Shown one piece after another: positions 1 through 59,851 of a stretch of DNA of 59,851 nucleotides; the first letter of the stretch is position 1; every line of letters begins with the position of its first letter. The notes beneath the pieces are model-generated. The model had not been told where the DNA came from. It did not search any database and saw only the letters and a list, made by a program, of their open reading frames with translations. This stretch comes from a bacterium (GTDB lineage Bacteria; Desulfobacterota_D; UBA1144). The stretch covers positions 1 to 59,851 of the forward strand of contig JABILG010000005.1 in NCBI GenBank assembly GCA_018654605.1, read 5' to 3'. The translations under genes were made by a program, and so were the position numbers.

Positions 1-234
1 ACGAAGAGTCATATCAGCGAAATGAATGTGTTCGCCAGTTGCGTCTCCGTCAAGACCAGCAAGTTTGTTAAGTTCGCCTGGTGTCAAGATATTATGATAA
101 GTTGCGTTATGGAGTGATCTCCATCTAAAACGCATAAAACTTGGGAATCCACCAAGACTTAACTCAACCGCAAATGACGGAATAGCTAGACCTAAGGCAA
201 ATACCAAAGCAAGTACATATTTCATAATACGCAT
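1..234 (-). CDS. Secreted or outer-membrane porin-like protein, N-terminal part (cut by window edge)
   Basis: Only the first 78 codons are in the window; the rest lies beyond position 1. The protein opens with a classic signal peptide: a short basic start, a hydrophobic core rich in Leu, Ala and Val, and a likely cleavage site after PSFA at about residue 23. What follows (LSLGGFPSFMRFRWRSLHN) looks like the first strand of an outer-membrane beta-barrel or porin. The ATG at 234 was chosen over the one nine bases downstream because an AGGAGG ribosome site lies nine bases before it. A sigma-70-like promoter precedes it. The barrel assignment is inference from the leader and the first strand only; substrate and family cannot be judged. 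Confidence 0.6.
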   Translation of the reverse strand, partial: MRIMKYVLALVFALGLAIPSFAVELSLGGFPSFMRFRWRSLHNATYHNILTPGELNKLAGLDGDATGEHIHFADMTLR

Positions 235-266
235 AAACCTTTACCTCCTATGTAAAGTTATCCAAA

Positions 267-295
267 ATTTAACACATTTAGTGTACATAAGTCAA
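267..295 (-). promoter_or_regulatory. Promoter of the porin-like gene
   Basis: On the minus strand TTGACT (290-295), a 17-base spacer and TTAAAT (267-272) form a plausible sigma-70-type promoter, placing the transcript start near 260, about 25 bases before the ATG at 234. The -35 box is 5/6 and the -10 box 4/6 to consensus. The remainder of the 167-base gap 235-401 shows no gene or convincing terminator. Confidence 0.45.
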
Positions 296-401
296 CGATT
301 TTAGTAAGTTTTTATGCGATTTTTTAATTATTTTAGTGCAGTTTTTTTTAAGCAATTGGGTTCTGGGCAATATCTCCTTAAAAAGAGCCCTAGAATCGGG
401 G

Positions 402-1769
402 TTAATCAAAGATTTTACCCGGATTCATAATATTATTAGGATCTAGTGTTTTTTTTATCAATTTCATCAAATTTATTGAAGTTGGATGCTCAGATAGCAA
501 ATACTCTTTCTTGTTTAGCCCAATTCCATGCTCTCCGGTCACAGTTCCTCCCAATTCTAGGGTTTTTTTCACTAATTTGTCACTAAAATTTCTGATAATT
601 TTAAAATCTTCTTTATTTTCTGGGTCATATAGAACAGTTACATGAAAATTACCGTCACCAACATGCCCTACAATAGGTGCCTTTAAGCTTAAATTTTGTA
701 TTTCTTGTTCGGCAAACTTAATACAATCTGCAAGTTCGGTAATTGGGACACACGCATCAGTCGCGTAAACTCTAGCATTTGGCTTTAAAGCCTTAACTGA
801 CCAATAGACGTCATGCCTGGCTTTCCACAATTTATTCCTTTCTTCAAAATCTTTCGACCATTTAAAATTAAAGCCCCCATTTTCCTCAGATATTCCCTTG
901 CAACTTTCAATTGATTCGATGTTTCCATTCTCCGTCCCATGAAACTCAAAAAAAAGTGTTGGCTTAATTTCAAGGTCTAATAATTTAGAAAAATTAATGC
1001 TAATCTCCATTTGATCAGCATTTAGAAGTTCGATTCTAGCAATAGGAATTCCAAACTGAATTATCTCTTTAACTGAGTTAACAGCATCATCTAAAGAATT
1101 AAAATGACAGATTCCACTAATTAGACTTTCTGGAATAGGGCTTAATCTTAGTTGAATTTCAGTGATGATTCCCAAAGTACCCTCAGAACCAATAAACAAT
1201 CCTGTTAAATTATATCCGGAAGATGTTTTTTTTGATCTTCCTCCAGTTTTAATAATTTCACCAGTTGGTAGAACGATTGTAAATCCCAAAACGTTAGTCC
1301 GCATTGTGCCATAGCGAACTGCCATAGTCCCTGAGGCAGAAGTTGCGCACATGCCACCTATTGATGCATCAGCACCAGGGTCTATAGGAAAAAAAACACC
1401 CTGGTCTTTTAAATAATTATTCAGCTGTATTCTTGTGACAGAGGCTTGAACCCTACAATCAAAATCATCTTTGTTGACTTCTATCATCTTATTCAGGTTT
1501 TCCAGGCTTATTGATATTCCCTCTTCTATTCCTACAACTTGCCCCTCCAAAGAGGTCCCTGCGCCGAATGGAACAACGGGAACCATAAAATTATTGCAAA
1601 TTTTTAGTATCGCAGATACTTCTTCTGTTGTATTAGGAAAGGCTACTCCTAAAGGCAAGATAGGGTCAAATATATCTTCACCTTTAGAATAGTTTGACCT
1701 AACGCTCTCTGAAGTAGAGAACCTGGTTCCAAGCAAATTATTAAGTTCACCTACAAAAACTTTATCCAT
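402..1769 (-). CDS. FAD-linked oxidase, D-lactate/glycolate dehydrogenase family (GlcD/LDHD-like)
   Basis: Flavoprotein of the vanillyl-alcohol-oxidase fold that oxidises a 2-hydroxyacid such as D-lactate or glycolate and passes electrons to a carrier. The PCMH-type FAD domain fills the N-terminal half, with PFGAGTSLEGQ at about residues 67-77 and GMCATSASGTMAVRYG near 140 contacting FAD. The C-terminal oxidase domain carries the family signatures GHVGDGNFHV and TGEHGIGLNKKEYL. At 455 residues it is a full-length single-subunit enzyme closer in size to LDHD and GlcD than to the two-domain Fe-S fusions. No glcE or glcF partner is adjacent. The ATG at 1769 is preferred over an in-frame TTG at 1775: there is no Shine-Dalgarno site, but TATAAT ends eight bases upstream, suggesting a leaderless start. 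The exact substrate cannot be told. Confidence 0.85.
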   Translation of the reverse strand: MDKVFVGELNNLLGTRFSTSESVRSNYSKGEDIFDPILPLGVAFPNTTEEVSAILKICNNFMVPVVPFGAGTSLEGQVVGIEEGISISLENLNKMIEVNKDDFDCRVQASVTRIQLNNYLKDQGVFFPIDPGADASIGGMCATSASGTMAVRYGTMRTNVLGFTIVLPTGEIIKTGGRSKKTSSGYNLTGLFIGSEGTLGIITEIQLRLSPIPESLISGICHFNSLDDAVNSVKEIIQFGIPIARIELLNADQMEISINFSKLLDLEIKPTLFFEFHGTENGNIESIESCKGISEENGGFNFKWSKDFEERNKLWKARHDVYWSVKALKPNARVYATDACVPITELADCIKFAEQEIQNLSLKAPIVGHVGDGNFHVTVLYDPENKEDFKIIRNFSDKLVKKTLELGGTVTGEHGIGLNKKEYLLSEHPTSINLMKLIKKTLDPNNIMNPGKIFD

Positions 1770-1777
1770 AGACAATA

Positions 1778-1783
1778 ATTATA
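1778..1783 (-). promoter_or_regulatory. -10 box (TATAAT) of a probable leaderless promoter for the FAD oxidase
   Basis: A perfect TATAAT on the minus strand ends eight bases before the ATG at 1769, and no ribosome-binding site is present. The -35 region is weak. The geometry matches that at trpE, ilvB and the MBL-fold gene in this window. Confidence 0.45.
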
Positions 1784-1807
1784 AACTGTTAAAAAAATAA
1801 ATATGTA

Positions 1808-1939
1808 CTAGTCTTTTTCTACTTCTTCGCCGCCCATCCAACTAGGTCTTTTGTCCCAAGTGCTACCCAACCATGAACAACCTTGAATAGATGAGAGGAG
1901 AAAAACTGATAGAATAAAAACTTTTAAAAATTTTTTCAA
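1808..1939 (-). CDS. Small lipoprotein, 43 residues, TTG start
   Basis: A short gene filling the otherwise empty space between the OprP-type porin and the FAD oxidase. It begins with TTG at 1939, preceded five bases upstream by a strong GGAGG site. The product starts MKKFLKVFILSVFLLSSIQG followed by Cys21, a lipoprotein signal peptide (basic start, hydrophobic core, lipobox-like I-Q-G-C). The mature part is only about 23 residues, with Trp-Leu-Gly-Ser and Pro-Ser-Trp-Met-Gly-Gly motifs and an acidic tail EEVEKD. Such tiny lipoproteins are common in Gram-negative bacteria and often lack a known role. The signal peptide plus ideal ribosome site make it more than a chance frame. It may be read with the porin upstream or alone. 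Confidence 0.6.
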   Translation of the reverse strand: MKKFLKVFILSVFLLSSIQGCSWLGSTWDKRPSWMGGEEVEKD

Positions 1940-1995
1940 AATAGCCTCCAATTTCTTTATATATTAATTCCCAGAACAAAAAGAGCAAGTTAATT

Positions 1996-2027
1996 AAGAC
2001 TTATTATCCTTAATAAAATACAGTCTT
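1996..2027 (-). terminator. Possible hairpin downstream of the porin gene
   Basis: AAGACT (1996-2001) and AGTCTT (2022-2027) form a six-base inverted repeat with further AT pairing possible inside, just after the porin stop codon. It lacks a clean T-run on the minus strand, so it is only a weak candidate for a terminator or mRNA-stabilising end. Confidence 0.2.
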
Positions 2028-2037
2028 TATATTATTT

Positions 2038-3393
2038 TTAAAATTTTAGTTGCGCTTGGACTCTTATGGTTCTTGTTTGTTTATCATCTCCAGTTAATTG
2101 TTGTTCATTAATGTATCCATAATCTGCATTAATTTTTAAATTATGTCCGACGAAATATTTTGAAACTTGGTATGTATGTTCAAGTATTTTGTCCTTTTTT
2201 TGATCAGAATTATCCCTAACACCATACCTATAGCCTGCGACCCAACCATTCGTAATATGATAATTACCTTGGATTCTAGCCCAATCTAAACTTTCTTTGC
2301 CATAGCCTAAAATTGATTCATCTCCAGTTAGAGTTGTATATTCAAATTCACCAGAAAGTCCTTTATATTTGAATCCCACATCATAAGTTCTAGATGATAT
2401 ATCCAGATAAGTAACACCAGTAAGAGCTGTTTTACCATTTTTGCTATATGCAGTAGCTATGTCTTCAATTCTATCATCTAGTTTACCGCTATGACCCAAA
2501 GATGTTGTTCCGTCTTCTTCTTTAAAAGCAGAGCCAGTATAGTAAACATTTAGACCATTCCACCACAACTGTGAAGCACCTATTCTTAACTTCATCTCAT
2601 CAGACTTTTTAAGATCTACTTGACCGTACTTCATCTTGCCAAACGGAGTCCATTCAATTCTTGTTACGTATATTTTATCCCACACATCTGCCTGGCTTGA
2701 TCCTCTTGCATTATTTCCACCAAGACCAGCGCCTAGAAAACCTGTTAACATCAATGTCTTGTTTGGCATTGATAAATCAAGTTTAATACCATGATCTCTT
2801 TCAAAAGTTAGATGCTTGGAAGATCTATCAACAAAAGTGAGCTTACTAGATGAAGTTAGCGCTTCAAGGGTATGAGGAACATGCATTTGGCCAACTGTAA
2901 GTCTAAGAACTTCTCCAGTCTTATAGCCAAAGTATGCATCTTCAATACCAAACCCATCGGCACCAACACAACCAGTCCCATTTTTATCTGAACATATTGA
3001 GTATTTATAAAAAATATCTGGGCTATAGGCATAACCATTGAATGTAAGTTGAAATCTCCTTGTTTGAAAATCATGGCTTGTGCCTTCAGATCCATCAGAA
3101 CTTGTAGGACCTCTTTTTTCCTGGTTCTTTTCAGCGCTTTCAAATCTAAACTGTATCCTGGCGCCAATATTTAATTTAAAAGCATCTCCACCCTTAAACT
3201 CTAACCCACTTCCGGCTTCATATTTTAATTTAATATCATTTGATTTAGAACTTAAATCTGTTCCAAAAATGTTAACAGACTTCTGTACTGTAGAATCCTC
3301 TTCGACTTCCGACGATATAACTTCTTTGCTAAATACATTAAAAGAAAACAACATAGGAGTGAATAAAAAAAGAAAAACTAATACTTTCTTCAC
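2038..3393 (-). CDS. Phosphate-selective porin O/P family outer-membrane channel
   Basis: A 451-residue outer-membrane beta-barrel of the OprP/OprO type, whose known members are trimeric anion channels selective for phosphate or polyphosphate. It begins with a signal peptide (MKKVLVFLFLFTPMLFSFNVFSKE). A short spacer then leads into the barrel, with the family-typical start IGARIQFRFES and QTRRFQLTFNGYAYSPDIFYKY at about residues 75-130. Alternating strands run to the end, and the last residue is Phe (RVQAQLKF), the usual barrel-assembly signal. It begins two bases after the stop of the PiT-like transporter gene, so the two are surely co-transcribed, which supports joint uptake of phosphate or a similar anion across both membranes. 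No Pho box was recognised. Selectivity is inferred from the family, not from identified binding lysines. Confidence 0.8.
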   Translation of the reverse strand: MKKVLVFLFLFTPMLFSFNVFSKEVISSEVEEDSTVQKSVNIFGTDLSSKSNDIKLKYEAGSGLEFKGGDAFKLNIGARIQFRFESAEKNQEKRGPTSSDGSEGTSHDFQTRRFQLTFNGYAYSPDIFYKYSICSDKNGTGCVGADGFGIEDAYFGYKTGEVLRLTVGQMHVPHTLEALTSSSKLTFVDRSSKHLTFERDHGIKLDLSMPNKTLMLTGFLGAGLGGNNARGSSQADVWDKIYVTRIEWTPFGKMKYGQVDLKKSDEMKLRIGASQLWWNGLNVYYTGSAFKEEDGTTSLGHSGKLDDRIEDIATAYSKNGKTALTGVTYLDISSRTYDVGFKYKGLSGEFEYTTLTGDESILGYGKESLDWARIQGNYHITNGWVAGYRYGVRDNSDQKKDKILEHTYQVSKYFVGHNLKINADYGYINEQQLTGDDKQTRTIRVQAQLKF

Positions 3394-3395
3394 TT

Positions 3396-4361
3396 CTAGT
3401 ACCCACCTTCGACTAAGTATTGAACAAGGATAATTGCAATAATTGATATCCCCAATCCTAATATTATTTTTCCAAAATCTTTCGCCACAATTGGGAATAT
3501 ATATTTAAATTTATAATCTTTTCTCATAGTTGAGATTGCTAATTCTCTTCCAGTCAATAATCCTACAAAGACCCAGGTGGTAGACATAGGTAAATCGTTT
3601 AGTTCTTTGAAGAAATAGAGAATGCTTGCATAAATCAAATCTATAATTGTTGTTGATCTCAAATACCTAGCGCCAGTTTTAGTCAAAATAATTTTTTGAA
3701 TTCTTCCACCTTCTGACTTAAATATCACTCCTAGAATTAAAACACCTACTGATAAAACAAATATTAGTACCTCTACAGAAATTTGTCTTGGAAGATAGAC
3801 TGCTATATTTGCCATATCATGCTGTAGCCAAGTAACCCAAAGATATGAACTAGATACCCACTGAGCTACTCTCCAATATCTAATATTTTTCTGCTTTACT
3901 CTATCTGTCTTCTCGTCAATATAAGAGCTAATAACAAGCCATAAAACATATGCTGTAACAGCCGCAACTCCATACCCCATAACTGATTTAACGATGATTT
4001 TCTCTAAAATAAATCCTGAAGCAAAAACAGAAAATACAAGGAAGGTTGTTGAAACAGGAATTCCATATCTGGTTAAAAGAAGAAGAATCGCTGGTGCCAT
4101 AACGTGGTACCACCTAGGCTCAATATAATCTATTCGGGCCAACCTACCATAAGCTATGTCCCCATTATTCGTATACCAACAAAAGAAAACTATTGTACAA
4201 AAAACTAAAGCCCCAAACATAAATTTCCATTTCCAGTTAATTTTTTCGTTAGCGGCTATAAAAGTTCCAAGCGTTTGAATAGAATCATTGCCAATTACGG
4301 AATAGCTCGCTAGCATAAAGCCAATTATTGCCCAAATACTTAAATCAAAGAGTTGTTCCAT
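3396..4361 (-). CDS. Divergent PiT-like inorganic anion (phosphate?) transporter
   Basis: A 321-residue integral membrane protein with about eight to ten hydrophobic segments. Two internally repeated motifs resemble the PiT phosphate-permease signatures. The N-terminal GNDSIQTLGTFIAAN and the mid-protein QHDMANIAVYLP stand where PiT has its GANDxANA repeats, and PVSTTFLV and PMSTTWVFVGLLTG stand where PiT has its PxSTTH motifs. It is shorter than typical PiT proteins and the motifs are degenerate, so the substrate might be phosphate or another oxyanion. Its ATG overlaps by one base (TAATG) the stop of a 49-residue membrane peptide, and the OprP-type porin follows two bases later, making a three-gene unit. 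The assignment is moderate: the motif pair and the context support it, and no similarity search was done. Confidence 0.6.
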   Translation of the reverse strand: MEQLFDLSIWAIIGFMLASYSVIGNDSIQTLGTFIAANEKINWKWKFMFGALVFCTIVFFCWYTNNGDIAYGRLARIDYIEPRWYHVMAPAILLLLTRYGIPVSTTFLVFSVFASGFILEKIIVKSVMGYGVAAVTAYVLWLVISSYIDEKTDRVKQKNIRYWRVAQWVSSSYLWVTWLQHDMANIAVYLPRQISVEVLIFVLSVGVLILGVIFKSEGGRIQKIILTKTGARYLRSTTIIDLIYASILYFFKELNDLPMSTTWVFVGLLTGRELAISTMRKDYKFKYIFPIVAKDFGKIILGLGISIIAIILVQYLVEGGY

Positions 4362-4510
4362 TAAGATGTCACCTTTTTATATATTATAAGAAAACGGGTT
4401 ATTCCTGATCCTGTTAAGATAGTTTTGTATTTAGGATAAAATGACAGCTCTATAATTGTAGACAATGCGAGAAAAATGATTAGTAAAATGCAAAGTATTA
4501 TTATTTCCAT
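4361..4510 (-). CDS. 49-residue single-span membrane peptide coupled to the PiT-like gene
   Basis: A short frame just upstream of the PiT-like gene. The product begins MEIIILCILLIIFLALSTII, one clear transmembrane helix of about 19 residues, followed by a basic cytoplasmic-looking tail with Tyr, Lys and Arg. Its TAA stop overlaps the transporter ATG by one base, the classic arrangement for translational coupling. There is no Shine-Dalgarno site before its own ATG; a -10-like TATTTA ends eight bases before it and a perfect TATAAT lies further up. I recognise no family. By analogy with small subunits such as KdpF it may stabilise or regulate the transporter, but that is inference. Confidence 0.55.
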   Translation of the reverse strand: MEIIILCILLIIFLALSTIIELSFYPKYKTILTGSGITRFLIIYKKVTS

Positions 4511-4533
4511 TTTGTCGATAAATATGAACAACA

Positions 4534-4564
4534 ATTATAGAATTTCAAGTTTTTTAGTCTACAA
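4534..4564 (-). promoter_or_regulatory. Candidate promoter of the small peptide/PiT-like/porin unit
   Basis: On the minus strand TTGTAG (4559-4564), a 19-base spacer and a perfect TATAAT (4534-4539) precede the ATG at 4510. An alternative is TTGAAA with an 18-base spacer to TATTTA, ending eight bases before the ATG, which would make the transcript leaderless. The rest of the gap 4565-4771 holds only a small palindrome (GGAGC-AAAT-GCTCC, 4676-4689) with no T-run; no gene or RNA was recognised there. Confidence 0.35.
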
Positions 4565-4771
4565 ACTAATTTGTTTTGAATTTTCTCAAGCTGCACCAAC
4601 CTAACCTCAACGAAAAATATTGGACATTTGTGCAAGTATGTTATTTATGAATTTATCAAGACTAAGCTAATAGAGGGAGCAAATGCTCCTACTAGCGACA
4701 AGAGAAAAAACTGATTTTCTTACTTATTTAAATAAAAATTTTTAAATTGCAAACAAAAGGAAATGTTTATA

Positions 4772-5566
4772 TTAATGGAGATTCTTAGTTTCAGCTTTCA
4801 CAGAGGAATTGTATATTTCCATAGCAGCTGGGAGAAGCTTTTTTAAATTACTTATTCTATTTTGTGTTGCAGGATGAGTGCTCAACCACTGGGGTGGCCT
4901 TTTCTTGTCTTTATTGGTTTCGTACATAATCTCCCAAAATTTTACCGCCTCCTCTGGGTTATAACCTGCTCTGGCCATATAAATCAAACCAATTTCATCA
5001 GATTCATTCTCTTGAGCTCTACTAAATGGCAAAATAACTCCAACCAAAAGTGTTGGGATATAGGCTTGAAATACTGCATATTGAACAGCTGGATCCTTAT
5101 CTCTTAAGGCAATCTGAAGTGCTACTGAACCTATTTGAGCAAGAATTCCTAAGCTCATCCTTTCCCCACCATGTCTGGCAGTTGCATGTGCAATTTCATG
5201 ACCCATAACAGCTGCAATTTGACCCTCGTTTTCCATAATGTCCAAAATACCCTCATAGAATGCAATCTTACCGCCCGGAAGGCACCAAGCATTAATCATA
5301 TCGGACTTAAGTACGTTAAACTCCCAATTATAATTCTTTCCAGTTGCTGGAGCAATCCTATTACCTACACGGTTAACGGCATCTATATAAACCTGATTAG
5401 ATGATTTTTCATTATCTTTTAGTGCCTGGGCATATGCAGTTACACCGAGATTAATTTCTTGATATTCAGATAGCAAAATTAACTGGCTCCTGCCAGTAAT
5501 AGGTGCAGTTGTACAGGAGATGAATATGCATATAAAAGAAAAAACTAAAAAGTATTTTCTTAACAT
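4772..5566 (-). CDS. M48-family zinc metalloprotease, lipoprotein
   Basis: A 264-residue periplasmic, membrane-anchored peptidase of the M48 family (LoiP/BepA/Oma1-like), probably acting in envelope protein quality control. The start is a lipoprotein signal with Cys18 (FIS-C), so the mature protein is lipid-anchored. The zinc motif HEIAH is at 123-127, followed by ATARHGGER. A third ligand glutamate lies in the segment RAQENESDEIGL near residue 190. The C-terminal THP-x-TxNRI motif (STHPATQNRISNLKKLLP) is typical of the family. No TPR domain follows, so it is the short type rather than full BepA. Its ATG lies two bases after the stop of the aminotransferase gene, so they form an operon, though no functional link is evident. 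Confidence 0.88.
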   Translation of the reverse strand: MLRKYFLVFSFICIFISCTTAPITGRSQLILLSEYQEINLGVTAYAQALKDNEKSSNQVYIDAVNRVGNRIAPATGKNYNWEFNVLKSDMINAWCLPGGKIAFYEGILDIMENEGQIAAVMGHEIAHATARHGGERMSLGILAQIGSVALQIALRDKDPAVQYAVFQAYIPTLLVGVILPFSRAQENESDEIGLIYMARAGYNPEEAVKFWEIMYETNKDKKRPPQWLSTHPATQNRISNLKKLLPAAMEIYNSSVKAETKNLH

Positions 5567-5568
5567 TG

Positions 5569-6741
5569 CTATGAAAGAAACTCTTTCATTCTTTTAATTC
5601 CCTCTGCAATATCATCGTCATGAACAGCATAAGTAACTCTTACAAAGCCTTCGCCTTGTGTACCAAAAGCTGTACCAGCAACAACAGCAACTCCAGCATC
5701 TACAACAAGCTTGTCTGTAAACTCCTGAGAAGTCATGCCTGTCCCAGTTATATCAGGGAAACAATAGAAAGATCCAGGCGGTGTCATGCAAGTTACGCCT
5801 GGCAGACTGTTTAGTCCTTCAACCATTAAATTTCTTTTCTTTTGGAGTAAGTCTCTCTTTTCTATAGTCCAATCTTGTGGTCCGGTGACTGCTTCATATG
5901 CAGCTCTTTGAATAAAAGCAGCAACATTAGTAATAGAATCTTGTAGGAATATTGAAAGTTTTGTGATTATTTCTGCATTCGCGACAGCAAAACCAATTCT
6001 CCAACCTGTCATTGCGTAAGTCTTTGACCATGTATCAATAACAATACACCTATCTTTCATCTCAGGTATTGATGAAATTGTTTTATGCTTTCCTCCATCA
6101 TAAATAACTTGACTGAAAATTTCATCTGTTATAACTAACAAATTAGGGTGCTTTAAAACTATTTCAGCGATTGCCTCTGGATTTTCAACAATTTGACCAT
6201 TAGGTCTTTGTGGAGTGTTAATAATTAGAAGTTTAGTTTTATCGGTTATCATTGCGTCGAGTTTGTCCAAATCATATTGCCAATCTGTTTGATTCAATGG
6301 CGTGTGATCTATTTTTGCATTAGCATACTTTGCCCATACTTCATCAGGTGGATATCCTGGGTTAGGAAAAATCACGTGGTCACCATCTTCAAGTAAAGTT
6401 AATAATGTCATAGTTAAAGCGTTCTTTGCACCAGCACAAATTATAACCTCTTCTGGCTTTGTACCTGGTCTTCTTTCTTTCATTACTTCATAAGCAATAT
6501 GCTCTCTTAGCTCTGGCAAACCAGGGCCTGGATCATATCTAACGTACCCGGCTTCAAGTGCATCTACTGTAGCTTTTAAAATATGCTCAGGTGTCTCAAA
6601 ATCTGAACCTTGATAGTCCCCTTTCTCAAAATGAACAATCTTCTTGCCTGTCTCTTTTTCTAATTTCTTGGCGACCCTCATGCTGTCCCATTGCTTAGGT
6701 AGAGTGAAATGGTCTGTTCTTTTACTAAAATTATATTTCAT
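5569..6741 (-). CDS. Class I/II PLP-dependent aminotransferase
   Basis: A 390-residue fold-type I aminotransferase of the aspartate/alanine transaminase group. Features in order: the N-terminal substrate-loop region; PGPGLPELR near 71-79; cofactor-binding AGAKNALT at 103-110; NPGYP at 127-131; the conserved Asn and Asp in NTPQRPNG and ITDEIF; and the Schiff-base lysine Lys240 in SKTYAMTGWRIG. Arg248, in the same motif, and a C-terminal arginine in the RVTYA segment would bind the substrate carboxylate. The substrate cannot be assigned from motifs. The start ATG has a good GGAGGG site and a promoter upstream, and the gene is first in a two-gene unit with the M48 protease. The opposite-strand neighbour is the deoxyhypusine-synthase-like gene, so the two share a divergent control region. 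Confidence 0.85.
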   Translation of the reverse strand: MKYNFSKRTDHFTLPKQWDSMRVAKKLEKETGKKIVHFEKGDYQGSDFETPEHILKATVDALEAGYVRYDPGPGLPELREHIAYEVMKERRPGTKPEEVIICAGAKNALTMTLLTLLEDGDHVIFPNPGYPPDEVWAKYANAKIDHTPLNQTDWQYDLDKLDAMITDKTKLLIINTPQRPNGQIVENPEAIAEIVLKHPNLLVITDEIFSQVIYDGGKHKTISSIPEMKDRCIVIDTWSKTYAMTGWRIGFAVANAEIITKLSIFLQDSITNVAAFIQRAAYEAVTGPQDWTIEKRDLLQKKRNLMVEGLNSLPGVTCMTPPGSFYCFPDITGTGMTSQEFTDKLVVDAGVAVVAGTAFGTQGEGFVRVTYAVHDDDIAEGIKRMKEFLS

Positions 6742-6785
6742 AATAAACCCTCCGAGTAATTCCTAACACCTAAAGTAAATGGAAA

Positions 6786-6813
6786 AGTATAAAATATATA
6801 TCTTCTTTGTCTA
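6786..6813 (-). promoter_or_regulatory. Promoter of the aminotransferase gene
   Basis: On the minus strand TAGACA (6808-6813), a 16-base spacer and TATACT (6786-6791) make a promoter with 5/6 matches in each box. The transcript would start near 6779, giving a leader of about 38 bases with a GGAGGG ribosome site. The divergent gap 6742-6886 must also hold the plus-strand promoter, which I could not place. Confidence 0.45.
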
Positions 6814-6886
6814 GATAAATGATGTTTTATTTTCATCTTCCTTTCAATTAAATATTTAGGTAAATTATTCTTAGAAGGTTACCAAG

Positions 6887-7963
6887 TTGGAGAATATAAA
6901 GAAAAATAAGAGAGTTAAGGCTATAGAAGTTAGTGAACACAGAGCTATATCTGAACTAATGAAACTAATGGAAAATACTGGTTTTCAAGGAAAAAATTTG
7001 GCAAGAACTGTCTCGATCTTCGAAAAAATGGCAAAAGATCCAGATATTACAATACTTTTTGGATATGCTGGCTCATTGTCAACCACCGGTCAATGGAAGA
7101 TAATAAACTGGTTAATGGAAAACAACTTAATAGATGTTCTTGTTCCTACTGGAGCAAACATATCAGAGGATATTGTTGAGGCTATGGGTGGAGCATATAT
7201 CCAATCCTCTCATATTAATTCTGATGAGGAATTGTTTAAGAAAGGTTACAATAGATATTACGACATCTTAGGCGATGAAGTCGAATATCTAGAAATGACT
7301 GAATTAATCGCTCAATTTATTCTTACTCTCAATGATAGTTATAATTATTCATCAAGAGAGTTCTTATTTGAATTCGGAAATTGGCTTTTAGATAAAAATA
7401 TCAATTCAATAGTCTCAGTAGCAGCAAAAAAAAATATACCAATTTTCTGTCCTGCTTTTCCAGACAGTCCATATGGTGACGCTGGATTAATAGCAGGCTC
7501 AAAAGGATTCAAGCTTACCATAGATTCAATGAAAGATTACCGAGAGTATATGTCTTTAGCTGAGAATGTAAAAGATACTGGAGTAATTTATATTGGTGGT
7601 GGGGTTCCTAAAGATTGGATTCAACTCATATCCGTTACAGCAGATCTACTTTATCACGAAAGAGCAGTGCCGAATAGAGAGAATGCAAAACATAGAGAAA
7701 ATGTTGGCCCTAAAGAAAGCTATTATCCGCATAGATATGCGATTCAAATTACAACAGATTCACCACAATGGGGTGGATTATCTGGATGTACTTTTGAAGA
7801 AGCTATATCCTGGGGCAAAGAAGATCCTAATGGCGACCTGGTTCAGTGTTACTGTGACGCAACAATTGCATTACCATTGATATCTCATTCTCTGGCCGAA
7901 AGACTAGGAAACTTTAAAAGGAGGTCAAAAGAACTAAATTCTTTTATTAAAGACACTGACTAA
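6887..7963 (+). CDS. Deoxyhypusine synthase family protein (bacterial DHS-like)
   Basis: A 358-residue member of the NAD-dependent deoxyhypusine synthase fold family. In eukaryotes and archaea these enzymes transfer the aminobutyl group of spermidine to eIF5A; bacteria lack that substrate, and bacterial members are thought to act in polyamine metabolism (for example homospermidine formation) or to be uncharacterised. Visible family features: an NAD-binding Rossmann-type core with FGYAGSLSTTG at 58-68 and PTGANISEDI at 87-96; FCPAFPDSPYGD at 187-198; IGGGVPKDW at 236-244; QITTDSPQWGGLSG near 287-300; and the invariant catalytic lysine, Lys311, in AISWGKE. The start is TTG at 6887 with an AGAAGG site eight bases upstream; no ATG fits. 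The 3' end overlaps thiE by 30 bases tail to tail. No other polyamine gene is adjacent. Confidence 0.85.
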   Translation: MENIKKNKRVKAIEVSEHRAISELMKLMENTGFQGKNLARTVSIFEKMAKDPDITILFGYAGSLSTTGQWKIINWLMENNLIDVLVPTGANISEDIVEAMGGAYIQSSHINSDEELFKKGYNRYYDILGDEVEYLEMTELIAQFILTLNDSYNYSSREFLFEFGNWLLDKNINSIVSVAAKKNIPIFCPAFPDSPYGDAGLIAGSKGFKLTIDSMKDYREYMSLAENVKDTGVIYIGGGVPKDWIQLISVTADLLYHERAVPNRENAKHRENVGPKESYYPHRYAIQITTDSPQWGGLSGCTFEEAISWGKEDPNGDLVQCYCDATIALPLISHSLAERLGNFKRRSKELNSFIKDTD

Positions 7964-8566
7964 TTCAAGAGCCGATTGAGATGGATTATCTTTTCCAAAA
8001 ACTGAATTGATAACTGCAATACCATCAACACCAATATCAAGAATTTCGTTAATATTTGAGTCATCTATTCCACCGATAGCAAATATAGGCGTTTTATTAA
8101 CTTTGTTAACAATTTCAAGCATTTGAGATAGCTCTGTTTTTACTCTTTCAGGTTTGGTTTTTGTAAAATATGGAGTTCCAATGGCTATATAATCTGCTCC
8201 AAGCTCTGAGAACTTAATACATCTATCTATATCACCATAACAAGAAACTCCTATCATTTTACTCAAACCTATCTTGTCTCTAATTTTCAAATAAGCATCA
8301 TCTAAATGTCCTATATGTATTCCGTCTGCACCCGAATCAATTGCAATATCGAGGTAATCATTAACAATGAAACTTACGTCATACTTACCTGAAATCTCCC
8401 TAATCTTTTTGGCCTTATGAAGCAACTCTTTCTTGTCAATGTTTTTTGCTCTAAGTTGTATGAATTGAGGCTTGTGCCTTAAAACCGACTCTATAACATG
8501 AAAATAATTATCCTCAGGTATGAGAGACTCATCTGTTATCAAATATAAACCATTAAGCTTCTTCAT
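7934..8566 (-). CDS. thiE: Thiamine-phosphate synthase
   Basis: A 210-residue TIM-barrel enzyme that joins HMP pyrophosphate and thiazole phosphate to give thiamine monophosphate. The family pattern is clear: LYLITDESL at the start, QLRAKN at about 37-42 (pyrophosphate arginine), FIVNDYLDIAIDSGADGIHIG at about 65-85 (NDY and GxHxG), GVSCY, DYIAIGTPYFTKTK (the IGPxFxTxTK motif) and PIFAIGGI near the C-terminus. It is a single-domain enzyme, not fused to ThiD. It is the last gene of the ten-gene minus-strand run and begins one base after thrC stops. No other thi gene is nearby. The 3' end overlaps the convergent DHS-like gene. Confidence 0.92.
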   Translation of the reverse strand: MKKLNGLYLITDESLIPEDNYFHVIESVLRHKPQFIQLRAKNIDKKELLHKAKKIREISGKYDVSFIVNDYLDIAIDSGADGIHIGHLDDAYLKIRDKIGLSKMIGVSCYGDIDRCIKFSELGADYIAIGTPYFTKTKPERVKTELSQMLEIVNKVNKTPIFAIGGIDDSNINEILDIGVDGIAVINSVFGKDNPSQSALELVSVFNKRI

Positions 8567-8567
8567 C

Positions 8568-9896
8568 TTACAAGATATTATCTTCTAGAACCTTCATAAC
8601 TTTGTCGGGATCGGCTTCTACTTCTATCGGATGATTAGAGAATTGATTTGATATACCTTGTAACTGTTCAAGATGATAATTAATTTTAAAGTCTACAAAC
8701 TTTAAACCATGAGCTGTGGAAATGATAACAACTTTGTCAGACTTCTTGATTATATTTTTCTTGACTAATTTTTCGAACGCCGTGATAGCAACTCCTGTAT
8801 GGGGACAATTAAACGTTCCGGTTAGATCAACTTTTGCGGATGCGGTAGCAAGCTCGTCTTCATTTGCCTGCTCAACAATTCCATCAAAAACTTTTAAAAT
8901 TTTAATAGCCTTATTTACGCTAACAGGGTCTCCAATCTGGATTGCATTGGCCAATGTTGTTTTAGCCAGTACAGGATTAAAAATTTCAAAATCATTAAGG
9001 AAGCTTTGATATAATGGATTTGCATTCTCTGCTTGAGCACAAACCAAACGAGGCAATTTCGATATAAGACCCATTTCCTTTAACATTAAGAAGCCTTTCC
9101 CCAGCGCAGAAATATTTCCCAAGTTACCTCCAGGAATTATCACCCAATCAGGAATCTGCCAATCAAACTGTTGGCATAATTCGATACTGATGGTTTTTTG
9201 ACCTTCGATTCTTAACGAGTTAATAGAATTAGCTAAATATATTTGCTGCCTTCTGCAAACCTCTTGTACAATTTTCATGCATCCATCGAAATCAGTATCT
9301 AATGAAACCACTGTGGCTCCGTTCGCTAACGGCTGAACTAATTGTGCGATTGACACCTTATTTTTGGGTAAAAAGACAATTGATTTGAGTCCAGCAGAAG
9401 CACAATATGCACTTAATGCTGCGGATGTATCGCCTGTAGAAGCGCAAGCTAATGCCCTAATTTCTTTACCGTTTGATATTAATTGTTTAACTGCCGAAAC
9501 CAAAACAGTCATGCCTAAATCTTTAAAAGAACCAGTGTGGCTATTTCCACACATTTTAATCCATAAGTCCTCAACGCCCACTTGCTTTCCATATTTGTCA
9601 GCCCAAAACAAATTTGTTCCGCCTTCATACATTGAAACAATGTTCTTATCTTCTATGAATGGAACAACCCATTCTTTCTTTCCCCATACCCCACTACCAT
9701 ATGGCCAACTTTGTTTTCTGTACCGCAAATCAAATAGATTCTTCCAATACTTAGGTGTCTCTTTCTTTAATTCATCAAGATCATGTTCAACTTCCAATAA
9801 ACTTCCAGTCTTTGGACATCTGTAGATAACTTCATCAATATTATATTTATAATCTGGATTCTCGATACTCTGAAACCAGCAACTGTACTTATGCAT
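8568..9896 (-). CDS. thrC: Threonine synthase
   Basis: A 442-residue fold-type II PLP enzyme that converts O-phosphohomoserine to threonine. The PLP lysine is Lys125 in GNSHTGSFKDLGMT, the conserved threonine synthase motif. Other marks are EGGTNL at 91-96 (phosphate-binding region), ACASTGDTSAALSAY (the STGDT segment), the glycine-rich VIIPGGNLGNISA phosphate cradle and the CPHTGVA segment near the C-terminus. A short N-terminal segment has only a few cysteines (Cys6, Cys27), so it is not a full zinc ribbon. It overlaps aroE by eight bases. No hom or thrB is adjacent, so threonine genes are scattered in this genome. Confidence 0.92.
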   Translation of the reverse strand: MHKYSCWFQSIENPDYKYNIDEVIYRCPKTGSLLEVEHDLDELKKETPKYWKNLFDLRYRKQSWPYGSGVWGKKEWVVPFIEDKNIVSMYEGGTNLFWADKYGKQVGVEDLWIKMCGNSHTGSFKDLGMTVLVSAVKQLISNGKEIRALACASTGDTSAALSAYCASAGLKSIVFLPKNKVSIAQLVQPLANGATVVSLDTDFDGCMKIVQEVCRRQQIYLANSINSLRIEGQKTISIELCQQFDWQIPDWVIIPGGNLGNISALGKGFLMLKEMGLISKLPRLVCAQAENANPLYQSFLNDFEIFNPVLAKTTLANAIQIGDPVSVNKAIKILKVFDGIVEQANEDELATASAKVDLTGTFNCPHTGVAITAFEKLVKKNIIKKSDKVVIISTAHGLKFVDFKINYHLEQLQGISNQFSNHPIEVEADPDKVMKVLEDNIL

Positions 9897-10731
9897 TTGC
9901 TAATTCCTTCTTCATTATTTCGTATGGTGGCTCTACGTTCTCCCAGATGCTGAAGCTTTCAGCTCCCTGATAGGCCAACATATCCATTCCATTTAAAATT
10001 TTAGCTCCTGCTTGTTGTGCTGAAGATAAAAGCTTTGTTAATGGCGGAGTGTAAACTAAATCATAAACACAATGTCTTGAAGAAAAGACATCCTTTGAAA
10101 CTATTAGAGGGTCATCGTCCTTCATACCTATCGGAGTACAGTTAATAATCAAATCACATTCCTTTGAAAAGCTGTCAACCTTAGTTGAGCTAATTAATTT
10201 AACATTTGTTTTATAATTAAATTTATCTATATGTGCCAAGAGTTCCTCAGCTTTTTTGGTATCAATATCAAAAATTGCCAAAGAGTTTAGTTTCGCTTGA
10301 CAAAGCTTTGCAGTTACAGCTTTTGCTGCTCCACCTGCTCCAAGTATTATTGCCGATTTATTTTCTGGCTTAAATCCTAAATCTAAAAACAGTGATTTCT
10401 TAAAACCTAACCCGTCAGTATTGTCTCCTATTAACTTTCCATCTTTTGGATATAAAGTATTAACAGAGCCAATCATTGAGGCTTCATCTGTTAAAACATC
10501 AACAAAATTAACCACCGATTCCTTGAAGGGTATAGTGACATTTGACCCTGATAGAACTCCTGATCTAATTAAAGCGCAAACATGCTCAAGATCATTGTTC
10601 TGAGGTTGTAGTGGAACATAGCAAGCATTTATTCCAAGCTCCCTGAATGCTGCATTGTGCATATTTGGAGACTTACTATGCTTAACTGGATTGCCAATTA
10701 CAGAGTAAACCTTCGTATTTCCATAAATCAT
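9889..10731 (-). CDS. aroE: Shikimate dehydrogenase (NADP)
   Basis: A 280-residue enzyme reducing 3-dehydroshikimate to shikimate in the aromatic amino-acid pathway. The N-terminal substrate domain holds VIGNPVKHSKSP at about 11-22 (Ser-x-Ser shikimate contacts), NVTIPFKES (catalytic Lys) and GDNTDGLGF (catalytic Asp). The NADP domain has ILGAGGAAKAV, and the C-terminal region has DLVYTPPLT and GMDMLAYQGA. It starts inside the ribF stop (four-base overlap) and runs into thrC. aroQ, another enzyme of the same pathway, is in the same gene run. Confidence 0.94.
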   Translation of the reverse strand: MIYGNTKVYSVIGNPVKHSKSPNMHNAAFRELGINACYVPLQPQNNDLEHVCALIRSGVLSGSNVTIPFKESVVNFVDVLTDEASMIGSVNTLYPKDGKLIGDNTDGLGFKKSLFLDLGFKPENKSAIILGAGGAAKAVTAKLCQAKLNSLAIFDIDTKKAEELLAHIDKFNYKTNVKLISSTKVDSFSKECDLIINCTPIGMKDDDPLIVSKDVFSSRHCVYDLVYTPPLTKLLSSAQQAGAKILNGMDMLAYQGAESFSIWENVEPPYEIMKKELANA

Positions 10732-11624
10732 AAGTTACTTTCCTCACTAAACCTTTTTTTAGCAAAAAGAACGTCTTTCTTTATATTCTCTATAAGTTCT
10801 TCAACACTATCAAACTTTTTTTCGCTTCTAATACGTTTAAGAAATTCTATCTTAATTTCAAGTCCATAAATAAACTCATTAAAATCAAAAAGATGGGACT
10901 CAATTAACAAATCCTTTTTGCCAAATGTGGGTCTGTAGCCGATATTAGTTATTCCGTCATACCTTTTACCATTTACAAAAATATAAGTTACATAAACTCC
11001 CTCTTTAGGTAGAAGATTCCACTCGGTTTTTAAATTAGTAGTAGGAAATCCAATCTGTCTTCCTCTCTTCTCACCTTCTACAACTTCACCTTTTATATAG
11101 TAGTTCCTTCCTAAAAATCTATTAACTTCGCAAATACAGCCTTGGCTTAAGAATTCTTTAATTAAGCTAGAGCTTATTCTTTTATCTACAATATGCTCTA
11201 TTTCTATTGCATGCACCTTAAAAAGAGACTTCTTGTAAGAAACTAAAGTATCAACATTCCCAGAGGCATGAATCCCAAACTTAAAGTCTTTTCCAACAAT
11301 AATGTTGACGGCGCCAGATGCCTCCAAAAACTTTGAAATAAAATCGTTTGGACTCATTTTTGAAATTTCTTTATTAAATCCAATTTCATCTATGCTGTTC
11401 ACAGAGAAACTTTTTAACATTTTTATTTTTTCAAAATATGGGAGAATCAAGTCAACTTTCTTGTTTAGAATTACCTCACGAGGGTGAGGCTTGAAAGTTA
11501 GTATAGATAATTCTGTATCAGATTCCCTAGCTATCTTCTTCGCGAACTCTATCAAGGACTGGTGGCCAAGGTGAACTCCATCAAAATTTCCAATTAACAA
11601 TGTTCTAGGTTTTAACTTCAGCAT
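10728..11624 (-). CDS. ribF: Bifunctional riboflavin kinase/FAD synthetase
   Basis: A 298-residue two-domain enzyme making FMN and FAD from riboflavin. The N-terminal nucleotidyltransferase domain opens with LLIGNFDGVHLGHQSLI at about 9-25, the HxGH-type adenylylation motif, and continues with FKPHPRE and VGKDFKFG. The C-terminal kinase domain has GEKRGRQIGFPTTNL near residue 185-199 (the GxxxGRxxGFPTAN motif), GVYVTY and the catalytic GxRPTF-like GYRPTFGKKD. The size is normal for RibF. It follows trkH by 27 bases and overlaps aroE by four, so it is within the ten-gene run. The other riboflavin gene in the window, ribD, is elsewhere and on a separate transcript. Confidence 0.94.
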   Translation of the reverse strand: MLKLKPRTLLIGNFDGVHLGHQSLIEFAKKIARESDTELSILTFKPHPREVILNKKVDLILPYFEKIKMLKSFSVNSIDEIGFNKEISKMSPNDFISKFLEASGAVNIIVGKDFKFGIHASGNVDTLVSYKKSLFKVHAIEIEHIVDKRISSSLIKEFLSQGCICEVNRFLGRNYYIKGEVVEGEKRGRQIGFPTTNLKTEWNLLPKEGVYVTYIFVNGKRYDGITNIGYRPTFGKKDLLIESHLFDFNEFIYGLEIKIEFLKRIRSEKKFDSVEELIENIKKDVLFAKKRFSEESNL

Positions 11625-11651
11625 TTACAAAGAAATATTAACACAAATATT

Positions 11652-13193
11652 TTAATATTTTTTCCAAAATGAAGGAATTAGTAGAGCGAATATAGTAAAG
11701 ATTTCTAATCTTCCTAAAATCATAAGAAAAGAAAGTAATATTTTAGAGCCAGATGAAAAAAATGCATGATCTCCATGTGGATTAACCTGCGAGAATCCTG
11801 GTCCAACATTAGCAATACAGCTTAATACAGCAGAAACGGCTGTAAGAGCGCTCACATTAGTTTCAAGAATCATTATCAATAAAGGAGCTGCTATACAAAT
11901 TCCCGCGTAGAGAACCATAAAACTAAGTACGCCAGATACAATTTCTTCTTCGACTGATTTTCCATTTATTTTTACCGTGGACACTATATTGGGACTTACT
12001 CTTCTTTTTATTTCTAGAAGTATTCTCTTGAAAACAATCAATAGCCTTATTATTTTTACTCCACCAGTCGTAGAGCCTGAGCAACCTCCAAGTACCATAA
12101 AAGCCAATAAAATAATTTTTGTATGCTTAGGCCAGAGATCAAAATTAAAAGAGGTAAAGCCTGTTCCAGTAGTTATAGAAATAGACTGAAAAATGCCATA
12201 CCTTAAGGATTGATAAATTGAATCAAAATCATAAAATTTATTAAGAGTGAATACTATCAGTATTATTATTATTAAATTGATAATGACATAGGCTTTAAAT
12301 TCAGAATTCTCAATGATTTTACGATAATTACCGCTAATTAAAAAATAAAAAATAGCAAAACTAATACCGGACAGAAACATAAACAAGACAATGATTGATT
12401 CAATTAATACACTGTCTAAGGACTGTATATTAAGAGGATAGCTAGAAAATCCACCAGAGGACACGGTGCTTAAAGCATGGACTATGGAGTCGTACAAGTT
12501 AAGATCAGAAAGACCAAATAGTAGCGAAACCAAAGTCACAGTTAGTCCAACATATATATATAAAAGTGTTATGCCCGTTTCATAAAGTCGCGGAGTAATT
12601 CTTTCCTTCTGGGGACCTGACCCCTCTTGGTCTGTTGCAATCTGCATTACACCAACAGAAATTCTTGGAAAAACTACCAAAACTAAAAGTATAATTCCTA
12701 TTCCCCCTAACCACTGCGACAATGAACGCCAAAAGATTAAAAATTGGTGGTTCTGAACTTCAGGGAAAGGACTGAAGGATGTAGCCCCCGTAGTGGTAAT
12801 ACCGGATATAGATTCAAATATTGAATTCACAATGATACTATTTTTAAATATTGGATCCACTACGAAACCAAAGAAATCAATTGAGGAAAAAATATAAGGA
12901 AAAGATCCTAGTAACCCGGCAACCAGCCAAATTAAAGAAGCCAGAAAAAAGCCATCCTTTCTACTCAAGTCAGTTTTAATTAAATCTGGGTCATAAGAAA
13001 AATTCTTTACAATGAAGCCAAGAAGCAAAGCTATAAAAGAAGACACAACAAATGGAAAGGCTTGAGGATATAATGGGACAATCTGACCTGTTGTATTATT
13101 CGGAAAGAAGAAGACAACCAAGGGTACCAAGAGAAATAAGCCAAAATAGGTTATAAAATTACCGACTAGATAAGTAGATTTCTTTAAATTCAT
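11652..13193 (-). CDS. trkH: Potassium uptake channel subunit TrkH
   Basis: A 513-residue inner-membrane protein of the TrkH/KtrB family that forms the potassium pore. The fourfold M1-P-M2 architecture is seen as repeated hydrophobic pairs with selectivity loops: SGITTTGATSF near 130, TVSSGGFSSYP near 240, ITTGTGFTSFN near 345 and a last IANVGPGFS near 465, each with the filter glycine. The motif WLGGIGIILL at about 160 is typical of Trk. The Gly-Cys-Ser-Gly-Ser-Thr-Thr-Gly-Gly segment near 380 is the intramembrane gating loop. The gene begins inside the trkA stop (four-base overlap), giving a regulatory/pore pair in one transcript. Confidence 0.92.
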   Translation of the reverse strand: MNLKKSTYLVGNFITYFGLFLLVPLVVFFFPNNTTGQIVPLYPQAFPFVVSSFIALLLGFIVKNFSYDPDLIKTDLSRKDGFFLASLIWLVAGLLGSFPYIFSSIDFFGFVVDPIFKNSIIVNSIFESISGITTTGATSFSPFPEVQNHQFLIFWRSLSQWLGGIGIILLVLVVFPRISVGVMQIATDQEGSGPQKERITPRLYETGITLLYIYVGLTVTLVSLLFGLSDLNLYDSIVHALSTVSSGGFSSYPLNIQSLDSVLIESIIVLFMFLSGISFAIFYFLISGNYRKIIENSEFKAYVIINLIIIILIVFTLNKFYDFDSIYQSLRYGIFQSISITTGTGFTSFNFDLWPKHTKIILLAFMVLGGCSGSTTGGVKIIRLLIVFKRILLEIKRRVSPNIVSTVKINGKSVEEEIVSGVLSFMVLYAGICIAAPLLIMILETNVSALTAVSAVLSCIANVGPGFSQVNPHGDHAFFSSGSKILLSFLMILGRLEIFTIFALLIPSFWKKY

Positions 13194-14557
13194 TTTAAGA
13201 TTTTAGACTCTAAGCTTTTTTCGGCATCAGAATTTAAAGTAACCGCAATTACATAATCACCCTTAATTGCGATGCCATCTTCAGGATCAAGAATCAAGCT
13301 CCCATCTTTAGTATTTCGTATTACAAAGGCTAGTGAGATATCCGAGGAAATCTTTTCAACTGCCAAGTCTTCCTTTGCTTTAAATTCAAATATCTTAGTA
13401 TTTTCATCAACAATTGTCTCATGTGAATAGCTTTTTCTCATTATATATGAATTTATTTCACCAGAGATTGAATATTTTGTATTTATTTCTCTTTCTGCCC
13501 CAATACTATTAATTACATTTTGGTATTCAGACTTTGAATATACAACCAATGAATTCTTTGCCTTAAGTTTATTCGAGAGCAAAGCGCTCAAAACGTTAAT
13601 CTCATCATCATCTGTCAAAGCTAAGAAATAATCACAATCTTTACCTACTCCATTATCTTTAAGTAAATCTTCATTCGTAGGCTCACCTAAGATTATCTGT
13701 ACATCACTAAGCTCCTCAGATAGCTCTCTTGCTCTAGCCTTATCAGAGACTATTAGCTTTACATTGCACTTCTTCCTTACTAATCTTTTCGCTACATTAG
13801 AAGCAATATAGCTTCCACCGACAATAAAGATATTTCGCAACTCTAAATTATCTGTAGAAAAATAAGTTTGCTCAAACTCTGTTTCAGACTCAAGTCCAAC
13901 AACAGCAAGAACTATGTCATCTTTCTTTAATCTTGTACTTGGAGTATTAGATTTAACAAAGTTCAGTTTTTGATTACTAGGATCCTCAGTAACAGCAAGG
14001 AACTTCCACCTATTCAAACCATCTTTGTTAAGCGAATAAATAGATTTACCAATTAATGGGCTAGTTTCATCAATTTTAATTTTTAAGAAAAGTATCCTCG
14101 AATCAGCTATTTTATCTGTTTCCCATGAATATGGAGTTTCAAATAAATTCATGATCTTCTCTGAAACAATATCTCCGTGATAAAAAGTCTTAATTTCTGG
14201 GAAACCGAGTTTACCAGGATAATCCTTATACTTATTGTTCTTTAAGACTACAAGGGTTTGTATCCCTGGTATAGATTCAAAATACATCGCAGTCAAAAGA
14301 TTTAACTTGTCGTCATTAGTGCAAGCTATAAAGAAATCTACAGATTTCAAATCAATTTCCTCAAAAATATTTAAATCTGCAGAATCTGCACATATTGTCT
14401 TAATATCCAAATTGTTCTTAGTTTGAATTTGATTAATTTTATTTATGTCTCTATCAATAAGAGTTACATTATTCTCTGAGGACAACTCTTCAGATAAAAA
14501 TCCACCAGTTGATCCTGCACCTAAAATTACTATGTTGTTTGATTTAGAATTAGCCAT
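13190..14557 (-). CDS. trkA: Trk potassium uptake regulatory subunit TrkA
   Basis: A 455-residue cytoplasmic NAD(H)/nucleotide-binding ring subunit that gates TrkH. It has the duplicated TrkA layout: an RCK N-domain starting IVILGAGSTGGFLSEEL at about 9-25 with a TLIDRD acidic residue, then a C-domain (SRILFLKIKIDETSPLIGKS), then a second RCK N-domain with IFIVGGSYIASNVAKRL near 238 and a second C-domain. The second Rossmann glycine pattern (GGSYIA) departs from GxGxxG, so the second half may bind nucleotide weakly. The length matches full TrkA rather than the half-size KtrA. It directly precedes trkH. Confidence 0.92.
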   Translation of the reverse strand: MANSKSNNIVILGAGSTGGFLSEELSSENNVTLIDRDINKINQIQTKNNLDIKTICADSADLNIFEEIDLKSVDFFIACTNDDKLNLLTAMYFESIPGIQTLVVLKNNKYKDYPGKLGFPEIKTFYHGDIVSEKIMNLFETPYSWETDKIADSRILFLKIKIDETSPLIGKSIYSLNKDGLNRWKFLAVTEDPSNQKLNFVKSNTPSTRLKKDDIVLAVVGLESETEFEQTYFSTDNLELRNIFIVGGSYIASNVAKRLVRKKCNVKLIVSDKARARELSEELSDVQIILGEPTNEDLLKDNGVGKDCDYFLALTDDDEINVLSALLSNKLKAKNSLVVYSKSEYQNVINSIGAEREINTKYSISGEINSYIMRKSYSHETIVDENTKIFEFKAKEDLAVEKISSDISLAFVIRNTKDGSLILDPEDGIAIKGDYVIAVTLNSDAEKSLESKILK

Positions 14558-14579
14558 TTTTTTAGCCCAGGGCTAAGTT

Positions 14580-15158
14580 TTAGTACAATCTTATATTTAA
14601 TCCCACTAATGCCGTAAAAAAGAATTCTTTATGATCAAAATCAAAGCTATTATTAATATAGGTATGAGCTCCGACACTTACTTTCTCTGATAAAACATAA
14701 TCAAAACCAGCTCCAACAACAGTCAACATTGAGGAATCATTATCATCATTATCATCCTCCCTATCGTCAACTAAGACTCCAATACCAGCTTCAATTGAAG
14801 GAACTACTTTAGGGTTAGTGCTTGGTAATATCTTTTTTATATTTCCGGTAACACCCATTAGAGTTTGATCATCTCCTTCGACATATTGAACTACTGGTCC
14901 GATGTATAAATTATCTTTATAGGGCAAATCAAGCCGAGTGGTCAAGCTCCATCCACCAGGGCTTTGAGACATGCCGCCACCTATTGTAAAAATTGGTGAT
15001 GGCCCATAGGTTTCGTTATAATTAAACTGTTCTTTTTTATCTGACCTTGATTTAGAAGAAGGATAATCTACTTCTTCAACTTCTTTAGCAGTAGTAAATA
15101 TAGTTGTTCCCAAGAATAAAGCTGCTACAAAAATAATTAATGTTTTAAAAAAATTCAT
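14580..15158 (-). CDS. Small predicted outer-membrane beta-barrel protein with an Asp-rich loop
   Basis: A 192-residue secreted protein of unknown role. It has a signal peptide (MNFFKTLIIFVAALFLGTTIF, cleavage near TTA-KE), a charged linker with Lys, Ser and Glu, and then short alternating strands with Gly and aromatic residues typical of an eight-stranded OmpA/OmpW-like barrel, ending in a terminal Tyr (LVGLNIRLY) as barrels usually do. One predicted external loop near residues 130-143 is almost all Asp, Glu and Asn (DDREDDNDDNDSS) and could bind calcium or other cations. It sits between recJ (45 bases) and trkA (22 bases) in the ten-gene run with an AGAGG site before the ATG. I do not recognise a named family. 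Confidence 0.7.
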   Translation of the reverse strand: MNFFKTLIIFVAALFLGTTIFTTAKEVEEVDYPSSKSRSDKKEQFNYNETYGPSPIFTIGGGMSQSPGGWSLTTRLDLPYKDNLYIGPVVQYVEGDDQTLMGVTGNIKKILPSTNPKVVPSIEAGIGVLVDDREDDNDDNDSSMLTVVGAGFDYVLSEKVSVGAHTYINNSFDFDHKEFFFTALVGLNIRLY

Positions 15159-15203
15159 AAAAAACCTCTTTTTTACAGATTATTTAACTTAAAATGTTCA
15201 TTG

Positions 15204-16922
15204 TCAAGCTTCTGTTAAATCACGAATCACCAAAGTTATGCTCGTGTTTCCTTTATAAGTATCTTTTTGTATCGTATAGAGGACGTTAATCATTTTCCCT
15301 ACTAATGTATTAGGATTTTGTCCTTTTAAAATATCTTTATTATAAGAAAACCACAATCCTCTTCTAGTGGTACCCTTATCAACTAGCTCCACCTCTAAGT
15401 GCTTATCCTTTAAAATATTAGCACTAACAATTTCTACGCGGGATGAAAGAAAAACAGGTGGTTGATTTTCTTTTCCATAGGGCTCAATCCTTTCAACATC
15501 TCTAAAAAATTCATTGTTAATTTCTGAAAAACTAATCTTCATATCAATATCTAAAGTCTCAGAAAAATTATAGTCATAACCTTCTATCGTATCTTCAAAC
15601 AAGCTTTTAAAGTTATCAATTTGGTTCAAGTTGATTGTAATTCCTGCGGCACCTGCATGGCCGCCAAACTGAATTAGTGATGAATTGCAATTCTTCAATA
15701 CCTCAAAAAGATTAATATTATTACTAGTTCGCAAGCTGCCTTTTCCTAAATGACCATTAATCGAAATAACTGCACAGGGTCTATGAAATTTTTCAACCAT
15801 CTTAGACGCAACAATTCCTATAACACCTGGATGCCAGCCAGTAGAAGACAAAACAAGTGAGTTAATATTAGGATTTTCTTTTATCTTTGCATCTGCCTGA
15901 ATTAAGGCTTGAGCTGTTACATCATCCTGAATAGTTCTTCTTTTTTTATTATCCTGATCAATTATTGCCAAAAGAGAATCTACATTAGCCTTTTCACTTT
16001 CAATTAGCAACCTAACTGCATTAGAGGCCTTACCAACTCTTCCGGTTGCATTAATCTTTGGGGCTATCCCAAAAGAAACATCTCTTGTTGTATATATAGA
16101 CTTATCTTTTTTTAATAGTGCATAAAGCCCTAATCTCTTTGTTCTAGGAATCTCTTTCAAACCATTGTAGACAAAGATTCTATTAACACCCAAAATAGGC
16201 ATACTGTCTGCTATGGTTCCGATTGCTACTAAATCTAAATATCTTGCCAAGTTAGGCTCTTCTGTGACCTCAAAATATCCCGCCTCTCTCATCTTATGTC
16301 TTAAAGCCATTACAACATTGAATACAACCCCAGCAGCGCAAATATCTTTAAAAGGGTACTCGCAGCCCTTTTGTTTTGGGTTAACAATTGCATAAGAGTC
16401 AGGTTCAATCTCTGGAACAGTATGATGATCAGTGACTAGAAAGTCTAAATCTAGCTCTTTGCAATTCTCAACTAATTCATTTTCAGAAATTCCACAATCA
16501 GTTGAAATTATCAACCTGGCCCCATTTTCTGCCAAATTTTTAATAGAATCGAAGTTAATCCCATATCCTTCTTCGATTCTTTCAGGTATGTAAAATTCGA
16601 TATTTGCATCTACACTTTTTAAGAAGCTATACAGTATTGTAGTAGAAGTAACCCCATCACAATCAAAATCTCCATAAACTACGATTTTTTCTCCGCTTTC
16701 AATGGCAGCAACAATTCTATCGACAGTCTTATCCATCCCCTTAAGTAAAAAGGGGTTCGGGAGCTTGTCCAGATTTGGGTTTAAAAAGATATCTGCTTCA
16801 ACTAGATTAGTAACCTTCCTGTTAACCAAAAAAGTTGATAACATAATTGAGATATCAAGCTTGGAGGAAAGTAGCTCAACAATTTTATTGTCAGGATCTC
16901 TTAAATTCCATGAATCATTCAT
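15204..16922 (-). CDS. recJ: Single-strand DNA 5'-3' exonuclease RecJ
   Basis: A 572-residue DHH-family exonuclease acting in recombination and mismatch and base-excision repair. The metal-binding motifs are in order: VVYGDFDCDGVTST (motif I) at about 80-93, ISTDCGIS (motif II), LVTDHHTVP (the DHH motif III) near 165, and LVAIGTIAD (motif IV). The DHHA1 domain is marked by GWHPGVIGIVASK and GGHAGAAGITI, the GGHxxAAG signature. A C-terminal OB-like region follows. The length is typical of RecJ. It starts five bases after aroQ stops. Confidence 0.95.
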   Translation of the reverse strand: MNDSWNLRDPDNKIVELLSSKLDISIMLSTFLVNRKVTNLVEADIFLNPNLDKLPNPFLLKGMDKTVDRIVAAIESGEKIVVYGDFDCDGVTSTTILYSFLKSVDANIEFYIPERIEEGYGINFDSIKNLAENGARLIISTDCGISENELVENCKELDLDFLVTDHHTVPEIEPDSYAIVNPKQKGCEYPFKDICAAGVVFNVVMALRHKMREAGYFEVTEEPNLARYLDLVAIGTIADSMPILGVNRIFVYNGLKEIPRTKRLGLYALLKKDKSIYTTRDVSFGIAPKINATGRVGKASNAVRLLIESEKANVDSLLAIIDQDNKKRRTIQDDVTAQALIQADAKIKENPNINSLVLSSTGWHPGVIGIVASKMVEKFHRPCAVISINGHLGKGSLRTSNNINLFEVLKNCNSSLIQFGGHAGAAGITINLNQIDNFKSLFEDTIEGYDYNFSETLDIDMKISFSEINNEFFRDVERIEPYGKENQPPVFLSSRVEIVSANILKDKHLEVELVDKGTTRRGLWFSYNKDILKGQNPNTLVGKMINVLYTIQKDTYKGNTSITLVIRDLTEA

Positions 16923-16927
16923 TAATA

Positions 16928-17359
16928 TTATTTATTTATATCATTTAAGGCATCTAGTGCCATTAAATATCCTTGATGGCCGAAACCTGATATAACGCCA
17001 AGTGCAATAGACGATACATAAGAATTCTGTCTAAAATCTTCTCTGCTAAATATATTAGAAAGGTGTACTTCAATAAACTTTGCTTTAACAGCTAAAAGCG
17101 CATCTCTAATTGCAATGCTAGTATGTGTAAAAGCTGCGGGATTAATTACAATATAATCCACCAGCCCAGAGGATTCCTGGATTCTCGAAACAATCTTACC
17201 TTCTTCGTTTGATTGAAAAAAAATAACTTCAATATTCATTTTATCAGCTTTCTTTTGTATTAAAGAATTTATTTCACCGAGCGTAAGTTGACCATAAAGA
17301 GACTCTTCTCTTTCACCTAACATATTTAAATTCGGGCCATTTAGAAATAATATTTTCAT
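16928..17359 (-). CDS. aroQ: 3-dehydroquinate dehydratase, type II
   Basis: A 143-residue flavodoxin-like enzyme of the shikimate pathway that forms dodecamers. Signature residues are all present: LNGPNLNMLGERE at about 5-17, LYGQLTL (catalytic Tyr23), QSNEEGKIV, the INPAAFTHTSIAIRDAL stretch (substrate contacts), VEVHLSN-type IEVHLSNIFSREDFR, and the final GVISGFGHQGYLMAL. Lies between murJ and recJ in the ten-gene run; aroE is in the same run. Confidence 0.96.
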   Translation of the reverse strand: MKILFLNGPNLNMLGEREESLYGQLTLGEINSLIQKKADKMNIEVIFFQSNEEGKIVSRIQESSGLVDYIVINPAAFTHTSIAIRDALLAVKAKFIEVHLSNIFSREDFRQNSYVSSIALGVISGFGHQGYLMALDALNDINK

Positions 17360-17402
17360 ATTTTAAGATTAATGGAAAAAAGAAACTATGTACAATTATA
17401 AT

Positions 17403-18923
17403 TTATTTAAAAATCATTCTTAGTTCCTTTAGTCTCAACACTCTAGAAATCGTATAAAAAAAGATAGCTGAAGAAAGTATGGTGGTAATTAGACCAAAGC
17501 TAAGGCTGTTGCCTTGCGTTATAAACTCACTTGTTCTTAATCCAAGAAAAAGAGATGCACCTGAGATTGTTAATATTAATATCAAATATTTAAAGAAATC
17601 TAGTATTTTAATTCCATCAATTAAAGTCTTCAATTTAAATATAAGGATACAAAACAAGAAAATTGACGATATGGATGAGGCCAATGCAAGGCCAAAGAAT
17701 CCTAAATTAAAATAAAAGCCTAGAATATAACATAGTAAGAAATTTACGCCTAAATTATAAGCCCCAAAAATAACAGGTAGCTTAGTATTTTTAGTTGCGT
17801 AAAAACCTTGAGTAACAAGTCTTACTCCTGCTACAAAGATTAACCCAAATGAATAAGCTAATAATGCTTTATATGTCATATATGAATCACTCACCGTAAA
17901 CTCACCTCGGGCATACAAAACATTGCATATATCTTGTCCAATAAAGATGAAAGCTAATACAAAGGGGGCGGAAAGAAATAGTAAAAACTTTAACTTTTCA
18001 TTAATTGTTCTCGAAAAATCACAATAGTTCTTTTTCAAATACTGAGTACTAAGGACTGGTAATACTGTAGTCGCAACGGAAACAGCGAAGATTCCTAAGG
18101 GAAACTCTATTAATCTTTCAGCTAGATATAAATAAGTAATAGAACCCTTTTCTAAGAATGAAGCAAATTGAGTGTTAACTAGGATATTGATATTATAAAC
18201 CGCTAGACCAAATATCTGAGGGAAAATTACCTTAAATATTTCTTTTGTTTTAGTATTAATGCATTGATTAAAATTAAGGTTATATGAAAGATTATTTCTA
18301 AAGATAAACGGTATTTGAAATAGATACTGTAGGAGCGCTCCAAAAAGAACTGCGTAAGATAGAACGTAAATGCTTAAAGAAAAATAAAAAGATGAGATTA
18401 AAACAATTAAAATAATGCCCACATTCATTAAGACCGGGGAAAAAGCTGGGGCATTAAACTTTTGAGCCGAATGCAATAGCCCCATATTTAGAGCAGACAA
18501 CGAAATTAAGAATAAAAATGGAGACATCCTTTTAAGTAAATTGGCAGATAGTTCTTTTGTGGATTCATCGAAACCAAAAGCAAAGATATTGATAAGTTCA
18601 GCGGAAAAATAATAAAAAATTCCCGTGATTAATAAAAGTCCAACAAAAACAATAGTAAATACGTTACTCCTAAGAATCTTAAAAGCATTTCTATCCTTGG
18701 AAGTTTGTGCTTCCGTAAAAAAGGGGACCAAAGTTGTACTCAGTGTACCTTCCGCTAATAGTCTTCTAAATAAATTTGGAATTCGGTAAGCAACATAAAA
18801 TGCATCAGTTTCTAAGTTTGCCCCAAAGAAGAAAGTGATTACTAAATCTCGAGTATATCCAAGAACCCTACTGAAAAAAGTAAGAATTCCTACCTTTATA
18901 GAAGGAGAGAATAAATTGAATAT
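17403..18923 (-). CDS. murJ: Lipid II flippase MurJ (probable ATA start)
   Basis: A polytopic inner-membrane MOP-superfamily flippase that exports lipid II for peptidoglycan synthesis. The core frame from an internal TTG at 18731 lacks the conserved N-terminus. Read further upstream in the same frame it gives TFFSRVLGYTRD, FGANLETDAFYVAYRIPNLF and RRLLAEGTLSTTLVPFF, the hallmark MurJ first helices with the essential Arg residues. The frame is open back to a TGA at 18930-18932 and has no ATG, GTG or TTG before this block. The best start is ATA at 18923, eight bases after an AGAGG site, giving 506 residues and 17 residues before SRVLG, close to E. coli MurJ. A one-base indel in the run of eight T (18923-18930) would instead give a GTG start. 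Confidence 0.88.
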   Translation of the reverse strand: MFNLFSPSIKVGILTFFSRVLGYTRDLVITFFFGANLETDAFYVAYRIPNLFRRLLAEGTLSTTLVPFFTEAQTSKDRNAFKILRSNVFTIVFVGLLLITGIFYYFSAELINIFAFGFDESTKELSANLLKRMSPFLFLISLSALNMGLLHSAQKFNAPAFSPVLMNVGIILIVLISSFYFSLSIYVLSYAVLFGALLQYLFQIPFIFRNNLSYNLNFNQCINTKTKEIFKVIFPQIFGLAVYNINILVNTQFASFLEKGSITYLYLAERLIEFPLGIFAVSVATTVLPVLSTQYLKKNYCDFSRTINEKLKFLLFLSAPFVLAFIFIGQDICNVLYARGEFTVSDSYMTYKALLAYSFGLIFVAGVRLVTQGFYATKNTKLPVIFGAYNLGVNFLLCYILGFYFNLGFFGLALASSISSIFLFCILIFKLKTLIDGIKILDFFKYLILILTISGASLFLGLRTSEFITQGNSLSFGLITTILSSAIFFYTISRVLRLKELRMIFK

Positions 18924-18941
18924 TTTTTTTCACCTCTTTAC

Positions 18942-18970
18942 TTGGTATTATTACCAATTAAAATTATAAA
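18942..18970 (+). promoter_or_regulatory. Divergent murJ/MBL-hydrolase control region with palindrome
   Basis: TTGGTA (18942-18947), a 17-base spacer and TATAAA (18965-18970) lie eight bases before the hydrolase ATG at 18979, which has no Shine-Dalgarno site: a probable leaderless promoter. On the minus strand TATAAT (18963-18968) overlaps the same spot and could serve murJ. The -35 box is half of a perfect six-base inverted repeat TTGGTA-TTAT-TACCAA (18942-18957), which could be an operator controlling both genes. Confidence 0.5.
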
Positions 18971-18978
18971 TTATTCTG

Positions 18979-19911
18979 ATGGAAAAAAATATAAGGCAGC
19001 TCGATGACATAATATGGCAACTTGATTTAAAAGTTGATAATGAAACTGAGTTTATTGCACCATACTTAATTAAAGCCGAAGAAGATTATATCATAGTTGA
19101 CGTTGGCCCTACATGTGGAATACCTGAACTCATTAGGCAACTTAATATTTTAGGGGTCAGCAAATCAAACTTAAAATATGTCTTCTTAACACATATACAT
19201 TTAGATCATTCTGGTGGATTAGGAACTTTTATGCAGTCTTTCCCAGATAGCCAAATTATAGTCCACAGAAGAGGAACCCCTCATTTGATAGATCCCGATA
19301 AAGTTTTATGGCAATCGTCACTAGATACTTTGGGATGGGTTGCCGAGATGTATCAAAAACCTGCTCCAGTTAATGAAGAAAATATAATTTCTATTCATGA
19401 AAAAACCTTTAATATTCAAGTCAACAACCTTGAATTTAATTGGATCGAGACACCAGGTCATGCAAGTCACCACTTTAGTTTTATGTTAGAAAATAAGAAT
19501 ATTATGTTTTGTGGAGATTCGGTTGGAATGGTTGTACCAAGTCTTGATTTTGCCATGGTACCAACGACACCTCATCCTTATAGGATAGAATCAGGTATTG
19601 ATTCTATTAAATTAATGCTAGAAAGATCTCCTGAGAAACTTGGTTTTGCTCATCATGCCATTAGAGGAGAAGCTGTAAGTCTACTTAATAAGCATATAGA
19701 TCAACTTCAACTTTGGGAAAGCTGTGTTTCAAGCTGTTTAAAAAAAGGTATACAGTCTGAAGAAGAAATCGGAGTAGAAATTACAAAAATAGACAAAGAG
19801 TCTGGTAGGCTAATTAATGGCCCAGAAGAATTTGGTGGCTTACGAAAGGCTTTGATTGGCAGCATTACTGGCTTTAAAAACTTAGTTATCAAGAAAGAAT
19901 CTGATTCTTAG
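18979..19911 (+). CDS. Metallo-beta-lactamase-fold hydrolase
   Basis: A 310-residue cytoplasmic enzyme of the metallo-beta-lactamase superfamily. The zinc motif THIHLDHSGG is at 71-80 (His72, His74, Asp76, His77). Further ligands are in the ETPGHASHHFSF segment near 160 and FCGDSVG near 178, with a final His in LGFAHHAIRG near 228. This layout is that of glyoxalase II/AHL-lactonase-like hydrolases that act on thioesters, lactones or similar bonds; the substrate cannot be told. The C-terminal 80 residues form a helical extension common in this group. It stands alone, divergent from murJ, with a leaderless-type start, and ends overlapping a small opposite-strand frame. Confidence 0.85.
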   Translation: MEKNIRQLDDIIWQLDLKVDNETEFIAPYLIKAEEDYIIVDVGPTCGIPELIRQLNILGVSKSNLKYVFLTHIHLDHSGGLGTFMQSFPDSQIIVHRRGTPHLIDPDKVLWQSSLDTLGWVAEMYQKPAPVNEENIISIHEKTFNIQVNNLEFNWIETPGHASHHFSFMLENKNIMFCGDSVGMVVPSLDFAMVPTTPHPYRIESGIDSIKLMLERSPEKLGFAHHAIRGEAVSLLNKHIDQLQLWESCVSSCLKKGIQSEEEIGVEITKIDKESGRLINGPEEFGGLRKALIGSITGFKNLVIKKESDS

Positions 19912-20114
19912 ATTATTTCAAGATTTACCCATTTCCCAATTTGATTAACTATCTCAACATTGCTTTTTATCAACTCTTTCGTTGTAAAAATTGATATTTC
20001 CTCTGGTATGTCCCTATTTGATCTGGCCCAACCTAGATGCTGGTGCAGAGAGTATAGGAATTGGAACTTTACAATCTCCTTTCTTTTTTTCAATTTAATC
20101 TTTAAAATCGCCAC
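19908..20114 (-). CDS. Hypothetical 68-residue protein (uncertain)
   Basis: A GTG-start frame in the 300-base space between the MBL-fold gene and mraZ. The product is hydrophilic and basic at its start (KIKLKKRKEIVKFQFLYSL), with a central HLGWARSNRDIPEE segment and a helical C-terminal half. Its composition looks protein-like, and more so than the overlapping plus-strand frame at 19960-20157. It has only a weak ribosome site and I recognise no family. It overlaps the end of the MBL-fold gene by four bases, and its start lies just upstream of the mraZ promoter on the other strand. It could be a real small gene or chance. Confidence 0.35.
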   Translation of the reverse strand: MAILKIKLKKRKEIVKFQFLYSLHQHLGWARSNRDIPEEISIFTTKELIKSNVEIVNQIGKWVNLEII

Positions 20115-20134
20115 AAAACTACTTTATCATAGCC

Positions 20135-20163
20135 TTGACTTTAATTATAAATATTAATAAAAT
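20135..20163 (+). promoter_or_regulatory. Promoter of the division and cell-wall cluster
   Basis: TTGACT (20135-20140), exactly 17 bases, then TAAAAT (20158-20163), each 5/6 to the sigma-70 consensus. The transcript would start near 20170, about 40 bases before the mraZ ATG, which has an AAAGG site. This is the only strong promoter seen ahead of the cluster. I could not see the repeated GGG-containing boxes to which MraZ binds in some species. Confidence 0.6.
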
Positions 20164-20210
20164 CATATATAAGGCGTAATTTGTCATTTTTTGGCATATA
20201 AAAGGTTATT

Positions 20211-20648
20211 ATGTTTAGAGGTCAGTTTATACACAAAATTTCAAAAACTGGAAGAATCAGTGTACCTTCTAAATTTAGAGATAATCTAAAGAAGAAATAT
20301 AGAACCAATTTTCTAATACTGTCTACTTTTGAAAATTCTATAATTTGCTACCCCCTTCCAGAATGGGACAAACTTGAAGATAAGCTTTCTAGACTCCCTC
20401 AATTTAAAAAAGAAACAGTTGAGTTTGAAAGATATTTAATAGGTAATGCACATGAGTGTGAAATAGATACTGAGGGAAGAATAATGATACCCAGCATATT
20501 AAGAAAGGATTTTAATATCAACAACTCAGCTGTTTTTGTTGGGATGCTATCAAGATTTGAGATATGGTCTGAAAAAGTGTGGAAGAAGAGCCTGGTCAGT
20601 AGTTTTAAAAAGTTTCAAAAGAGCAGAGAGGTAATAGATGAAATCTGA
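20211..20648 (+). CDS. mraZ: Transcriptional regulator MraZ
   Basis: A 145-residue DNA-binding protein that forms rings and represses its own cluster in other bacteria. It has two SpoVT/AbrB-like half domains, each with the DxxGRIxxP-type motif: SKTGRISVPSKFR at about 10-22 and DTEGRIMIPSILR near 84-96. It opens the division and cell-wall cluster and its 3' end overlaps rsmH by 11 bases. Gene position and both motifs make the identification firm. Confidence 0.95.
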   Translation: MFRGQFIHKISKTGRISVPSKFRDNLKKKYRTNFLILSTFENSIICYPLPEWDKLEDKLSRLPQFKKETVEFERYLIGNAHECEIDTEGRIMIPSILRKDFNINNSAVFVGMLSRFEIWSEKVWKKSLVSSFKKFQKSREVIDEI

Positions 20649-21555
20649 TTACCACTTTACAGTCATGAAAAAAGAAGCAATTGATAATTTAAATTTAAAA
20701 AGCAATGGGACTTATCTTGATGCCACACTAGGGATGGGAGGGCACACTAGAGAAATAACAGATTCAAGAAATGATATAAATAAAATCATTTGTATTGATG
20801 CTGACAAAGACTCATTAGAACTGGCAAAGTTAAGGCTGGCTAACTCTGTGAACAAAATAGAATTTATATGTGGAAACTTTAGCAATATAGATGAACTTGT
20901 AAACGAAAAGGTTGATGGAGTAATATTAGATTTAGGTATATCAACATATCAACTTCAAAATATCAAAAGGGGTTTTAGTTTTAAGAAGGGCAACAAGCTC
21001 GATATGAGGATAAATCAAGAACAAGAACTGACTGCTCACAAAATTATCAACACCTACTCAGTAAAAGAACTTTCTCAACTCTTAATGAATTACGGTGAGG
21101 AAAAAAATCATTTCAAGATTGCTTCTGAGATTGCACGACAAAGAACCAAAAAAGAAATAACCACCAGTGATGAGCTTACAAAGATTGTTGGAAGAATTAA
21201 TAAAAATTCATCTAGTATAGAGCCATCTACACGTACTTTTCAAGCCCTTAGAATTGCCGTTAATAATGAACTAGAAGCCATTATAAAATTTCTAGAAAAA
21301 AGTGAAAAAATCCTCAATAAAGGTGGGAGACTCGTGGTGATAACTTTTCATTCTTTAGAAGATAGGATTGTAAAGAAATTCTTCAAACTCTCAGAATCAA
21401 AATGTACTTGTCCACCAACCAAAATGACTTGTAGCTGCAACAAAAAACAGACTCTGAAAATTATCACAAAAAGACCTCTCAAGCCGACCAAAAATGAAGT
21501 GCTCATTAATCCAAGCTCAAGAAGTGCAAAAATGAGAATAGGTGAGGCGCTATAA
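20638..21555 (+). CDS. rsmH: 16S rRNA (cytosine-1402-N4)-methyltransferase RsmH
   Basis: A 305-residue SAM-dependent enzyme methylating C1402 in the ribosomal P site. The N-terminus HFTVMKKEAIDNL matches the family H-x-P-V-(L/M) start. DATLGMGGHTR at about 28-38 is the SAM-binding loop, followed by IDADKDSLELA, GVILDLGIST near 95-104, RGFSFKKGNKLDMRI and FQALRIAVNNEL. It ends with FHSLEDRIVK and the C-terminal SSRSAKMRIGEAL. Old name mraW. Its stop overlaps the ftsL start (TAATG). Confidence 0.96.
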   Translation: MKSDYHFTVMKKEAIDNLNLKSNGTYLDATLGMGGHTREITDSRNDINKIICIDADKDSLELAKLRLANSVNKIEFICGNFSNIDELVNEKVDGVILDLGISTYQLQNIKRGFSFKKGNKLDMRINQEQELTAHKIINTYSVKELSQLLMNYGEEKNHFKIASEIARQRTKKEITTSDELTKIVGRINKNSSSIEPSTRTFQALRIAVNNELEAIIKFLEKSEKILNKGGRLVVITFHSLEDRIVKKFFKLSESKCTCPPTKMTCSCNKKQTLKIITKRPLKPTKNEVLINPSSRSAKMRIGEAL

Positions 21556-21875
21556 TGAAGGCCAGTTCAATACTACTAGAAAGGAACAGAACCCAAATAA
21601 TTTCCTTAGTAAAGGGTGCAAGCAAAAGCATAATAATTGCAGGGTTGAGCTTATTCTTACTAATTTCAATAATAGGCCTTAAAGCTTTTAAGACCGAGCT
21701 AGGGTATGAATTAACAAAATCTAAAAACACTTACTCCAAAATCCTAATCGAGAACAAGAAACTTAAAAGTCAAACTCTTCAATTAAAATCTCACGAAAGA
21801 ATTGAATCATTAGCAAGAAAGAACAGTATGAAATTTCCTAACCAGAGAGATTTAATAAAGATTAACAATGAGTAG
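21555..21875 (+). CDS. ftsL: Cell division protein FtsL
   Basis: A 106-residue bitopic membrane protein. A short basic cytoplasmic segment is followed by one transmembrane helix (about 28-48, IIAGLSLFLLISIIGLKAF) and a periplasmic coiled coil rich in Lys, Glu and Leu with RIESLARKN near 86-94, the short leucine-zipper motif common to FtsL/FtsB proteins. The identification rests on topology and position between rsmH and ftsI; sequence conservation in FtsL is low. Overlaps ftsI by eight bases. Confidence 0.85.
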   Translation: MKASSILLERNRTQIISLVKGASKSIIIAGLSLFLLISIIGLKAFKTELGYELTKSKNTYSKILIENKKLKSQTLQLKSHERIESLARKNSMKFPNQRDLIKINNE

Positions 21876-23760
21876 CTTCATAAATGAGTTTAAAGAAAAA
21901 GATTCTGAATTAAGAAAAAGAGTAAGTCTTATAAAGTTCTGCATATTCCTTTTCTTGATTATAATTAGTATAAAGATATTCTCTCTTCAGCTAATTGATA
22001 ATGTTGAACCCCTAAAGTTTTCTAAAATACAGACAAATCCATTCCAACTACTTGGAAACAGAGGAGAAATAAGAGATGCTGAGGGAAAGATTCTGGCAGT
22101 AAGTGTCGCGTATCCATCAATTCACCTAAATCCAAGAGAAATCAAAGACAAGATATATTATTCAAAGATACTTTCAAAAACACTAAATATTTCAGAAAGA
22201 GGAGTATTAAAAAAATTAAATAAAAAAAAATACTTCGTTTGGATAAAAAGACTCGCAACACATGAGGAAGGTGAAAAGATAATGGCCTTGAAACTTCCTA
22301 ATGTTTCTATAAAAATGGAATACAAAAGAGACTATCCTTTCGGACATCTTGCTGGACAAGTTTTAGGGCATACAAACCTAGATCAAATAGGCATGGAAGG
22401 TCTGGAGTATAAGTTTAATAAAGAGTTAGCTGGTTCAAAGAAACTAATTACTTTAACGAGAGATGGCAAAGGAAAAATTATTACTGACAACCCTACTGCA
22501 ATTGAAAATCCCGAGGATGGGGCCAACCTTAACCTTACTATTAAAAGTAAGTATCAATTCATTCTAGAAAGAGAAATTGCAAGAGCTGTAAAGAAATCAA
22601 AAGCTCTCAGAGGATATGGAGTGGTTTTAAATCCAAATACCGGAGAAATTTATGCCATGGGTAGCTATCCCTTCTTTGATCCAAATAGATACTCAAAATA
22701 TCAAGACCCTATTACTAAAAGAAATCTTCCTGCTTGGAATACTTTTGAACCAGGCTCTGTGATGAAGAGTTTTTTAGTTGCATCTGCAATTAACGAAGGC
22801 GTTATAAATGATCAAACTATTATAGATTGCGAAAATGGTCAACGAAGAATAGGAAAGTATACGATTCATGATGTTAACAAAAAGGGGAAGCTAGACATAT
22901 CAGGCGTACTAAGATTCTCAAGCAATATTGGTGCTTCAAAAATAATAGAACGAATCTCTAACAAAAAATACTATTCATACTTAAAAAGCCTGGGTTTTGG
23001 AACTAAAACAAATATCAAACTTCCTGGAGAAGCCAAGGGGATACTTGTTGCTCCAGAAAAATGGAGCCAGATACAAGCTGCCAATATAAGCTTCGGACAA
23101 GGAATGTCGACAACCTCGATACAACTTGCAAAAGCCTTGTCGATAGTGGCAAATGGTGGCGTATATATTGAGCCTTATTTAATAAAATCAATTACAAATT
23201 CAGAAGGTAAAATCCTATTTAAGAATAAAAATAGAGCAGGAAAAAGAATCTTATCTTATGCTACAAGCAAGAAAATGAGGCAACTCTTAAAGGCTGTTGT
23301 TGAAGATGGAGGAGGGTATAAGGCTCAAATTGATGGAATCAGTGTTTCTGGTAAAACAGGAACAGGGCAAGTTGCAATCAAAGGAGGCTATTCCAAAAAG
23401 AGATTTATTGTTTCTTTTATCGGATTTGCTCCTAGCAACAATCCACAGCTTGTTAGCGTAATCACCATTGACTACCCCAAAGGTGAAAGGGCTTATGGAG
23501 GACGTTGGGCAGCACCAGTTTTTAAGAGAACAATTGAAAAAATATTAATAGACGAAGAGAAAGTTAGAAAATTTGCGAGAGTAAAAGATGTTCCATCATT
23601 CTTAGGAAAAGCTAAAAGAGATGCAATAAAAATAGCAAAAGAAAAAAATGTCAAAATAAAACTAATTGGTAATGGTTTTGTAAAAAAACAAATACCTAGC
23701 CCCGGAAATGAATATAAATTTCAAGAAGAGATTAGCCTATTCCTTGAGCCAGGAATTTAA
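21868..23760 (+). CDS. ftsI: Penicillin-binding protein 3 / FtsI transpeptidase with C-terminal PASTA domain
   Basis: A 630-residue septal D,D-transpeptidase. One N-terminal membrane helix (about 21-45), the dimerisation domain starting RGEIRDAEGKILA near 65, then the transpeptidase domain with the catalytic tetrad Ser297-Val-Met-Lys300 (EPGSVMKSF), SSN at 351-353 and KTG at 496-498 (SGKTGTGQ). After the catalytic domain, residues about 569-628 form one PASTA repeat: VPSFLGKAKRDAIKIAKEKN, a GNG turn and a PSPG motif. PASTA domains are usual on Gram-positive PBP2x and on FtsI of some delta-type proteobacteria, but absent from E. coli FtsI. Follows ftsL, precedes murE by three bases. Confidence 0.95.
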   Translation: MSSFINEFKEKDSELRKRVSLIKFCIFLFLIIISIKIFSLQLIDNVEPLKFSKIQTNPFQLLGNRGEIRDAEGKILAVSVAYPSIHLNPREIKDKIYYSKILSKTLNISERGVLKKLNKKKYFVWIKRLATHEEGEKIMALKLPNVSIKMEYKRDYPFGHLAGQVLGHTNLDQIGMEGLEYKFNKELAGSKKLITLTRDGKGKIITDNPTAIENPEDGANLNLTIKSKYQFILEREIARAVKKSKALRGYGVVLNPNTGEIYAMGSYPFFDPNRYSKYQDPITKRNLPAWNTFEPGSVMKSFLVASAINEGVINDQTIIDCENGQRRIGKYTIHDVNKKGKLDISGVLRFSSNIGASKIIERISNKKYYSYLKSLGFGTKTNIKLPGEAKGILVAPEKWSQIQAANISFGQGMSTTSIQLAKALSIVANGGVYIEPYLIKSITNSEGKILFKNKNRAGKRILSYATSKKMRQLLKAVVEDGGGYKAQIDGISVSGKTGTGQVAIKGGYSKKRFIVSFIGFAPSNNPQLVSVITIDYPKGERAYGGRWAAPVFKRTIEKILIDEEKVRKFARVKDVPSFLGKAKRDAIKIAKEKNVKIKLIGNGFVKKQIPSPGNEYKFQEEISLFLEPGI

Positions 23761-23763
23761 GAT

Positions 23764-25230
23764 ATGTATATCTCAAAAAATAATCAAATATTTAAAAAAA
23801 TAAAGGGTCTCGGTCCTCCCTCTAATAACTCAAGAAATATAAAGAAAGCTGGTGTCTTTTTCGTTATAAAAGGAGAAAATAAAGACGGTAGCTTTTATAT
23901 TAAAGATGCCATTAAAAGAGGTGCTTCTGCAATAGTGGGCGAGAAAGGTCTTGATATAAATAATATTCCAAAAGGAATCTTAGTTTATATAGTTCCAGAT
24001 TGTAAAAAAGCTTATTCTATAGCTTGTAGTGAATCACTATCTAACCCTTCAGGTAAATTAGACATCTGTGGCATAACTGGTACAAATGGAAAAACCTCTA
24101 TAGCTTATATGTTAAAGGAAATATGGAAAGAGAGAGATTCAGGGCTAATTGGAACAGTGGGCAGTAGGTATAGAAGTCAGAAAATACATTCAGAACTAAC
24201 GACTCCTGACGCATATGAATTAAATAAGATTCTAAATCAGATGAAAAGCAAAGCTATAAAAAGAGTTTTTCTTGAAGTCTCATCTCATTCGCTTGAGCTT
24301 TCTAGGGCTGAAGGAATAAGTTTTAACTCCGCAATTTTTTCAAATATTACCAGAGACCATTTAGATTTCCATAAAACCATGAACAATTACTATAGGGCTA
24401 AAAGTAAGTTGTTTTTTGACTATTTAGTTAATAGCAATAAAAGAAATAAAATTGCAGTAGTTAATTTGGACGATAAATATGGAAAAAAGATAATCAAAAA
24501 ATTAAGAAATAAAATTAAGACTATAACGTATTCAATTACAAATAAAAAAGCAAACTTCTATTTAAAGAAAACGCAGAAAAATAAATCTGGTACTAAATTA
24601 ACAATAGAAAATGAGAGAAAAGAATTCTCTATAGATACAAAATTATTTGGTACCTATAATTTTCAGAATATCTTAGCTGCCTTTGCTTATTCAAAAACTA
24701 AAGGCCTGTCTATCGCTAAAATATCCAAGGGGATTAAGGAGTTTAGCGGAGCGCCGGGAAGATTAGAAAAAGTTTATAAAAAGAAATTTAATATATTCGT
24801 AGATTACGCACATACTCCAGATGCATTAGAAAAATCAGTTGTTTCTTTAAAAGAAAATTTTCCCAATCAAAGACTCATCGTTCTTTTTGGCTGTGGTGGT
24901 GATAGAGACAAGGGTAAACGTTATCAAATGGGAAGAGTGAGCACTATCGTAGCAGATAGAATCATAGTTACTTCTGACAATCCTAGGTATGAAGATCCCA
25001 AAGAGATAATAAAAGGTATAGTCTTAGGTGTTAAAGATAAAGACAAAAAGAAAGTAAAAGTTATTCTAAATAGGAAAGAAGCTATTAAGTTTGCGATAGA
25101 GAATCTTGAAGCTGGTGATCAGCTATTAATTACAGGCAAAGGTCATGAGGAATATCAAGATATCAAAGGGAAGAAGAATAAATACTCAGATAAAATGGAA
25201 ATAAAAAAATGTCTAAAGAAATCCTCTTAG
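23764..25230 (+). CDS. murE: UDP-N-acetylmuramoyl-tripeptide synthetase (meso-DAP-adding) MurE
   Basis: A 488-residue ATP-dependent Mur ligase adding the third residue of the stem peptide. The P-loop GITGTNGKTS is at 103-112, the UDP-MurNAc contact TTPDAYEL near 146-153, the metal-site SSHSLEL near 173-179 and the ligase C-domain VDYAHTPDALE near 346-356. The DNPR motif at 405-408 selects meso-diaminopimelate, so this organism should have DAP-type peptidoglycan. Overlaps murF by 22 bases. Confidence 0.96.
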   Translation: MYISKNNQIFKKIKGLGPPSNNSRNIKKAGVFFVIKGENKDGSFYIKDAIKRGASAIVGEKGLDINNIPKGILVYIVPDCKKAYSIACSESLSNPSGKLDICGITGTNGKTSIAYMLKEIWKERDSGLIGTVGSRYRSQKIHSELTTPDAYELNKILNQMKSKAIKRVFLEVSSHSLELSRAEGISFNSAIFSNITRDHLDFHKTMNNYYRAKSKLFFDYLVNSNKRNKIAVVNLDDKYGKKIIKKLRNKIKTITYSITNKKANFYLKKTQKNKSGTKLTIENERKEFSIDTKLFGTYNFQNILAAFAYSKTKGLSIAKISKGIKEFSGAPGRLEKVYKKKFNIFVDYAHTPDALEKSVVSLKENFPNQRLIVLFGCGGDRDKGKRYQMGRVSTIVADRIIVTSDNPRYEDPKEIIKGIVLGVKDKDKKKVKVILNRKEAIKFAIENLEAGDQLLITGKGHEEYQDIKGKKNKYSDKMEIKKCLKKSS

Positions 25231-26582
25231 CCAAAATAAAATTAAACGAGTTTTTGAAAAATTACAAAGGTCTCGCCTACTCTAGTTCGAATATAGAACT
25301 TGGTAATTTTAATAATATATCTACCGACTCCAGAAAAATTAATAAAGGGGATATCTTTATTGCGTTAGATGGCGAGAATTTTCGGGGTCACAATTTTATC
25401 TCTGAGGCCTTAGGGAATGGAGCAGAATTTTGTATTAGTACTAAGAAAAGTAACGCTCCTAAGCAAATAATAGTGAATTCAACTTTAGATTTCATACAAG
25501 ATTTTGCAGGCTATCTAATTAAATCTAATAGTAAATTAAAGACTTACGGTATCACCGGAACAAATGGTAAAACTTCAACAAAAGAGATTCTTAGAAATAT
25601 AATGTCCAAACAATTTAATGTATTAGCAACTCATGCCAATTTAAACAACCAAATAGGACTGCCTTTGACAATATTTAATCTTTCTAATAAACATCAAGTT
25701 TTAATATTAGAAATGGGTACTAATTCCAAAGGGGAAATTAAAAACCTGGCTAAGATTGCGAAACCTAATTTTGCAACGATAACAAATATTGGGAAAGGAC
25801 ACACAGAAGGTCTAATAGACAAAAAGAATATTTTTCTTGAAAAATCAGATATTACAAATTATTTTCATTCTAAATCTGCTTTTTCATTTAATTTGGACGA
25901 CGAATTTATGAATAATTTTTATTCAAAGCTTAATTGCAGGAAAATAAGCTATGGAATAACAAATAGCGCAGATGTAACTGCTCAGAATATTCAGAATGAT
26001 TTTTCTTCTTTTAATTTAAAGTATAGAGATTCTAATTATCCTGTAAAACTTAAAGCTCCAGGTATAAATAACATATACAACTCCCTTTGCTCGGCAGCAT
26101 TAGCGATAATAGCTAATGTAGAAATTGAATCAATCATAAGTGGTATAAATTCCTTCGAAGGAATAGAAAATAGATTTAGAATTATTAATCTTAAAAAAGG
26201 CAACGTTATTATAAACGATACTTACAATGCAAATCCAGATTCAACAGTTAGAGCTATTGAAATGGTAAAAGAAATGTTCCCAGAAAAGAAAAAAATTGCT
26301 ATTTTAGGAAGCATGTTAGAGCTTGGTGAAACGTCAGGATTAGAGCATCAAGCAATAAGCGAACAAATAAAGCTAAATAATTTCAACGAACTTTTTAGCT
26401 ACGGAAATAACGCTGCTGACTACAGCAAAAACTTAGACTCTAATACTACATTTGTAGCCCTAGAAAATCATTCTGATATAAAAAAGCATATAAATTTAAA
26501 TTCTATAGATAACACTGTTATTCTAGTTAAAGGATCAAGGGGGATGAAAATGGAGCAAATTTTTAGCTCTTTAGATTTATAA
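25209..26582 (+). CDS. murF: UDP-N-acetylmuramoyl-tripeptide:D-Ala-D-Ala ligase MurF
   Basis: A 457-residue Mur ligase that attaches the D-Ala-D-Ala dipeptide. N-domain with ISTDSRKINKGDIFIAL at about 36-52, P-loop GITGTNGKTSTKE near 115-127, N-L-N-N-Q-I-G-L-P-L-T motif near 144-154 (typical of MurF), VLEMGTN-type LILEMGTNSKGE, and a C-domain with INDTYNANPDS near 335-345. Its substrate, D-Ala-D-Ala, must come from a ddl gene outside this window. The stop overlaps the mraY start by one base. Confidence 0.95.
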   Translation: MSKEILLAKIKLNEFLKNYKGLAYSSSNIELGNFNNISTDSRKINKGDIFIALDGENFRGHNFISEALGNGAEFCISTKKSNAPKQIIVNSTLDFIQDFAGYLIKSNSKLKTYGITGTNGKTSTKEILRNIMSKQFNVLATHANLNNQIGLPLTIFNLSNKHQVLILEMGTNSKGEIKNLAKIAKPNFATITNIGKGHTEGLIDKKNIFLEKSDITNYFHSKSAFSFNLDDEFMNNFYSKLNCRKISYGITNSADVTAQNIQNDFSSFNLKYRDSNYPVKLKAPGINNIYNSLCSAALAIIANVEIESIISGINSFEGIENRFRIINLKKGNVIINDTYNANPDSTVRAIEMVKEMFPEKKKIAILGSMLELGETSGLEHQAISEQIKLNNFNELFSYGNNAADYSKNLDSNTTFVALENHSDIKKHINLNSIDNTVILVKGSRGMKMEQIFSSLDL

Positions 26583-27673
26583 TGTTTTATTATTTGTTTG
26601 ATTTATTTGTCAATTCTTTAAATTTTCTTAATATCTTTCAATATATCACCCTACGTTCAGCTTTAGCTGGAATAACATCTTTCTTTACAATCATAGTTTT
26701 AATTCCAAAGTTTATAGATTTTCTAAATGAAAAAAACTATGGAGAAAATATTAGCTCTTATCTTGAAGGCCACAAAAAGAAAAGGGGTACTCCCAATATG
26801 GGCGGAATAGCAATTGGCAGCAGTATTTTGATATCTTCTATTCTATTTGGAAATTTTGAAAATATAAATTTTATAATAGTACTTGGCACATATATACTTT
26901 TTGCCTTATCTGGCTTTATAGATGACTTTATTAAACTTAGAAGAGGTAGGGGCCTGTCAATTTCAAAAAAAATATCTTTTCAAACTTTAATAACTTTATC
27001 TATAGTCTTCTTTTTCATAATGAACGGAGAAGGCTTCCTATATAATAATGAAATTTACAAAAATACTTTTATAGGTCTTCCATTTACTAAAGAGCTCTTT
27101 GATTTAGGATCTATGTATTACTTCTTATGTTTCTTAATAATTTTAGGATCCGCTAATGCAGTCAATTTAACTGATGGACTTGATGGTCTAGCCACAGGGT
27201 CTTTACTTAGTACTGTGGGTGCGATTATCTTACTCACTTATATTGCGGGAAATGCAATCTATACCAACTATCTATATCTACCATATATTAAAGATGTAGC
27301 AGAAATCAGCATATTACTTTCAGCAATATTAGGCTCCCTATTGGGATTTTTATGGTTCAATGCAAATCCAGCACAAATCTTTATGGGAGACGTGGGCTCG
27401 ATACCGCTTGGTGCAACGATTGGGCTAGTATCAATACTTATTAAACAAGAAGTATTACTACTTATATCGGGAGGTATTTTTGTCGTTGAAGCACTATCAG
27501 TAATAATTCAAATATTATCATTCAGGTTCTGTAATAAAAGAATTCTGAGAATGGCTCCATTGCATCATCACTTTGAACAATTAGGTTATTCAGAATCTAA
27601 AATCGTTATTAGGTTTTGGATTGTATCAATTATATTGGCATTAATTGCGCTAGCATCATTAAAAGTTAGATAG
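26582..27673 (+). CDS. mraY: Phospho-N-acetylmuramoyl-pentapeptide transferase MraY
   Basis: A 363-residue ten-helix membrane enzyme that makes lipid I. Family motifs: GHKKKRGTPNMGGIAI near 63-78, FIDDFIKLRRGRGLS near 116-130 (catalytic Asp pair), NAVNLTDGLDGLATG near 192-206, FNANPAQIFMGDVGS near 259-273 and the cytoplasmic MAPLHHHFEQLG near 325-336. Its end is one base from the murD start. Confidence 0.97.
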   Translation: MFYYLFDLFVNSLNFLNIFQYITLRSALAGITSFFTIIVLIPKFIDFLNEKNYGENISSYLEGHKKKRGTPNMGGIAIGSSILISSILFGNFENINFIIVLGTYILFALSGFIDDFIKLRRGRGLSISKKISFQTLITLSIVFFFIMNGEGFLYNNEIYKNTFIGLPFTKELFDLGSMYYFLCFLIILGSANAVNLTDGLDGLATGSLLSTVGAIILLTYIAGNAIYTNYLYLPYIKDVAEISILLSAILGSLLGFLWFNANPAQIFMGDVGSIPLGATIGLVSILIKQEVLLLISGGIFVVEALSVIIQILSFRFCNKRILRMAPLHHHFEQLGYSESKIVIRFWIVSIILALIALASLKVR

Positions 27674-27674
27674 T

Positions 27675-28913
27675 ATGAAAAAAGTTTTAATTTATGGAAT
27701 GGGTAAAACCGGTATAGAGCTAATGAGGTTCTGCAAGAGAAAATCTATTGGCTACTTAACTTTTGATGATAATACGAATACCCCTGAACAATTTGTTCTA
27801 TACTTATCACAATGTCATCTAATCATAACAAGCCCTGGTGTGGGGCTCAGAAATAAGAATATTAGGCTAGCCATAAAAAAAAAGATAAAGGTTATAAGTG
27901 AGATTGAATTCGCTTCAAGATTTCTAAGTAAACCTATCATAGCCATAACGGGAACCAATGGAAAAACAACTACCACACTGCTAACTTACAAATTATTAAA
28001 AAGCGCAAGATTAAATGTCTTTCTTGGTGGTAATATCGGCACTCCACTAATAAAAGCTGTAGAATCTCAGGATAAGTATGATTTCATACTAGTTGAGGTA
28101 AGCAGTTTTCAATTACAGTTCATCGATACGTCCTTTAGTCCATTTATCTCAGCGATTTTAAATTTTTCTGAAAATCATCTAGATCATCATCTAGATATGA
28201 ATGAATATGCCGAGTCAAAAAGGAAAATCTTTAGAAATCAAACTACAATGAACTATTCATTATCAAGCATGTCTGAACTCTTTCACCCAGAATCAAAATC
28301 TATAAGGCTAAATCCACTAAAAAATAAAAAGATTTATTCTAAAGATAATCAAATTATAGTTGGTGACATAAAAATTATGGCTAAAGAACTAAAACTTCTT
28401 GGGCCACACAATGTTGAGAATATTCTGTTTTCTCTAAATATCTTTTGTTTAATCAAAAAAATAACTAACAAACAAATAATAGCCTTAAAGACATTTTCCT
28501 CGCCTCCGCATAGGCTAGAAATAATAAAAGGGGGCAAGTATATAGTTAATGACTCTAAATCTACATCTCCCCAGGCAACCGAGGTTGCAATAAAAAGCTT
28601 TAGCAATAAAATAATATTAATAATGGGTGGTAAAGATAAGAAGTTAGATTATGTATCCTTAGCAAGGCTTATAAAAAACAAAGTTAAGCTTCTTATACTT
28701 TTTGGTGAAAATAAATTTGAGCTGGCAAAAATTCTTAATCCAAAGACTATGTATTTGGCTCCAAGTTTATTCGAAGCAGTCTCGACGGGATTAAAGGAGA
28801 CAAAAAGAGGTATCCCTTTGGTTTTTAGTCCTGGTACATCGAGCTTTGATGAATTTAGTTCATTTACAGAAAGAGGAGAGACCTTCAAGAAATATGTCAA
28901 AGAACTATCTTAA
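27675..28913 (+). CDS. murD: UDP-N-acetylmuramoyl-L-alanine:D-glutamate ligase MurD
   Basis: A 412-residue Mur ligase adding D-glutamate. N-domain VLIYGMGKTGIEL near 4-16 and ITSPGVGL; P-loop AITGTNGKTTTT near 93-104; GGNIGTPL near 118-125; EVSSFQLQ near 138-145; NDSKSTSP near 292-299; and the C-terminal LVFSPGTSSFDEFSSFTERGETFK. Somewhat shorter than the 430-450 usual, with compact loops. The 3' end overlaps ftsW. Confidence 0.95.
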   Translation: MKKVLIYGMGKTGIELMRFCKRKSIGYLTFDDNTNTPEQFVLYLSQCHLIITSPGVGLRNKNIRLAIKKKIKVISEIEFASRFLSKPIIAITGTNGKTTTTLLTYKLLKSARLNVFLGGNIGTPLIKAVESQDKYDFILVEVSSFQLQFIDTSFSPFISAILNFSENHLDHHLDMNEYAESKRKIFRNQTTMNYSLSSMSELFHPESKSIRLNPLKNKKIYSKDNQIIVGDIKIMAKELKLLGPHNVENILFSLNIFCLIKKITNKQIIALKTFSSPPHRLEIIKGGKYIVNDSKSTSPQATEVAIKSFSNKIILIMGGKDKKLDYVSLARLIKNKVKLLILFGENKFELAKILNPKTMYLAPSLFEAVSTGLKETKRGIPLVFSPGTSSFDEFSSFTERGETFKKYVKELS

Positions 28914-30000
28914 TTCTATAGAGCCTAGAATATTATTTCTGACTTCTACGATTTTGCTCTCAACGATTGGACTCCTAATGGTATTCAGTTCAAGTTCAAT
29001 TATAGCAATGGAAAACCATGCGGACTCCTTTTTTTATCTAAAAAGACAAAGTCTTTTTCTTTTTATAGGACTCATAATAATGATTATTTGTTCTAGGTTA
29101 AATACAAATGTTTTATCTAAAAACCATAAGTTTTTTTATATAATTGGCGTAATTCTCTTGCTTCTTGTTCTCGTCCCGATATTGGGTAGAAAATCTGGAG
29201 GGGCTACAAGATGGATACAATTTCTTTCATTCTCTATTCAACCAATTGAAATCGCCAAGTACATGCTTTTGATATTTATTGCGCAACATCTTAATATTAA
29301 GAATACTAGAATTAAGGAATTCAAAATTGGTGTAGTTTCTACTTTTCTTCCATGCTTACCATACATATTTCTTCTTCTACTGCAGCCTGACTTCGGAAAT
29401 ACAGTTTTAATCTGTTTAACTGTATTTAGCATGATTATCCTGTCTGGTGCGAAAATAAGCCACATATTAAGCATTTTCTTTGTCTTACTTTCTTCTTTCT
29501 TGAGCTTGATTTATATAGCTCCATATAGAATGAAGCGAGTGATGTCATTCTTGAATCCTTACGATGATCCACAGGGAACTGGTTATCAAATAATCCAATC
29601 TTTTGTTTCTTTTGCAAAAGGCAAACTTTTTGGTGTTGGGCTAGGGAATAGTTCTCAAAAACTTTTCTTCCTTCCCCAGGGCTATAACGACTTTATTTTT
29701 TCAATAATCGCCGAGGAACTAGGTTTCCTAGGTAGTATGATAATAATAATCCTTTTTGGAATCCTAATATGGAGTGGATTTAAAATGCTTGAAAGAGCAA
29801 AAGATTTATTTTCAAGAAATCTAATATCTGGGATAATAATACTTACTTCTTTGCAAATCATAATAAATATCTCAGTAACCATTGGACTAATGCCCACGAA
29901 AGGTGTTCCCTTACCTTTAATAAGTTATGGGGGTAGTTCGCTAATATTTACATTATTTGCATTTGGCTTAATATTAGCTTTAGATAAAAGAAAAAATTGA
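28894..30000 (+). CDS. ftsW: Septal peptidoglycan glycosyltransferase FtsW (SEDS family)
   Basis: A 368-residue ten-helix SEDS protein polymerising lipid II at the septum with FtsI. Conserved parts: LMVFSSSSI near 29-37, GGATRWIQFLSFSIQPIEIAK near 102-122, QPDFGNTV near 157-164, the periplasmic catalytic loop GTGYQIIQSFVSFAKGKLFGVGLGNSSQK, and PLPLISYGGSSL near the end. The open frame extends to 28846, but the ATG at 28894 is preferred because it limits overlap with murD to 20 bases and fits the family N-terminus. Its TGA stop overlaps the TTG start of murG (TTGA). Confidence 0.95.
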   Translation: MSKNYLNSIEPRILFLTSTILLSTIGLLMVFSSSSIIAMENHADSFFYLKRQSLFLFIGLIIMIICSRLNTNVLSKNHKFFYIIGVILLLLVLVPILGRKSGGATRWIQFLSFSIQPIEIAKYMLLIFIAQHLNIKNTRIKEFKIGVVSTFLPCLPYIFLLLLQPDFGNTVLICLTVFSMIILSGAKISHILSIFFVLLSSFLSLIYIAPYRMKRVMSFLNPYDDPQGTGYQIIQSFVSFAKGKLFGVGLGNSSQKLFFLPQGYNDFIFSIIAEELGFLGSMIIIILFGILIWSGFKMLERAKDLFSRNLISGIIILTSLQIIINISVTIGLMPTKGVPLPLISYGGSSLIFTLFAFGLILALDKRKN

Positions 30001-31103
30001 AGAAAGTTCTTATAACATTAGGTGCCACAGGTGGCCATATTTTTCCTGCAATATCACTGTTGGAAGCAATAGAAGAATTAGATAAAGGGTTTGATGTTCG
30101 CTTTGTTAATAGCTTAAATAATAAGATAACAATCCCAAATCTGAGAAACGATAATACAATATACAAAATTAATTCTGTTGGTTTTATTGGAAAATCCTTA
30201 TCCTATAAGATTAAATCGTTATATTCGCTTCTTGTTTCTATAATACAATCAATGAAAATCATAGTTAATTTTGCACCTGATATAATAATAGGAACTGGCG
30301 GATTTGTTTCATTGCCAGTTGCACTTAGTGGGCTTATTCTAAAGAAAAGAATTTATATAGTAGAAGGAAACTCTGTTCCTGGGTTATCCAATAAAATTAT
30401 TGCCTTATTTTGTAAAAAGATATTTATTAATTTTGAAGAATCTAAAAAACACTTTGGAGAAAAAAAGTGTGTTAAGTCTGGTTTTCCCATACGAAAATTA
30501 AGAATTAACAATGAAGTTGATAAAGATATAGATATTTTAATACTTGGTGGTAGCCAAGGTTCTAAAGTATTAAATAATAAAATCACTGATTCTATGTATA
30601 GCTTGATAGAAAAAATTAAGAAATCCCAGGGTAGAATTTATAAATTTAAAGTTGTTCATCAATGTGGCTCAGGAAACAAAGTTGTAATAGAAAAATTTTA
30701 TTTAGATATCAAAAAAGAATTTCCTTTCTTTGAATTTCAGGTTTATGAATTTATTAATAATATTGAAGTATATTATCAAAGATCAAAGATATTAATATCT
30801 AGAGCTGGTGCCAGTACCATATCTGAAAGCTTGCATTTTAATCTTCCATCAATATATGTTCCAATTAAGAACTCGTCGGGTGATCATCAATTCTTAAATG
30901 CTGAAGAGGTTTCAAGTAATGAGCTTGGTCTCATGTCTGTAGAAAAAGAATTGTCAGATGTATTTTTAAATAAAATACATAATCTTTTATATAACCAAAC
31001 CATTAGAGACACTATACTAAAAGCCATGAGAAAAAATGCTGAAGTACGCAATTCAGATTCGGCTGAAAATATAATTGAAGGTATCTTAGAAGATGTCAGA
31101 TAA
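29997..31103 (+). CDS. murG: UDP-GlcNAc:lipid I N-acetylglucosaminyltransferase MurG
   Basis: A 368-residue GT-B-fold peripheral membrane enzyme turning lipid I to lipid II. TTG start overlapping the ftsW stop. N-terminal GATGGHIFPAISLLEA at about 9-24 (glycine loop 1), GTGGFVSLPV near 100-109 (loop 2), GGSQGSKVLN near 182-191 (loop 3), then SRAGASTISESL near 263-274 and the UDP-GlcNAc-binding VPIKNSSGDHQFLNAE. Typical size; no anomalies. Confidence 0.96.
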   Translation: MKKVLITLGATGGHIFPAISLLEAIEELDKGFDVRFVNSLNNKITIPNLRNDNTIYKINSVGFIGKSLSYKIKSLYSLLVSIIQSMKIIVNFAPDIIIGTGGFVSLPVALSGLILKKRIYIVEGNSVPGLSNKIIALFCKKIFINFEESKKHFGEKKCVKSGFPIRKLRINNEVDKDIDILILGGSQGSKVLNNKITDSMYSLIEKIKKSQGRIYKFKVVHQCGSGNKVVIEKFYLDIKKEFPFFEFQVYEFINNIEVYYQRSKILISRAGASTISESLHFNLPSIYVPIKNSSGDHQFLNAEEVSSNELGLMSVEKELSDVFLNKIHNLLYNQTIRDTILKAMRKNAEVRNSDSAENIIEGILEDVR

Positions 31104-32457
31104 GAAAAGGATTAAAAATGTTCACTTTGTCGGGATAGGGGGAATTGGAATGAGCTCCTTAGCCTTATTCCTTCGCTCCAAGAAAGTCGAAGTATCAGGT
31201 TCTGACATAGGAAGGGATCCTATAATTAGGAAGCTAAAAAGATTGGGTTGTAAAATTAATCACATTCATACAGCTGAAAATATCAAAAGCCCTGATTTAG
31301 TTGTTTACTCTTCAGCGATAAAAAAGAACAATCCTGAACTTCTTAGCGCTAACAAAAAAGGAGTTAGTCTTTTAACTCGAGGTGAAGCGCTAGGCTTGTT
31401 TACTGATAGATTAAAGAACATTACTATAACAGGCTGTCACGGGAAAAGTACAACCTCATCAATTTCACATTGTATTATTAGGAACTCAAATATAGATCTT
31501 ACAGCTTTCATTGGTGCCGAAGATAAAACCTTGAAGTCAAACTTCTACTTGGGTAATTCTAAATTCTGTTTAATCGAGGGGGATGAAAGTGACAATAGCT
31601 TCAATAAAATCAATTCTCAAATATCTGTTATAACAAATATTGACAATGATCATTTAGATTTTTATGGAACAGAAAAAAGATTAATTTCTGCATTCAAGAA
31701 ATTTATTTCTAACACTAGAATTAAATGTATAGCAAATAACGACTCACCAATTCTTGCGAAATTATTAAAAACATTTGTATCTAAAAAAATCATAAAATTT
31801 GGTCAGGGTTTGAATAATAAAAATGACTATTCTTTTGAAATATTAAAAAATAAGTTCTCGACTATTAAGTTATATAAAAGACAGAAAGAGATTGGAGTTG
31901 TATCATCCAGGCTATATGGTGACTATAATGCTTACAATTTAGCAGCTAGCTCAATACTAGCACGTGAGCTACAAATACCTTTTAATAAAATTCAAGAAAA
32001 TAGTCTAAAATGCAAGGCACCCGCAAGAAGATTTGAAACAATTATGAACAACAGGGAAGTCAGGATAATTGATGATTATGCCCATCATCCAACTGCAATT
32101 AAAGCTATTAGAGAAAACATTAATAAAAATTTTTTCAAAGATGAGGTAATACTGGTATTTCAACCGCATAGATTTTCAAGAACAAAAATTCTTATGAAAG
32201 ACTTTGTTGAAGAGCTATCAAGTTGGAAGAACTTATACTTAGTAGATATATATTCCGCGTTTGAAGAAAATAATATTGATACAAATAAGTTATTTAATAA
32301 AATAAAGAAAAAAAACCCACGAGTTAAATTTTTTGCAAATAATAATCAACTTATAAATAAGATTGTATCTAAACTTAAATACAAGAAATATACTATTATT
32401 ACTATGGGGGCAGGTGATATTCGTGACGTCGGCATTAAGCTCAAAAAGAAAATTTAA
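31093..32457 (+). CDS. murC: UDP-N-acetylmuramate:L-alanine ligase MurC
   Basis: A 454-residue Mur ligase attaching the first L-alanine. HFVGIGGIGMSSLAL near 10-24 is the UDP-substrate loop; the P-loop reads TGCHGKSTTSS near 113-123 (MurC-type with His and Lys); then EGDESDNSF near 162-170, NIDNDHLDFY, and the C-domain DDYAHHPTAIKA near 321-332. Overlaps murG by 11 bases; its end overlaps the murB start region. Confidence 0.95.
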   Translation: MSDKKRIKNVHFVGIGGIGMSSLALFLRSKKVEVSGSDIGRDPIIRKLKRLGCKINHIHTAENIKSPDLVVYSSAIKKNNPELLSANKKGVSLLTRGEALGLFTDRLKNITITGCHGKSTTSSISHCIIRNSNIDLTAFIGAEDKTLKSNFYLGNSKFCLIEGDESDNSFNKINSQISVITNIDNDHLDFYGTEKRLISAFKKFISNTRIKCIANNDSPILAKLLKTFVSKKIIKFGQGLNNKNDYSFEILKNKFSTIKLYKRQKEIGVVSSRLYGDYNAYNLAASSILARELQIPFNKIQENSLKCKAPARRFETIMNNREVRIIDDYAHHPTAIKAIRENINKNFFKDEVILVFQPHRFSRTKILMKDFVEELSSWKNLYLVDIYSAFEENNIDTNKLFNKIKKKNPRVKFFANNNQLINKIVSKLKYKKYTIITMGAGDIRDVGIKLKKKI

Positions 32458-33343
32458 CTTGTTTGAGGACTTTCTTATTGAAAGGAATATTAAACATTTC
32501 TCCAACTATGATATGAGTCAATATGCTTCATGGCGAGTAGGAGCTGTGGCACCATTAATTGTTTACCCGAAAAACTTAGGTGAATTTATCAATGTTATAA
32601 AAGAAGCAAAAGAAAGAAAAATCAAATTTTATTTGTCAGGGAATGGGTCAAATTGCCTCTTCGTTAAACTTTCAGAAACAATCATTATAAGCACAAAAAA
32701 ATTAAATAGAATTAAATTCTTAGGTGAAGGAAGGATTGTTGTTGAATCTGGCGCTTCTTTAAATCTAGTTTTAAACACCTCTCTAAAAAAAGGTTTTGTT
32801 GGTTTTGAATTTTCTACTGGAATACCTGGAACAATTGGAGGAGCTCTTATTACAAATGCTGGGGCTAATGGAGGAACTATATCGGAATCTCTAGAATCAG
32901 TTTTTTTTCTTAAGAATAATAAGGAAATAGAAGTACAAAAAAATGCGCTAACTTTTGGCTATAGACATAGCTCTATCAGAAGAAAAGACATTGTCACCAA
33001 AGCCAAGTTTAAATTAACCGTTGGAGATACAGACGAATCTAGACGAAATATAAAAAAATATATTAAACATAGAAATGGTACACAGCCAGTTAAATACCCT
33101 AGCGCTGGAAGTGTTTTTATGAATATGGACAATGCTAAAGCAGGAAAAATAATTGAAGACTTAGGGCTTAAGGGATTATCTATTGGAGGTGCAAAAGTTT
33201 CAGAACTTCATGCAAACTATATAATTAATACCGGTAATGCAAAAATTGAAGATATCAAAGGATTAATTGAAGAAATACAGGAAATCGCTAAAACAAAAGA
33301 GGGGATACTTTTATCTACTGAGGTAAAGATAATAAACGAATGA
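32423..33343 (+). CDS. murB: UDP-N-acetylenolpyruvoylglucosamine reductase MurB
   Basis: A 306-residue FAD enzyme reducing enolpyruvyl-UDP-GlcNAc to UDP-MurNAc. FAD-domain motifs: ASWRVGAVAPLIVYP, LSGNGSNCLF, and GFEFSTGIPGTIGGALITNAGANGG split over the two flavin loops. C-terminal FGYRHSSIRRKD-type segment (Tyr-Arg-x-Ser proton donor region) and PSAGSVFMN with the catalytic serine, then the Glu-containing C-terminus. The frame is open from 32363, but a GTG at 32423 with an AGGTG site six bases upstream is the better start, overlapping murC by 35 bases. A TTG at 32459 is also possible. Being the last mur gene before ftsQ, it shows that no ddl sits in the usual place. Confidence 0.93.
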   Translation: MTSALSSKRKFNLFEDFLIERNIKHFSNYDMSQYASWRVGAVAPLIVYPKNLGEFINVIKEAKERKIKFYLSGNGSNCLFVKLSETIIISTKKLNRIKFLGEGRIVVESGASLNLVLNTSLKKGFVGFEFSTGIPGTIGGALITNAGANGGTISESLESVFFLKNNKEIEVQKNALTFGYRHSSIRRKDIVTKAKFKLTVGDTDESRRNIKKYIKHRNGTQPVKYPSAGSVFMNMDNAKAGKIIEDLGLKGLSIGGAKVSELHANYIINTGNAKIEDIKGLIEEIQEIAKTKEGILLSTEVKIINE

Positions 33344-34005
33344 TGAAGAAAATATTAGTGCTTTTATTATCTGTCGTTGTTCTATTTCTTTATTTCCCAA
33401 TCTTTTGTTTTGTAAAAGAAATAACAGTTGAAGGGAATGCTATCGTATCCGTAGATGAAATAAAAAAAACTTCTGAGCTAAGTGGAAAATTGCTTGCATT
33501 TCATAATAAAGAATCTTCTAGAGATAGAATCTTAAATATTAAGTTAATCAACAAAGTTTCATTCAAACAACTTTCACTAACAGAAGTTAAGATAATAGTT
33601 GAGGAAAAAAGAATTTTAATGTTTGCCAACGTAGGTAACATTTCAGGATATGTTGATGAAGATTCAAATTTAATAAGGAACATAGGGGAATATCTAACTA
33701 TAAGCTATCCAATACTTTCCGTAAAATCAGAAACGAATATCAAGGAGGGTGTTTCTTTGTTCAAGCTACTAATAGAGGATCAAATTTTAAGACCTGATGA
33801 TATTTCGGAAATTTTATTGGATGAAATCATAGGTGCTACAGTATTCATGTCAGATGGCACAGAGATATATTTAGGTAAAGGGAAAATTAGGAAAAAAATA
33901 AGTAATTTAACGTTAATATTAGAAGATGGAAAAAGAAAAGAAATGAAGGAATCATATATTGATATAAGTAATATTAAGAAGGGTGTTGTAAATTATAATC
34001 TTTAG
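33340..34005 (+). CDS. ftsQ: Cell division protein FtsQ
   Basis: A 221-residue bitopic protein recruiting later division proteins. A short N-terminus is followed by one membrane helix (about 4-25), then a POTRA domain (KEITVEGNAIVSVDEIKKTS near 29-48) and the FtsQ beta domain with the YLGKGKIRKKISNL segment. The cytoplasmic tail before the helix is only a few residues, shorter than in E. coli. Identification is from topology, POTRA start and gene position between murB and ftsA. Confidence 0.88.
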   Translation: MMKKILVLLLSVVVLFLYFPIFCFVKEITVEGNAIVSVDEIKKTSELSGKLLAFHNKESSRDRILNIKLINKVSFKQLSLTEVKIIVEEKRILMFANVGNISGYVDEDSNLIRNIGEYLTISYPILSVKSETNIKEGVSLFKLLIEDQILRPDDISEILLDEIIGATVFMSDGTEIYLGKGKIRKKISNLTLILEDGKRKEMKESYIDISNIKKGVVNYNL

Positions 34006-34021
34006 GATTATAATGGCATAA

Positions 34022-35257
34022 ATGGCAGATAGTAATGTAATTGTTGGACTTGATATTGGAACAACAAAAATCTTATGTTTAGTAGCTGAAGTCAGAGCCC
34101 CTGGCGATGTAGAAATTATTGGAGTTAGCTCTTACCCTTCTAAAGGTTTACAAAGAGGGATAGTGCTTAATATTGACGCTACAGTTGATTCAATCAGACA
34201 GGCTATTGAAGACGCTGAGAAAATGGCAGGCACAGAAATCACAAGTGTGATTGTAGGAATTGCTGGTGGTCACATCAGAAGTCTTAATGGTCACGGGATG
34301 ATAACACTTAGAAATAGAGAAGTTACAAAGAGAGACCTAGACAGAGTTATTGAATCGGCAACAGCGGGCGCACAACCAGCAGATAGAGAAGTTATACACG
34401 TAATGCCTCAAGAATTCATAGTTGATGGTGAAAGAAAAATCAAAGATCCTGTTGGGCTTTACGGTGTGAAGCTAGAAGCTAAAATCCACATGGTTACCGC
34501 TCAAGTTACACAAGCTAAAAATCTTGTAAAATGTGTTCATAATTCTGGTGTTGATGTTCAGTCTTTAGTTCTTGAACAAATTGCATCAAGTGAAGCAGTT
34601 TTGACTCCTGACGAAAGAGATGTTGGTGTTGTTCTTCTAGATTGTGGTGGAGGTACAACAGATATAGCCGTCTTCTCAGATGGAGCCATTAAATATACTA
34701 GCAATATAACTATTGGGGGAGACTTCTTAGATAACGATATCTCATTTGGTTTAGGTGCCTCTAAGCAAGTCGCAAAAGAAATTAAAGAAAGATATGGAAT
34801 TGCTTCTGCTGATCTTGTTGATGGTGATGATGAAATTAAAATTGATAAAATTGCTGGCACAGGTAGGAAAAAAATTAGTCAGATGGAGCTTGCCAATATT
34901 GTTGAACCAAGACTTGAAGAAATTTTTACAATGGCAAGAAGAGAAATAATGAGGTCTGGTTATCATGACATGTTGCCAGCAGGTTGTGTCATTACTGGGG
35001 GGTCAATGGCCATCAAGGGTGCAGATTATTTAGCTCAAAAAATACTCAACATGCCTGTCAGATTAGGAGTTCCGAATCAAATTACAGGCCTAGAAGAGCT
35101 TGTTTCAAAGCCAGAATGCGCTACTGGGGTGGGTCTGTTAATCTGGGGATCAAACAATCAGGAAGCTGCTAAAAGCTCTAAAATCAGAATTCGTGAGGCT
35201 CAAGTGTTTAAAAAAGTCTTCAGTTCAATGAAAACATGGTTTGCTGATCTTTTCTAA
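34022..35257 (+). CDS. ftsA: Cell division protein FtsA
   Basis: A 411-residue actin-fold protein anchoring FtsZ to the membrane. Phosphate 1 motif VGLDIGTTKILCLVAEV at about 8-24; a SHS2 (1C) domain region around 85-165; phosphate 2 LLDCGGGTTDIAVFSDG near 205-221; adenosine motif VITGGSMAIKG near 324-334. The C-terminus FKKVFSSMKTWFADLF is the amphipathic membrane-targeting helix. It starts 16 bases after ftsQ. Confidence 0.96.
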   Translation: MADSNVIVGLDIGTTKILCLVAEVRAPGDVEIIGVSSYPSKGLQRGIVLNIDATVDSIRQAIEDAEKMAGTEITSVIVGIAGGHIRSLNGHGMITLRNREVTKRDLDRVIESATAGAQPADREVIHVMPQEFIVDGERKIKDPVGLYGVKLEAKIHMVTAQVTQAKNLVKCVHNSGVDVQSLVLEQIASSEAVLTPDERDVGVVLLDCGGGTTDIAVFSDGAIKYTSNITIGGDFLDNDISFGLGASKQVAKEIKERYGIASADLVDGDDEIKIDKIAGTGRKKISQMELANIVEPRLEEIFTMARREIMRSGYHDMLPAGCVITGGSMAIKGADYLAQKILNMPVRLGVPNQITGLEELVSKPECATGVGLLIWGSNNQEAAKSSKIRIREAQVFKKVFSSMKTWFADLF

Positions 35258-35283
35258 ATAGTGCTTTTTCTATTATTTTATTA

Positions 35284-35302
35284 TATAATACTAAATATAG
35301 TA
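35284..35302 (+). promoter_or_regulatory. ftsA-ftsZ spacer: possible extra ftsZ promoter and small hairpin
   Basis: The 94-base spacer (35258-35351) holds a perfect TATAAT (35284-35289) and a small hairpin TACTA-AATA-TAGTA (35289-35302), but no convincing -35. It may give ftsZ extra transcription, as in many bacteria. The ftsZ ATG has a good AGGGAG site. Confidence 0.3.
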
Positions 35303-35351
35303 GTTATTTTTAATTGATACACTACATATTGTAACTAGTAAGGGAGTCGAT

Positions 35352-36551
35352 ATGCCAACTTTTGAATTTTCCGGTGAAATTGCAGGGGCGCCTAAAGAAG
35401 ATCTTTTTGATAATTTAGGAGCAAAAATTAAAGTTATAGGGGTTGGTGGTGCAGGTGGAAATGCCGTCAACAGTATGATTAATGATAAAATCGAAGGGGT
35501 TGAGTTTATTGCAGTCAACTCAGATTTTCAAGATTTACAGAAGTCACAAGCAAAACGAGTAATTCAAATAGGAAAAAATATAGCAAAAGGTCTAGGTGTA
35601 GGTGGTAACCCAGAACTTGGAAATGAGTGTGCCAAGGCAGATCAAAACGAAATAACAGAAGCTTTACAGGGTTCTGATATGGTTTTTATAACTGCAGGAA
35701 TGGGTGGAGGAACAGGCACAGGAGCATCTCCTGTTGTAGCCAAACTAGCAAGGGATGCCGGGGCACTAACTGTAGCAATAGTAACAAAGCCCTTCACGTT
35801 TGAAGCAAATAGAAGAATATCTCAGGCTGATTTTGGCATTCAAGAACTTGCCAAAGAAGTTGATTCCTTAATAGTTATTCCTAATGACAAATTAAATGAA
35901 GTGCAACAGATTTCAGGAATCTTAGATTCTTTTAGAGCAGCTGACGATGTCTTAACGAATGCTGTAAGAGGTATTGCTGATATTATTGTAGGCTCTGGAT
36001 TTATTAACGTTGACTTTGCTGACGTTAAAAAAATTATGAAAGAAAGCGGTGGAAAGGCGTTGATGGGTACAGGTGAAGGCGAAGGGACTTCGAGAGCTAT
36101 AGAGGCTGCAGAAAATGCAATAACAAGTCCATTGCTCGAAGATATCTCGATTGAAGGTGCTACGGGAATACTTATCAATGTTTCAGCGTCCAGCAACTTT
36201 ACGATTGACGAACTCAACGAAGCGTGCAGTCATATAAAATCTAAAGCTAATCCAAGCGTAGAATTAATTTTTGGTCTTGTCGTGAATGAAGTTTTAGGGG
36301 ATAAAGTCAAAATAACAGTTATAGCCACCGGCATTGATGGAAACTCAAGACCCAATGATATCACTGCCCCAATAGTTGAAGAAGCTGAGAACAAAGATCA
36401 AATTAGTTTAAACCTTGATGATCAAATTGCTGATATTCCAAATAATGAAGTAGATGAGGATTTAGTGCCTGATAAAGTTGATGAATTGCACCCATTAGGA
36501 GACGATGAACACTTTGAAATTCCTGCTTTTATTAGAAAGCCTAAGAAGTAA
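35352..36551 (+). CDS. ftsZ: Cell division GTPase FtsZ
   Basis: A 399-residue tubulin homologue forming the Z ring. The N-terminal extension MPTFEFSGEIAGAPKEDLFDNLGA is a little longer than usual. GTP motifs: GVGGAGGNAVNSM near 33-45, the tubulin signature GMGGGTGTGASPVVA near 117-131, and T7-loop NVDFADVKKIM near 220-230. A short acidic linker (about 335-385) leads to the conserved C-terminal peptide FEIPAFIRKPKK that binds FtsA. Last gene of the cluster; its stop is three bases from convergent rsfS. Confidence 0.97.
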   Translation: MPTFEFSGEIAGAPKEDLFDNLGAKIKVIGVGGAGGNAVNSMINDKIEGVEFIAVNSDFQDLQKSQAKRVIQIGKNIAKGLGVGGNPELGNECAKADQNEITEALQGSDMVFITAGMGGGTGTGASPVVAKLARDAGALTVAIVTKPFTFEANRRISQADFGIQELAKEVDSLIVIPNDKLNEVQQISGILDSFRAADDVLTNAVRGIADIIVGSGFINVDFADVKKIMKESGGKALMGTGEGEGTSRAIEAAENAITSPLLEDISIEGATGILINVSASSNFTIDELNEACSHIKSKANPSVELIFGLVVNEVLGDKVKITVIATGIDGNSRPNDITAPIVEEAENKDQISLNLDDQIADIPNNEVDEDLVPDKVDELHPLGDDEHFEIPAFIRKPKK

Positions 36552-36575
36552 AGTTTAAATCCCTGAAACTTTTTT
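36551..36575 (+). terminator. Possible terminator after ftsZ
   Basis: AAGTTT (36551-36556), a nine-base loop and AAACTT (36566-36571) followed by a T-run to 36575 form a weak, AT-rich stem-loop right after the ftsZ stop. It lies inside the 3' end of convergent rsfS, so it can only act on ftsZ. Confidence 0.35.
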
Positions 36576-36896
36576 AGCCTCATACCATAAAGATTCTAAA
36601 TCGTATTTTTCTCTTGTCTCGGTATGAAAAATATGTACTATTAAATCGCCTATATCAATAACAATCCAACGGTTATCTGTAAGTCCATCAATTTTTACCT
36701 TTAATTTAAATTTCTTCTTTACCTCTCTAACTAGATTCTCAGCTAACGACTTAACCGCCCGCTCAGAATTAGCACTAGCAATAATAAAATAGTCTGCAAT
36801 AGAGGACAATGATTGAATGTCTAACACTAAAACATCTTCTCCTTTTTTATTATCTAAAGAAGAGCATATATATTTTATAAGATCTTTTGTATCCAC
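36555..36896 (-). CDS. rsfS: Ribosome silencing factor RsfS
   Basis: A 113-residue protein of the RsfS/Iojap family that binds uL14 and blocks subunit joining in starvation. Family pattern: KGEDVLVLDIQSLSSIADYFIIASANSERAV at about 18-48, GLTDNRWIVIDIGDLIVHIFHTETREKYDLESLW near 70-103. It follows nadD directly (end of nadD and start of rsfS abut), the common nadD-rsfS pairing. Confidence 0.95.
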   Translation of the reverse strand: MDTKDLIKYICSSLDNKKGEDVLVLDIQSLSSIADYFIIASANSERAVKSLAENLVREVKKKFKLKVKIDGLTDNRWIVIDIGDLIVHIFHTETREKYDLESLWYEAKKVSGI

Positions 36897-37543
36897 TACC
36901 TATATAGTCCTTTTTCTAAAATAAAATCCAATACCTTTGGCGCAAGAAATCTTCTAACCTCACCTACTTCACCTAAAGATAACATCTTCTGAATTACAGA
37001 TGAAGATATATCAAACTTCTTAATTAAATCATAAAAAATCAACTCTTTATTATTAATTGACTTAAAGACATGGGTCCTATTTCTGCTATCAACCTTAGTA
37101 TAGCAGAGATTTTTATCTGTAAAATCTTCTAAGTCTATGTTGTAAGTATCTCTAATAGCTATTATCAGATTGATTTGATCTTTTATTTCTTCTGAGTTCT
37201 TCCAATTAGAAAACTGTAGGAACTGATCGCTACCAAGTATTAAATATAATTCATTACTAGTATTTTCATTAATAAGTGTTCTTAAAGTTTTATATGTAGC
37301 ATGGTCTTTATTAGAATTAGATTCCAAACTGCTTATCTCATAATTCCAATTCTTCCCGATTGCTAAGTTAATCATTTCTGAGATCAAATCAAAGCTTACT
37401 GTTTTATATTCCTTATAGTAAGGGTTCATATTTGGAATAAATAATACTTTTTCCAAGTTAAATCTAATTAACACTTCTTCTATTAATGACAAATGTCCAA
37501 TATGAATTGGATTAAAACAACCACCAAAAACACCTATCTTCAT
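36896..37543 (-). CDS. nadD: Nicotinate-nucleotide adenylyltransferase
   Basis: A 215-residue Rossmann-type enzyme that makes deamido-NAD from nicotinate mononucleotide and ATP. The nucleotidyltransferase signature GGCFNPIHIGH at 8-18 (usually GGxFDPxHxGH) and the C-terminal SSSVIQKML motif (the ISSTxIR counterpart) near 183-191 are present. LYLILGSDQFLQFSNWKN near 98-115 is the typical substrate segment. Overlaps ribD by four bases. The FNP in place of FDP is common in this family. Confidence 0.93.
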   Translation of the reverse strand: MKIGVFGGCFNPIHIGHLSLIEEVLIRFNLEKVLFIPNMNPYYKEYKTVSFDLISEMINLAIGKNWNYEISSLESNSNKDHATYKTLRTLINENTSNELYLILGSDQFLQFSNWKNSEEIKDQINLIIAIRDTYNIDLEDFTDKNLCYTKVDSRNRTHVFKSINNKELIFYDLIKKFDISSSVIQKMLSLGEVGEVRRFLAPKVLDFILEKGLYR

Positions 37544-38616
37544 GATTCAAAGACCATCATGGTTGAATTTCCAATTTTTTTAATTTTGGTGATATTTTTT
37601 TTTAATTTATATTGCCTATCTAAGTTATGTCCAATATTTAGCCCTGAGTTTCCCATAAAAATAGATGAGTAATATAGAATAAGTTGGTCACCTACGTTAG
37701 ATTTTAGGAAGGAAGAAAAAATTGACCCTCCCCCTTCTACAAGAACAGTTTGCACATTGTTCTTTACAAGACTTTTTAAAACCGTTTTAGGTTCAAGATT
37801 CTTTAATTTAATAATTGTACACCCAAGATTTCTGAGCTTGATAGATTTATTACTATTCTCACTTAGTTTCGTGAATATTATAGGATTATTCTTAAGCTTT
37901 ATTATTTTGCTATCCAATGGGGTTCTTAATGAAGAATCTAAGACTATAGGCCTTGGTTGCCATAAGTTTTTATCTCCTGTTCCTCTATAAGTAAGTTGAG
38001 GATTGTCAGCTATTATAGTTTCAACGCCAACTAATATTGAATCATAATTTGCACGAAGATTATTTGAGTCCTTTAATTGTTTAAGGTCGCCAATTGAACT
38101 TGAACAAGATTTCTTATTAAATATCATACCGTCCAAAGTCATACAGATTTTTAAAGTTACATAGGGGAGTTTTTTTTGTGTTATCTTTAGGAATCCTCGA
38201 TTAAGTTGATCATTATTCTTCTGACTATCAACAAAGACTGTTTTAATATTACTACTTTTAAGCTTTTTTATCCCCCTACCCTGGACTTGAGGGTTCATAT
38301 CTATGGAACCATAATAAACCTTCTTGATACCTTTGTTTATTATAATATTTGTACATGGCGGAGTCTTCTTTTTCCTATGGCAACATGGTTCCAACGTAGT
38401 TACCAAAGTAGCGCCCTTTACACTTATCCCTTTCAATTCAGCATCATTTATTGCATTTACTTCTGCATGTGGTCCACCATATTTCTGATGGAACCCTTTT
38501 CCAATAATCTTGTCAGATTTTAAAAGTATTGCTCCAACCATTGGATTCAAGCCTGTTAAACCTCTCCCCTTTCTTGCAAGAATAAATGCCTTCTTCATTA
38601 AATCTTTTTCTTTCAT
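37540..38616 (-). CDS. ribD: Bifunctional riboflavin biosynthesis deaminase/reductase RibD
   Basis: A 358-residue two-domain enzyme carrying out the second and third steps of riboflavin synthesis. The N-terminal cytidine-deaminase-like domain has the zinc site His50-Ala-Glu52 and Cys79/Cys88 (LEPCCHRKKKTPPC). The C-terminal DHFR-like reductase domain starts near 150 with PYVTLKICMTLDGMI, then SILVGVETIIADNPQLTYRG near 192-211 and VLVEGGGSIFSSFL near 294-307. Complete and typical in length. Follows ftsY by five bases; nadD begins within its last codons, linking flavin and NAD cofactor genes. Confidence 0.95.
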   Translation of the reverse strand: MKEKDLMKKAFILARKGRGLTGLNPMVGAILLKSDKIIGKGFHQKYGGPHAEVNAINDAELKGISVKGATLVTTLEPCCHRKKKTPPCTNIIINKGIKKVYYGSIDMNPQVQGRGIKKLKSSNIKTVFVDSQKNNDQLNRGFLKITQKKLPYVTLKICMTLDGMIFNKKSCSSSIGDLKQLKDSNNLRANYDSILVGVETIIADNPQLTYRGTGDKNLWQPRPIVLDSSLRTPLDSKIIKLKNNPIIFTKLSENSNKSIKLRNLGCTIIKLKNLEPKTVLKSLVKNNVQTVLVEGGGSIFSSFLKSNVGDQLILYYSSIFMGNSGLNIGHNLDRQYKLKKNITKIKKIGNSTMMVFES

Positions 38617-38621
38617 ATAAA

Positions 38622-39557
38622 TTAATCCAACCCTAAAAGTGCTTTAGAAAAACCTTCCGAATCAAATGGCATCAAATCTTCAACCCTCTCACCAACGCCA
38701 ATCATTTTTATTGGCAGATTATAATCATACGAGGCTGATATTGCGAAGCCTGCTTTTGATGTACTGTCCAGCTTGGTAATAATTATCCCGGTAATATCAA
38801 TATTTGATTTAAACTTTTCTATTTGAGATAAAGCATTCTGCCCTGAAGTTCCGTCCAGAACCAAAAGATTTTCAGATAAAGTTACATCACCTTGTTTTTC
38901 TATTACTTTTTGAATCTTTGATAACTCATTCATAAGGTCCTCATTGTTTCCTAACCTACCTGCAGTATCTACTATCACAACTTCAGAACCTATACTTTTT
39001 GCCTTAGCTATAGATGAAAAAACTACACTTCCTGGATCTTTCTCATCGCTAGAATAAAAATCAACATTAACCCTTTTAGACCAAACTTCTAGCTGCTCTA
39101 TTGCAGCAGCACGAAAAGTATCTCCCGCGACTATCATCACCTTCTTTTCTTCAGATATAATACTAGCAAGCTTACCGATAGTAGTAGTCTTTCCGCTACC
39201 ATTTACTCCGCTTACCATAATTACTGAAATATCTTTTGAGTTAATATTGATTTCTGAATCATCCATTGTAAGCATCAGTTGAATTTCTTTCTGAAGAAGA
39301 CCAAGGTAGAGCTCTTTATTAACCTCTTTCTCGGTCTCATAACCTTTCATTTTATTCTTAAAGTTTGAGATTATTCTTTCCGAAGAATTATAACTTACGT
39401 CAGCAAGTATCAAGGACTCTCTCAGATCGTCTAACACTTTATCATCAATTTTAATCTTTGCCTTGAAAACTTGTACAATCGAAGATGTGAGAGTATCACT
39501 TGTTTTAGATAATTTTTCTTTAACCGACTTAAAAAAAGCCTTAGTTTTTTCAAACAT
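38622..39557 (-). CDS. ftsY: Signal recognition particle receptor FtsY
   Basis: A 311-residue GTPase that docks SRP-ribosome complexes at the membrane. Only the NG domain is present, with no acidic A domain, plus a short basic N-terminal amphipathic segment (KTKAFFKSVKEKLSKTSD) that may contact the membrane. GTP motifs: GVNGSGKTTTIGKLA near 115-129, GDTFRAAAIEQL near 144-155, VDTAGRLGNNEDLM near 196-209, ITKLDSTSKAGFA near 258-270. No Shine-Dalgarno site precedes the ATG; a TTGATA/CAGAAT pair with a 16-base spacer ends eight bases before it, so this too may be leaderless. Divergent from dnaE. Confidence 0.95.
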   Translation of the reverse strand: MFEKTKAFFKSVKEKLSKTSDTLTSSIVQVFKAKIKIDDKVLDDLRESLILADVSYNSSERIISNFKNKMKGYETEKEVNKELYLGLLQKEIQLMLTMDDSEININSKDISVIMVSGVNGSGKTTTIGKLASIISEEKKVMIVAGDTFRAAAIEQLEVWSKRVNVDFYSSDEKDPGSVVFSSIAKAKSIGSEVVIVDTAGRLGNNEDLMNELSKIQKVIEKQGDVTLSENLLVLDGTSGQNALSQIEKFKSNIDITGIIITKLDSTSKAGFAISASYDYNLPIKMIGVGERVEDLMPFDSEGFSKALLGLD

Positions 39558-39651
39558 ATAATTTTATTCTGTACCAAATAAAATAATTATCAATTATATA
39601 ACAACTTTATGTCCAAATATTATTTAATTGTTTATAATTATTTACAACCTA

Positions 39652-42600
39652 ATGAAAAACGATTTTGTACACTTACACCTCCATTCTCAATATTCATTGC
39701 TTGACGGAGCAATTAAGTTTGATGAATTGTTTGAAGAAGTTTCCAAGCAAGGAATGTCTGCAGTAGCACTTACAGACCATGGGAACCTCTTCGGTGCGTA
39801 TGACTTTTATAAACTAGGAAAGAAAAACAATGTTAAGCCTATTATTGGATGTGAAGTATATATCACCAAAGATAGAACAAAAAAGACTCCTGAAAATAAC
39901 AAAACTCATCATTTAACTGTTTTATGTATGAACCTTAAGGGATACGAGAATCTTTGCTCATTAGTCTCAATGGGTCACCTTGAAGGCTTTTATAGAAAAC
40001 CAAGAATCGATCGTGAACTTCTATTCGAAAAAAGCGAGGGCTTAATAGTTTTAAGTGGGTGTTTAAATAGTGAGGTTTGTCACAATATTCTTAAAGGAAA
40101 AAAAGATGAGGCTCTTAAAATAGCTAGCGAGTATAAGAATGTCTTGGGTGACAGATATTTTCTTGAGATACAAGGAACTTTACTAAAAGAACAGATAAGA
40201 GTTAATTCAACTTTAAGAGATATCGCTAAAAAGCTAAGTATACCTGTTGTTGCTACTAATGATTGTCATTACCTTACAAAAGATTGCTTCGATTCACATG
40301 ATGCTTTACTTTGCATACAAACCAACTCTTTAGTTAAAGAAGAGAAAAGATTTAGATTTAGCGGAAATGAATTCTACCTCAAGTCTAGAGATGAAATGAT
40401 GCTAGCTGTTGATAATTACGAAGAATCGCTTGAGAACTCTTTGCTAATTGCAGAAAGGTGTAACCTAGAATTTAATCAAAGCGATTACAGGTTGCCTAAA
40501 ATTGATAACGGTAAAATCTTATCCAATGAAAACTTTGAATTTTTAATTGAAGAATCTTTGGACAAGAAAGCTATAGAAGGTCTTGTACCTAATTCGGAGA
40601 TTAACGAATACAAAAAAAGAATAAAACATGAAATGAATATTATTAAGAATATGGGCTTTGAGGGCTACTTTCTTGTCGTGTCAGATTTTATTAAATTTGC
40701 AAAGTCATCGAATATCCCTGTAGGTCCTGGAAGAGGAAGTGCGGCAGGAAGTTTAATTGCCTATCTTTTAGATATAACAGAAGTTGATCCCATACGACAT
40801 GGTTTAATATTCGAAAGATTCCTCAATCCTGAAAGAATATCAATGCCTGATATTGATATAGATTTTTGTGGTGAAGGAAGAGATGAAGTAATTAAATATG
40901 TAACAAAAAAGTATGGCCAAGATAAAGTTGCACAAATAGGTACTTTCGGAACCATGTCATCAAAGGCAGTGATTAAGGATGTGGGTAGAGTCTTGGGATT
41001 CAATTTTGGTGATGTAAACAAAATTACAAACCTAATACCTTCTTTTCGCGGTAAAGTCTATAGTCTTGATGAATGCTATAAAAAAATCAAAGAATTTAAA
41101 ACCCTTATAAACTCAACGCCACAATTTGCGGAGCTATATAAATTAGGAGTTAAACTCGAAAACTCTGTAAGACATTCTTCTACTCATGCAGCTGGTGTAG
41201 TAATTTCAGATGAATCTTTAGATAAAATGATTCCATTATATAAGGGTTCGCGCGGTGAGACAGTAACCCAATACGATATGAATGCAGTTGAAGACTTAGG
41301 TTTCGTTAAATTTGATTTTTTAGGTCTAAAAACTCTGACAGTAATTAAGAAAAGTAAAGAATTTATTAGGAAAAAATCAATAGATATTGATGAAAAATTA
41401 AAAAGGGCGGACTTAAATGATAAAAAGGTTTTTGATTTACTCTCAACAGGATTAACGCGAGGAATATTCCAGATTGAATCCAGTGGAATGAAAGACGTTC
41501 TGCAGAATCTAAAAGCCGACAAGTTTGATGATCTTGTAGCACTCTTGGCACTTTATAGACCAGGACCTTTAGACAGTGGGATGGTGGATGACTATATTTT
41601 AAGGAAAAATGGAAAAAGAAATGTTAATTATCCAACACCTGAACTAAAGGAAATTCTTAAGGAAACTCATGGTCTTTTTGTTTATCAAGAACAAATTATG
41701 CAAACTGCCTCTATTTTAGCTAATTTTTCACTTGGCGATGCTGACTTGCTAAGAAGAGCGATGGGTAAAAAGAAAGCGTCGGAGATGCTAGCGCAAAAAC
41801 AAAAATTTATGGATGGCACTGAAAAAAATAAAATTCCTGAGAAGATTGCCCTGGATATCTTTGATACAATGGAAAAATTTGCAGAGTACTCGTTTAACAA
41901 AAGCCATAGTACTGCATATGCTTACATAACTTTCCAAACCGCTTTTCTCAAAACGTACTTCCCATGTGAATTTATGTCTTCATTAATGTCATCAGAAATA
42001 AACTTGTCAGAAAAGATAGTTTCGAATATAAGGGAATGTAAAGAAATGGGCATAGAAGTCCTACCACCAAATATTAATGAAAGTGGCTCGGGGTTTACGC
42101 CATTAAAAGAATCAATTCGCTTTGGACTTAATGCTATTAAAAATATTGGGACAAATATTGTAAATAATATCATTGAGATTAGAAATGAACTAGGTGGTTT
42201 TACTAATTTGTTTCAATTCTTATCATTAATGGATTCTAGAAAAATGAACAAGAAATCTTTAGAAAGCTTAATAATGTCAGGAGCTCTTGATTGCTTTAAT
42301 CATACAAGATCAACATTATTCGACAACCTTGATCTTCTTCTTAGCTATGTTGGTCAGAGGAGCAAATCTAATGACACAAACCAGGAGGCACTGTTCTCTT
42401 TGGAGGAAACAATTACAGAACCTAATCTTGTAATCAAAGATGAATGGTCCGACTTTGATATTAGTAAAAACGAAATTGAGACATTAGGCTACTCTATTAA
42501 GCTGAAACCATTGGATATTGTAAAAGATAAGCTGTCAAAAATCTCTTATCAAACTATTGATAAGATTAAAAGTTGTCAAAATAAGAAGATTGTTACAGTA

Positions 42601-43068
42601 GCGGCATTTATAACTTCAATAGAAATCAAAACATCTAAAAGAAATTCCAGCAAATATGCCCTGATAAACCTGGAGGATTCAACCAATATTATTGAAGCTA
42701 TAATTTTTAGTGGTGAGCTTGAGAGACATGAATCTAAACTACAGGTTGGAGCACCTATACTTATAACTGGTTCAGTTGAACGAGAGGAAGAAAGCTTCAA
42801 ATTAATTATTAATTCATATAATGAAGTAGACTCGATAAGATTAATATCAGACATTTTAATTCCAGTAACAATCAAGCTCCAAAAAGACCTTAACAACAAA
42901 GAAACAGAGGAGCTTAAGAATCTTTTCGCTAGATTTCCGGGAAACAGTCCTATCGAGATTTTTTATACATACAATGGTCTGAAAGCTAACATATCTATAA
43001 ATGGAATTACTGTTGACAACTCTAAAGAATTCCAAGAGGCTCTTTTAGAGACTATTGGCCCCACTTAA
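39652..43068 (+). CDS. dnaE: DNA polymerase III alpha subunit
   Basis: A 1138-residue replicative polymerase. The N-terminal PHP domain begins FVHLHLHSQYSLLDGAIK and includes VALTDHGNLFGAYDF. The C-family polymerase core has GPGRGSAAGSLIAYLL near 355-370 and the catalytic PDIDIDFCGEGRDEVI near 395-410, then the QYDMNAVEDLGFVKFDFLGLKTL and FNKSHSTAYAYITFQTAFLKTYFP motifs. The C-terminal OB fold (TVAAFITSIEIKTSKR) and tail domain complete a DnaE1-type protein without a proofreading exonuclease. The frame is open from a TTG at 39628, but ATG 39652 fits the family start MKNDFVHLHLHS. There is no clear ribosome site; TATAAT lies 13 bases before the ATG. The 3' end overlaps a convergent small gene by four bases. 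Confidence 0.96.
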   Translation: MKNDFVHLHLHSQYSLLDGAIKFDELFEEVSKQGMSAVALTDHGNLFGAYDFYKLGKKNNVKPIIGCEVYITKDRTKKTPENNKTHHLTVLCMNLKGYENLCSLVSMGHLEGFYRKPRIDRELLFEKSEGLIVLSGCLNSEVCHNILKGKKDEALKIASEYKNVLGDRYFLEIQGTLLKEQIRVNSTLRDIAKKLSIPVVATNDCHYLTKDCFDSHDALLCIQTNSLVKEEKRFRFSGNEFYLKSRDEMMLAVDNYEESLENSLLIAERCNLEFNQSDYRLPKIDNGKILSNENFEFLIEESLDKKAIEGLVPNSEINEYKKRIKHEMNIIKNMGFEGYFLVVSDFIKFAKSSNIPVGPGRGSAAGSLIAYLLDITEVDPIRHGLIFERFLNPERISMPDIDIDFCGEGRDEVIKYVTKKYGQDKVAQIGTFGTMSSKAVIKDVGRVLGFNFGDVNKITNLIPSFRGKVYSLDECYKKIKEFKTLINSTPQFAELYKLGVKLENSVRHSSTHAAGVVISDESLDKMIPLYKGSRGETVTQYDMNAVEDLGFVKFDFLGLKTLTVIKKSKEFIRKKSIDIDEKLKRADLNDKKVFDLLSTGLTRGIFQIESSGMKDVLQNLKADKFDDLVALLALYRPGPLDSGMVDDYILRKNGKRNVNYPTPELKEILKETHGLFVYQEQIMQTASILANFSLGDADLLRRAMGKKKASEMLAQKQKFMDGTEKNKIPEKIALDIFDTMEKFAEYSFNKSHSTAYAYITFQTAFLKTYFPCEFMSSLMSSEINLSEKIVSNIRECKEMGIEVLPPNINESGSGFTPLKESIRFGLNAIKNIGTNIVNNIIEIRNELGGFTNLFQFLSLMDSRKMNKKSLESLIMSGALDCFNHTRSTLFDNLDLLLSYVGQRSKSNDTNQEALFSLEETITEPNLVIKDEWSDFDISKNEIETLGYSIKLKPLDIVKDKLSKISYQTIDKIKSCQNKKIVTVAAFITSIEIKTSKRNSSKYALINLEDSTNIIEAIIFSGELERHESKLQVGAPILITGSVEREEESFKLIINSYNEVDSIRLISDILIPVTIKLQKDLNNKETEELKNLFARFPGNSPIEIFYTYNGLKANISINGITVDNSKEFQEALLETIGPT

Positions 43069-43352
43069 TCTTTAGTATTTATTTCTTCTATTACCTTCCT
43101 TACTTCGCTCGGGTTACTAGTAGAGATAAAAATTTCCTGATTAGAGTTTCCTGATGTGGCATTCAGTTTACACCCTACTAGGATATCCCCCATTCCTTGA
43201 TACATCTCTCTACCATAGGTAACTTTTAGATTCTCTCCTTTCCCCTTTCCTACTTTAATTACTCCAGGAGTTATTAGCTTAACGCAGGAGATAGGCTCCA
43301 CAAATTTTTCTAAAAAGGCGTCAAGATTTTTTATTCTTGCATGCTTCTTCAT
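43065..43352 (-). CDS. Small conserved-looking protein, possibly DUF2103-like metal-binding
   Basis: A 95-residue basic protein beginning MKKHARIKNLDAFLEKFVEP. A central beta-rich part (VKLITPGVIKVGKGKGENLKVTY) is followed by a segment matching an uptake-of-ligand or RNA-binding style small domain (LVGCKLNATSGNSNQEIFIST) and a C-terminal helix. The layout recalls DUF2103, a predicted metal-binding family with an early Lys-His motif and a Pro-Gly turn, but I cannot confirm this. The frame is open to 43397; the ATG at 43352 has an AAAGG site eight bases upstream and avoids overlap with the upstream gene. It is co-oriented with the thioredoxin-fold gene and helicase. Confidence 0.6.
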   Translation of the reverse strand: MKKHARIKNLDAFLEKFVEPISCVKLITPGVIKVGKGKGENLKVTYGREMYQGMGDILVGCKLNATSGNSNQEIFISTSNPSEVRKVIEEINTKD

Positions 43353-43375
43353 AATTTTACCTTTTCTATATTTTT

Positions 43376-43885
43376 TTATAACCACTTGATTGAGCACCCG
43401 ACAGGAAAAGTATCTCTTGAGGTATATTTAGGATTTTTAATAGCGTCTTCTAGATAGCTATTCTTAACTTTATCTTCATCTTCCCAATTATCGTCCAACT
43501 TACCCTTGTATATTAATATCTTATTCTGATTGAACAAAAAAAATTGAGGTGTATGTGATGCATTGTAAATCTTTGCAACCTCTTGATCTAAATCTCTCAC
43601 ATAGATAAAATTAAAATTATTAGCTTTACTTCTTTTTTTCATATTATCATAACTATCTTCTGGATATTTCACATCATCATTAGAGTTTATCCCAACGAAT
43701 TGAACAATGTCTGCATAAGACTTCTGTAATTTGATTATCCTTTTTTCATAAGCATGAACAAAAGGGCAATGATTGCATGTAAAAAAGATTGCAACCTTTT
43801 TTTTGCTATCAATATCAAGAGAATTGAAAAATAAATCGTCAACACCGAGTAAACTAAAATCTATTAACTTATCTCCCAAATTCAA
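43376..43885 (-). CDS. Thioredoxin-fold (AhpC/TSA-like) protein
   Basis: A 169-residue protein of the thioredoxin superfamily. The active-site region is Cys37-Asn-His-Cys40 in FFTCNHCPFVHAYEKRI, a CxxC redox pair in the position used by peroxiredoxin-like and TlpA-like proteins. GINSNDDVKYPEDSYDNM near 72-89 and the cis-proline region SHTPQFFLF near 121-129 follow. There is no signal peptide, so it is probably cytoplasmic. The pattern (CNHCPFVxAYE with GINSND) is that of the widespread 'thioredoxin family protein' of 170-190 residues with no settled function. Begins one base after the helicase gene ends. Confidence 0.8.
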   Translation of the reverse strand: MNLGDKLIDFSLLGVDDLFFNSLDIDSKKKVAIFFTCNHCPFVHAYEKRIIKLQKSYADIVQFVGINSNDDVKYPEDSYDNMKKRSKANNFNFIYVRDLDQEVAKIYNASHTPQFFLFNQNKILIYKGKLDDNWEDEDKVKNSYLEDAIKNPKYTSRDTFPVGCSIKWL

Positions 43886-45958
43886 TTAACCGCTCTCCAA
43901 ATCATGAATAAACACTTTCTTCCTAAACCCTGAATCAAATTGAACTAGAACTACATCCTCAATAGAATCGTCATCATTTAAGACTATCAAGCCTGAACCA
44001 AATCTATAATGAAAAACTTTCTTTTCCTCATTTCCGTTGTTACCGCCATCGGAGGAGATGTCGTCAAGTCTTATAATATTTTCTGAATTCGCTATCTCTT
44101 CAACAAATCTAGATTTACCTGAGGGTATAATTTGCCCAAAAACTTTTCTAAATTTCGCATAAGAAAGATGTAATTTTTTAATTGCTCTAGTAATTGCTAC
44201 GTAGCAAAGTCTTCTTTCTTCTTCAATCTCATCTTCATTATCGTGAGTCCTGGAGTGAGGTACAATTTGATCTTCAATGCCAACAAAGAAAACACATGGA
44301 AATTCTAACCCCTTAGCTAAGTGAATTGTCATCAAAGTTATAGACTCTGTAGATGAGTCCAGTCCGTCAACAGAAGAAGAAATAGATAACGAGTTAAGAA
44401 ATTCTGAAAGATTGTTTTCATTTATATTTTCCTCATAATCACTTATGACATTTATAAATTCAGAAATATTTTCAACTCTGTCTTCATCTTTAAGGTGTTC
44501 TTGGTATTGTAAATCGACTAGAAACTGTTCTGTACATTCAGAAATAATTCCTCCATTTCCTAAACTCATAGAGAAGCTGTCAATCGCAGTAATCAACTTT
44601 AGGACTAAACCTTCAGACTTTTTACTAAAAATTTTATGTTCCACACCAGCTTGTAACAAATCAAGATAGTCCATCTTTCCATCCTTCAGGTTCATGAGCT
44701 TTTGTAATGTTTTTGCTCCTATTCCGCGAGCAGGGGTATTAATTATTCTATTAAAGGCTATCCCATCCTGTGGGTTTACAATCATACGTAAATAACAAAC
44801 CAAATCCTTAATTTCAGCTCTATCGTAAAAGCTAATATTGCCAAATATCTTATACTGAATCTTTTTCTTTCTTAGTTGATCCTCTAAAACTCTGGACTGA
44901 GCATTTGTTCTATAAAAAATTGCAATCTCACTTAATTTATAATCTTCACTGTATTCTTTAATTTTATTTGCCACATATTCTGCCTCTGCAATGTCACTTC
45001 TCTGACTAGCAAGTTCTACTAAATCACCCCTAGGATTACTAGTCCAAAGATTCTTCTCCATCTTCTTTTTATTATTAGAGATGAGATTATTTGCGACATC
45101 AAGAATCTGAGGTGTTGATCGATAATTCTGTTCCAACTTATATACTTTAGTTTTAGGGAACAATGTCTCAAAGTTTAATATTGTATCAACAGAAGCTCCT
45201 CTCCATCCATAAATCAACTGATTATCGTCTCCAACAACAAACAAATTATCTTCTGAATTAAGCAGAAGCTTTATTAATTTGAACTGTATATCATTTGTAT
45301 CCTGGTACTCATCAACCAATATATATTTAAAAGTTTTCTTTAAATAATTTCTTACTTTTTCACTTCTTATGATTAGCTCATAGCAATTCAGAATAAGATC
45401 ACCGAAATCCATAGCATTATTCTCTTTTAATCTTTTTTGATATGTCTCAATAATTTTCTTTCGATTCTTATCTTGTATAATCCATTCCCCGTAAGGAGTT
45501 GAATTCTTAAGCCCATCAAGAATTGTTTTTATTAATGCAGGGGGATATTGGTCTAAATCCAAATCTAGAGACTTAATCGTATCTTTTAATAAACGAGTTT
45601 GATCGCTACTATCGTAAACTATAAAGCCCTTCTTGTAATCTAGATTCAATTCATCAACAAATATTCTTAAAATCTTGTAAGAGATAGAGTGAAAAGTTCC
45701 CATCCATGGAAAAAGATTATTGGCGCCTAGCATATTAGACAATCTCTCTCTAATCTCATCAGCAGCTTTATTGGTAAAAGTAAGAGCCAAAATCTGTTCA
45801 CTACCAGCAATGTGAGATTTCACCAAATTCAAAATACGTAAGGTTAGAATCCTTGTCTTTCCAGAACCAGCTCCAGCAAGAACCAAGGCTGGCCCTTTTA
45901 TATGATTAGCAGCTTTTAGCTGATTAGGGTTCAAATTATATTTATCTAAAATGTTCAA
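43886..45958 (-). CDS. UvrD/PcrA/Rep-type DNA helicase
   Basis: A 690-residue superfamily 1A 3'-5' helicase for repair and removal of proteins from DNA. Motifs: Q-motif NPNQLKAANH near 10-19, Walker A AGAGSGKT at 28-35, Ia LALTFTNKAADEI, II VDEYQDTN near 214-221, III VGDDNQLIYGWRGA near 241-254, IV LEQNYRS, V MTIHLAKGLEF and VI EEERRLCYVAITRA near 573-586. The C-terminal tail near residue 640-690 has the short VFHYRFGSG...VQFDSG Tudor-like motif that binds RNA polymerase in PcrA/UvrD. TTG start with an AGAAGGA site. Whether it is orthologous to UvrD, PcrA or Rep cannot be settled by eye. Confidence 0.93.
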   Translation of the reverse strand: MNILDKYNLNPNQLKAANHIKGPALVLAGAGSGKTRILTLRILNLVKSHIAGSEQILALTFTNKAADEIRERLSNMLGANNLFPWMGTFHSISYKILRIFVDELNLDYKKGFIVYDSSDQTRLLKDTIKSLDLDLDQYPPALIKTILDGLKNSTPYGEWIIQDKNRKKIIETYQKRLKENNAMDFGDLILNCYELIIRSEKVRNYLKKTFKYILVDEYQDTNDIQFKLIKLLLNSEDNLFVVGDDNQLIYGWRGASVDTILNFETLFPKTKVYKLEQNYRSTPQILDVANNLISNNKKKMEKNLWTSNPRGDLVELASQRSDIAEAEYVANKIKEYSEDYKLSEIAIFYRTNAQSRVLEDQLRKKKIQYKIFGNISFYDRAEIKDLVCYLRMIVNPQDGIAFNRIINTPARGIGAKTLQKLMNLKDGKMDYLDLLQAGVEHKIFSKKSEGLVLKLITAIDSFSMSLGNGGIISECTEQFLVDLQYQEHLKDEDRVENISEFINVISDYEENINENNLSEFLNSLSISSSVDGLDSSTESITLMTIHLAKGLEFPCVFFVGIEDQIVPHSRTHDNEDEIEEERRLCYVAITRAIKKLHLSYAKFRKVFGQIIPSGKSRFVEEIANSENIIRLDDISSDGGNNGNEEKKVFHYRFGSGLIVLNDDDSIEDVVLVQFDSGFRKKVFIHDLESG

Positions 45959-46006
45959 TTTCCTTCTTCATTAATTAAAATGATCTATAATCTTAATAAT
46001 AATATC

Positions 46007-46034
46007 TTGACAAAGCAAGTAACATGCTTATCTT
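46007..46034 (+). promoter_or_regulatory. groESL promoter with inverted repeat
   Basis: TTGACA (46007-46012), a 16-base spacer and TATCTT (46029-46034) precede groES. The spacer carries an inverted repeat AAGCA-AGTAACA-TGCTT (46013-46029). It is not the CIRCE element (no TTAGCACTC/GAGTGCTAA), so HrcA control is not indicated; the -35 looks sigma-70 rather than sigma-32 type. Confidence 0.5.
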
Positions 46035-46079
46035 CTATATATCTAATAACTATACAGTAAAATAAGGAGGGGATTTTAC

Positions 46080-46370
46080 ATGAATATCAAACCTTTATAC
46101 GACAGGGTTTTAGTTAAAGTTAACAGTCCCGAATCAACGACAAAGGGTGGAATAATAATCCCTGAAAGTACTACTCAGGAAAAGTCACAGGAAGGTACAG
46201 TTGCCGCAGTTGGAACCGGAAAACTTCTTGATGACGGTACTATAATGCCGCTTGATGTCAAAAAGGGTGACGCCGTTCTGTTTAACAAATACGGGGGAAT
46301 GGAGCTTTCACTAGCTGATGGCGAATATGTTTTTTTAACACAAAATGAAATTTTAGGAATTATTGAATAA
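46080..46370 (+). CDS. groES: Co-chaperonin GroES
   Basis: A 96-residue Hsp10 that caps the GroEL chamber. Begins with KPLYDRVLVKV at about 4-14, has the mobile loop SPESTTKGGIIIPESTTQEKSQ near 17-38, EGTVAAVGTGK and the C-terminal FNKYGGMELSLADGEYVFLTQNEILGII. A very strong AAGGAGGGG site precedes the ATG. Eighteen bases separate it from groEL. Confidence 0.97.
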   Translation: MNIKPLYDRVLVKVNSPESTTKGGIIIPESTTQEKSQEGTVAAVGTGKLLDDGTIMPLDVKKGDAVLFNKYGGMELSLADGEYVFLTQNEILGIIE

Positions 46371-46388
46371 CTTAGGAGGTTAAATTAA

Positions 46389-48050
46389 ATGAGTGCAAAA
46401 GATATTTTATTTGGAAGAGAAGCTCAATCTTTAGTTAAAGAAGGGGTAGACAAGCTTGCTAATGCTGTAAAAGCGACTCTTGGACCAAGAGGTAGAAATG
46501 TTTTAATCGAAAAAACATTTGGTGCCCCTGTGGTAACCAAAGATGGAGTTACCGTGGCAAAAGAAATAGAGCTTGAAGACAAATTTGAAAACATGGGAGC
46601 GCAAATGGTTAAAGAAGTTGCTTCTAAAACCAATGATGTTGCAGGTGATGGTACAACTACTGCTACTGTCTTAGCTCAAGCTATTTACCGTGAGGGTATT
46701 AAGCTAACGGCAGCCGGACACGACCCTATGAAACTTAAAAGAGGAATTGACAAAGCAGTTCAAGCTGTTATCGATGAAATAAGAAAAGGATCTAAGCCTG
46801 TTAAGGGTAAAGATGAAATTGCATCAGTTGCAACTATTTCTGCCAACGGTGAAAGTGAAATTGGACAAATAATCTCCGATGCCATGGAAAAAGTTGGTAA
46901 GGATGGCGTTATAACTGTTGAAGAAGGAAGAAGCTTAGAGACTGAGCTTAATATAGTCGAAGGTATGCAATTTGATAGAGGTTACTTAAGCCCTTATTTG
47001 GTTACTGAACCTGAAAGGATGACTGTTGAGCTAGAAGATCCATATATTTTTATGTATCAAAAGAAAATAGCAAACATGAAAGACTTAGTTCCACTATTAG
47101 AAGAAGTTGCAAAAACTTCAAGACCTGTTCTTATAATGGCTGAAGACATTGAAGGAGAAGCGTTGGCAACTCTTGTAGTTAACAAAATGCGTGGAACCCT
47201 AAAGGTTGCAGCTGTTAAAGCGCCTGGCTTTGGGGATAGAAGAGGGGATATGCTTGAAGATATTGCTGTTCTTACTGGTGGTACTGTGATTGTTGAGGAA
47301 GCAGGTATGTCACTTGAAGCTGCGAATCTTCAACATTGTGGTTCCGCAAAAAGAGTTGTAATAGATAAAGATAATACAACTATAGTCGGTGGTGCAGGTA
47401 AAAAAGCAGAAATAAGCTCTAGAATAAACCAGATAAAAGCACAAATTCAAGATGCTTCTGGCGAATATGATAGAGAGAAACTTCAAGAAAGATTGGCTAA
47501 ATTAGCAGGCGGAGTATCCGTAATACTGGTAGGTGCTGCTACTGAAGCTGAGATGAAAGAGAAAAAAGCAAGAGTTGAAGATGCTCTAAACGCTACACGT
47601 GCTGCGGTAGACGAAGGAATCGTTCCCGGCGGCGGAGTAGCCTTAGTAAGGGCAATAAAAGGCCTTGATAAATTTACTACAGGTGACGATGAGGAAGATG
47701 CCGGTGTTAATATTATCAGAAGAGCTCTTGAAGAACCAATTAGAGAAATTGCCCAGAATGCTGGTGCTGATGGATCAATTGTTGTAGAAAAAATTAAAGA
47801 ATCAAAGGGTTCCTTTGGTTTCAATGCGGCTACGCTTGAATATTGTGATATGTTAGCTGCAGGAATCGTAGATCCTGCAAAAGTAACAAGGTCTGCAATT
47901 CAAAATGCTGGTAGTGTATCGGCTCTGCTCCTTACAACTGAAGCATTAATTGTAGAAAAACCTAGTGCTGATGAAGGACCTGCTGGTGGTGGTGGCGGCG
48001 GAATGCCTGGTGGACCTATGGGAATGGGCGGAATGCCTGGAATGATGTAA
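46389..48050 (+). CDS. groEL: Chaperonin GroEL
   Basis: A 553-residue Hsp60 ATPase that folds proteins. The ATP-binding [16 protein letters not shown] near 27-42 and [13 protein letters not shown], the catalytic [13 protein letters not shown] near 86-98, the apical domain in the middle and the [12 protein letters not shown] segment near 412 are all present. The C-terminal tail is the usual Gly-Met-rich repeat ([21 protein letters not shown]). AGGAGG site before the ATG and a strong terminator after the stop. Confidence 0.98.
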
Positions 48051-48073
48051 TAATCATTTAGAAAAATAATAAA

Positions 48074-48099
48074 AGGGGCTTTAGGCCCCTTTTTTTTTC
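48074..48099 (+). terminator. Strong rho-independent terminator after groEL
   Basis: AGGGGC (48074-48079), a five-base loop TTTAG and GCCCCT (48085-48090) followed by eight or more T. It ends groESL. The element overlaps the last six codons and stop of the convergent BtrH-like gene, which therefore ends with Lys-Lys-Lys-Lys-Gly-Ala. The A-run on the other side could let it work in both directions. Confidence 0.92.
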
Positions 48100-49094
48100 T
48101 TACTTAGACTATCTATAACTTTAGTGTGAAAAGAATATTCTAAATTAAATACTTGTTTAGTACATAAGATTAATTCTGCAATACTAGCTCCAGACTTCTT
48201 TTGTCCAACACTTTTTAGCAGTAATCCTATGTAATTCCATTTATCGGCAATAAGCTTCATATGGTCTTCTAATTTTAGCTCTCTAATTCCAGCGGATTTA
48301 CTTTCAGCTATAGCTAAAAAATCTTGGTATATGTAGCGAAAACCTGCTCCTTTAGAACCGCGCTTTACTATAATTTGATAAGCAAATTGAAAGATATCCT
48401 TAGAATCTTTTAAAGATTCCCATCGATTTAAGTTGTTTGCCCACTCTAGAATCATAAAAATAGAACTTAAACCTCTTTCTGATATTTGTCCGTTCATATA
48501 ATTGTATGAATTTTGTAGAATTGCTTCTTCTATTTTCCCTCTAAGATTTTTAAATGGGACAAATGACTTAACCTTGAAGTGGTTATATGAAAGTGGGTAT
48601 GGCTCAGCTTTTGATGAACGAGCAAGATTCATATCATGAAAGGTCACTTCTTGTATATTTTTAAAGTTTGTATCAGAGACGAAAAAAACTTTCTTTTTTT
48701 CATCTACGCCCATACAAACAACAACGTGCCCTGGAAAATTAACATCAGAATTATAATAGTGTAAAAAAAATATGTCTGTTTGTAAAAAAACAGGGTATCC
48801 ATTCTTAATATCTTCAATTAGTTTTTCTTCGGCTGCACTAGGAGTAGTTTCCTTGATCCATTCATGTTGTTGATTAGGGTCACTAAAAAAAATAGGCTCC
48901 ATATTTGGTGCTCTTAAATGTATCACCTCAGAAGGACTTCCTTTTTTATTCTTAGAATAAAAGAATCCAAGGCCAGACCCTAAACCAAAACAGAGCGCCT
49001 CTTCATAATCAACACCAAAATAGCTGACAACGTTTCTAATTGCTACAGAGCCACAATGAACACCTGTAATATTTTTCCAATCTAAGATATGCAA
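48081..49094 (-). CDS. BtrH-like protein (BtrH N-terminal domain plus DUF4872-like C-domain)
   Basis: A 337-residue protein whose first 150 residues resemble the BtrH N-terminal domain, a papain-like-fold acyltransferase module known from butirosin biosynthesis. Key parts: GVHCGSVAIRNVVSYFG at 11-27 with the likely nucleophile Cys14, then the ALCFGLGSGLGFFY segment near 33-46 and the YPVFLQTDIFFLHYY and PGHVVVCMG stretches near 100-130 with the presumed active-site histidine and following VSDTN. The C-terminal half is helical, consistent with DUF4872. In BtrH the domain moves an acyl group from a carrier protein to a sugar. Here no biosynthetic cluster or carrier protein is adjacent; the partner gene is a phosphohexomutase, overlapping by 13 bases, hinting at a sugar-related substrate. 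Function otherwise unknown. Confidence 0.7.
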   Translation of the reverse strand: MHILDWKNITGVHCGSVAIRNVVSYFGVDYEEALCFGLGSGLGFFYSKNKKGSPSEVIHLRAPNMEPIFFSDPNQQHEWIKETTPSAAEEKLIEDIKNGYPVFLQTDIFFLHYYNSDVNFPGHVVVCMGVDEKKKVFFVSDTNFKNIQEVTFHDMNLARSSKAEPYPLSYNHFKVKSFVPFKNLRGKIEEAILQNSYNYMNGQISERGLSSIFMILEWANNLNRWESLKDSKDIFQFAYQIIVKRGSKGAGFRYIYQDFLAIAESKSAGIRELKLEDHMKLIADKWNYIGLLLKSVGQKKSGASIAELILCTKQVFNLEYSFHTKVIDSLSKKKKGA

Positions 49095-50461
49095 ATCTTA
49101 TCTGTCACCTTGCTTATTTCTTTTTGTATATACTTCATAAGCTCTTTAAGATTTATTTCTGAATTTGCTTCAAATCTTATTGTCAATGCGGGCTGAGTAT
49201 TGGATGCACGCACCAAAGCCCAGCCATCATCGGTTTCAATTCTAATCCCATCAACTGTTACTAACCTATGAGATGAGCTTGAGGAACTCTGCATTGATTT
49301 AGTAAATTCTTGAATAAATTTAAATTTTTCCTCTTCCGGAAAATCAATTCTCATTTCTGGAGTAGAATACATTTGTGGGATTTCACTCAACATCGAACTA
49401 AAAGTTCCATCATGAAATGAAGCCACCTCTGCCAACCTCAGCCCAGCATATAAAGCATCATCAAATCCATGATGTTTATCAGCAAAAAAGATGTGGCCAC
49501 TTAGCTCTCCAGCTAATGGAGCCGACTCTTCCTTAACTTTTCTTTTAATATTAGAATGTCCTGTTCGCCACATTATTGGAATCCCACCATTTTTCTTAAT
49601 ATCTTCAAACAAGTTCTTTGAGCACTTAACTTCGCCAATGATTTTTGCACCTGGATTATCCTTTAAAACAGACCTCGCCAATAGCAACAAAACCATATCC
49701 GAATAAATAAAATCACCCTTTTCATCAACAACTCCAATCCTGTCCGCATCTCCATCAAACGAGATTCCAAAATCTAATTTTTCTTTTTTTACAAGATTTA
49801 CTAAATCTTCAAGGTTCTCCTCAACTGACGGATCGGGGTGGTGGTTAGGAAAGTCTCCATTTGGTTCAGAATAGAGCTCATACACTTCGCAATTTGCATC
49901 ACTCAAGATATCTTTAGCAAAAAGGCCAACAGGTGTATTCGCGCAATCAACACCTATTCTGATTCTTTTATTTAGATTAATTGATTTTAAAATATCTTTT
50001 TTATAAATATCAATGATATCTAACTCTTCTAAGGTTCCTAGATTTTTATCTTGAATAAAAGACTTACTTTTTATAATATTCTTAATTTCTTGAATTTGTT
50101 CAGCAGAAAGTACGTTCTTACCAATAGCCGCCTTAAATCCATTATAATCGGGAGGATTGTGACTAGCAGTTATCATTATTCCTCCATCAATCTTGATTCC
50201 ATACAATGAAAAATAAAGAACAGGTGTTGTTACCATACCTAAATCAACAATACTTATTCCTGTTTTAATGATGGAGCTTGAAAGTACTTTGAAGATTCTT
50301 TCAGAACTTTTTCTACAATCTCTGCCAATAGATATCTTCTTAAGACCCTTCTTCGCAAATAATGTACCTATAGCTAGTCCTATATCAGCAACTATATCAT
50401 CGGCAAGATCTTTATCAGCTATTCCTCTAATATCATATTCTCTGAAAATCGAACTATTCAA
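49082..50461 (-). CDS. Phosphomannomutase/phosphoglucomutase (ManB/AlgC-like)
   Basis: A 459-residue alpha-D-phosphohexomutase interconverting mannose- or glucose-1- and 6-phosphates. Domain 1: REYDIRGIADKDL at the start and the phosphoserine loop GIMITASHNPPDYNGFK with catalytic Ser100. Domain 2: metal loop FDGDADRIG near 238-246. Domain 3: sugar loop GELSGHIFFAD near 317-327 (Glu-x-Ser-Gly). Domain 4: phosphate loop RASNTQPALTIRFEA near 422-436. This is the PMM/PGM subgroup; glucosamine mutase GlmM is excluded by the GELSGH motif. TTG start with an AGGAG site. Shares its control region with divergent trpE and its end with the BtrH-like gene. Confidence 0.92.
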   Translation of the reverse strand: MNSSIFREYDIRGIADKDLADDIVADIGLAIGTLFAKKGLKKISIGRDCRKSSERIFKVLSSSIIKTGISIVDLGMVTTPVLYFSLYGIKIDGGIMITASHNPPDYNGFKAAIGKNVLSAEQIQEIKNIIKSKSFIQDKNLGTLEELDIIDIYKKDILKSINLNKRIRIGVDCANTPVGLFAKDILSDANCEVYELYSEPNGDFPNHHPDPSVEENLEDLVNLVKKEKLDFGISFDGDADRIGVVDEKGDFIYSDMVLLLLARSVLKDNPGAKIIGEVKCSKNLFEDIKKNGGIPIMWRTGHSNIKRKVKEESAPLAGELSGHIFFADKHHGFDDALYAGLRLAEVASFHDGTFSSMLSEIPQMYSTPEMRIDFPEEEKFKFIQEFTKSMQSSSSSSHRLVTVDGIRIETDDGWALVRASNTQPALTIRFEANSEINLKELMKYIQKEISKVTDKICIS

Positions 50462-50518
50462 TTTAATCTCCTATAAGATTCATTTTATTAATTATAATTA
50501 AAATACACTAAATAACCT

Positions 50519-50547
50519 TTGACAAAAGTTAGCAGTAATAATATATT
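50519..50547 (+). promoter_or_regulatory. Leaderless-type promoter of trpE-trpG-tadA
   Basis: TTGACA (50519-50524, perfect), 17 bases, TATATT (50542-50547, 5/6), then only eight bases before the ATG at 50556. Transcription would start at or next to the A of the ATG. No Shine-Dalgarno site and no room for a trp leader-peptide attenuator. Confidence 0.65.
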
Positions 50548-50555
50548 GAATTTAC

Positions 50556-52037
50556 ATGATTTCATTAACTTTAGAAAACTTTAAAGCTCTAACAAGGCAA
50601 GGGAATCTGATACCAATATTCAAAGAGATAGATTTAGACTACGATAATCCTCTTTCAATATTAAGAAAAATCTCATCAAAAAAACATTGTTTTTTACTAG
50701 AAAGCTCCGCTGGTCCAGAAAAATGGTCTCAATACAGCTTCTTAGGTTTTGATCCGACATTAATAATTTCATCTAACCAAAGTGAAATAACAATAAAGTC
50801 CGGGAAAGGCGAAGTTAAAAAATTAAATAAGGATATCTTTTTAAAGTTAAAAGAAATAATGGAGAAGTTTAATCCTGTAAAAGTGAGTGGTCTTCCTAGA
50901 TTTTATGGAGGTCTTGTAGGTTTTTTTTCATATGAAATAATTAACCAGATTGAAAATATTTCTAGAAAAGACCATGTAAGAGCTGACTTTCCCGATTCAC
51001 TTTTCATGCTTACTGACTCTGTAATTATTTTTGACAATATCAATAAGACTGCAAAAATTGTCATCAATGTGCATATAAAAGATAAGAAGACTTATAAAAC
51101 AAGCTACAAGAAAGCCCTAGACCAAATTAACAAAATAGAGGCCTTACTAAAATCAACAAAGAAAAATCCCTATAGGGAAATTGCTAGGTTTTCGAAAGAA
51201 ACACACCCTATTATTTCTAATTTTACAAAACCAGATTTCCTCAATGCTGTAAAAAAAATAAAAAAGTATGTTAGAGCTGGGGATGTAATTCAGACCGTTG
51301 TCTCTCAAAGATGGGAAACCAAGTATCAAGATGACCCTATAAATCTTTATAGAGCATTAAGAAAGAATAACCCCTCTCCCTACATGTTTTATATTAAAAT
51401 GGATAAATCTTTAATTGTAGGAGCGTCTCCTGAAGTATTGGTAAGGCTGGAAAATAATAGGGTTGAATCCAGACCTATTGCTGGTACAAGACCAAGAGGT
51501 TTGAACGAAGAATCTGATTTAAAAATGGAAAAAGAACTCTTATCTGACCCTAAAGAATTAGCAGAACACGTTATGCTAGTTGACCTAGCTAGAAACGATA
51601 TAAGTAGAGTATGTAAAAATGGGTCTGTTCAAGTTTCAGAAATGATGAACATTGAAAGATACTCTCATGTTATGCATATAGTATCCCATGTTGAAGGTGT
51701 CATGAAAGCTAACAAGGATTGTTTTGATTTGCTAAAATCTACATTTCCGGCGGGTACATTATCTGGGGCGCCAAAAATAAGAGCTATGCAAATAATCAAT
51801 GAACTTGAGCCTAATCCTCGAGGTCCCTATGGTGGATCAGTAGGATATTTCGGTTTTTCTGGAAATATGGACATGAGTATAGTTATAAGATCTTTTTATA
51901 TCAAGGGTGATAAACTATACTTTCAAGCAGGTGCCGGGATTGTAGCAGATTCTGTTCCGAATAGTGAGTTTGAAGAAACTAAAAGCAAATCTAAAGCAAT
52001 GTTAGATGCAATTAAAAAAAGTTTAGTGGAAGAATAG
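50556..52037 (+). CDS. trpE: Anthranilate synthase component I
   Basis: A 493-residue chorismate-utilising enzyme making anthranilate for tryptophan. The N-terminal LLESS motif at 47-51 and nearby residues form the tryptophan feedback site, so it should be inhibited by the end product. The catalytic chorismate-binding domain has AGDVIQTVVSQRW near 258-270, PIAGTRPRGLN near 308-318, DLARNDISRVC near 346-356, and TFPAGTLSGAPKIRAM near 403-418. Its length and the LLESS motif favour TrpE over PabB. Followed one base later by trpG; no trpD, C, F, B or A is in the window. Confidence 0.95.
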   Translation: MISLTLENFKALTRQGNLIPIFKEIDLDYDNPLSILRKISSKKHCFLLESSAGPEKWSQYSFLGFDPTLIISSNQSEITIKSGKGEVKKLNKDIFLKLKEIMEKFNPVKVSGLPRFYGGLVGFFSYEIINQIENISRKDHVRADFPDSLFMLTDSVIIFDNINKTAKIVINVHIKDKKTYKTSYKKALDQINKIEALLKSTKKNPYREIARFSKETHPIISNFTKPDFLNAVKKIKKYVRAGDVIQTVVSQRWETKYQDDPINLYRALRKNNPSPYMFYIKMDKSLIVGASPEVLVRLENNRVESRPIAGTRPRGLNEESDLKMEKELLSDPKELAEHVMLVDLARNDISRVCKNGSVQVSEMMNIERYSHVMHIVSHVEGVMKANKDCFDLLKSTFPAGTLSGAPKIRAMQIINELEPNPRGPYGGSVGYFGFSGNMDMSIVIRSFYIKGDKLYFQAGAGIVADSVPNSEFEETKSKSKAMLDAIKKSLVEE

Positions 52038-52038
52038 A

Positions 52039-52611
52039 ATGAAAAAGAAAATATTAATGATAGATAATTATGATTCATTTACATATAATTTGGTCCACTA
52101 TATTGAAGAGCTTGGAGCAAAAGTTACAATTAAGCGTAACGACGCTGTAACAATAAATAGCATCATTAAGATAAATCCCGACTTAATTTTTATTTCCCCG
52201 GGCCCATGTACTCCTAATGAAGCTGGTATATCTTTAGAGCTAATCAAAAGACTTTCTGGGAAGATCCCGATTTTTGGAGTTTGCCTTGGCCATCAATCAA
52301 TAGGAAATGCTTTTGGTGCAAAAATCGTAAAAGCTAAAGAGCTTCTACATGGCAAAACCTCTGATATCTATCATAACAAAACGGGCATATATAAAGGCCT
52401 TCCAAATCCATTCAAAGCTACTAGATATCACTCATTAATTGTTGACAAAAAAACATTGTCTAGGGATTTCTCGATAACTGCAAGGACAAAAGATGGAACA
52501 ATAATGGGCATAAAACATAAAACACTTCCGGTCGAAGGTGTACAATTTCACCCGGAATCAATTCTTACAACCTTTGGAAAGAAACTAATTAAAAATATTA
52601 TAAAAAAATAG
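52039..52611 (+). CDS. trpG: Anthranilate synthase component II (glutamine amidotransferase)
   Basis: A 190-residue class I amidotransferase giving ammonia to TrpE. DNYDSFTYNLVHY at about 9-21, SPGPCTPNEAGIS near 53-65, nucleophile Cys82 in FGVCLGHQSIG, and the His-Glu of the triad in VQFHPESI near 169-176. TrpG and PabA are very alike; the location next to trpE favours TrpG, and it may serve both pathways. tadA begins one base after its stop. Confidence 0.93.
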   Translation: MKKKILMIDNYDSFTYNLVHYIEELGAKVTIKRNDAVTINSIIKINPDLIFISPGPCTPNEAGISLELIKRLSGKIPIFGVCLGHQSIGNAFGAKIVKAKELLHGKTSDIYHNKTGIYKGLPNPFKATRYHSLIVDKKTLSRDFSITARTKDGTIMGIKHKTLPVEGVQFHPESILTTFGKKLIKNIIKK

Positions 52612-52612
52612 A

Positions 52613-53032
52613 ATGAACGATAAGGACATAGAGTATTATTTAGGGCTGGCTTTAATGCAAGCAAAGAAAGCTGAAAAGTTAAACGAGGTACCTATAGGTG
52701 CAATTGTAGTGAACGACAGTAAAACTATTACTGGAAAAGGTTTTAATCAAACAGAAAATAAATCTGACCCTACGGCTCACGCTGAAATATTAGCAATACA
52801 AGATGCGACCAGGCTAAATAAGGATTGGAGACTTGATGACTTTACTTTGTTTTCAACTCTAGAACCCTGCCCCATGTGCTTAGGGGCTATAAAAGAAGCA
52901 AGAATTAAAAGAGTTTATTTTGGGTGTGAAAACAGTAAAAAAGTTGGACAAGGAAAAGAAATAATTATTTCAAACATTAAAAACAAAAGTTGCCAAGAGA
53001 TCTTGAAAAACTTCTTTGTAAAGTTAAGATAA
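52613..53032 (+). CDS. tadA: tRNA-specific adenosine deaminase TadA
   Basis: A 139-residue zinc deaminase that makes inosine at the wobble position of tRNA-Arg(ACG). Zinc and proton-transfer motif His56-Ala-Glu58 (TAHAEILAI) and Pro-Cys86-Pro-Met-Cys89 (LEPCPMCLGAI). EVPIGAIVV near 25-33 is typical. Co-transcribed with trpEG without obvious metabolic link. Ends overlapping khpB tail to tail by nine bases. Confidence 0.94.
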   Translation: MNDKDIEYYLGLALMQAKKAEKLNEVPIGAIVVNDSKTITGKGFNQTENKSDPTAHAEILAIQDATRLNKDWRLDDFTLFSTLEPCPMCLGAIKEARIKRVYFGCENSKKVGQGKEIIISNIKNKSCQEILKNFFVKLR

Positions 53033-53713
53033 ATTTTTATCTATTACTTTCGGCAAAATAGTTATCTTCTTTAACATCCCAACTTCTTTTGTTTTATAAG
53101 TTACCTCAGAATTCTTCTCTATTTCCAGATAACATATTCGTCTCTCATAAGAATTCATTGGATTTAGACTTAAAGGTCTATTTATTGAGACAACCTTATC
53201 AATCAATACTCCAACCCTTTCTACTAACTCTTTATCTTTCTTCTCACGGAAAGAGTTAATATCTATTGATACGAAGACACTCTCAGAGTTCTGTTTACTT
53301 ACAATCCTACTAAGTAAAAACTCTATATTCTTAATCATCTCACCTTTCTTACCAATTAAAAAACCAAGATTTGATTCACTCTTTAATTTCAATAAGATAT
53401 TCCTGTCATTTGTTTCAATCTCAATTTTTGAATCATCTACAAACTGATTAACTATCTCATTAAAAATTTCTTGGACTTTTACCGTATCAATTGGCTCTTG
53501 ATTAGTCAAATCTTTAACAGCCTCAGGTTCTCCTTTTGGGGATTCATTTATCACTTTTATTACAGCGTTTCTACCGCCTATTCCAAGTAATCCTCTTGAA
53601 CCTTCGCTTACTACCTCAAACTCAAGCTCTTCTCTATTTATGCCCAAATCCTTACATGCTTCAATTGTTGCATCTGTTACTGTTTTTCCTTCATATTCTC
53701 TTTGAATTGACAT
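53024..53713 (-). CDS. khpB: RNA-binding protein KhpB (Jag/SpoIIIJ-associated) with degenerate R3H
   Basis: A 229-residue protein of the Jag/KhpB family, which binds RNA and is linked to cell-wall elongation and division. Jag-N domain at 1-52 (KTVTDATIEACKDLGI and SRGLLGIGGRNA), a linker, a KH-II domain with the GFLIGKKGEMIKNIE loop at 117-131, and a C-terminal R3H region from about 178. The usual R3H core Arg-Arg-x-Ile-His is here Arg191-Arg-Ile-Cys-Tyr195, so the histidine is lost, and the normal Thr-x-Ser-x-Gly turn is also altered. Follows yidC by two bases. Confidence 0.92.
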   Translation of the reverse strand: MSIQREYEGKTVTDATIEACKDLGINREELEFEVVSEGSRGLLGIGGRNAVIKVINESPKGEPEAVKDLTNQEPIDTVKVQEIFNEIVNQFVDDSKIEIETNDRNILLKLKSESNLGFLIGKKGEMIKNIEFLLSRIVSKQNSESVFVSIDINSFREKKDKELVERVGVLIDKVVSINRPLSLNPMNSYERRICYLEIEKNSEVTYKTKEVGMLKKITILPKVIDKNLS

Positions 53714-53715
53714 TT

Positions 53716-55338
53716 TTATGCTCCCTGCATTTTTTCAAATTTTTTATTTATGTAAAGTTGCTGAAATATTGAGATAACATTACTAATAGTCCAATATAAA
53801 ATAAGTCCTGACGGTAGTCCCCAAAACATAATAGTAAACATTATTGGCATATATTGGAATATTTTTGTTTGAAACTCGTCAGCACCAGGATTTGGTGGTG
53901 TAAGTTTCTGAGTTAAGAACCATGAAATCCCCATAACTAAAGGTAAGACTCTAAAGGGAATACCAGTCCCAGGTATATCAAATAACATTTCAGGTGAAGA
54001 CAAGTCTGAAATCCATAAAAACTCAGAGTGTCTTAAATCAAGCGAATATAATAAAACATTATACAGTGCTACAAAAACTGGTATCTGGACCAACATTGGT
54101 AGGCACCCACTTAAACTCGACAGAGGGTTAACTCCCTCCTTAGAGTAAAGCTTCATTATTTCACTATTCTGAGTAGTTTTATCATCTTTATATTGCTCTT
54201 TAACTGCATCAAGCTTGGGCTTCATCAAGGCCATTTTTGACTGCATCTTCTTCATTGACATCATGCTTTTAATTGTTAGAGGAAGAAATATTATCCTTAT
54301 AAGTAATGTTATAAAAATAATTGCAATTCCATAGTTGTTAACAAAGCCATAGGACATCTTTAGTAATTTCTCTAACGGCCCAGCAAGCCATCCAAACCAA
54401 CCTAAATCATGTGCTGTCGCAAAGTTCTTTCCAAACTTCTCTAAAACTTCTGGATCTTTAGGTCCCAAAAATATCGTTGAAGATGTTGAGTAGCTTGCAC
54501 CTGGCATTAGATTAATAGTTTTATAACTAAGAACTGAACGTATAGAGCTTTTTGAATGCTTGCTATATTTTAAAGCTTTCTCTCCAGTATTGCTTAAAAT
54601 ATTAGACGCTAGGAAATATTTTTTAGAGAAGCCGTACCAGTCGATATCGCCTATTACCTTTTCAGTTTCAGAAGGGGGTGAATCCACTTTTTCCATATCC
54701 TCGTCTAGAAAATATCCCATCACATTATGTTCTGCGGCATCAACCTGTCCAACTGATTCTTCAAATACTCTAAAAACTAAGTTGCTATTAGACTTGTTAG
54801 AGACAACTATCTGCTGTTCAATTCCATAAGAATCAGAATTAAACAAAAAAGATTTTTGAATCGTGATGCTTCCAAATTTAGATGTCAGATTAAACTGCCT
54901 TGCTCCAGCAAGAAGATTGATAGTGCTATTTTTATAATTGAAATTTATTTCCTTCGGAATACCAATATCTTTAGCTTTAATAATTGTATTAGATATAAAC
55001 TCTCCTGATTCCATTATTTTAGTTGGGTTATTAGAGTCAGGAGCGTCAGAATACCTCTTTAACTTAACATCAAAAATATAGCCTCCAACTTTTGAAATCT
55101 TGCCATCAAACAATGGGGTCGAAAACCTAATGCTCTCATTTTGGAATGTTTCGCTAATTTCAGGAATGTCTTCTGTAACGACTAATGGGTTCTCCGAAAC
55201 TTGGTACTCTGAATTGGATTTTACAGAATTATTGGTGTTTAAAGACTTTTCTTGTGGAACATCGTCCTCGACAAAAAAATTTGACCCAAAAATAATTACC
55301 ATAGAAGCTAACAGAAAAATTAAATAGTTCTTTTTCAT
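53716..55338 (-). CDS. yidC: Membrane protein insertase YidC
   Basis: A 540-residue inner-membrane insertase. N-terminal helix (about 5-22), a large periplasmic beta domain (about 60-330, Gram-negative type), and then the five-helix core with NYGIAIIFITLLIRIIFLPLTIKS (conserved pore Arg in the IRIIFLPL segment) near 338-361, the cytoplasmic Lys-rich coiled hairpin, GCLPMLVQIPVFVALY near 413-428 and FTIMFWGLPSGLILYWTISNVISIFQQ near the end. The yidD stop overlaps its ATG by one base. Standard place downstream of rpmH-rnpA-yidD. Confidence 0.96.
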   Translation of the reverse strand: MKKNYLIFLLASMVIIFGSNFFVEDDVPQEKSLNTNNSVKSNSEYQVSENPLVVTEDIPEISETFQNESIRFSTPLFDGKISKVGGYIFDVKLKRYSDAPDSNNPTKIMESGEFISNTIIKAKDIGIPKEINFNYKNSTINLLAGARQFNLTSKFGSITIQKSFLFNSDSYGIEQQIVVSNKSNSNLVFRVFEESVGQVDAAEHNVMGYFLDEDMEKVDSPPSETEKVIGDIDWYGFSKKYFLASNILSNTGEKALKYSKHSKSSIRSVLSYKTINLMPGASYSTSSTIFLGPKDPEVLEKFGKNFATAHDLGWFGWLAGPLEKLLKMSYGFVNNYGIAIIFITLLIRIIFLPLTIKSMMSMKKMQSKMALMKPKLDAVKEQYKDDKTTQNSEIMKLYSKEGVNPLSSLSGCLPMLVQIPVFVALYNVLLYSLDLRHSEFLWISDLSSPEMLFDIPGTGIPFRVLPLVMGISWFLTQKLTPPNPGADEFQTKIFQYMPIMFTIMFWGLPSGLILYWTISNVISIFQQLYINKKFEKMQGA

Positions 55339-55577
55339 TACTTGATAGCTCCTGGAACCCTATCTTCTTTAGATTCAAAAAAAGGGTTACATCTAAGAAT
55401 TCTAAGAAAGGCTAAATACGAACCTTTAAAAGGTCCATGGATTTTTACAGCATCTAATGCATATTGTGAACATGTAGGAGTAAATCTACAGGAAGCTGGC
55501 AACAAACGAGACAAAGTAAGCCTATAAAGTTTAATCACCAAGATTAATGCTATTTGAATTAAGTTTCTCATCAACAA
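55338..55577 (-). CDS. yidD: Membrane protein insertion efficiency factor YidD
   Basis: A 79-residue membrane-associated protein aiding YidC-dependent insertion. Amphipathic N-terminal helix, then LLPASCRFTPTCSQYALDAVKIHG near 25-48 with the three conserved cysteines, and LRILRCNPF near 62-70. The start used overlaps rnpA by 47 bases; a second ATG two codons later is equally possible. Confidence 0.95.
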   Translation of the reverse strand: MLMRNLIQIALILVIKLYRLTLSRLLPASCRFTPTCSQYALDAVKIHGPFKGSYLAFLRILRCNPFFESKEDRVPGAIK

Positions 55578-55902
55578 TTTGCTCTCTAAAATCAGAAAGC
55601 TCTTTTCTTATCCTATTGAAGTCTAAATCTAAAATCCTTTTATTAAGAATAAAAACTAAATCTTTATATTCAACTGATTGAAAATCTAGTCTAAAAATCT
55701 CTTTTATGTATCTTCTATATTTGTTCCTTACAACTGCCAGATTGCTTACTTTTTTAGATATTATAACACCAAGATTACTACTTTTGGTATTTTTGTTCTT
55801 GACATAGATACTAATGCCTCTAACGTTAAACTTTGCGCCATTTTTAATTGCTATATTAAAATTTATTTTTATTTTCTTCCTAGTAACAGGAAGGGTGATC
55901 AC
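55531..55902 (-). CDS. rnpA: Ribonuclease P protein component
   Basis: A 123-residue basic protein that supports the RNase P RNA in tRNA 5' maturation. GTG start overlapping the rpmH stop by four bases. Conserved [28 protein letters not shown] near 58-85 with the RNxxRR-like motif (Arg-Asn-Lys-Tyr-Arg-Arg). The N-terminus is less conserved than usual ([19 protein letters not shown]), lacking the common Arg-Leu-x-x-x-x-Asp-Phe start, but position and motif make the call firm. Confidence 0.92.
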
Positions 55903-56048
55903 TTCGAGTATCTCGAGACAGTTAGACTAGCTCTACCTTTAGATCTTCTAAGAGCCAAAACCTTTTTTCCTGCTTTCGTCTCATTCCTAGACCTAAAACC
56001 GTGGGTTCTTTGTCGTTTCATCTCACTAGGCTGATAAGTCCTCTTCAT
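55899..56048 (-). CDS. rpmH: 50S ribosomal protein L34
   Basis: A 49-residue basic ribosomal protein. It begins [20 protein letters not shown] and ends with a Ser-Arg-Tyr-Ser-Lys tail, an unmistakable bL34 pattern (KRTxQPSxxKRxRxHGFRxR, then LxxRRxKGR). The gene is too short for many ORF callers. A TAAGG site lies before the ATG. It opens rpmH-rnpA-yidD-yidC-khpB, a cluster that often marks the origin region, but no dnaA or DnaA-box cluster is visible here. Confidence 0.97.
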
Positions 56049-56089
56049 AAGACCTTAAATGTAACATTGTCCTCTTAAAAAGCAATATA

Positions 56090-56887
56090 TTATTGAATAT
56101 TTGGCTCTGTTACTGTTTCTTCCGATACTGATTTTTCCTGGGCACCACATTTACTGGATATTTCATCCCATTTTTGTTTATAAATCCTTAAATCTGAGCT
56201 TGCCTTAATGTAATCTCCTTCGCATATAAGGCTTGATAAAGACCAAAGGTCTTGAACAGAATTTTCATTTTTAAGTGTAAATTCGTGAATAACAGATGTT
56301 ATCTCCGCATAATTCAAGACAATCATGCTATCATCAGCAAATTTAGAGATCCATAACAAAATCTCTGACAAGCCGAACTGGAGGTCTTTAAGAAAGAAAT
56401 CTAAATCTTTAGGAATATCTTCTTGATTTAAATTGGAAAAATTCTCCATTATTTCTCTTATTCTCTTCTTCGAGCTTGAAGAGTCAGTATTATAATAAAT
56501 CCCATCAGGCTGGACAGCCCCATCTCCTGCATGTGAGTAAAAGAACTTTTTTTCACTTTTATCAAAGAGAAAAAACCACTGGGGAGGAATTAGATTGTCT
56601 GATTCTTGAATATACTTGTCTGAATCGACTCCCAGGGGTGTCAAATAATATTCACCATTCTCATGTTTTGTAAAAAGACAATCTTTGATTTGTTCGTCCT
56701 CTATTTCTAAATACTTAGATAGAGAGCTTCTGTATTCCTCGTACTCGCGTCCATAAAAAACATTTTGAGAGGCATTAGGTCCATCCCAATAAAGCTCGTG
56801 GAACTTAATATATTTTTCCCAATAGCTATTATCCTCTTCAATACTATTTAAATTTTGATAAACTAAAAGTGCTGCCTTCTTTGACAT
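56090..56887 (-). CDS. Hypothetical protein, 265 residues, no family recognised
   Basis: An acidic soluble protein without signal peptide or membrane helices. Residues 1-70 are rich in Tyr, Glu and Asn (YWEKYIKFHELYWDG, VFYGREYEEYRSS). A middle region has PPQWFFLFDKSEKKFFYSHAG near 101-121 followed by a short GDGAVQPDGIYYNTD segment. The C-terminal 110 residues look helical and end in a charged, Glu-Thr-rich tail. It begins 31 bases after ilvB stops and ends 41 bases before rpmH, so it may share the ilvB transcript. Codon use and AT content match its neighbours, with no sign of recent transfer. Function unknown. Confidence 0.75.
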   Translation of the reverse strand: MSKKAALLVYQNLNSIEEDNSYWEKYIKFHELYWDGPNASQNVFYGREYEEYRSSLSKYLEIEDEQIKDCLFTKHENGEYYLTPLGVDSDKYIQESDNLIPPQWFFLFDKSEKKFFYSHAGDGAVQPDGIYYNTDSSSSKKRIREIMENFSNLNQEDIPKDLDFFLKDLQFGLSEILLWISKFADDSMIVLNYAEITSVIHEFTLKNENSVQDLWSLSSLICEGDYIKASSDLRIYKQKWDEISSKCGAQEKSVSEETVTEPNIQ

Positions 56888-56918
56888 ATTAATAAGCTAC
56901 CAGAAAAGAATTTTTTCT

Positions 56919-58658
56919 CTAGGACAAATCTGGAACCGGACCAGCTGGGACAATGTCATCGGGGCCAAATAGCATATTGTCCATTGTTCCTCCTGGAGTA
57001 AGCATTGGGTATACCATTTCTGTATAATCCACAACAATCTCCATTAATACTACACCTTTTGTAGAAAAGCCCTCTTTAATAGAGGCTTCAAGATGCTTAG
57101 GGGAATCAATCTTGAAAGATTTTGCACCGTAAGACTTCGCAATCTTAACGTAATCTGGGTTTAAATCAAACTTACAGCACGAATAGTTTTTATTAAAGAA
57201 TAAAGTTTGCCATTGCCTTACCATTCCATGGTGACCATTATTTATTAGAATTATCTTTAAGTCTAAGTTGTTCTCCACGGCAGTAGAAAATTCCTGCATG
57301 TTCATCTGAAAGCTACCATCGCCACATACAGCCAAAACCATATCTTTAGGTCTTCCTAGCTTAGCCCCTATAGCTGCAGGAAAACCAAAGCCCATTGTTC
57401 CAAGTCCTCCAGAAGTGATTTGATTTCTAGGATTTTCAAATTGGTAATATTGAGCTACCCACATCTGATGTTGTCCGACATCAGTTACAACAACCGCCCT
57501 CCCTCTTGTTATTCTAGACAATGTATCAATTGCATAGCTAGTTTTAATTGCTTTCCCTTTTTGATTTACAACAGTTGGATGAGCAGATTCCCATTCTTTT
57601 ATTTGAGCAAACCATTCGTCTCTTTCAGCCTTATCCGGTTTAAATGAAAGTGGAATTGATTCATCTAATTGTGTTATTACTGATTTGGCATCACCAACAA
57701 CTGGACAATGTACCTTGATGTTTTTATTTATTGTTGACGGGTCAATATCAATATGAATTACCTTGGCATTAGGAGCGAATTTATCAAAAACTCCCCCAGT
57801 AGACCTATCATCAAATCTGGCACCAATACAAATAACAAGATCACTATTATGGACTGCCATATTAGCAAAATAAGATCCATGCATCCCAATCCAACTTACT
57901 CTCATTGGATCATCTGGTGGATAACCTCCAAGTCCCATTAAAGTTAACGTAACAGGTATTTTTAACCTATTTGCAAACCTTTGAAGGGCTTTAGTTGCCT
58001 CAGATATTACTATCCCGCCACCGCCAAAAACGATTGGACGCTTAGCGTTCATTATTAGCTTAATAGCCTTTTGTATATCTTTTTTAGGTGCTAAATTTGG
58101 GACCTTGTATCCGCTTATATTGTCAACGGAAGGAAATTTAAAATTAGCTGTATCATCTAAAGCTTCTTTGGAAACATCAACAAGTACAGTCCCAGGCCTA
58201 CCTGTTACAGATAAATGTAGTGCCTCACGAATTGTTCTTGAAAGATCATCTATTTTTTTAACTAAAAAATTATGTTTCGTACAAGACCTTGATATTCCAA
58301 CGTGATCTATGGTTTCAAAGATATTTGTTAAATCTTTATCTTCACTAAAGTGGCAGACAAAGACAACCAAAGAAGCGGAGTCCATATTTGCAGTTTGAAG
58401 ACCTGTAATTGTATTAGTTGCACTTGTGTCAGAGTCGCATACCACTATTCCAGGCTTCCCTGTAACCCTGGCATAGCCGTCAGCCATATGACTGGCTCCT
58501 TGCTCAGTACCTGAAACTATTCGCTTTAAGTAGTTAGATTTACTGAATTTTTTTTCAAAGAGCTCCTCAGCAGACCTTCCAAAACTATTTGGAGGTGAAA
58601 ACAAAAACTCAACTTTTTCTTTCTCTAATGTTTTAAAGAAAATTTCTAAACCTTTCAT
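56919..58658 (-). CDS. ilvB: Acetolactate synthase large subunit
   Basis: A 579-residue TPP/FAD enzyme making acetolactate or acetohydroxybutyrate for branched-chain amino acids. TPP-activating Glu in SGTEQGASHMADGYAR near 45-60, VCHFSEDKD-type FAD region, GGGGIVISEATKAL near 215-228, and the TPP metal motif CGDGSFQMNMQEFSTAVENN near 431-450. NNGHHGMVRQWQTLFF near 458-473 is the acetolactate-synthase signature (MVRQWQ) that separates it from oxalyl-CoA decarboxylase and glyoxylate carboligase. The catalytic Glu sits in TEQGA where most have HEQGA. No ilvN regulatory subunit or ilvC follows. The start has no ribosome site but a TATAAT ends seven bases upstream. Confidence 0.92.
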   Translation of the reverse strand: MKGLEIFFKTLEKEKVEFLFSPPNSFGRSAEELFEKKFSKSNYLKRIVSGTEQGASHMADGYARVTGKPGIVVCDSDTSATNTITGLQTANMDSASLVVFVCHFSEDKDLTNIFETIDHVGISRSCTKHNFLVKKIDDLSRTIREALHLSVTGRPGTVLVDVSKEALDDTANFKFPSVDNISGYKVPNLAPKKDIQKAIKLIMNAKRPIVFGGGGIVISEATKALQRFANRLKIPVTLTLMGLGGYPPDDPMRVSWIGMHGSYFANMAVHNSDLVICIGARFDDRSTGGVFDKFAPNAKVIHIDIDPSTINKNIKVHCPVVGDAKSVITQLDESIPLSFKPDKAERDEWFAQIKEWESAHPTVVNQKGKAIKTSYAIDTLSRITRGRAVVVTDVGQHQMWVAQYYQFENPRNQITSGGLGTMGFGFPAAIGAKLGRPKDMVLAVCGDGSFQMNMQEFSTAVENNLDLKIILINNGHHGMVRQWQTLFFNKNYSCCKFDLNPDYVKIAKSYGAKSFKIDSPKHLEASIKEGFSTKGVVLMEIVVDYTEMVYPMLTPGGTMDNMLFGPDDIVPAGPVPDLS

Positions 58659-58665
58659 GAATTAC

Positions 58666-58702
58666 ATTATAAATAAATTAACAATAAAATAACAATTTTA
58701 TT
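58666..58702 (-). promoter_or_regulatory. Leaderless-type ilvB promoter with inverted repeat
   Basis: On the minus strand TATAAT (58666-58671) ends seven bases before the ilvB ATG; TTGTTA with an 18-base spacer serves as -35. The -35 falls inside an eight-base perfect inverted repeat AATAAAAT-AACA-ATTTTATT (58683-58702), a possible operator. The repeat is purely A/T in its arms, so chance is not excluded. The rest of the gap to 58776 shows the decarboxylase ribosome site (AGGAGG) but no firm plus-strand promoter. Confidence 0.45.
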
Positions 58703-58776
58703 TGCAAATTTTTTTTATTTAGTTAGATTTTGATTTATCTTACTGTCGCTAAAATCTTTTTATAGGAGGCACAATT

Positions 58777-59746
58777 ATGCCAAGTCACTTAAACGTTGAC
58801 ACAAAGTATTGGACTCTCACAGACGAGATTCCAGCACCACCAGTTGAAAGAGACATCAAGTCATGGATTATCGGAAATCCTTCCGATCCTCTATGGGACA
58901 TTGATGTTCTTCCTTTAACTTATTCAGATTCAAGATGGTCGGCTTTTATTTTACAAAGTCCAATGGATTGCCTACAAAGGCTATGTCCAAACCCACCTTT
59001 ATCTGTATATGAGGGTGATAATGGTGATTTAGTAGAATATTGGTATGTTCAACATAACAATACAATGCTAGGTCCTTATTTAGAAATGGGTGTAACTGTT
59101 TCAGCTACACACAGATGCTAAAGGTAATACATGGAAAGGGGGATATTATCCTTACATGTATTTAACTCAAGACTCCGCTGTTGATGCTGGTCGTGTTTTA
59201 GGTTTCCCTAAAAAAATGGCTTACATCAGAGCAACTGAACATGGCGGCGAGAAAGGAGACGATTTCTATGCGTTCTCAATGACAAGAAATGGTTACTTAA
59301 TGCATGCGTCACAAGGTAAATATGATGATGCCGCAGTAACTCCTCCGTCATTCTACGGTAAAACAGACTGGGGTAGAATGAACATGAAGGTTGTCACACG
59401 TCCTGATGTTGCAAGTTCAGAATGGCAGTTAACATATCTTCCATCTAAACTTCCACCTGCATTCAATGTAGAAGGACACAGGTTCCAAGTTAAGAGTGAG
59501 CTTACTAGAACAGCTTCTGGTGATTCAGTCGATTGGTTCCAACAAGCAACACCATTTGATAATATGGGTGCCGAGTTAAAAATAACTGAAGTTAAAGGTT
59601 TAATTTCATTTACATTTGATTTAGTTATCCCTCCAGCTGAAGTAGCATGGTCAGAAACATACGAAAGACCTGCAAGCTATAGAGGATATGCAACACCATA
59701 TCAGTATGGTTTAAGACAACAGTTCCCAATACACCAAGGTGCATAG
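58777..59746 (+). CDS. Acetoacetate decarboxylase family protein, interrupted by a frameshift
   Basis: Two frames read as one protein of about 322 residues. The first (58777-59121) begins MPSHLNVDTKYWTLTDEIPA and holds the N-terminal beta domain; it stops soon after VTVSAT. The second frame picks up at about 59113 with TDAKGNTWKGGYYPYMYL and runs to 59746. The join needs one base removed within the alternating C-A run near 59108-59114. The downstream part has the decarboxylase signature AVDAGRVLGFPKKMAYIR, where the Lys-Lys pair matches the catalytic lysine region of acetoacetate decarboxylase. Frame and codon quality are good on both sides, so a sequencing indel or very recent mutation is likelier than an old pseudogene. 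AGGAGG ribosome site. The family also includes enzymes acting on other beta-keto acids, so substrate is open. Confidence 0.8.
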
Positions 59747-59788
59747 GAACTAAATTAAATTTAAAAATTTTTTCGGAGGAAAATAATC

Positions 59789-59851
59789 ATGGGAAAACAA
59801 GCAAACGAATATAGCTATCCATGGCTCGAAGAAGGAGAAGTTCCACCATTA
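59789..59851 (+). CDS. Start of an unidentified gene (cut by window edge)
   Basis: An ATG at 59789 with a good CGGAGGA site seven to eight bases upstream opens a frame that runs past the end of the window. The 21 visible residues (starting MGKQANEYSYPWLEEGEVPP) are soluble and Tyr/Pro/Glu-rich; no family can be named. It lies 42 bases after the decarboxylase-family gene and is probably in the same operon. Confidence 0.6.
   Translation, partial: MGKQANEYSYPWLEEGEVPPL

Follow-up and report, generated by a model that had tools for sequence, protein, structure and literature searches.

PstSCAB with its Pho regulators is the textbook high-affinity route for phosphate, a nutrient that limits much ocean life, and together with PhoU it provides the usual signal input for PhoR/PhoB. 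Viruses also take part in this biology and pstS is known in cyanophages. Work from 2012 described pho4 in algal viruses and a PHO4 clone of phage origin close to HIMB59 (PMC3429862), and pit was described in soil phages in 2024 (PMC10987575). In offshore SAR11 bacteria without pstSCAB-phoU and phoBR, pitA is reported to be the sole phosphate transporter (PMC12636525).

The locus described here lies in the window, the whole 59,851-nucleotide stretch of DNA that was analysed, from a genome (G000) of a family of marine Dadabacteria. A preliminary description had proposed a three-gene anion uptake unit of nearly fused genes, encoding a small membrane peptide, a divergent PiT-like permease and an OprP-type porin. 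The features that concern us are as follows.

402 to 1775, minus strand: GlcD-like FAD oxidase gene, named by sequence appearance; the porin-side neighbour in both permease and pst genomes.
2038 to 3393, minus strand: Porin_O_P outer-membrane porin, 451 amino acids, with a GTG start 2 bp past the permease stop (Pfam, Foldseek).
3396 to 4361, minus strand: permease with a divergent PiT fold, 321 amino acids, a proposed phosphate importer (ORF, sub-threshold PHO4 match, AlphaFold2, Foldseek).
3816 to 3821, minus strand: H181-D182 of the second permease repeat, identical in all 50 family members.
4284 to 4289, minus strand: N25-D26 of the first permease repeat, identical in all 50 family members.
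4361 to 4510, minus strand: the 'small membrane peptide' ORF, which probably arose by chance within the leader (neither frame nor codon position conserved).
4362 to 4771, minus strand: leader that separates the permease from the M48 peptidase gene (sequence and alignment).
4772 to 5566, minus strand: M48-type peptidase gene, one edge of the swapped slot, named by sequence appearance; the same neighbour in permease and pst genomes.

The ORF listing and the sequence bear out the tight packing. The short ORF ends at 4361 and overlaps the permease start by one base, in TAATG, and two bases (3394-3395) separate the permease stop from the porin start. Permease and porin occur in the same order and strand in the relatives G003, G005 and G008; they are adjacent, yet divergent, in G012, and share one locus in G007 and G010, with phoR-phoB in between. 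The two genes are a conserved pair, beyond chance. The pair recurs in relatives and in some Alphaproteobacteria, but the proposed three-gene order was seen nowhere else.

The permease, on the evidence of a predicted model, is a PiT-fold protein. Its Pfam match to PHO4 (PF01384) is weak (E 1.3e-4), at 21.5 bits below the curated cut-off of 33.7, and an NCBIfam search gave no match to permease or porin. Searching the PDB by permease sequence alone returned nothing, and a profile search did not retrieve 6L85, the sodium-dependent phosphate transporter TmPiT; profile searches with the canonical PiTs from these genomes do retrieve it (4.6e-31). Profile-profile comparison gave no link between the permease and the canonical PiTs of its own genome. 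The fold was used for assignment because sequence-only and profile-profile searches found nothing. The AlphaFold2 model, built on a 50-sequence alignment (pLDDT 82.8, pTM 0.81), has 6L85 as its sole significant Foldseek match in the PDB (E 1e-4, probability 1.0, TM 0.65), the next structure having an E of 0.59. A non-PiT fold would have told against the original assignment; the comparison instead supports it. The degenerate repeats cited earlier (GNDSIQT, QHDMANI, PVSTT and PMSTT) are all present. Across 50 family sequences N25-D26 and H181-D182..A184-N185 are invariant. The GANDVANA-type signature is degenerate in both repeats, and the permease has phenylalanine or tryptophan in place of the STTH histidines.

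The porin matches Pfam Porin_O_P with an E of 2.8e-16 and 60.2 bits, against a cut-off of 20.9. Its model is modest (pLDDT 67), and Foldseek ranks OprP (2O4V) and OprO (4RJW) first, each with E about 1e-15. The OprP-type label therefore holds for family and structure, and the protein is a putative phosphate-type porin. In G008 only, the permease locus has an extra gene, encoding a DUF6311 membrane protein, 28 bp downstream of the porin (L032:2037-3716).

Comparison of 14 genomes of the family indicates what the pair replaces. The pst genomes have the order Aat-M48-phoU-pstB-pstA-pstC-pstS-phoR-phoB-porin(-GlcD), read on single contigs in G006 (porin cut) and G009 and assembled from two contigs in G001; PstS, PhoR and PhoB-type domains were identified by Pfam and PhoU by PF01895, while PstC, PstA and PstB were assigned by transport domain, position and sequence appearance. 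The order in G000, G003, G005 and G008 is Aat-M48-permease-porin-GlcD. One and the same slot is thus occupied by phoU-pstBACS-phoRB in G001, G006 and G009, and by the permease in G000, G003, G005, G008 and G012. G007 and G010 are intermediate, with the permease between M48 and phoR-phoB-porin and phoBR kept. PstS and PhoU were not found in the eight permease genomes (G000, G003, G004, G005, G007, G008, G010 and G012), nor was the permease found in the four that have PstS and PhoU (G001, G006, G009 and G011), an exclusion of 8 against 4 with no exception (Fisher p 0.002), to be read with the caveat that the window genome is 92% complete and a pst cluster elsewhere in it could be missed. In G002 and G013 a contig end truncates the locus, and neither permease nor PstS was seen. 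PhoB (63-100% identity) is present only in G001, G006, G007, G009, G010 and G011, and the PF02690 Na/Pi cotransporter was found in none of the 14 genomes. The PstC of pst Dadabacteria, about 740 amino acids long, has WD40-like repeats (weak Pfam matches) before its transport domain (L041:10515-12746). We also note that PhoR and PhoB stand beside the permease in G010 and G007 (L036, L037), genomes in which PstSCAB and PhoU were not found; PhoBR there may either be constitutive or have a new signal route.

Upstream sequences follow the same pattern. Across the 226 kb examined there are 25 TTAAC pairs with an 11-bp period; other periods give 0-4, except the harmonic, 22 (16). In pst genomes such arrays precede the porin and pstS; G007 and G010 have them ahead of both permease and porin. 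They lie directly before the porin in G001, G007, G009 and G010, with one pair in G011, and a single pair is left between porin and permease in G012. The window has no TTAAC 11-bp array anywhere, leader included, and its genome has no PhoB; in G007 and G010 the homologous genes do come with tandem 11-bp boxes upstream and PhoB in the genome. A search for E. coli-type Pho boxes (CTGTCAT) gave nothing convincing, the arrays being of the TTAAC type. They share core and period with the cyanobacterial Pho boxes, which are CTTAACCT repeats with 3-bp linkers (PMC1906773), and on this sequence likeness may bind PhoB. The genomes can be placed in a series from pst with PhoBR, through permease with PhoBR and permease with a relict box, to permease alone, although we caution that this orders content and is no dated history.

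The family extends well beyond Dadabacteria. A search with the permease alignment found 440 relatives in genome contigs. Among 118 SAR11-family genomes PstS is missing in 18 of the 22 with the permease and present in 85 of the 96 without it (p 2e-10, uncorrected for relatedness); four have both. In two SAR11 genomes (G090 and G108) about 76-80 bp lie between the permease start and a divergently oriented phoR-pstSCAB-phoU-phoB cluster. The reliance of pst-less SAR11 on pitA is already published and is not new here (PMC12636525); since we see the same exclusion, that pitA very probably belongs to the same family. In SAR11 loci (L073-L127, L236) an LMWPc ArsC-type gene and an aquaporin gene often lie before the permease; the pair has been described as an arsenic module, apparently without the permease (PMC6426599). 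One other alphaproteobacterial order has the permease in 50 of 142 genomes, and in five of the 46 loci read a Porin_O_P-type porin lies directly 3′ of it on the same strand, 4-44 bp away.

The permease is also present on at least 578 IMG/VR contigs. On those whose genes were tested its neighbours are T4-like, including major head protein, baseplate, tail, clamp loader and DNA polymerase genes. A PstS homologue adjoins the phage permease in eight of 80 viral loci (L139, L142, L147, L155, L158, L159, L185 and L195), placing a secondary permease beside an ABC-type binding protein. Two queries gave no permease match among INPHARED phages, and no relatives of the alphaproteobacterial porin were found in viral contigs. 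The viral and SAR11 members tested have no Pfam match, and none of the family members tested is called by Pfam, NCBIfam or PHROGs, so the role of the family is probably undercounted.

In the permease tree the window lineage (with G005 and G008) stands apart from the g4 lineage (G007 and G012), which groups with phage contig L133 with support of 100/99. L140, the same phage as L133 by shared genes, carries T4-like baseplate genes. A single Dadabacteria permease clade is rejected by the AU test (p 0.003); the tested group was defined by taxonomy, but a quick tree had already been seen before the test, and the tree is unrooted with long branches. Dadabacteria appear to have acquired the permease at least twice, with transfer perhaps from phage to bacterium. 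A wider proposal, which we hold tentatively and think rather doubtful, is that a phage-borne permease family has repeatedly displaced Pst/PhoU/PhoBR in streamlined marine bacteria by independent captures into the native phosphate locus. PhoBR in G007 and G010 is left without Pst/PhoU, so the permease may there have taken over phosphate signalling.

Does the permease carry phosphate? The preliminary description took the degenerate repeats to suggest an altered substrate or coupling. An altered substrate is not favoured, since the swapping with Pst at one locus, the Pho-box-like arrays and the mutual exclusion with PstS and PhoU all point to phosphate. A PF01384 PiT adjoins cysN-, cysH- or cysI-like genes in the window genome and nine others, these names resting on sequence appearance and BLAST among the genomes. 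The window genome's copy (L047, contig C7, 6024-7007) overlaps or abuts CysN- and CysH-like genes. The canonical PiTs have GANN in both repeats, an aspartate-to-asparagine change that may bear on substrate, and the copy in the cysteine-type operon is probably a CysP-type sulfate permease. The PiT with an altered substrate is thus probably this canonical-looking gene and not the divergent permease, which lies outside any sulfate assimilation gene cluster and is left as the sole phosphate importer recognised in the window genome. Sulfate was discarded as the first-choice substrate of the permease, the cysteine-type cluster having a PiT of its own. It is improbable, on our assessment, that the permease moves some other oxyanion (sulfate, arsenate or phosphite) and that the loss of Pst is coincidental or offset by a phosphate importer that has gone unrecognised. 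Sulfate transport does occur among PiT-fold proteins, as in CysP, the permease motifs are degenerate, and the arsenic-type neighbours in SAR11 would suit such a role; these neighbours would also fit leakage of arsenate into the cell by way of a phosphate carrier. Against another oxyanion stand the placing of the genome's other PiT with cysteine genes, the arrays before the permease in PhoBR genomes, an exclusion of PstS that holds in two phyla, and the pairing of the phage permease with PstS.

The part played by the partner genes is a separate matter. Porin_O_P members differ in substrate, most genomes of the family show one strong porin relative, and the porin stays at the locus under either inner-membrane system, all of which would suit a general porin of the lineage that sits by the permease incidentally, with no dedicated trans-envelope route for phosphate. 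We judge this possible but unlikely: the closest structures are those of OprP and OprO, Pho-box-like arrays lie directly before the porin in four genomes (a pair in a fifth), and in some Alphaproteobacteria members of this permease family also have a porin gene after them. Far less credible still is the three-component unit first proposed, with the small peptide as a permease subunit. It had in its favour the TAATG overlap, a hydrophobic peptide start and a similarity between the G000 and G004 peptides above that of shuffles, but homologous leader DNA would be expected to give such similarity, and a Shine-Dalgarno-like AAGGTGA (4369-4375) ahead of the permease explains the overlap. The leader is about 130-410 bp long in five relatives and in the window also contains promoter-like sequences, a weak candidate block. 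The short ORF, 49-57 codons long, is missing from G005 and G008, and its product has no homologue. The congeners G003 and G004 have aligned leader DNA with frame-breaking indels, and their substitutions by codon position (15/17/21, 18/11/8 and 14/15/13) carry no codon-position signature. An ORF this long has a chance of about 14% of arising in a 411-bp leader of the same composition. Judged on sequence it is probably a chance ORF in the operon leader, and we discard the peptide as a transporter subunit. The operon-like packing of permease and porin is retained and the unit becomes one of two genes.

We therefore consider it likely that permease and porin form a phosphate uptake unit that replaces ABC-type Pst and its PhoU/PhoBR control. 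The porin would pass phosphate across the outer membrane. Movement over the inner membrane would fall to the permease as a secondary transporter of PiT fold, with an ion gradient as its probable driving force, and both genes are presumably expressed constitutively from one transcript. This reading draws on the fold, the swap at one position, the exclusion of Pst and PhoU, the absence of PhoB and arrays in the window lineage, the arrays before both genes in the intermediates, the placing of the other PiT in a cysteine operon and at least two origins of the permease. Most likely the function is ordinary, phosphate uptake, and what carries it is an unusual, unrecognised and phage-associated permease family standing at the Pst position. 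The locus offers a series of stages in the dismantling of Pst/Pho by a streamlined lineage, and ties the replacement gene to uncultured T4-like phages.

How does the unit compare with described systems? TmPiT (6L85; PiT/PHO4, PF01384) shares the whole-protein fold and the two repeats, the ND and HD..AN pairs of the permease lying at the positions of GAND and GANDVANA; PVSTT/PMSTT corresponds to PVSTT/PISTT. The permease differs in having H181-D182 in place of asparagine-aspartate in the second repeat and in its length of about 320 amino acids as opposed to 402. From the PiT/PHO4 family at large, E. coli PitA included, it is set apart by its score below the Pfam cut-off, the missing profile link to 6L85 and the phenylalanine or tryptophan in place of the STTH histidines. 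CysP-type sulfate permeases belong to the same PiT family, with one such member in the cysteine-type operon of this genome, but the divergent permease keeps aspartate in both repeats and a Pho-type context whereas the cysteine-operon PiT has GANN. The porin shares family and best structural matches with OprP and OprO of Pseudomonas aeruginosa, at 17% identity.

The SAR11 pitA is likewise reported as sole transporter where pst is missing, but Dadabacteria, a porin partner, in-place replacement and a phage link are not described there (PMC12636525). The flexible phosphate islands of HIMB59 (PMC10734472) are similar in that a fixed chromosomal site of a streamlined marine bacterium varies in its phosphate genes; those islands all keep pst, whereas at the Dadabacteria locus pst is gone and one permease takes its place. 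Virus-borne pho4 (PMC3429862), pit (PMC10987575) and cyanophage pstS are comparable as phosphate transport genes on viruses. The present case differs in concerning one specific short PiT family, carried by at least 578 IMG/VR contigs that are T4-like where tested and sometimes have PstS as well, and in its phylogenetic tie to a chromosomal replacement.
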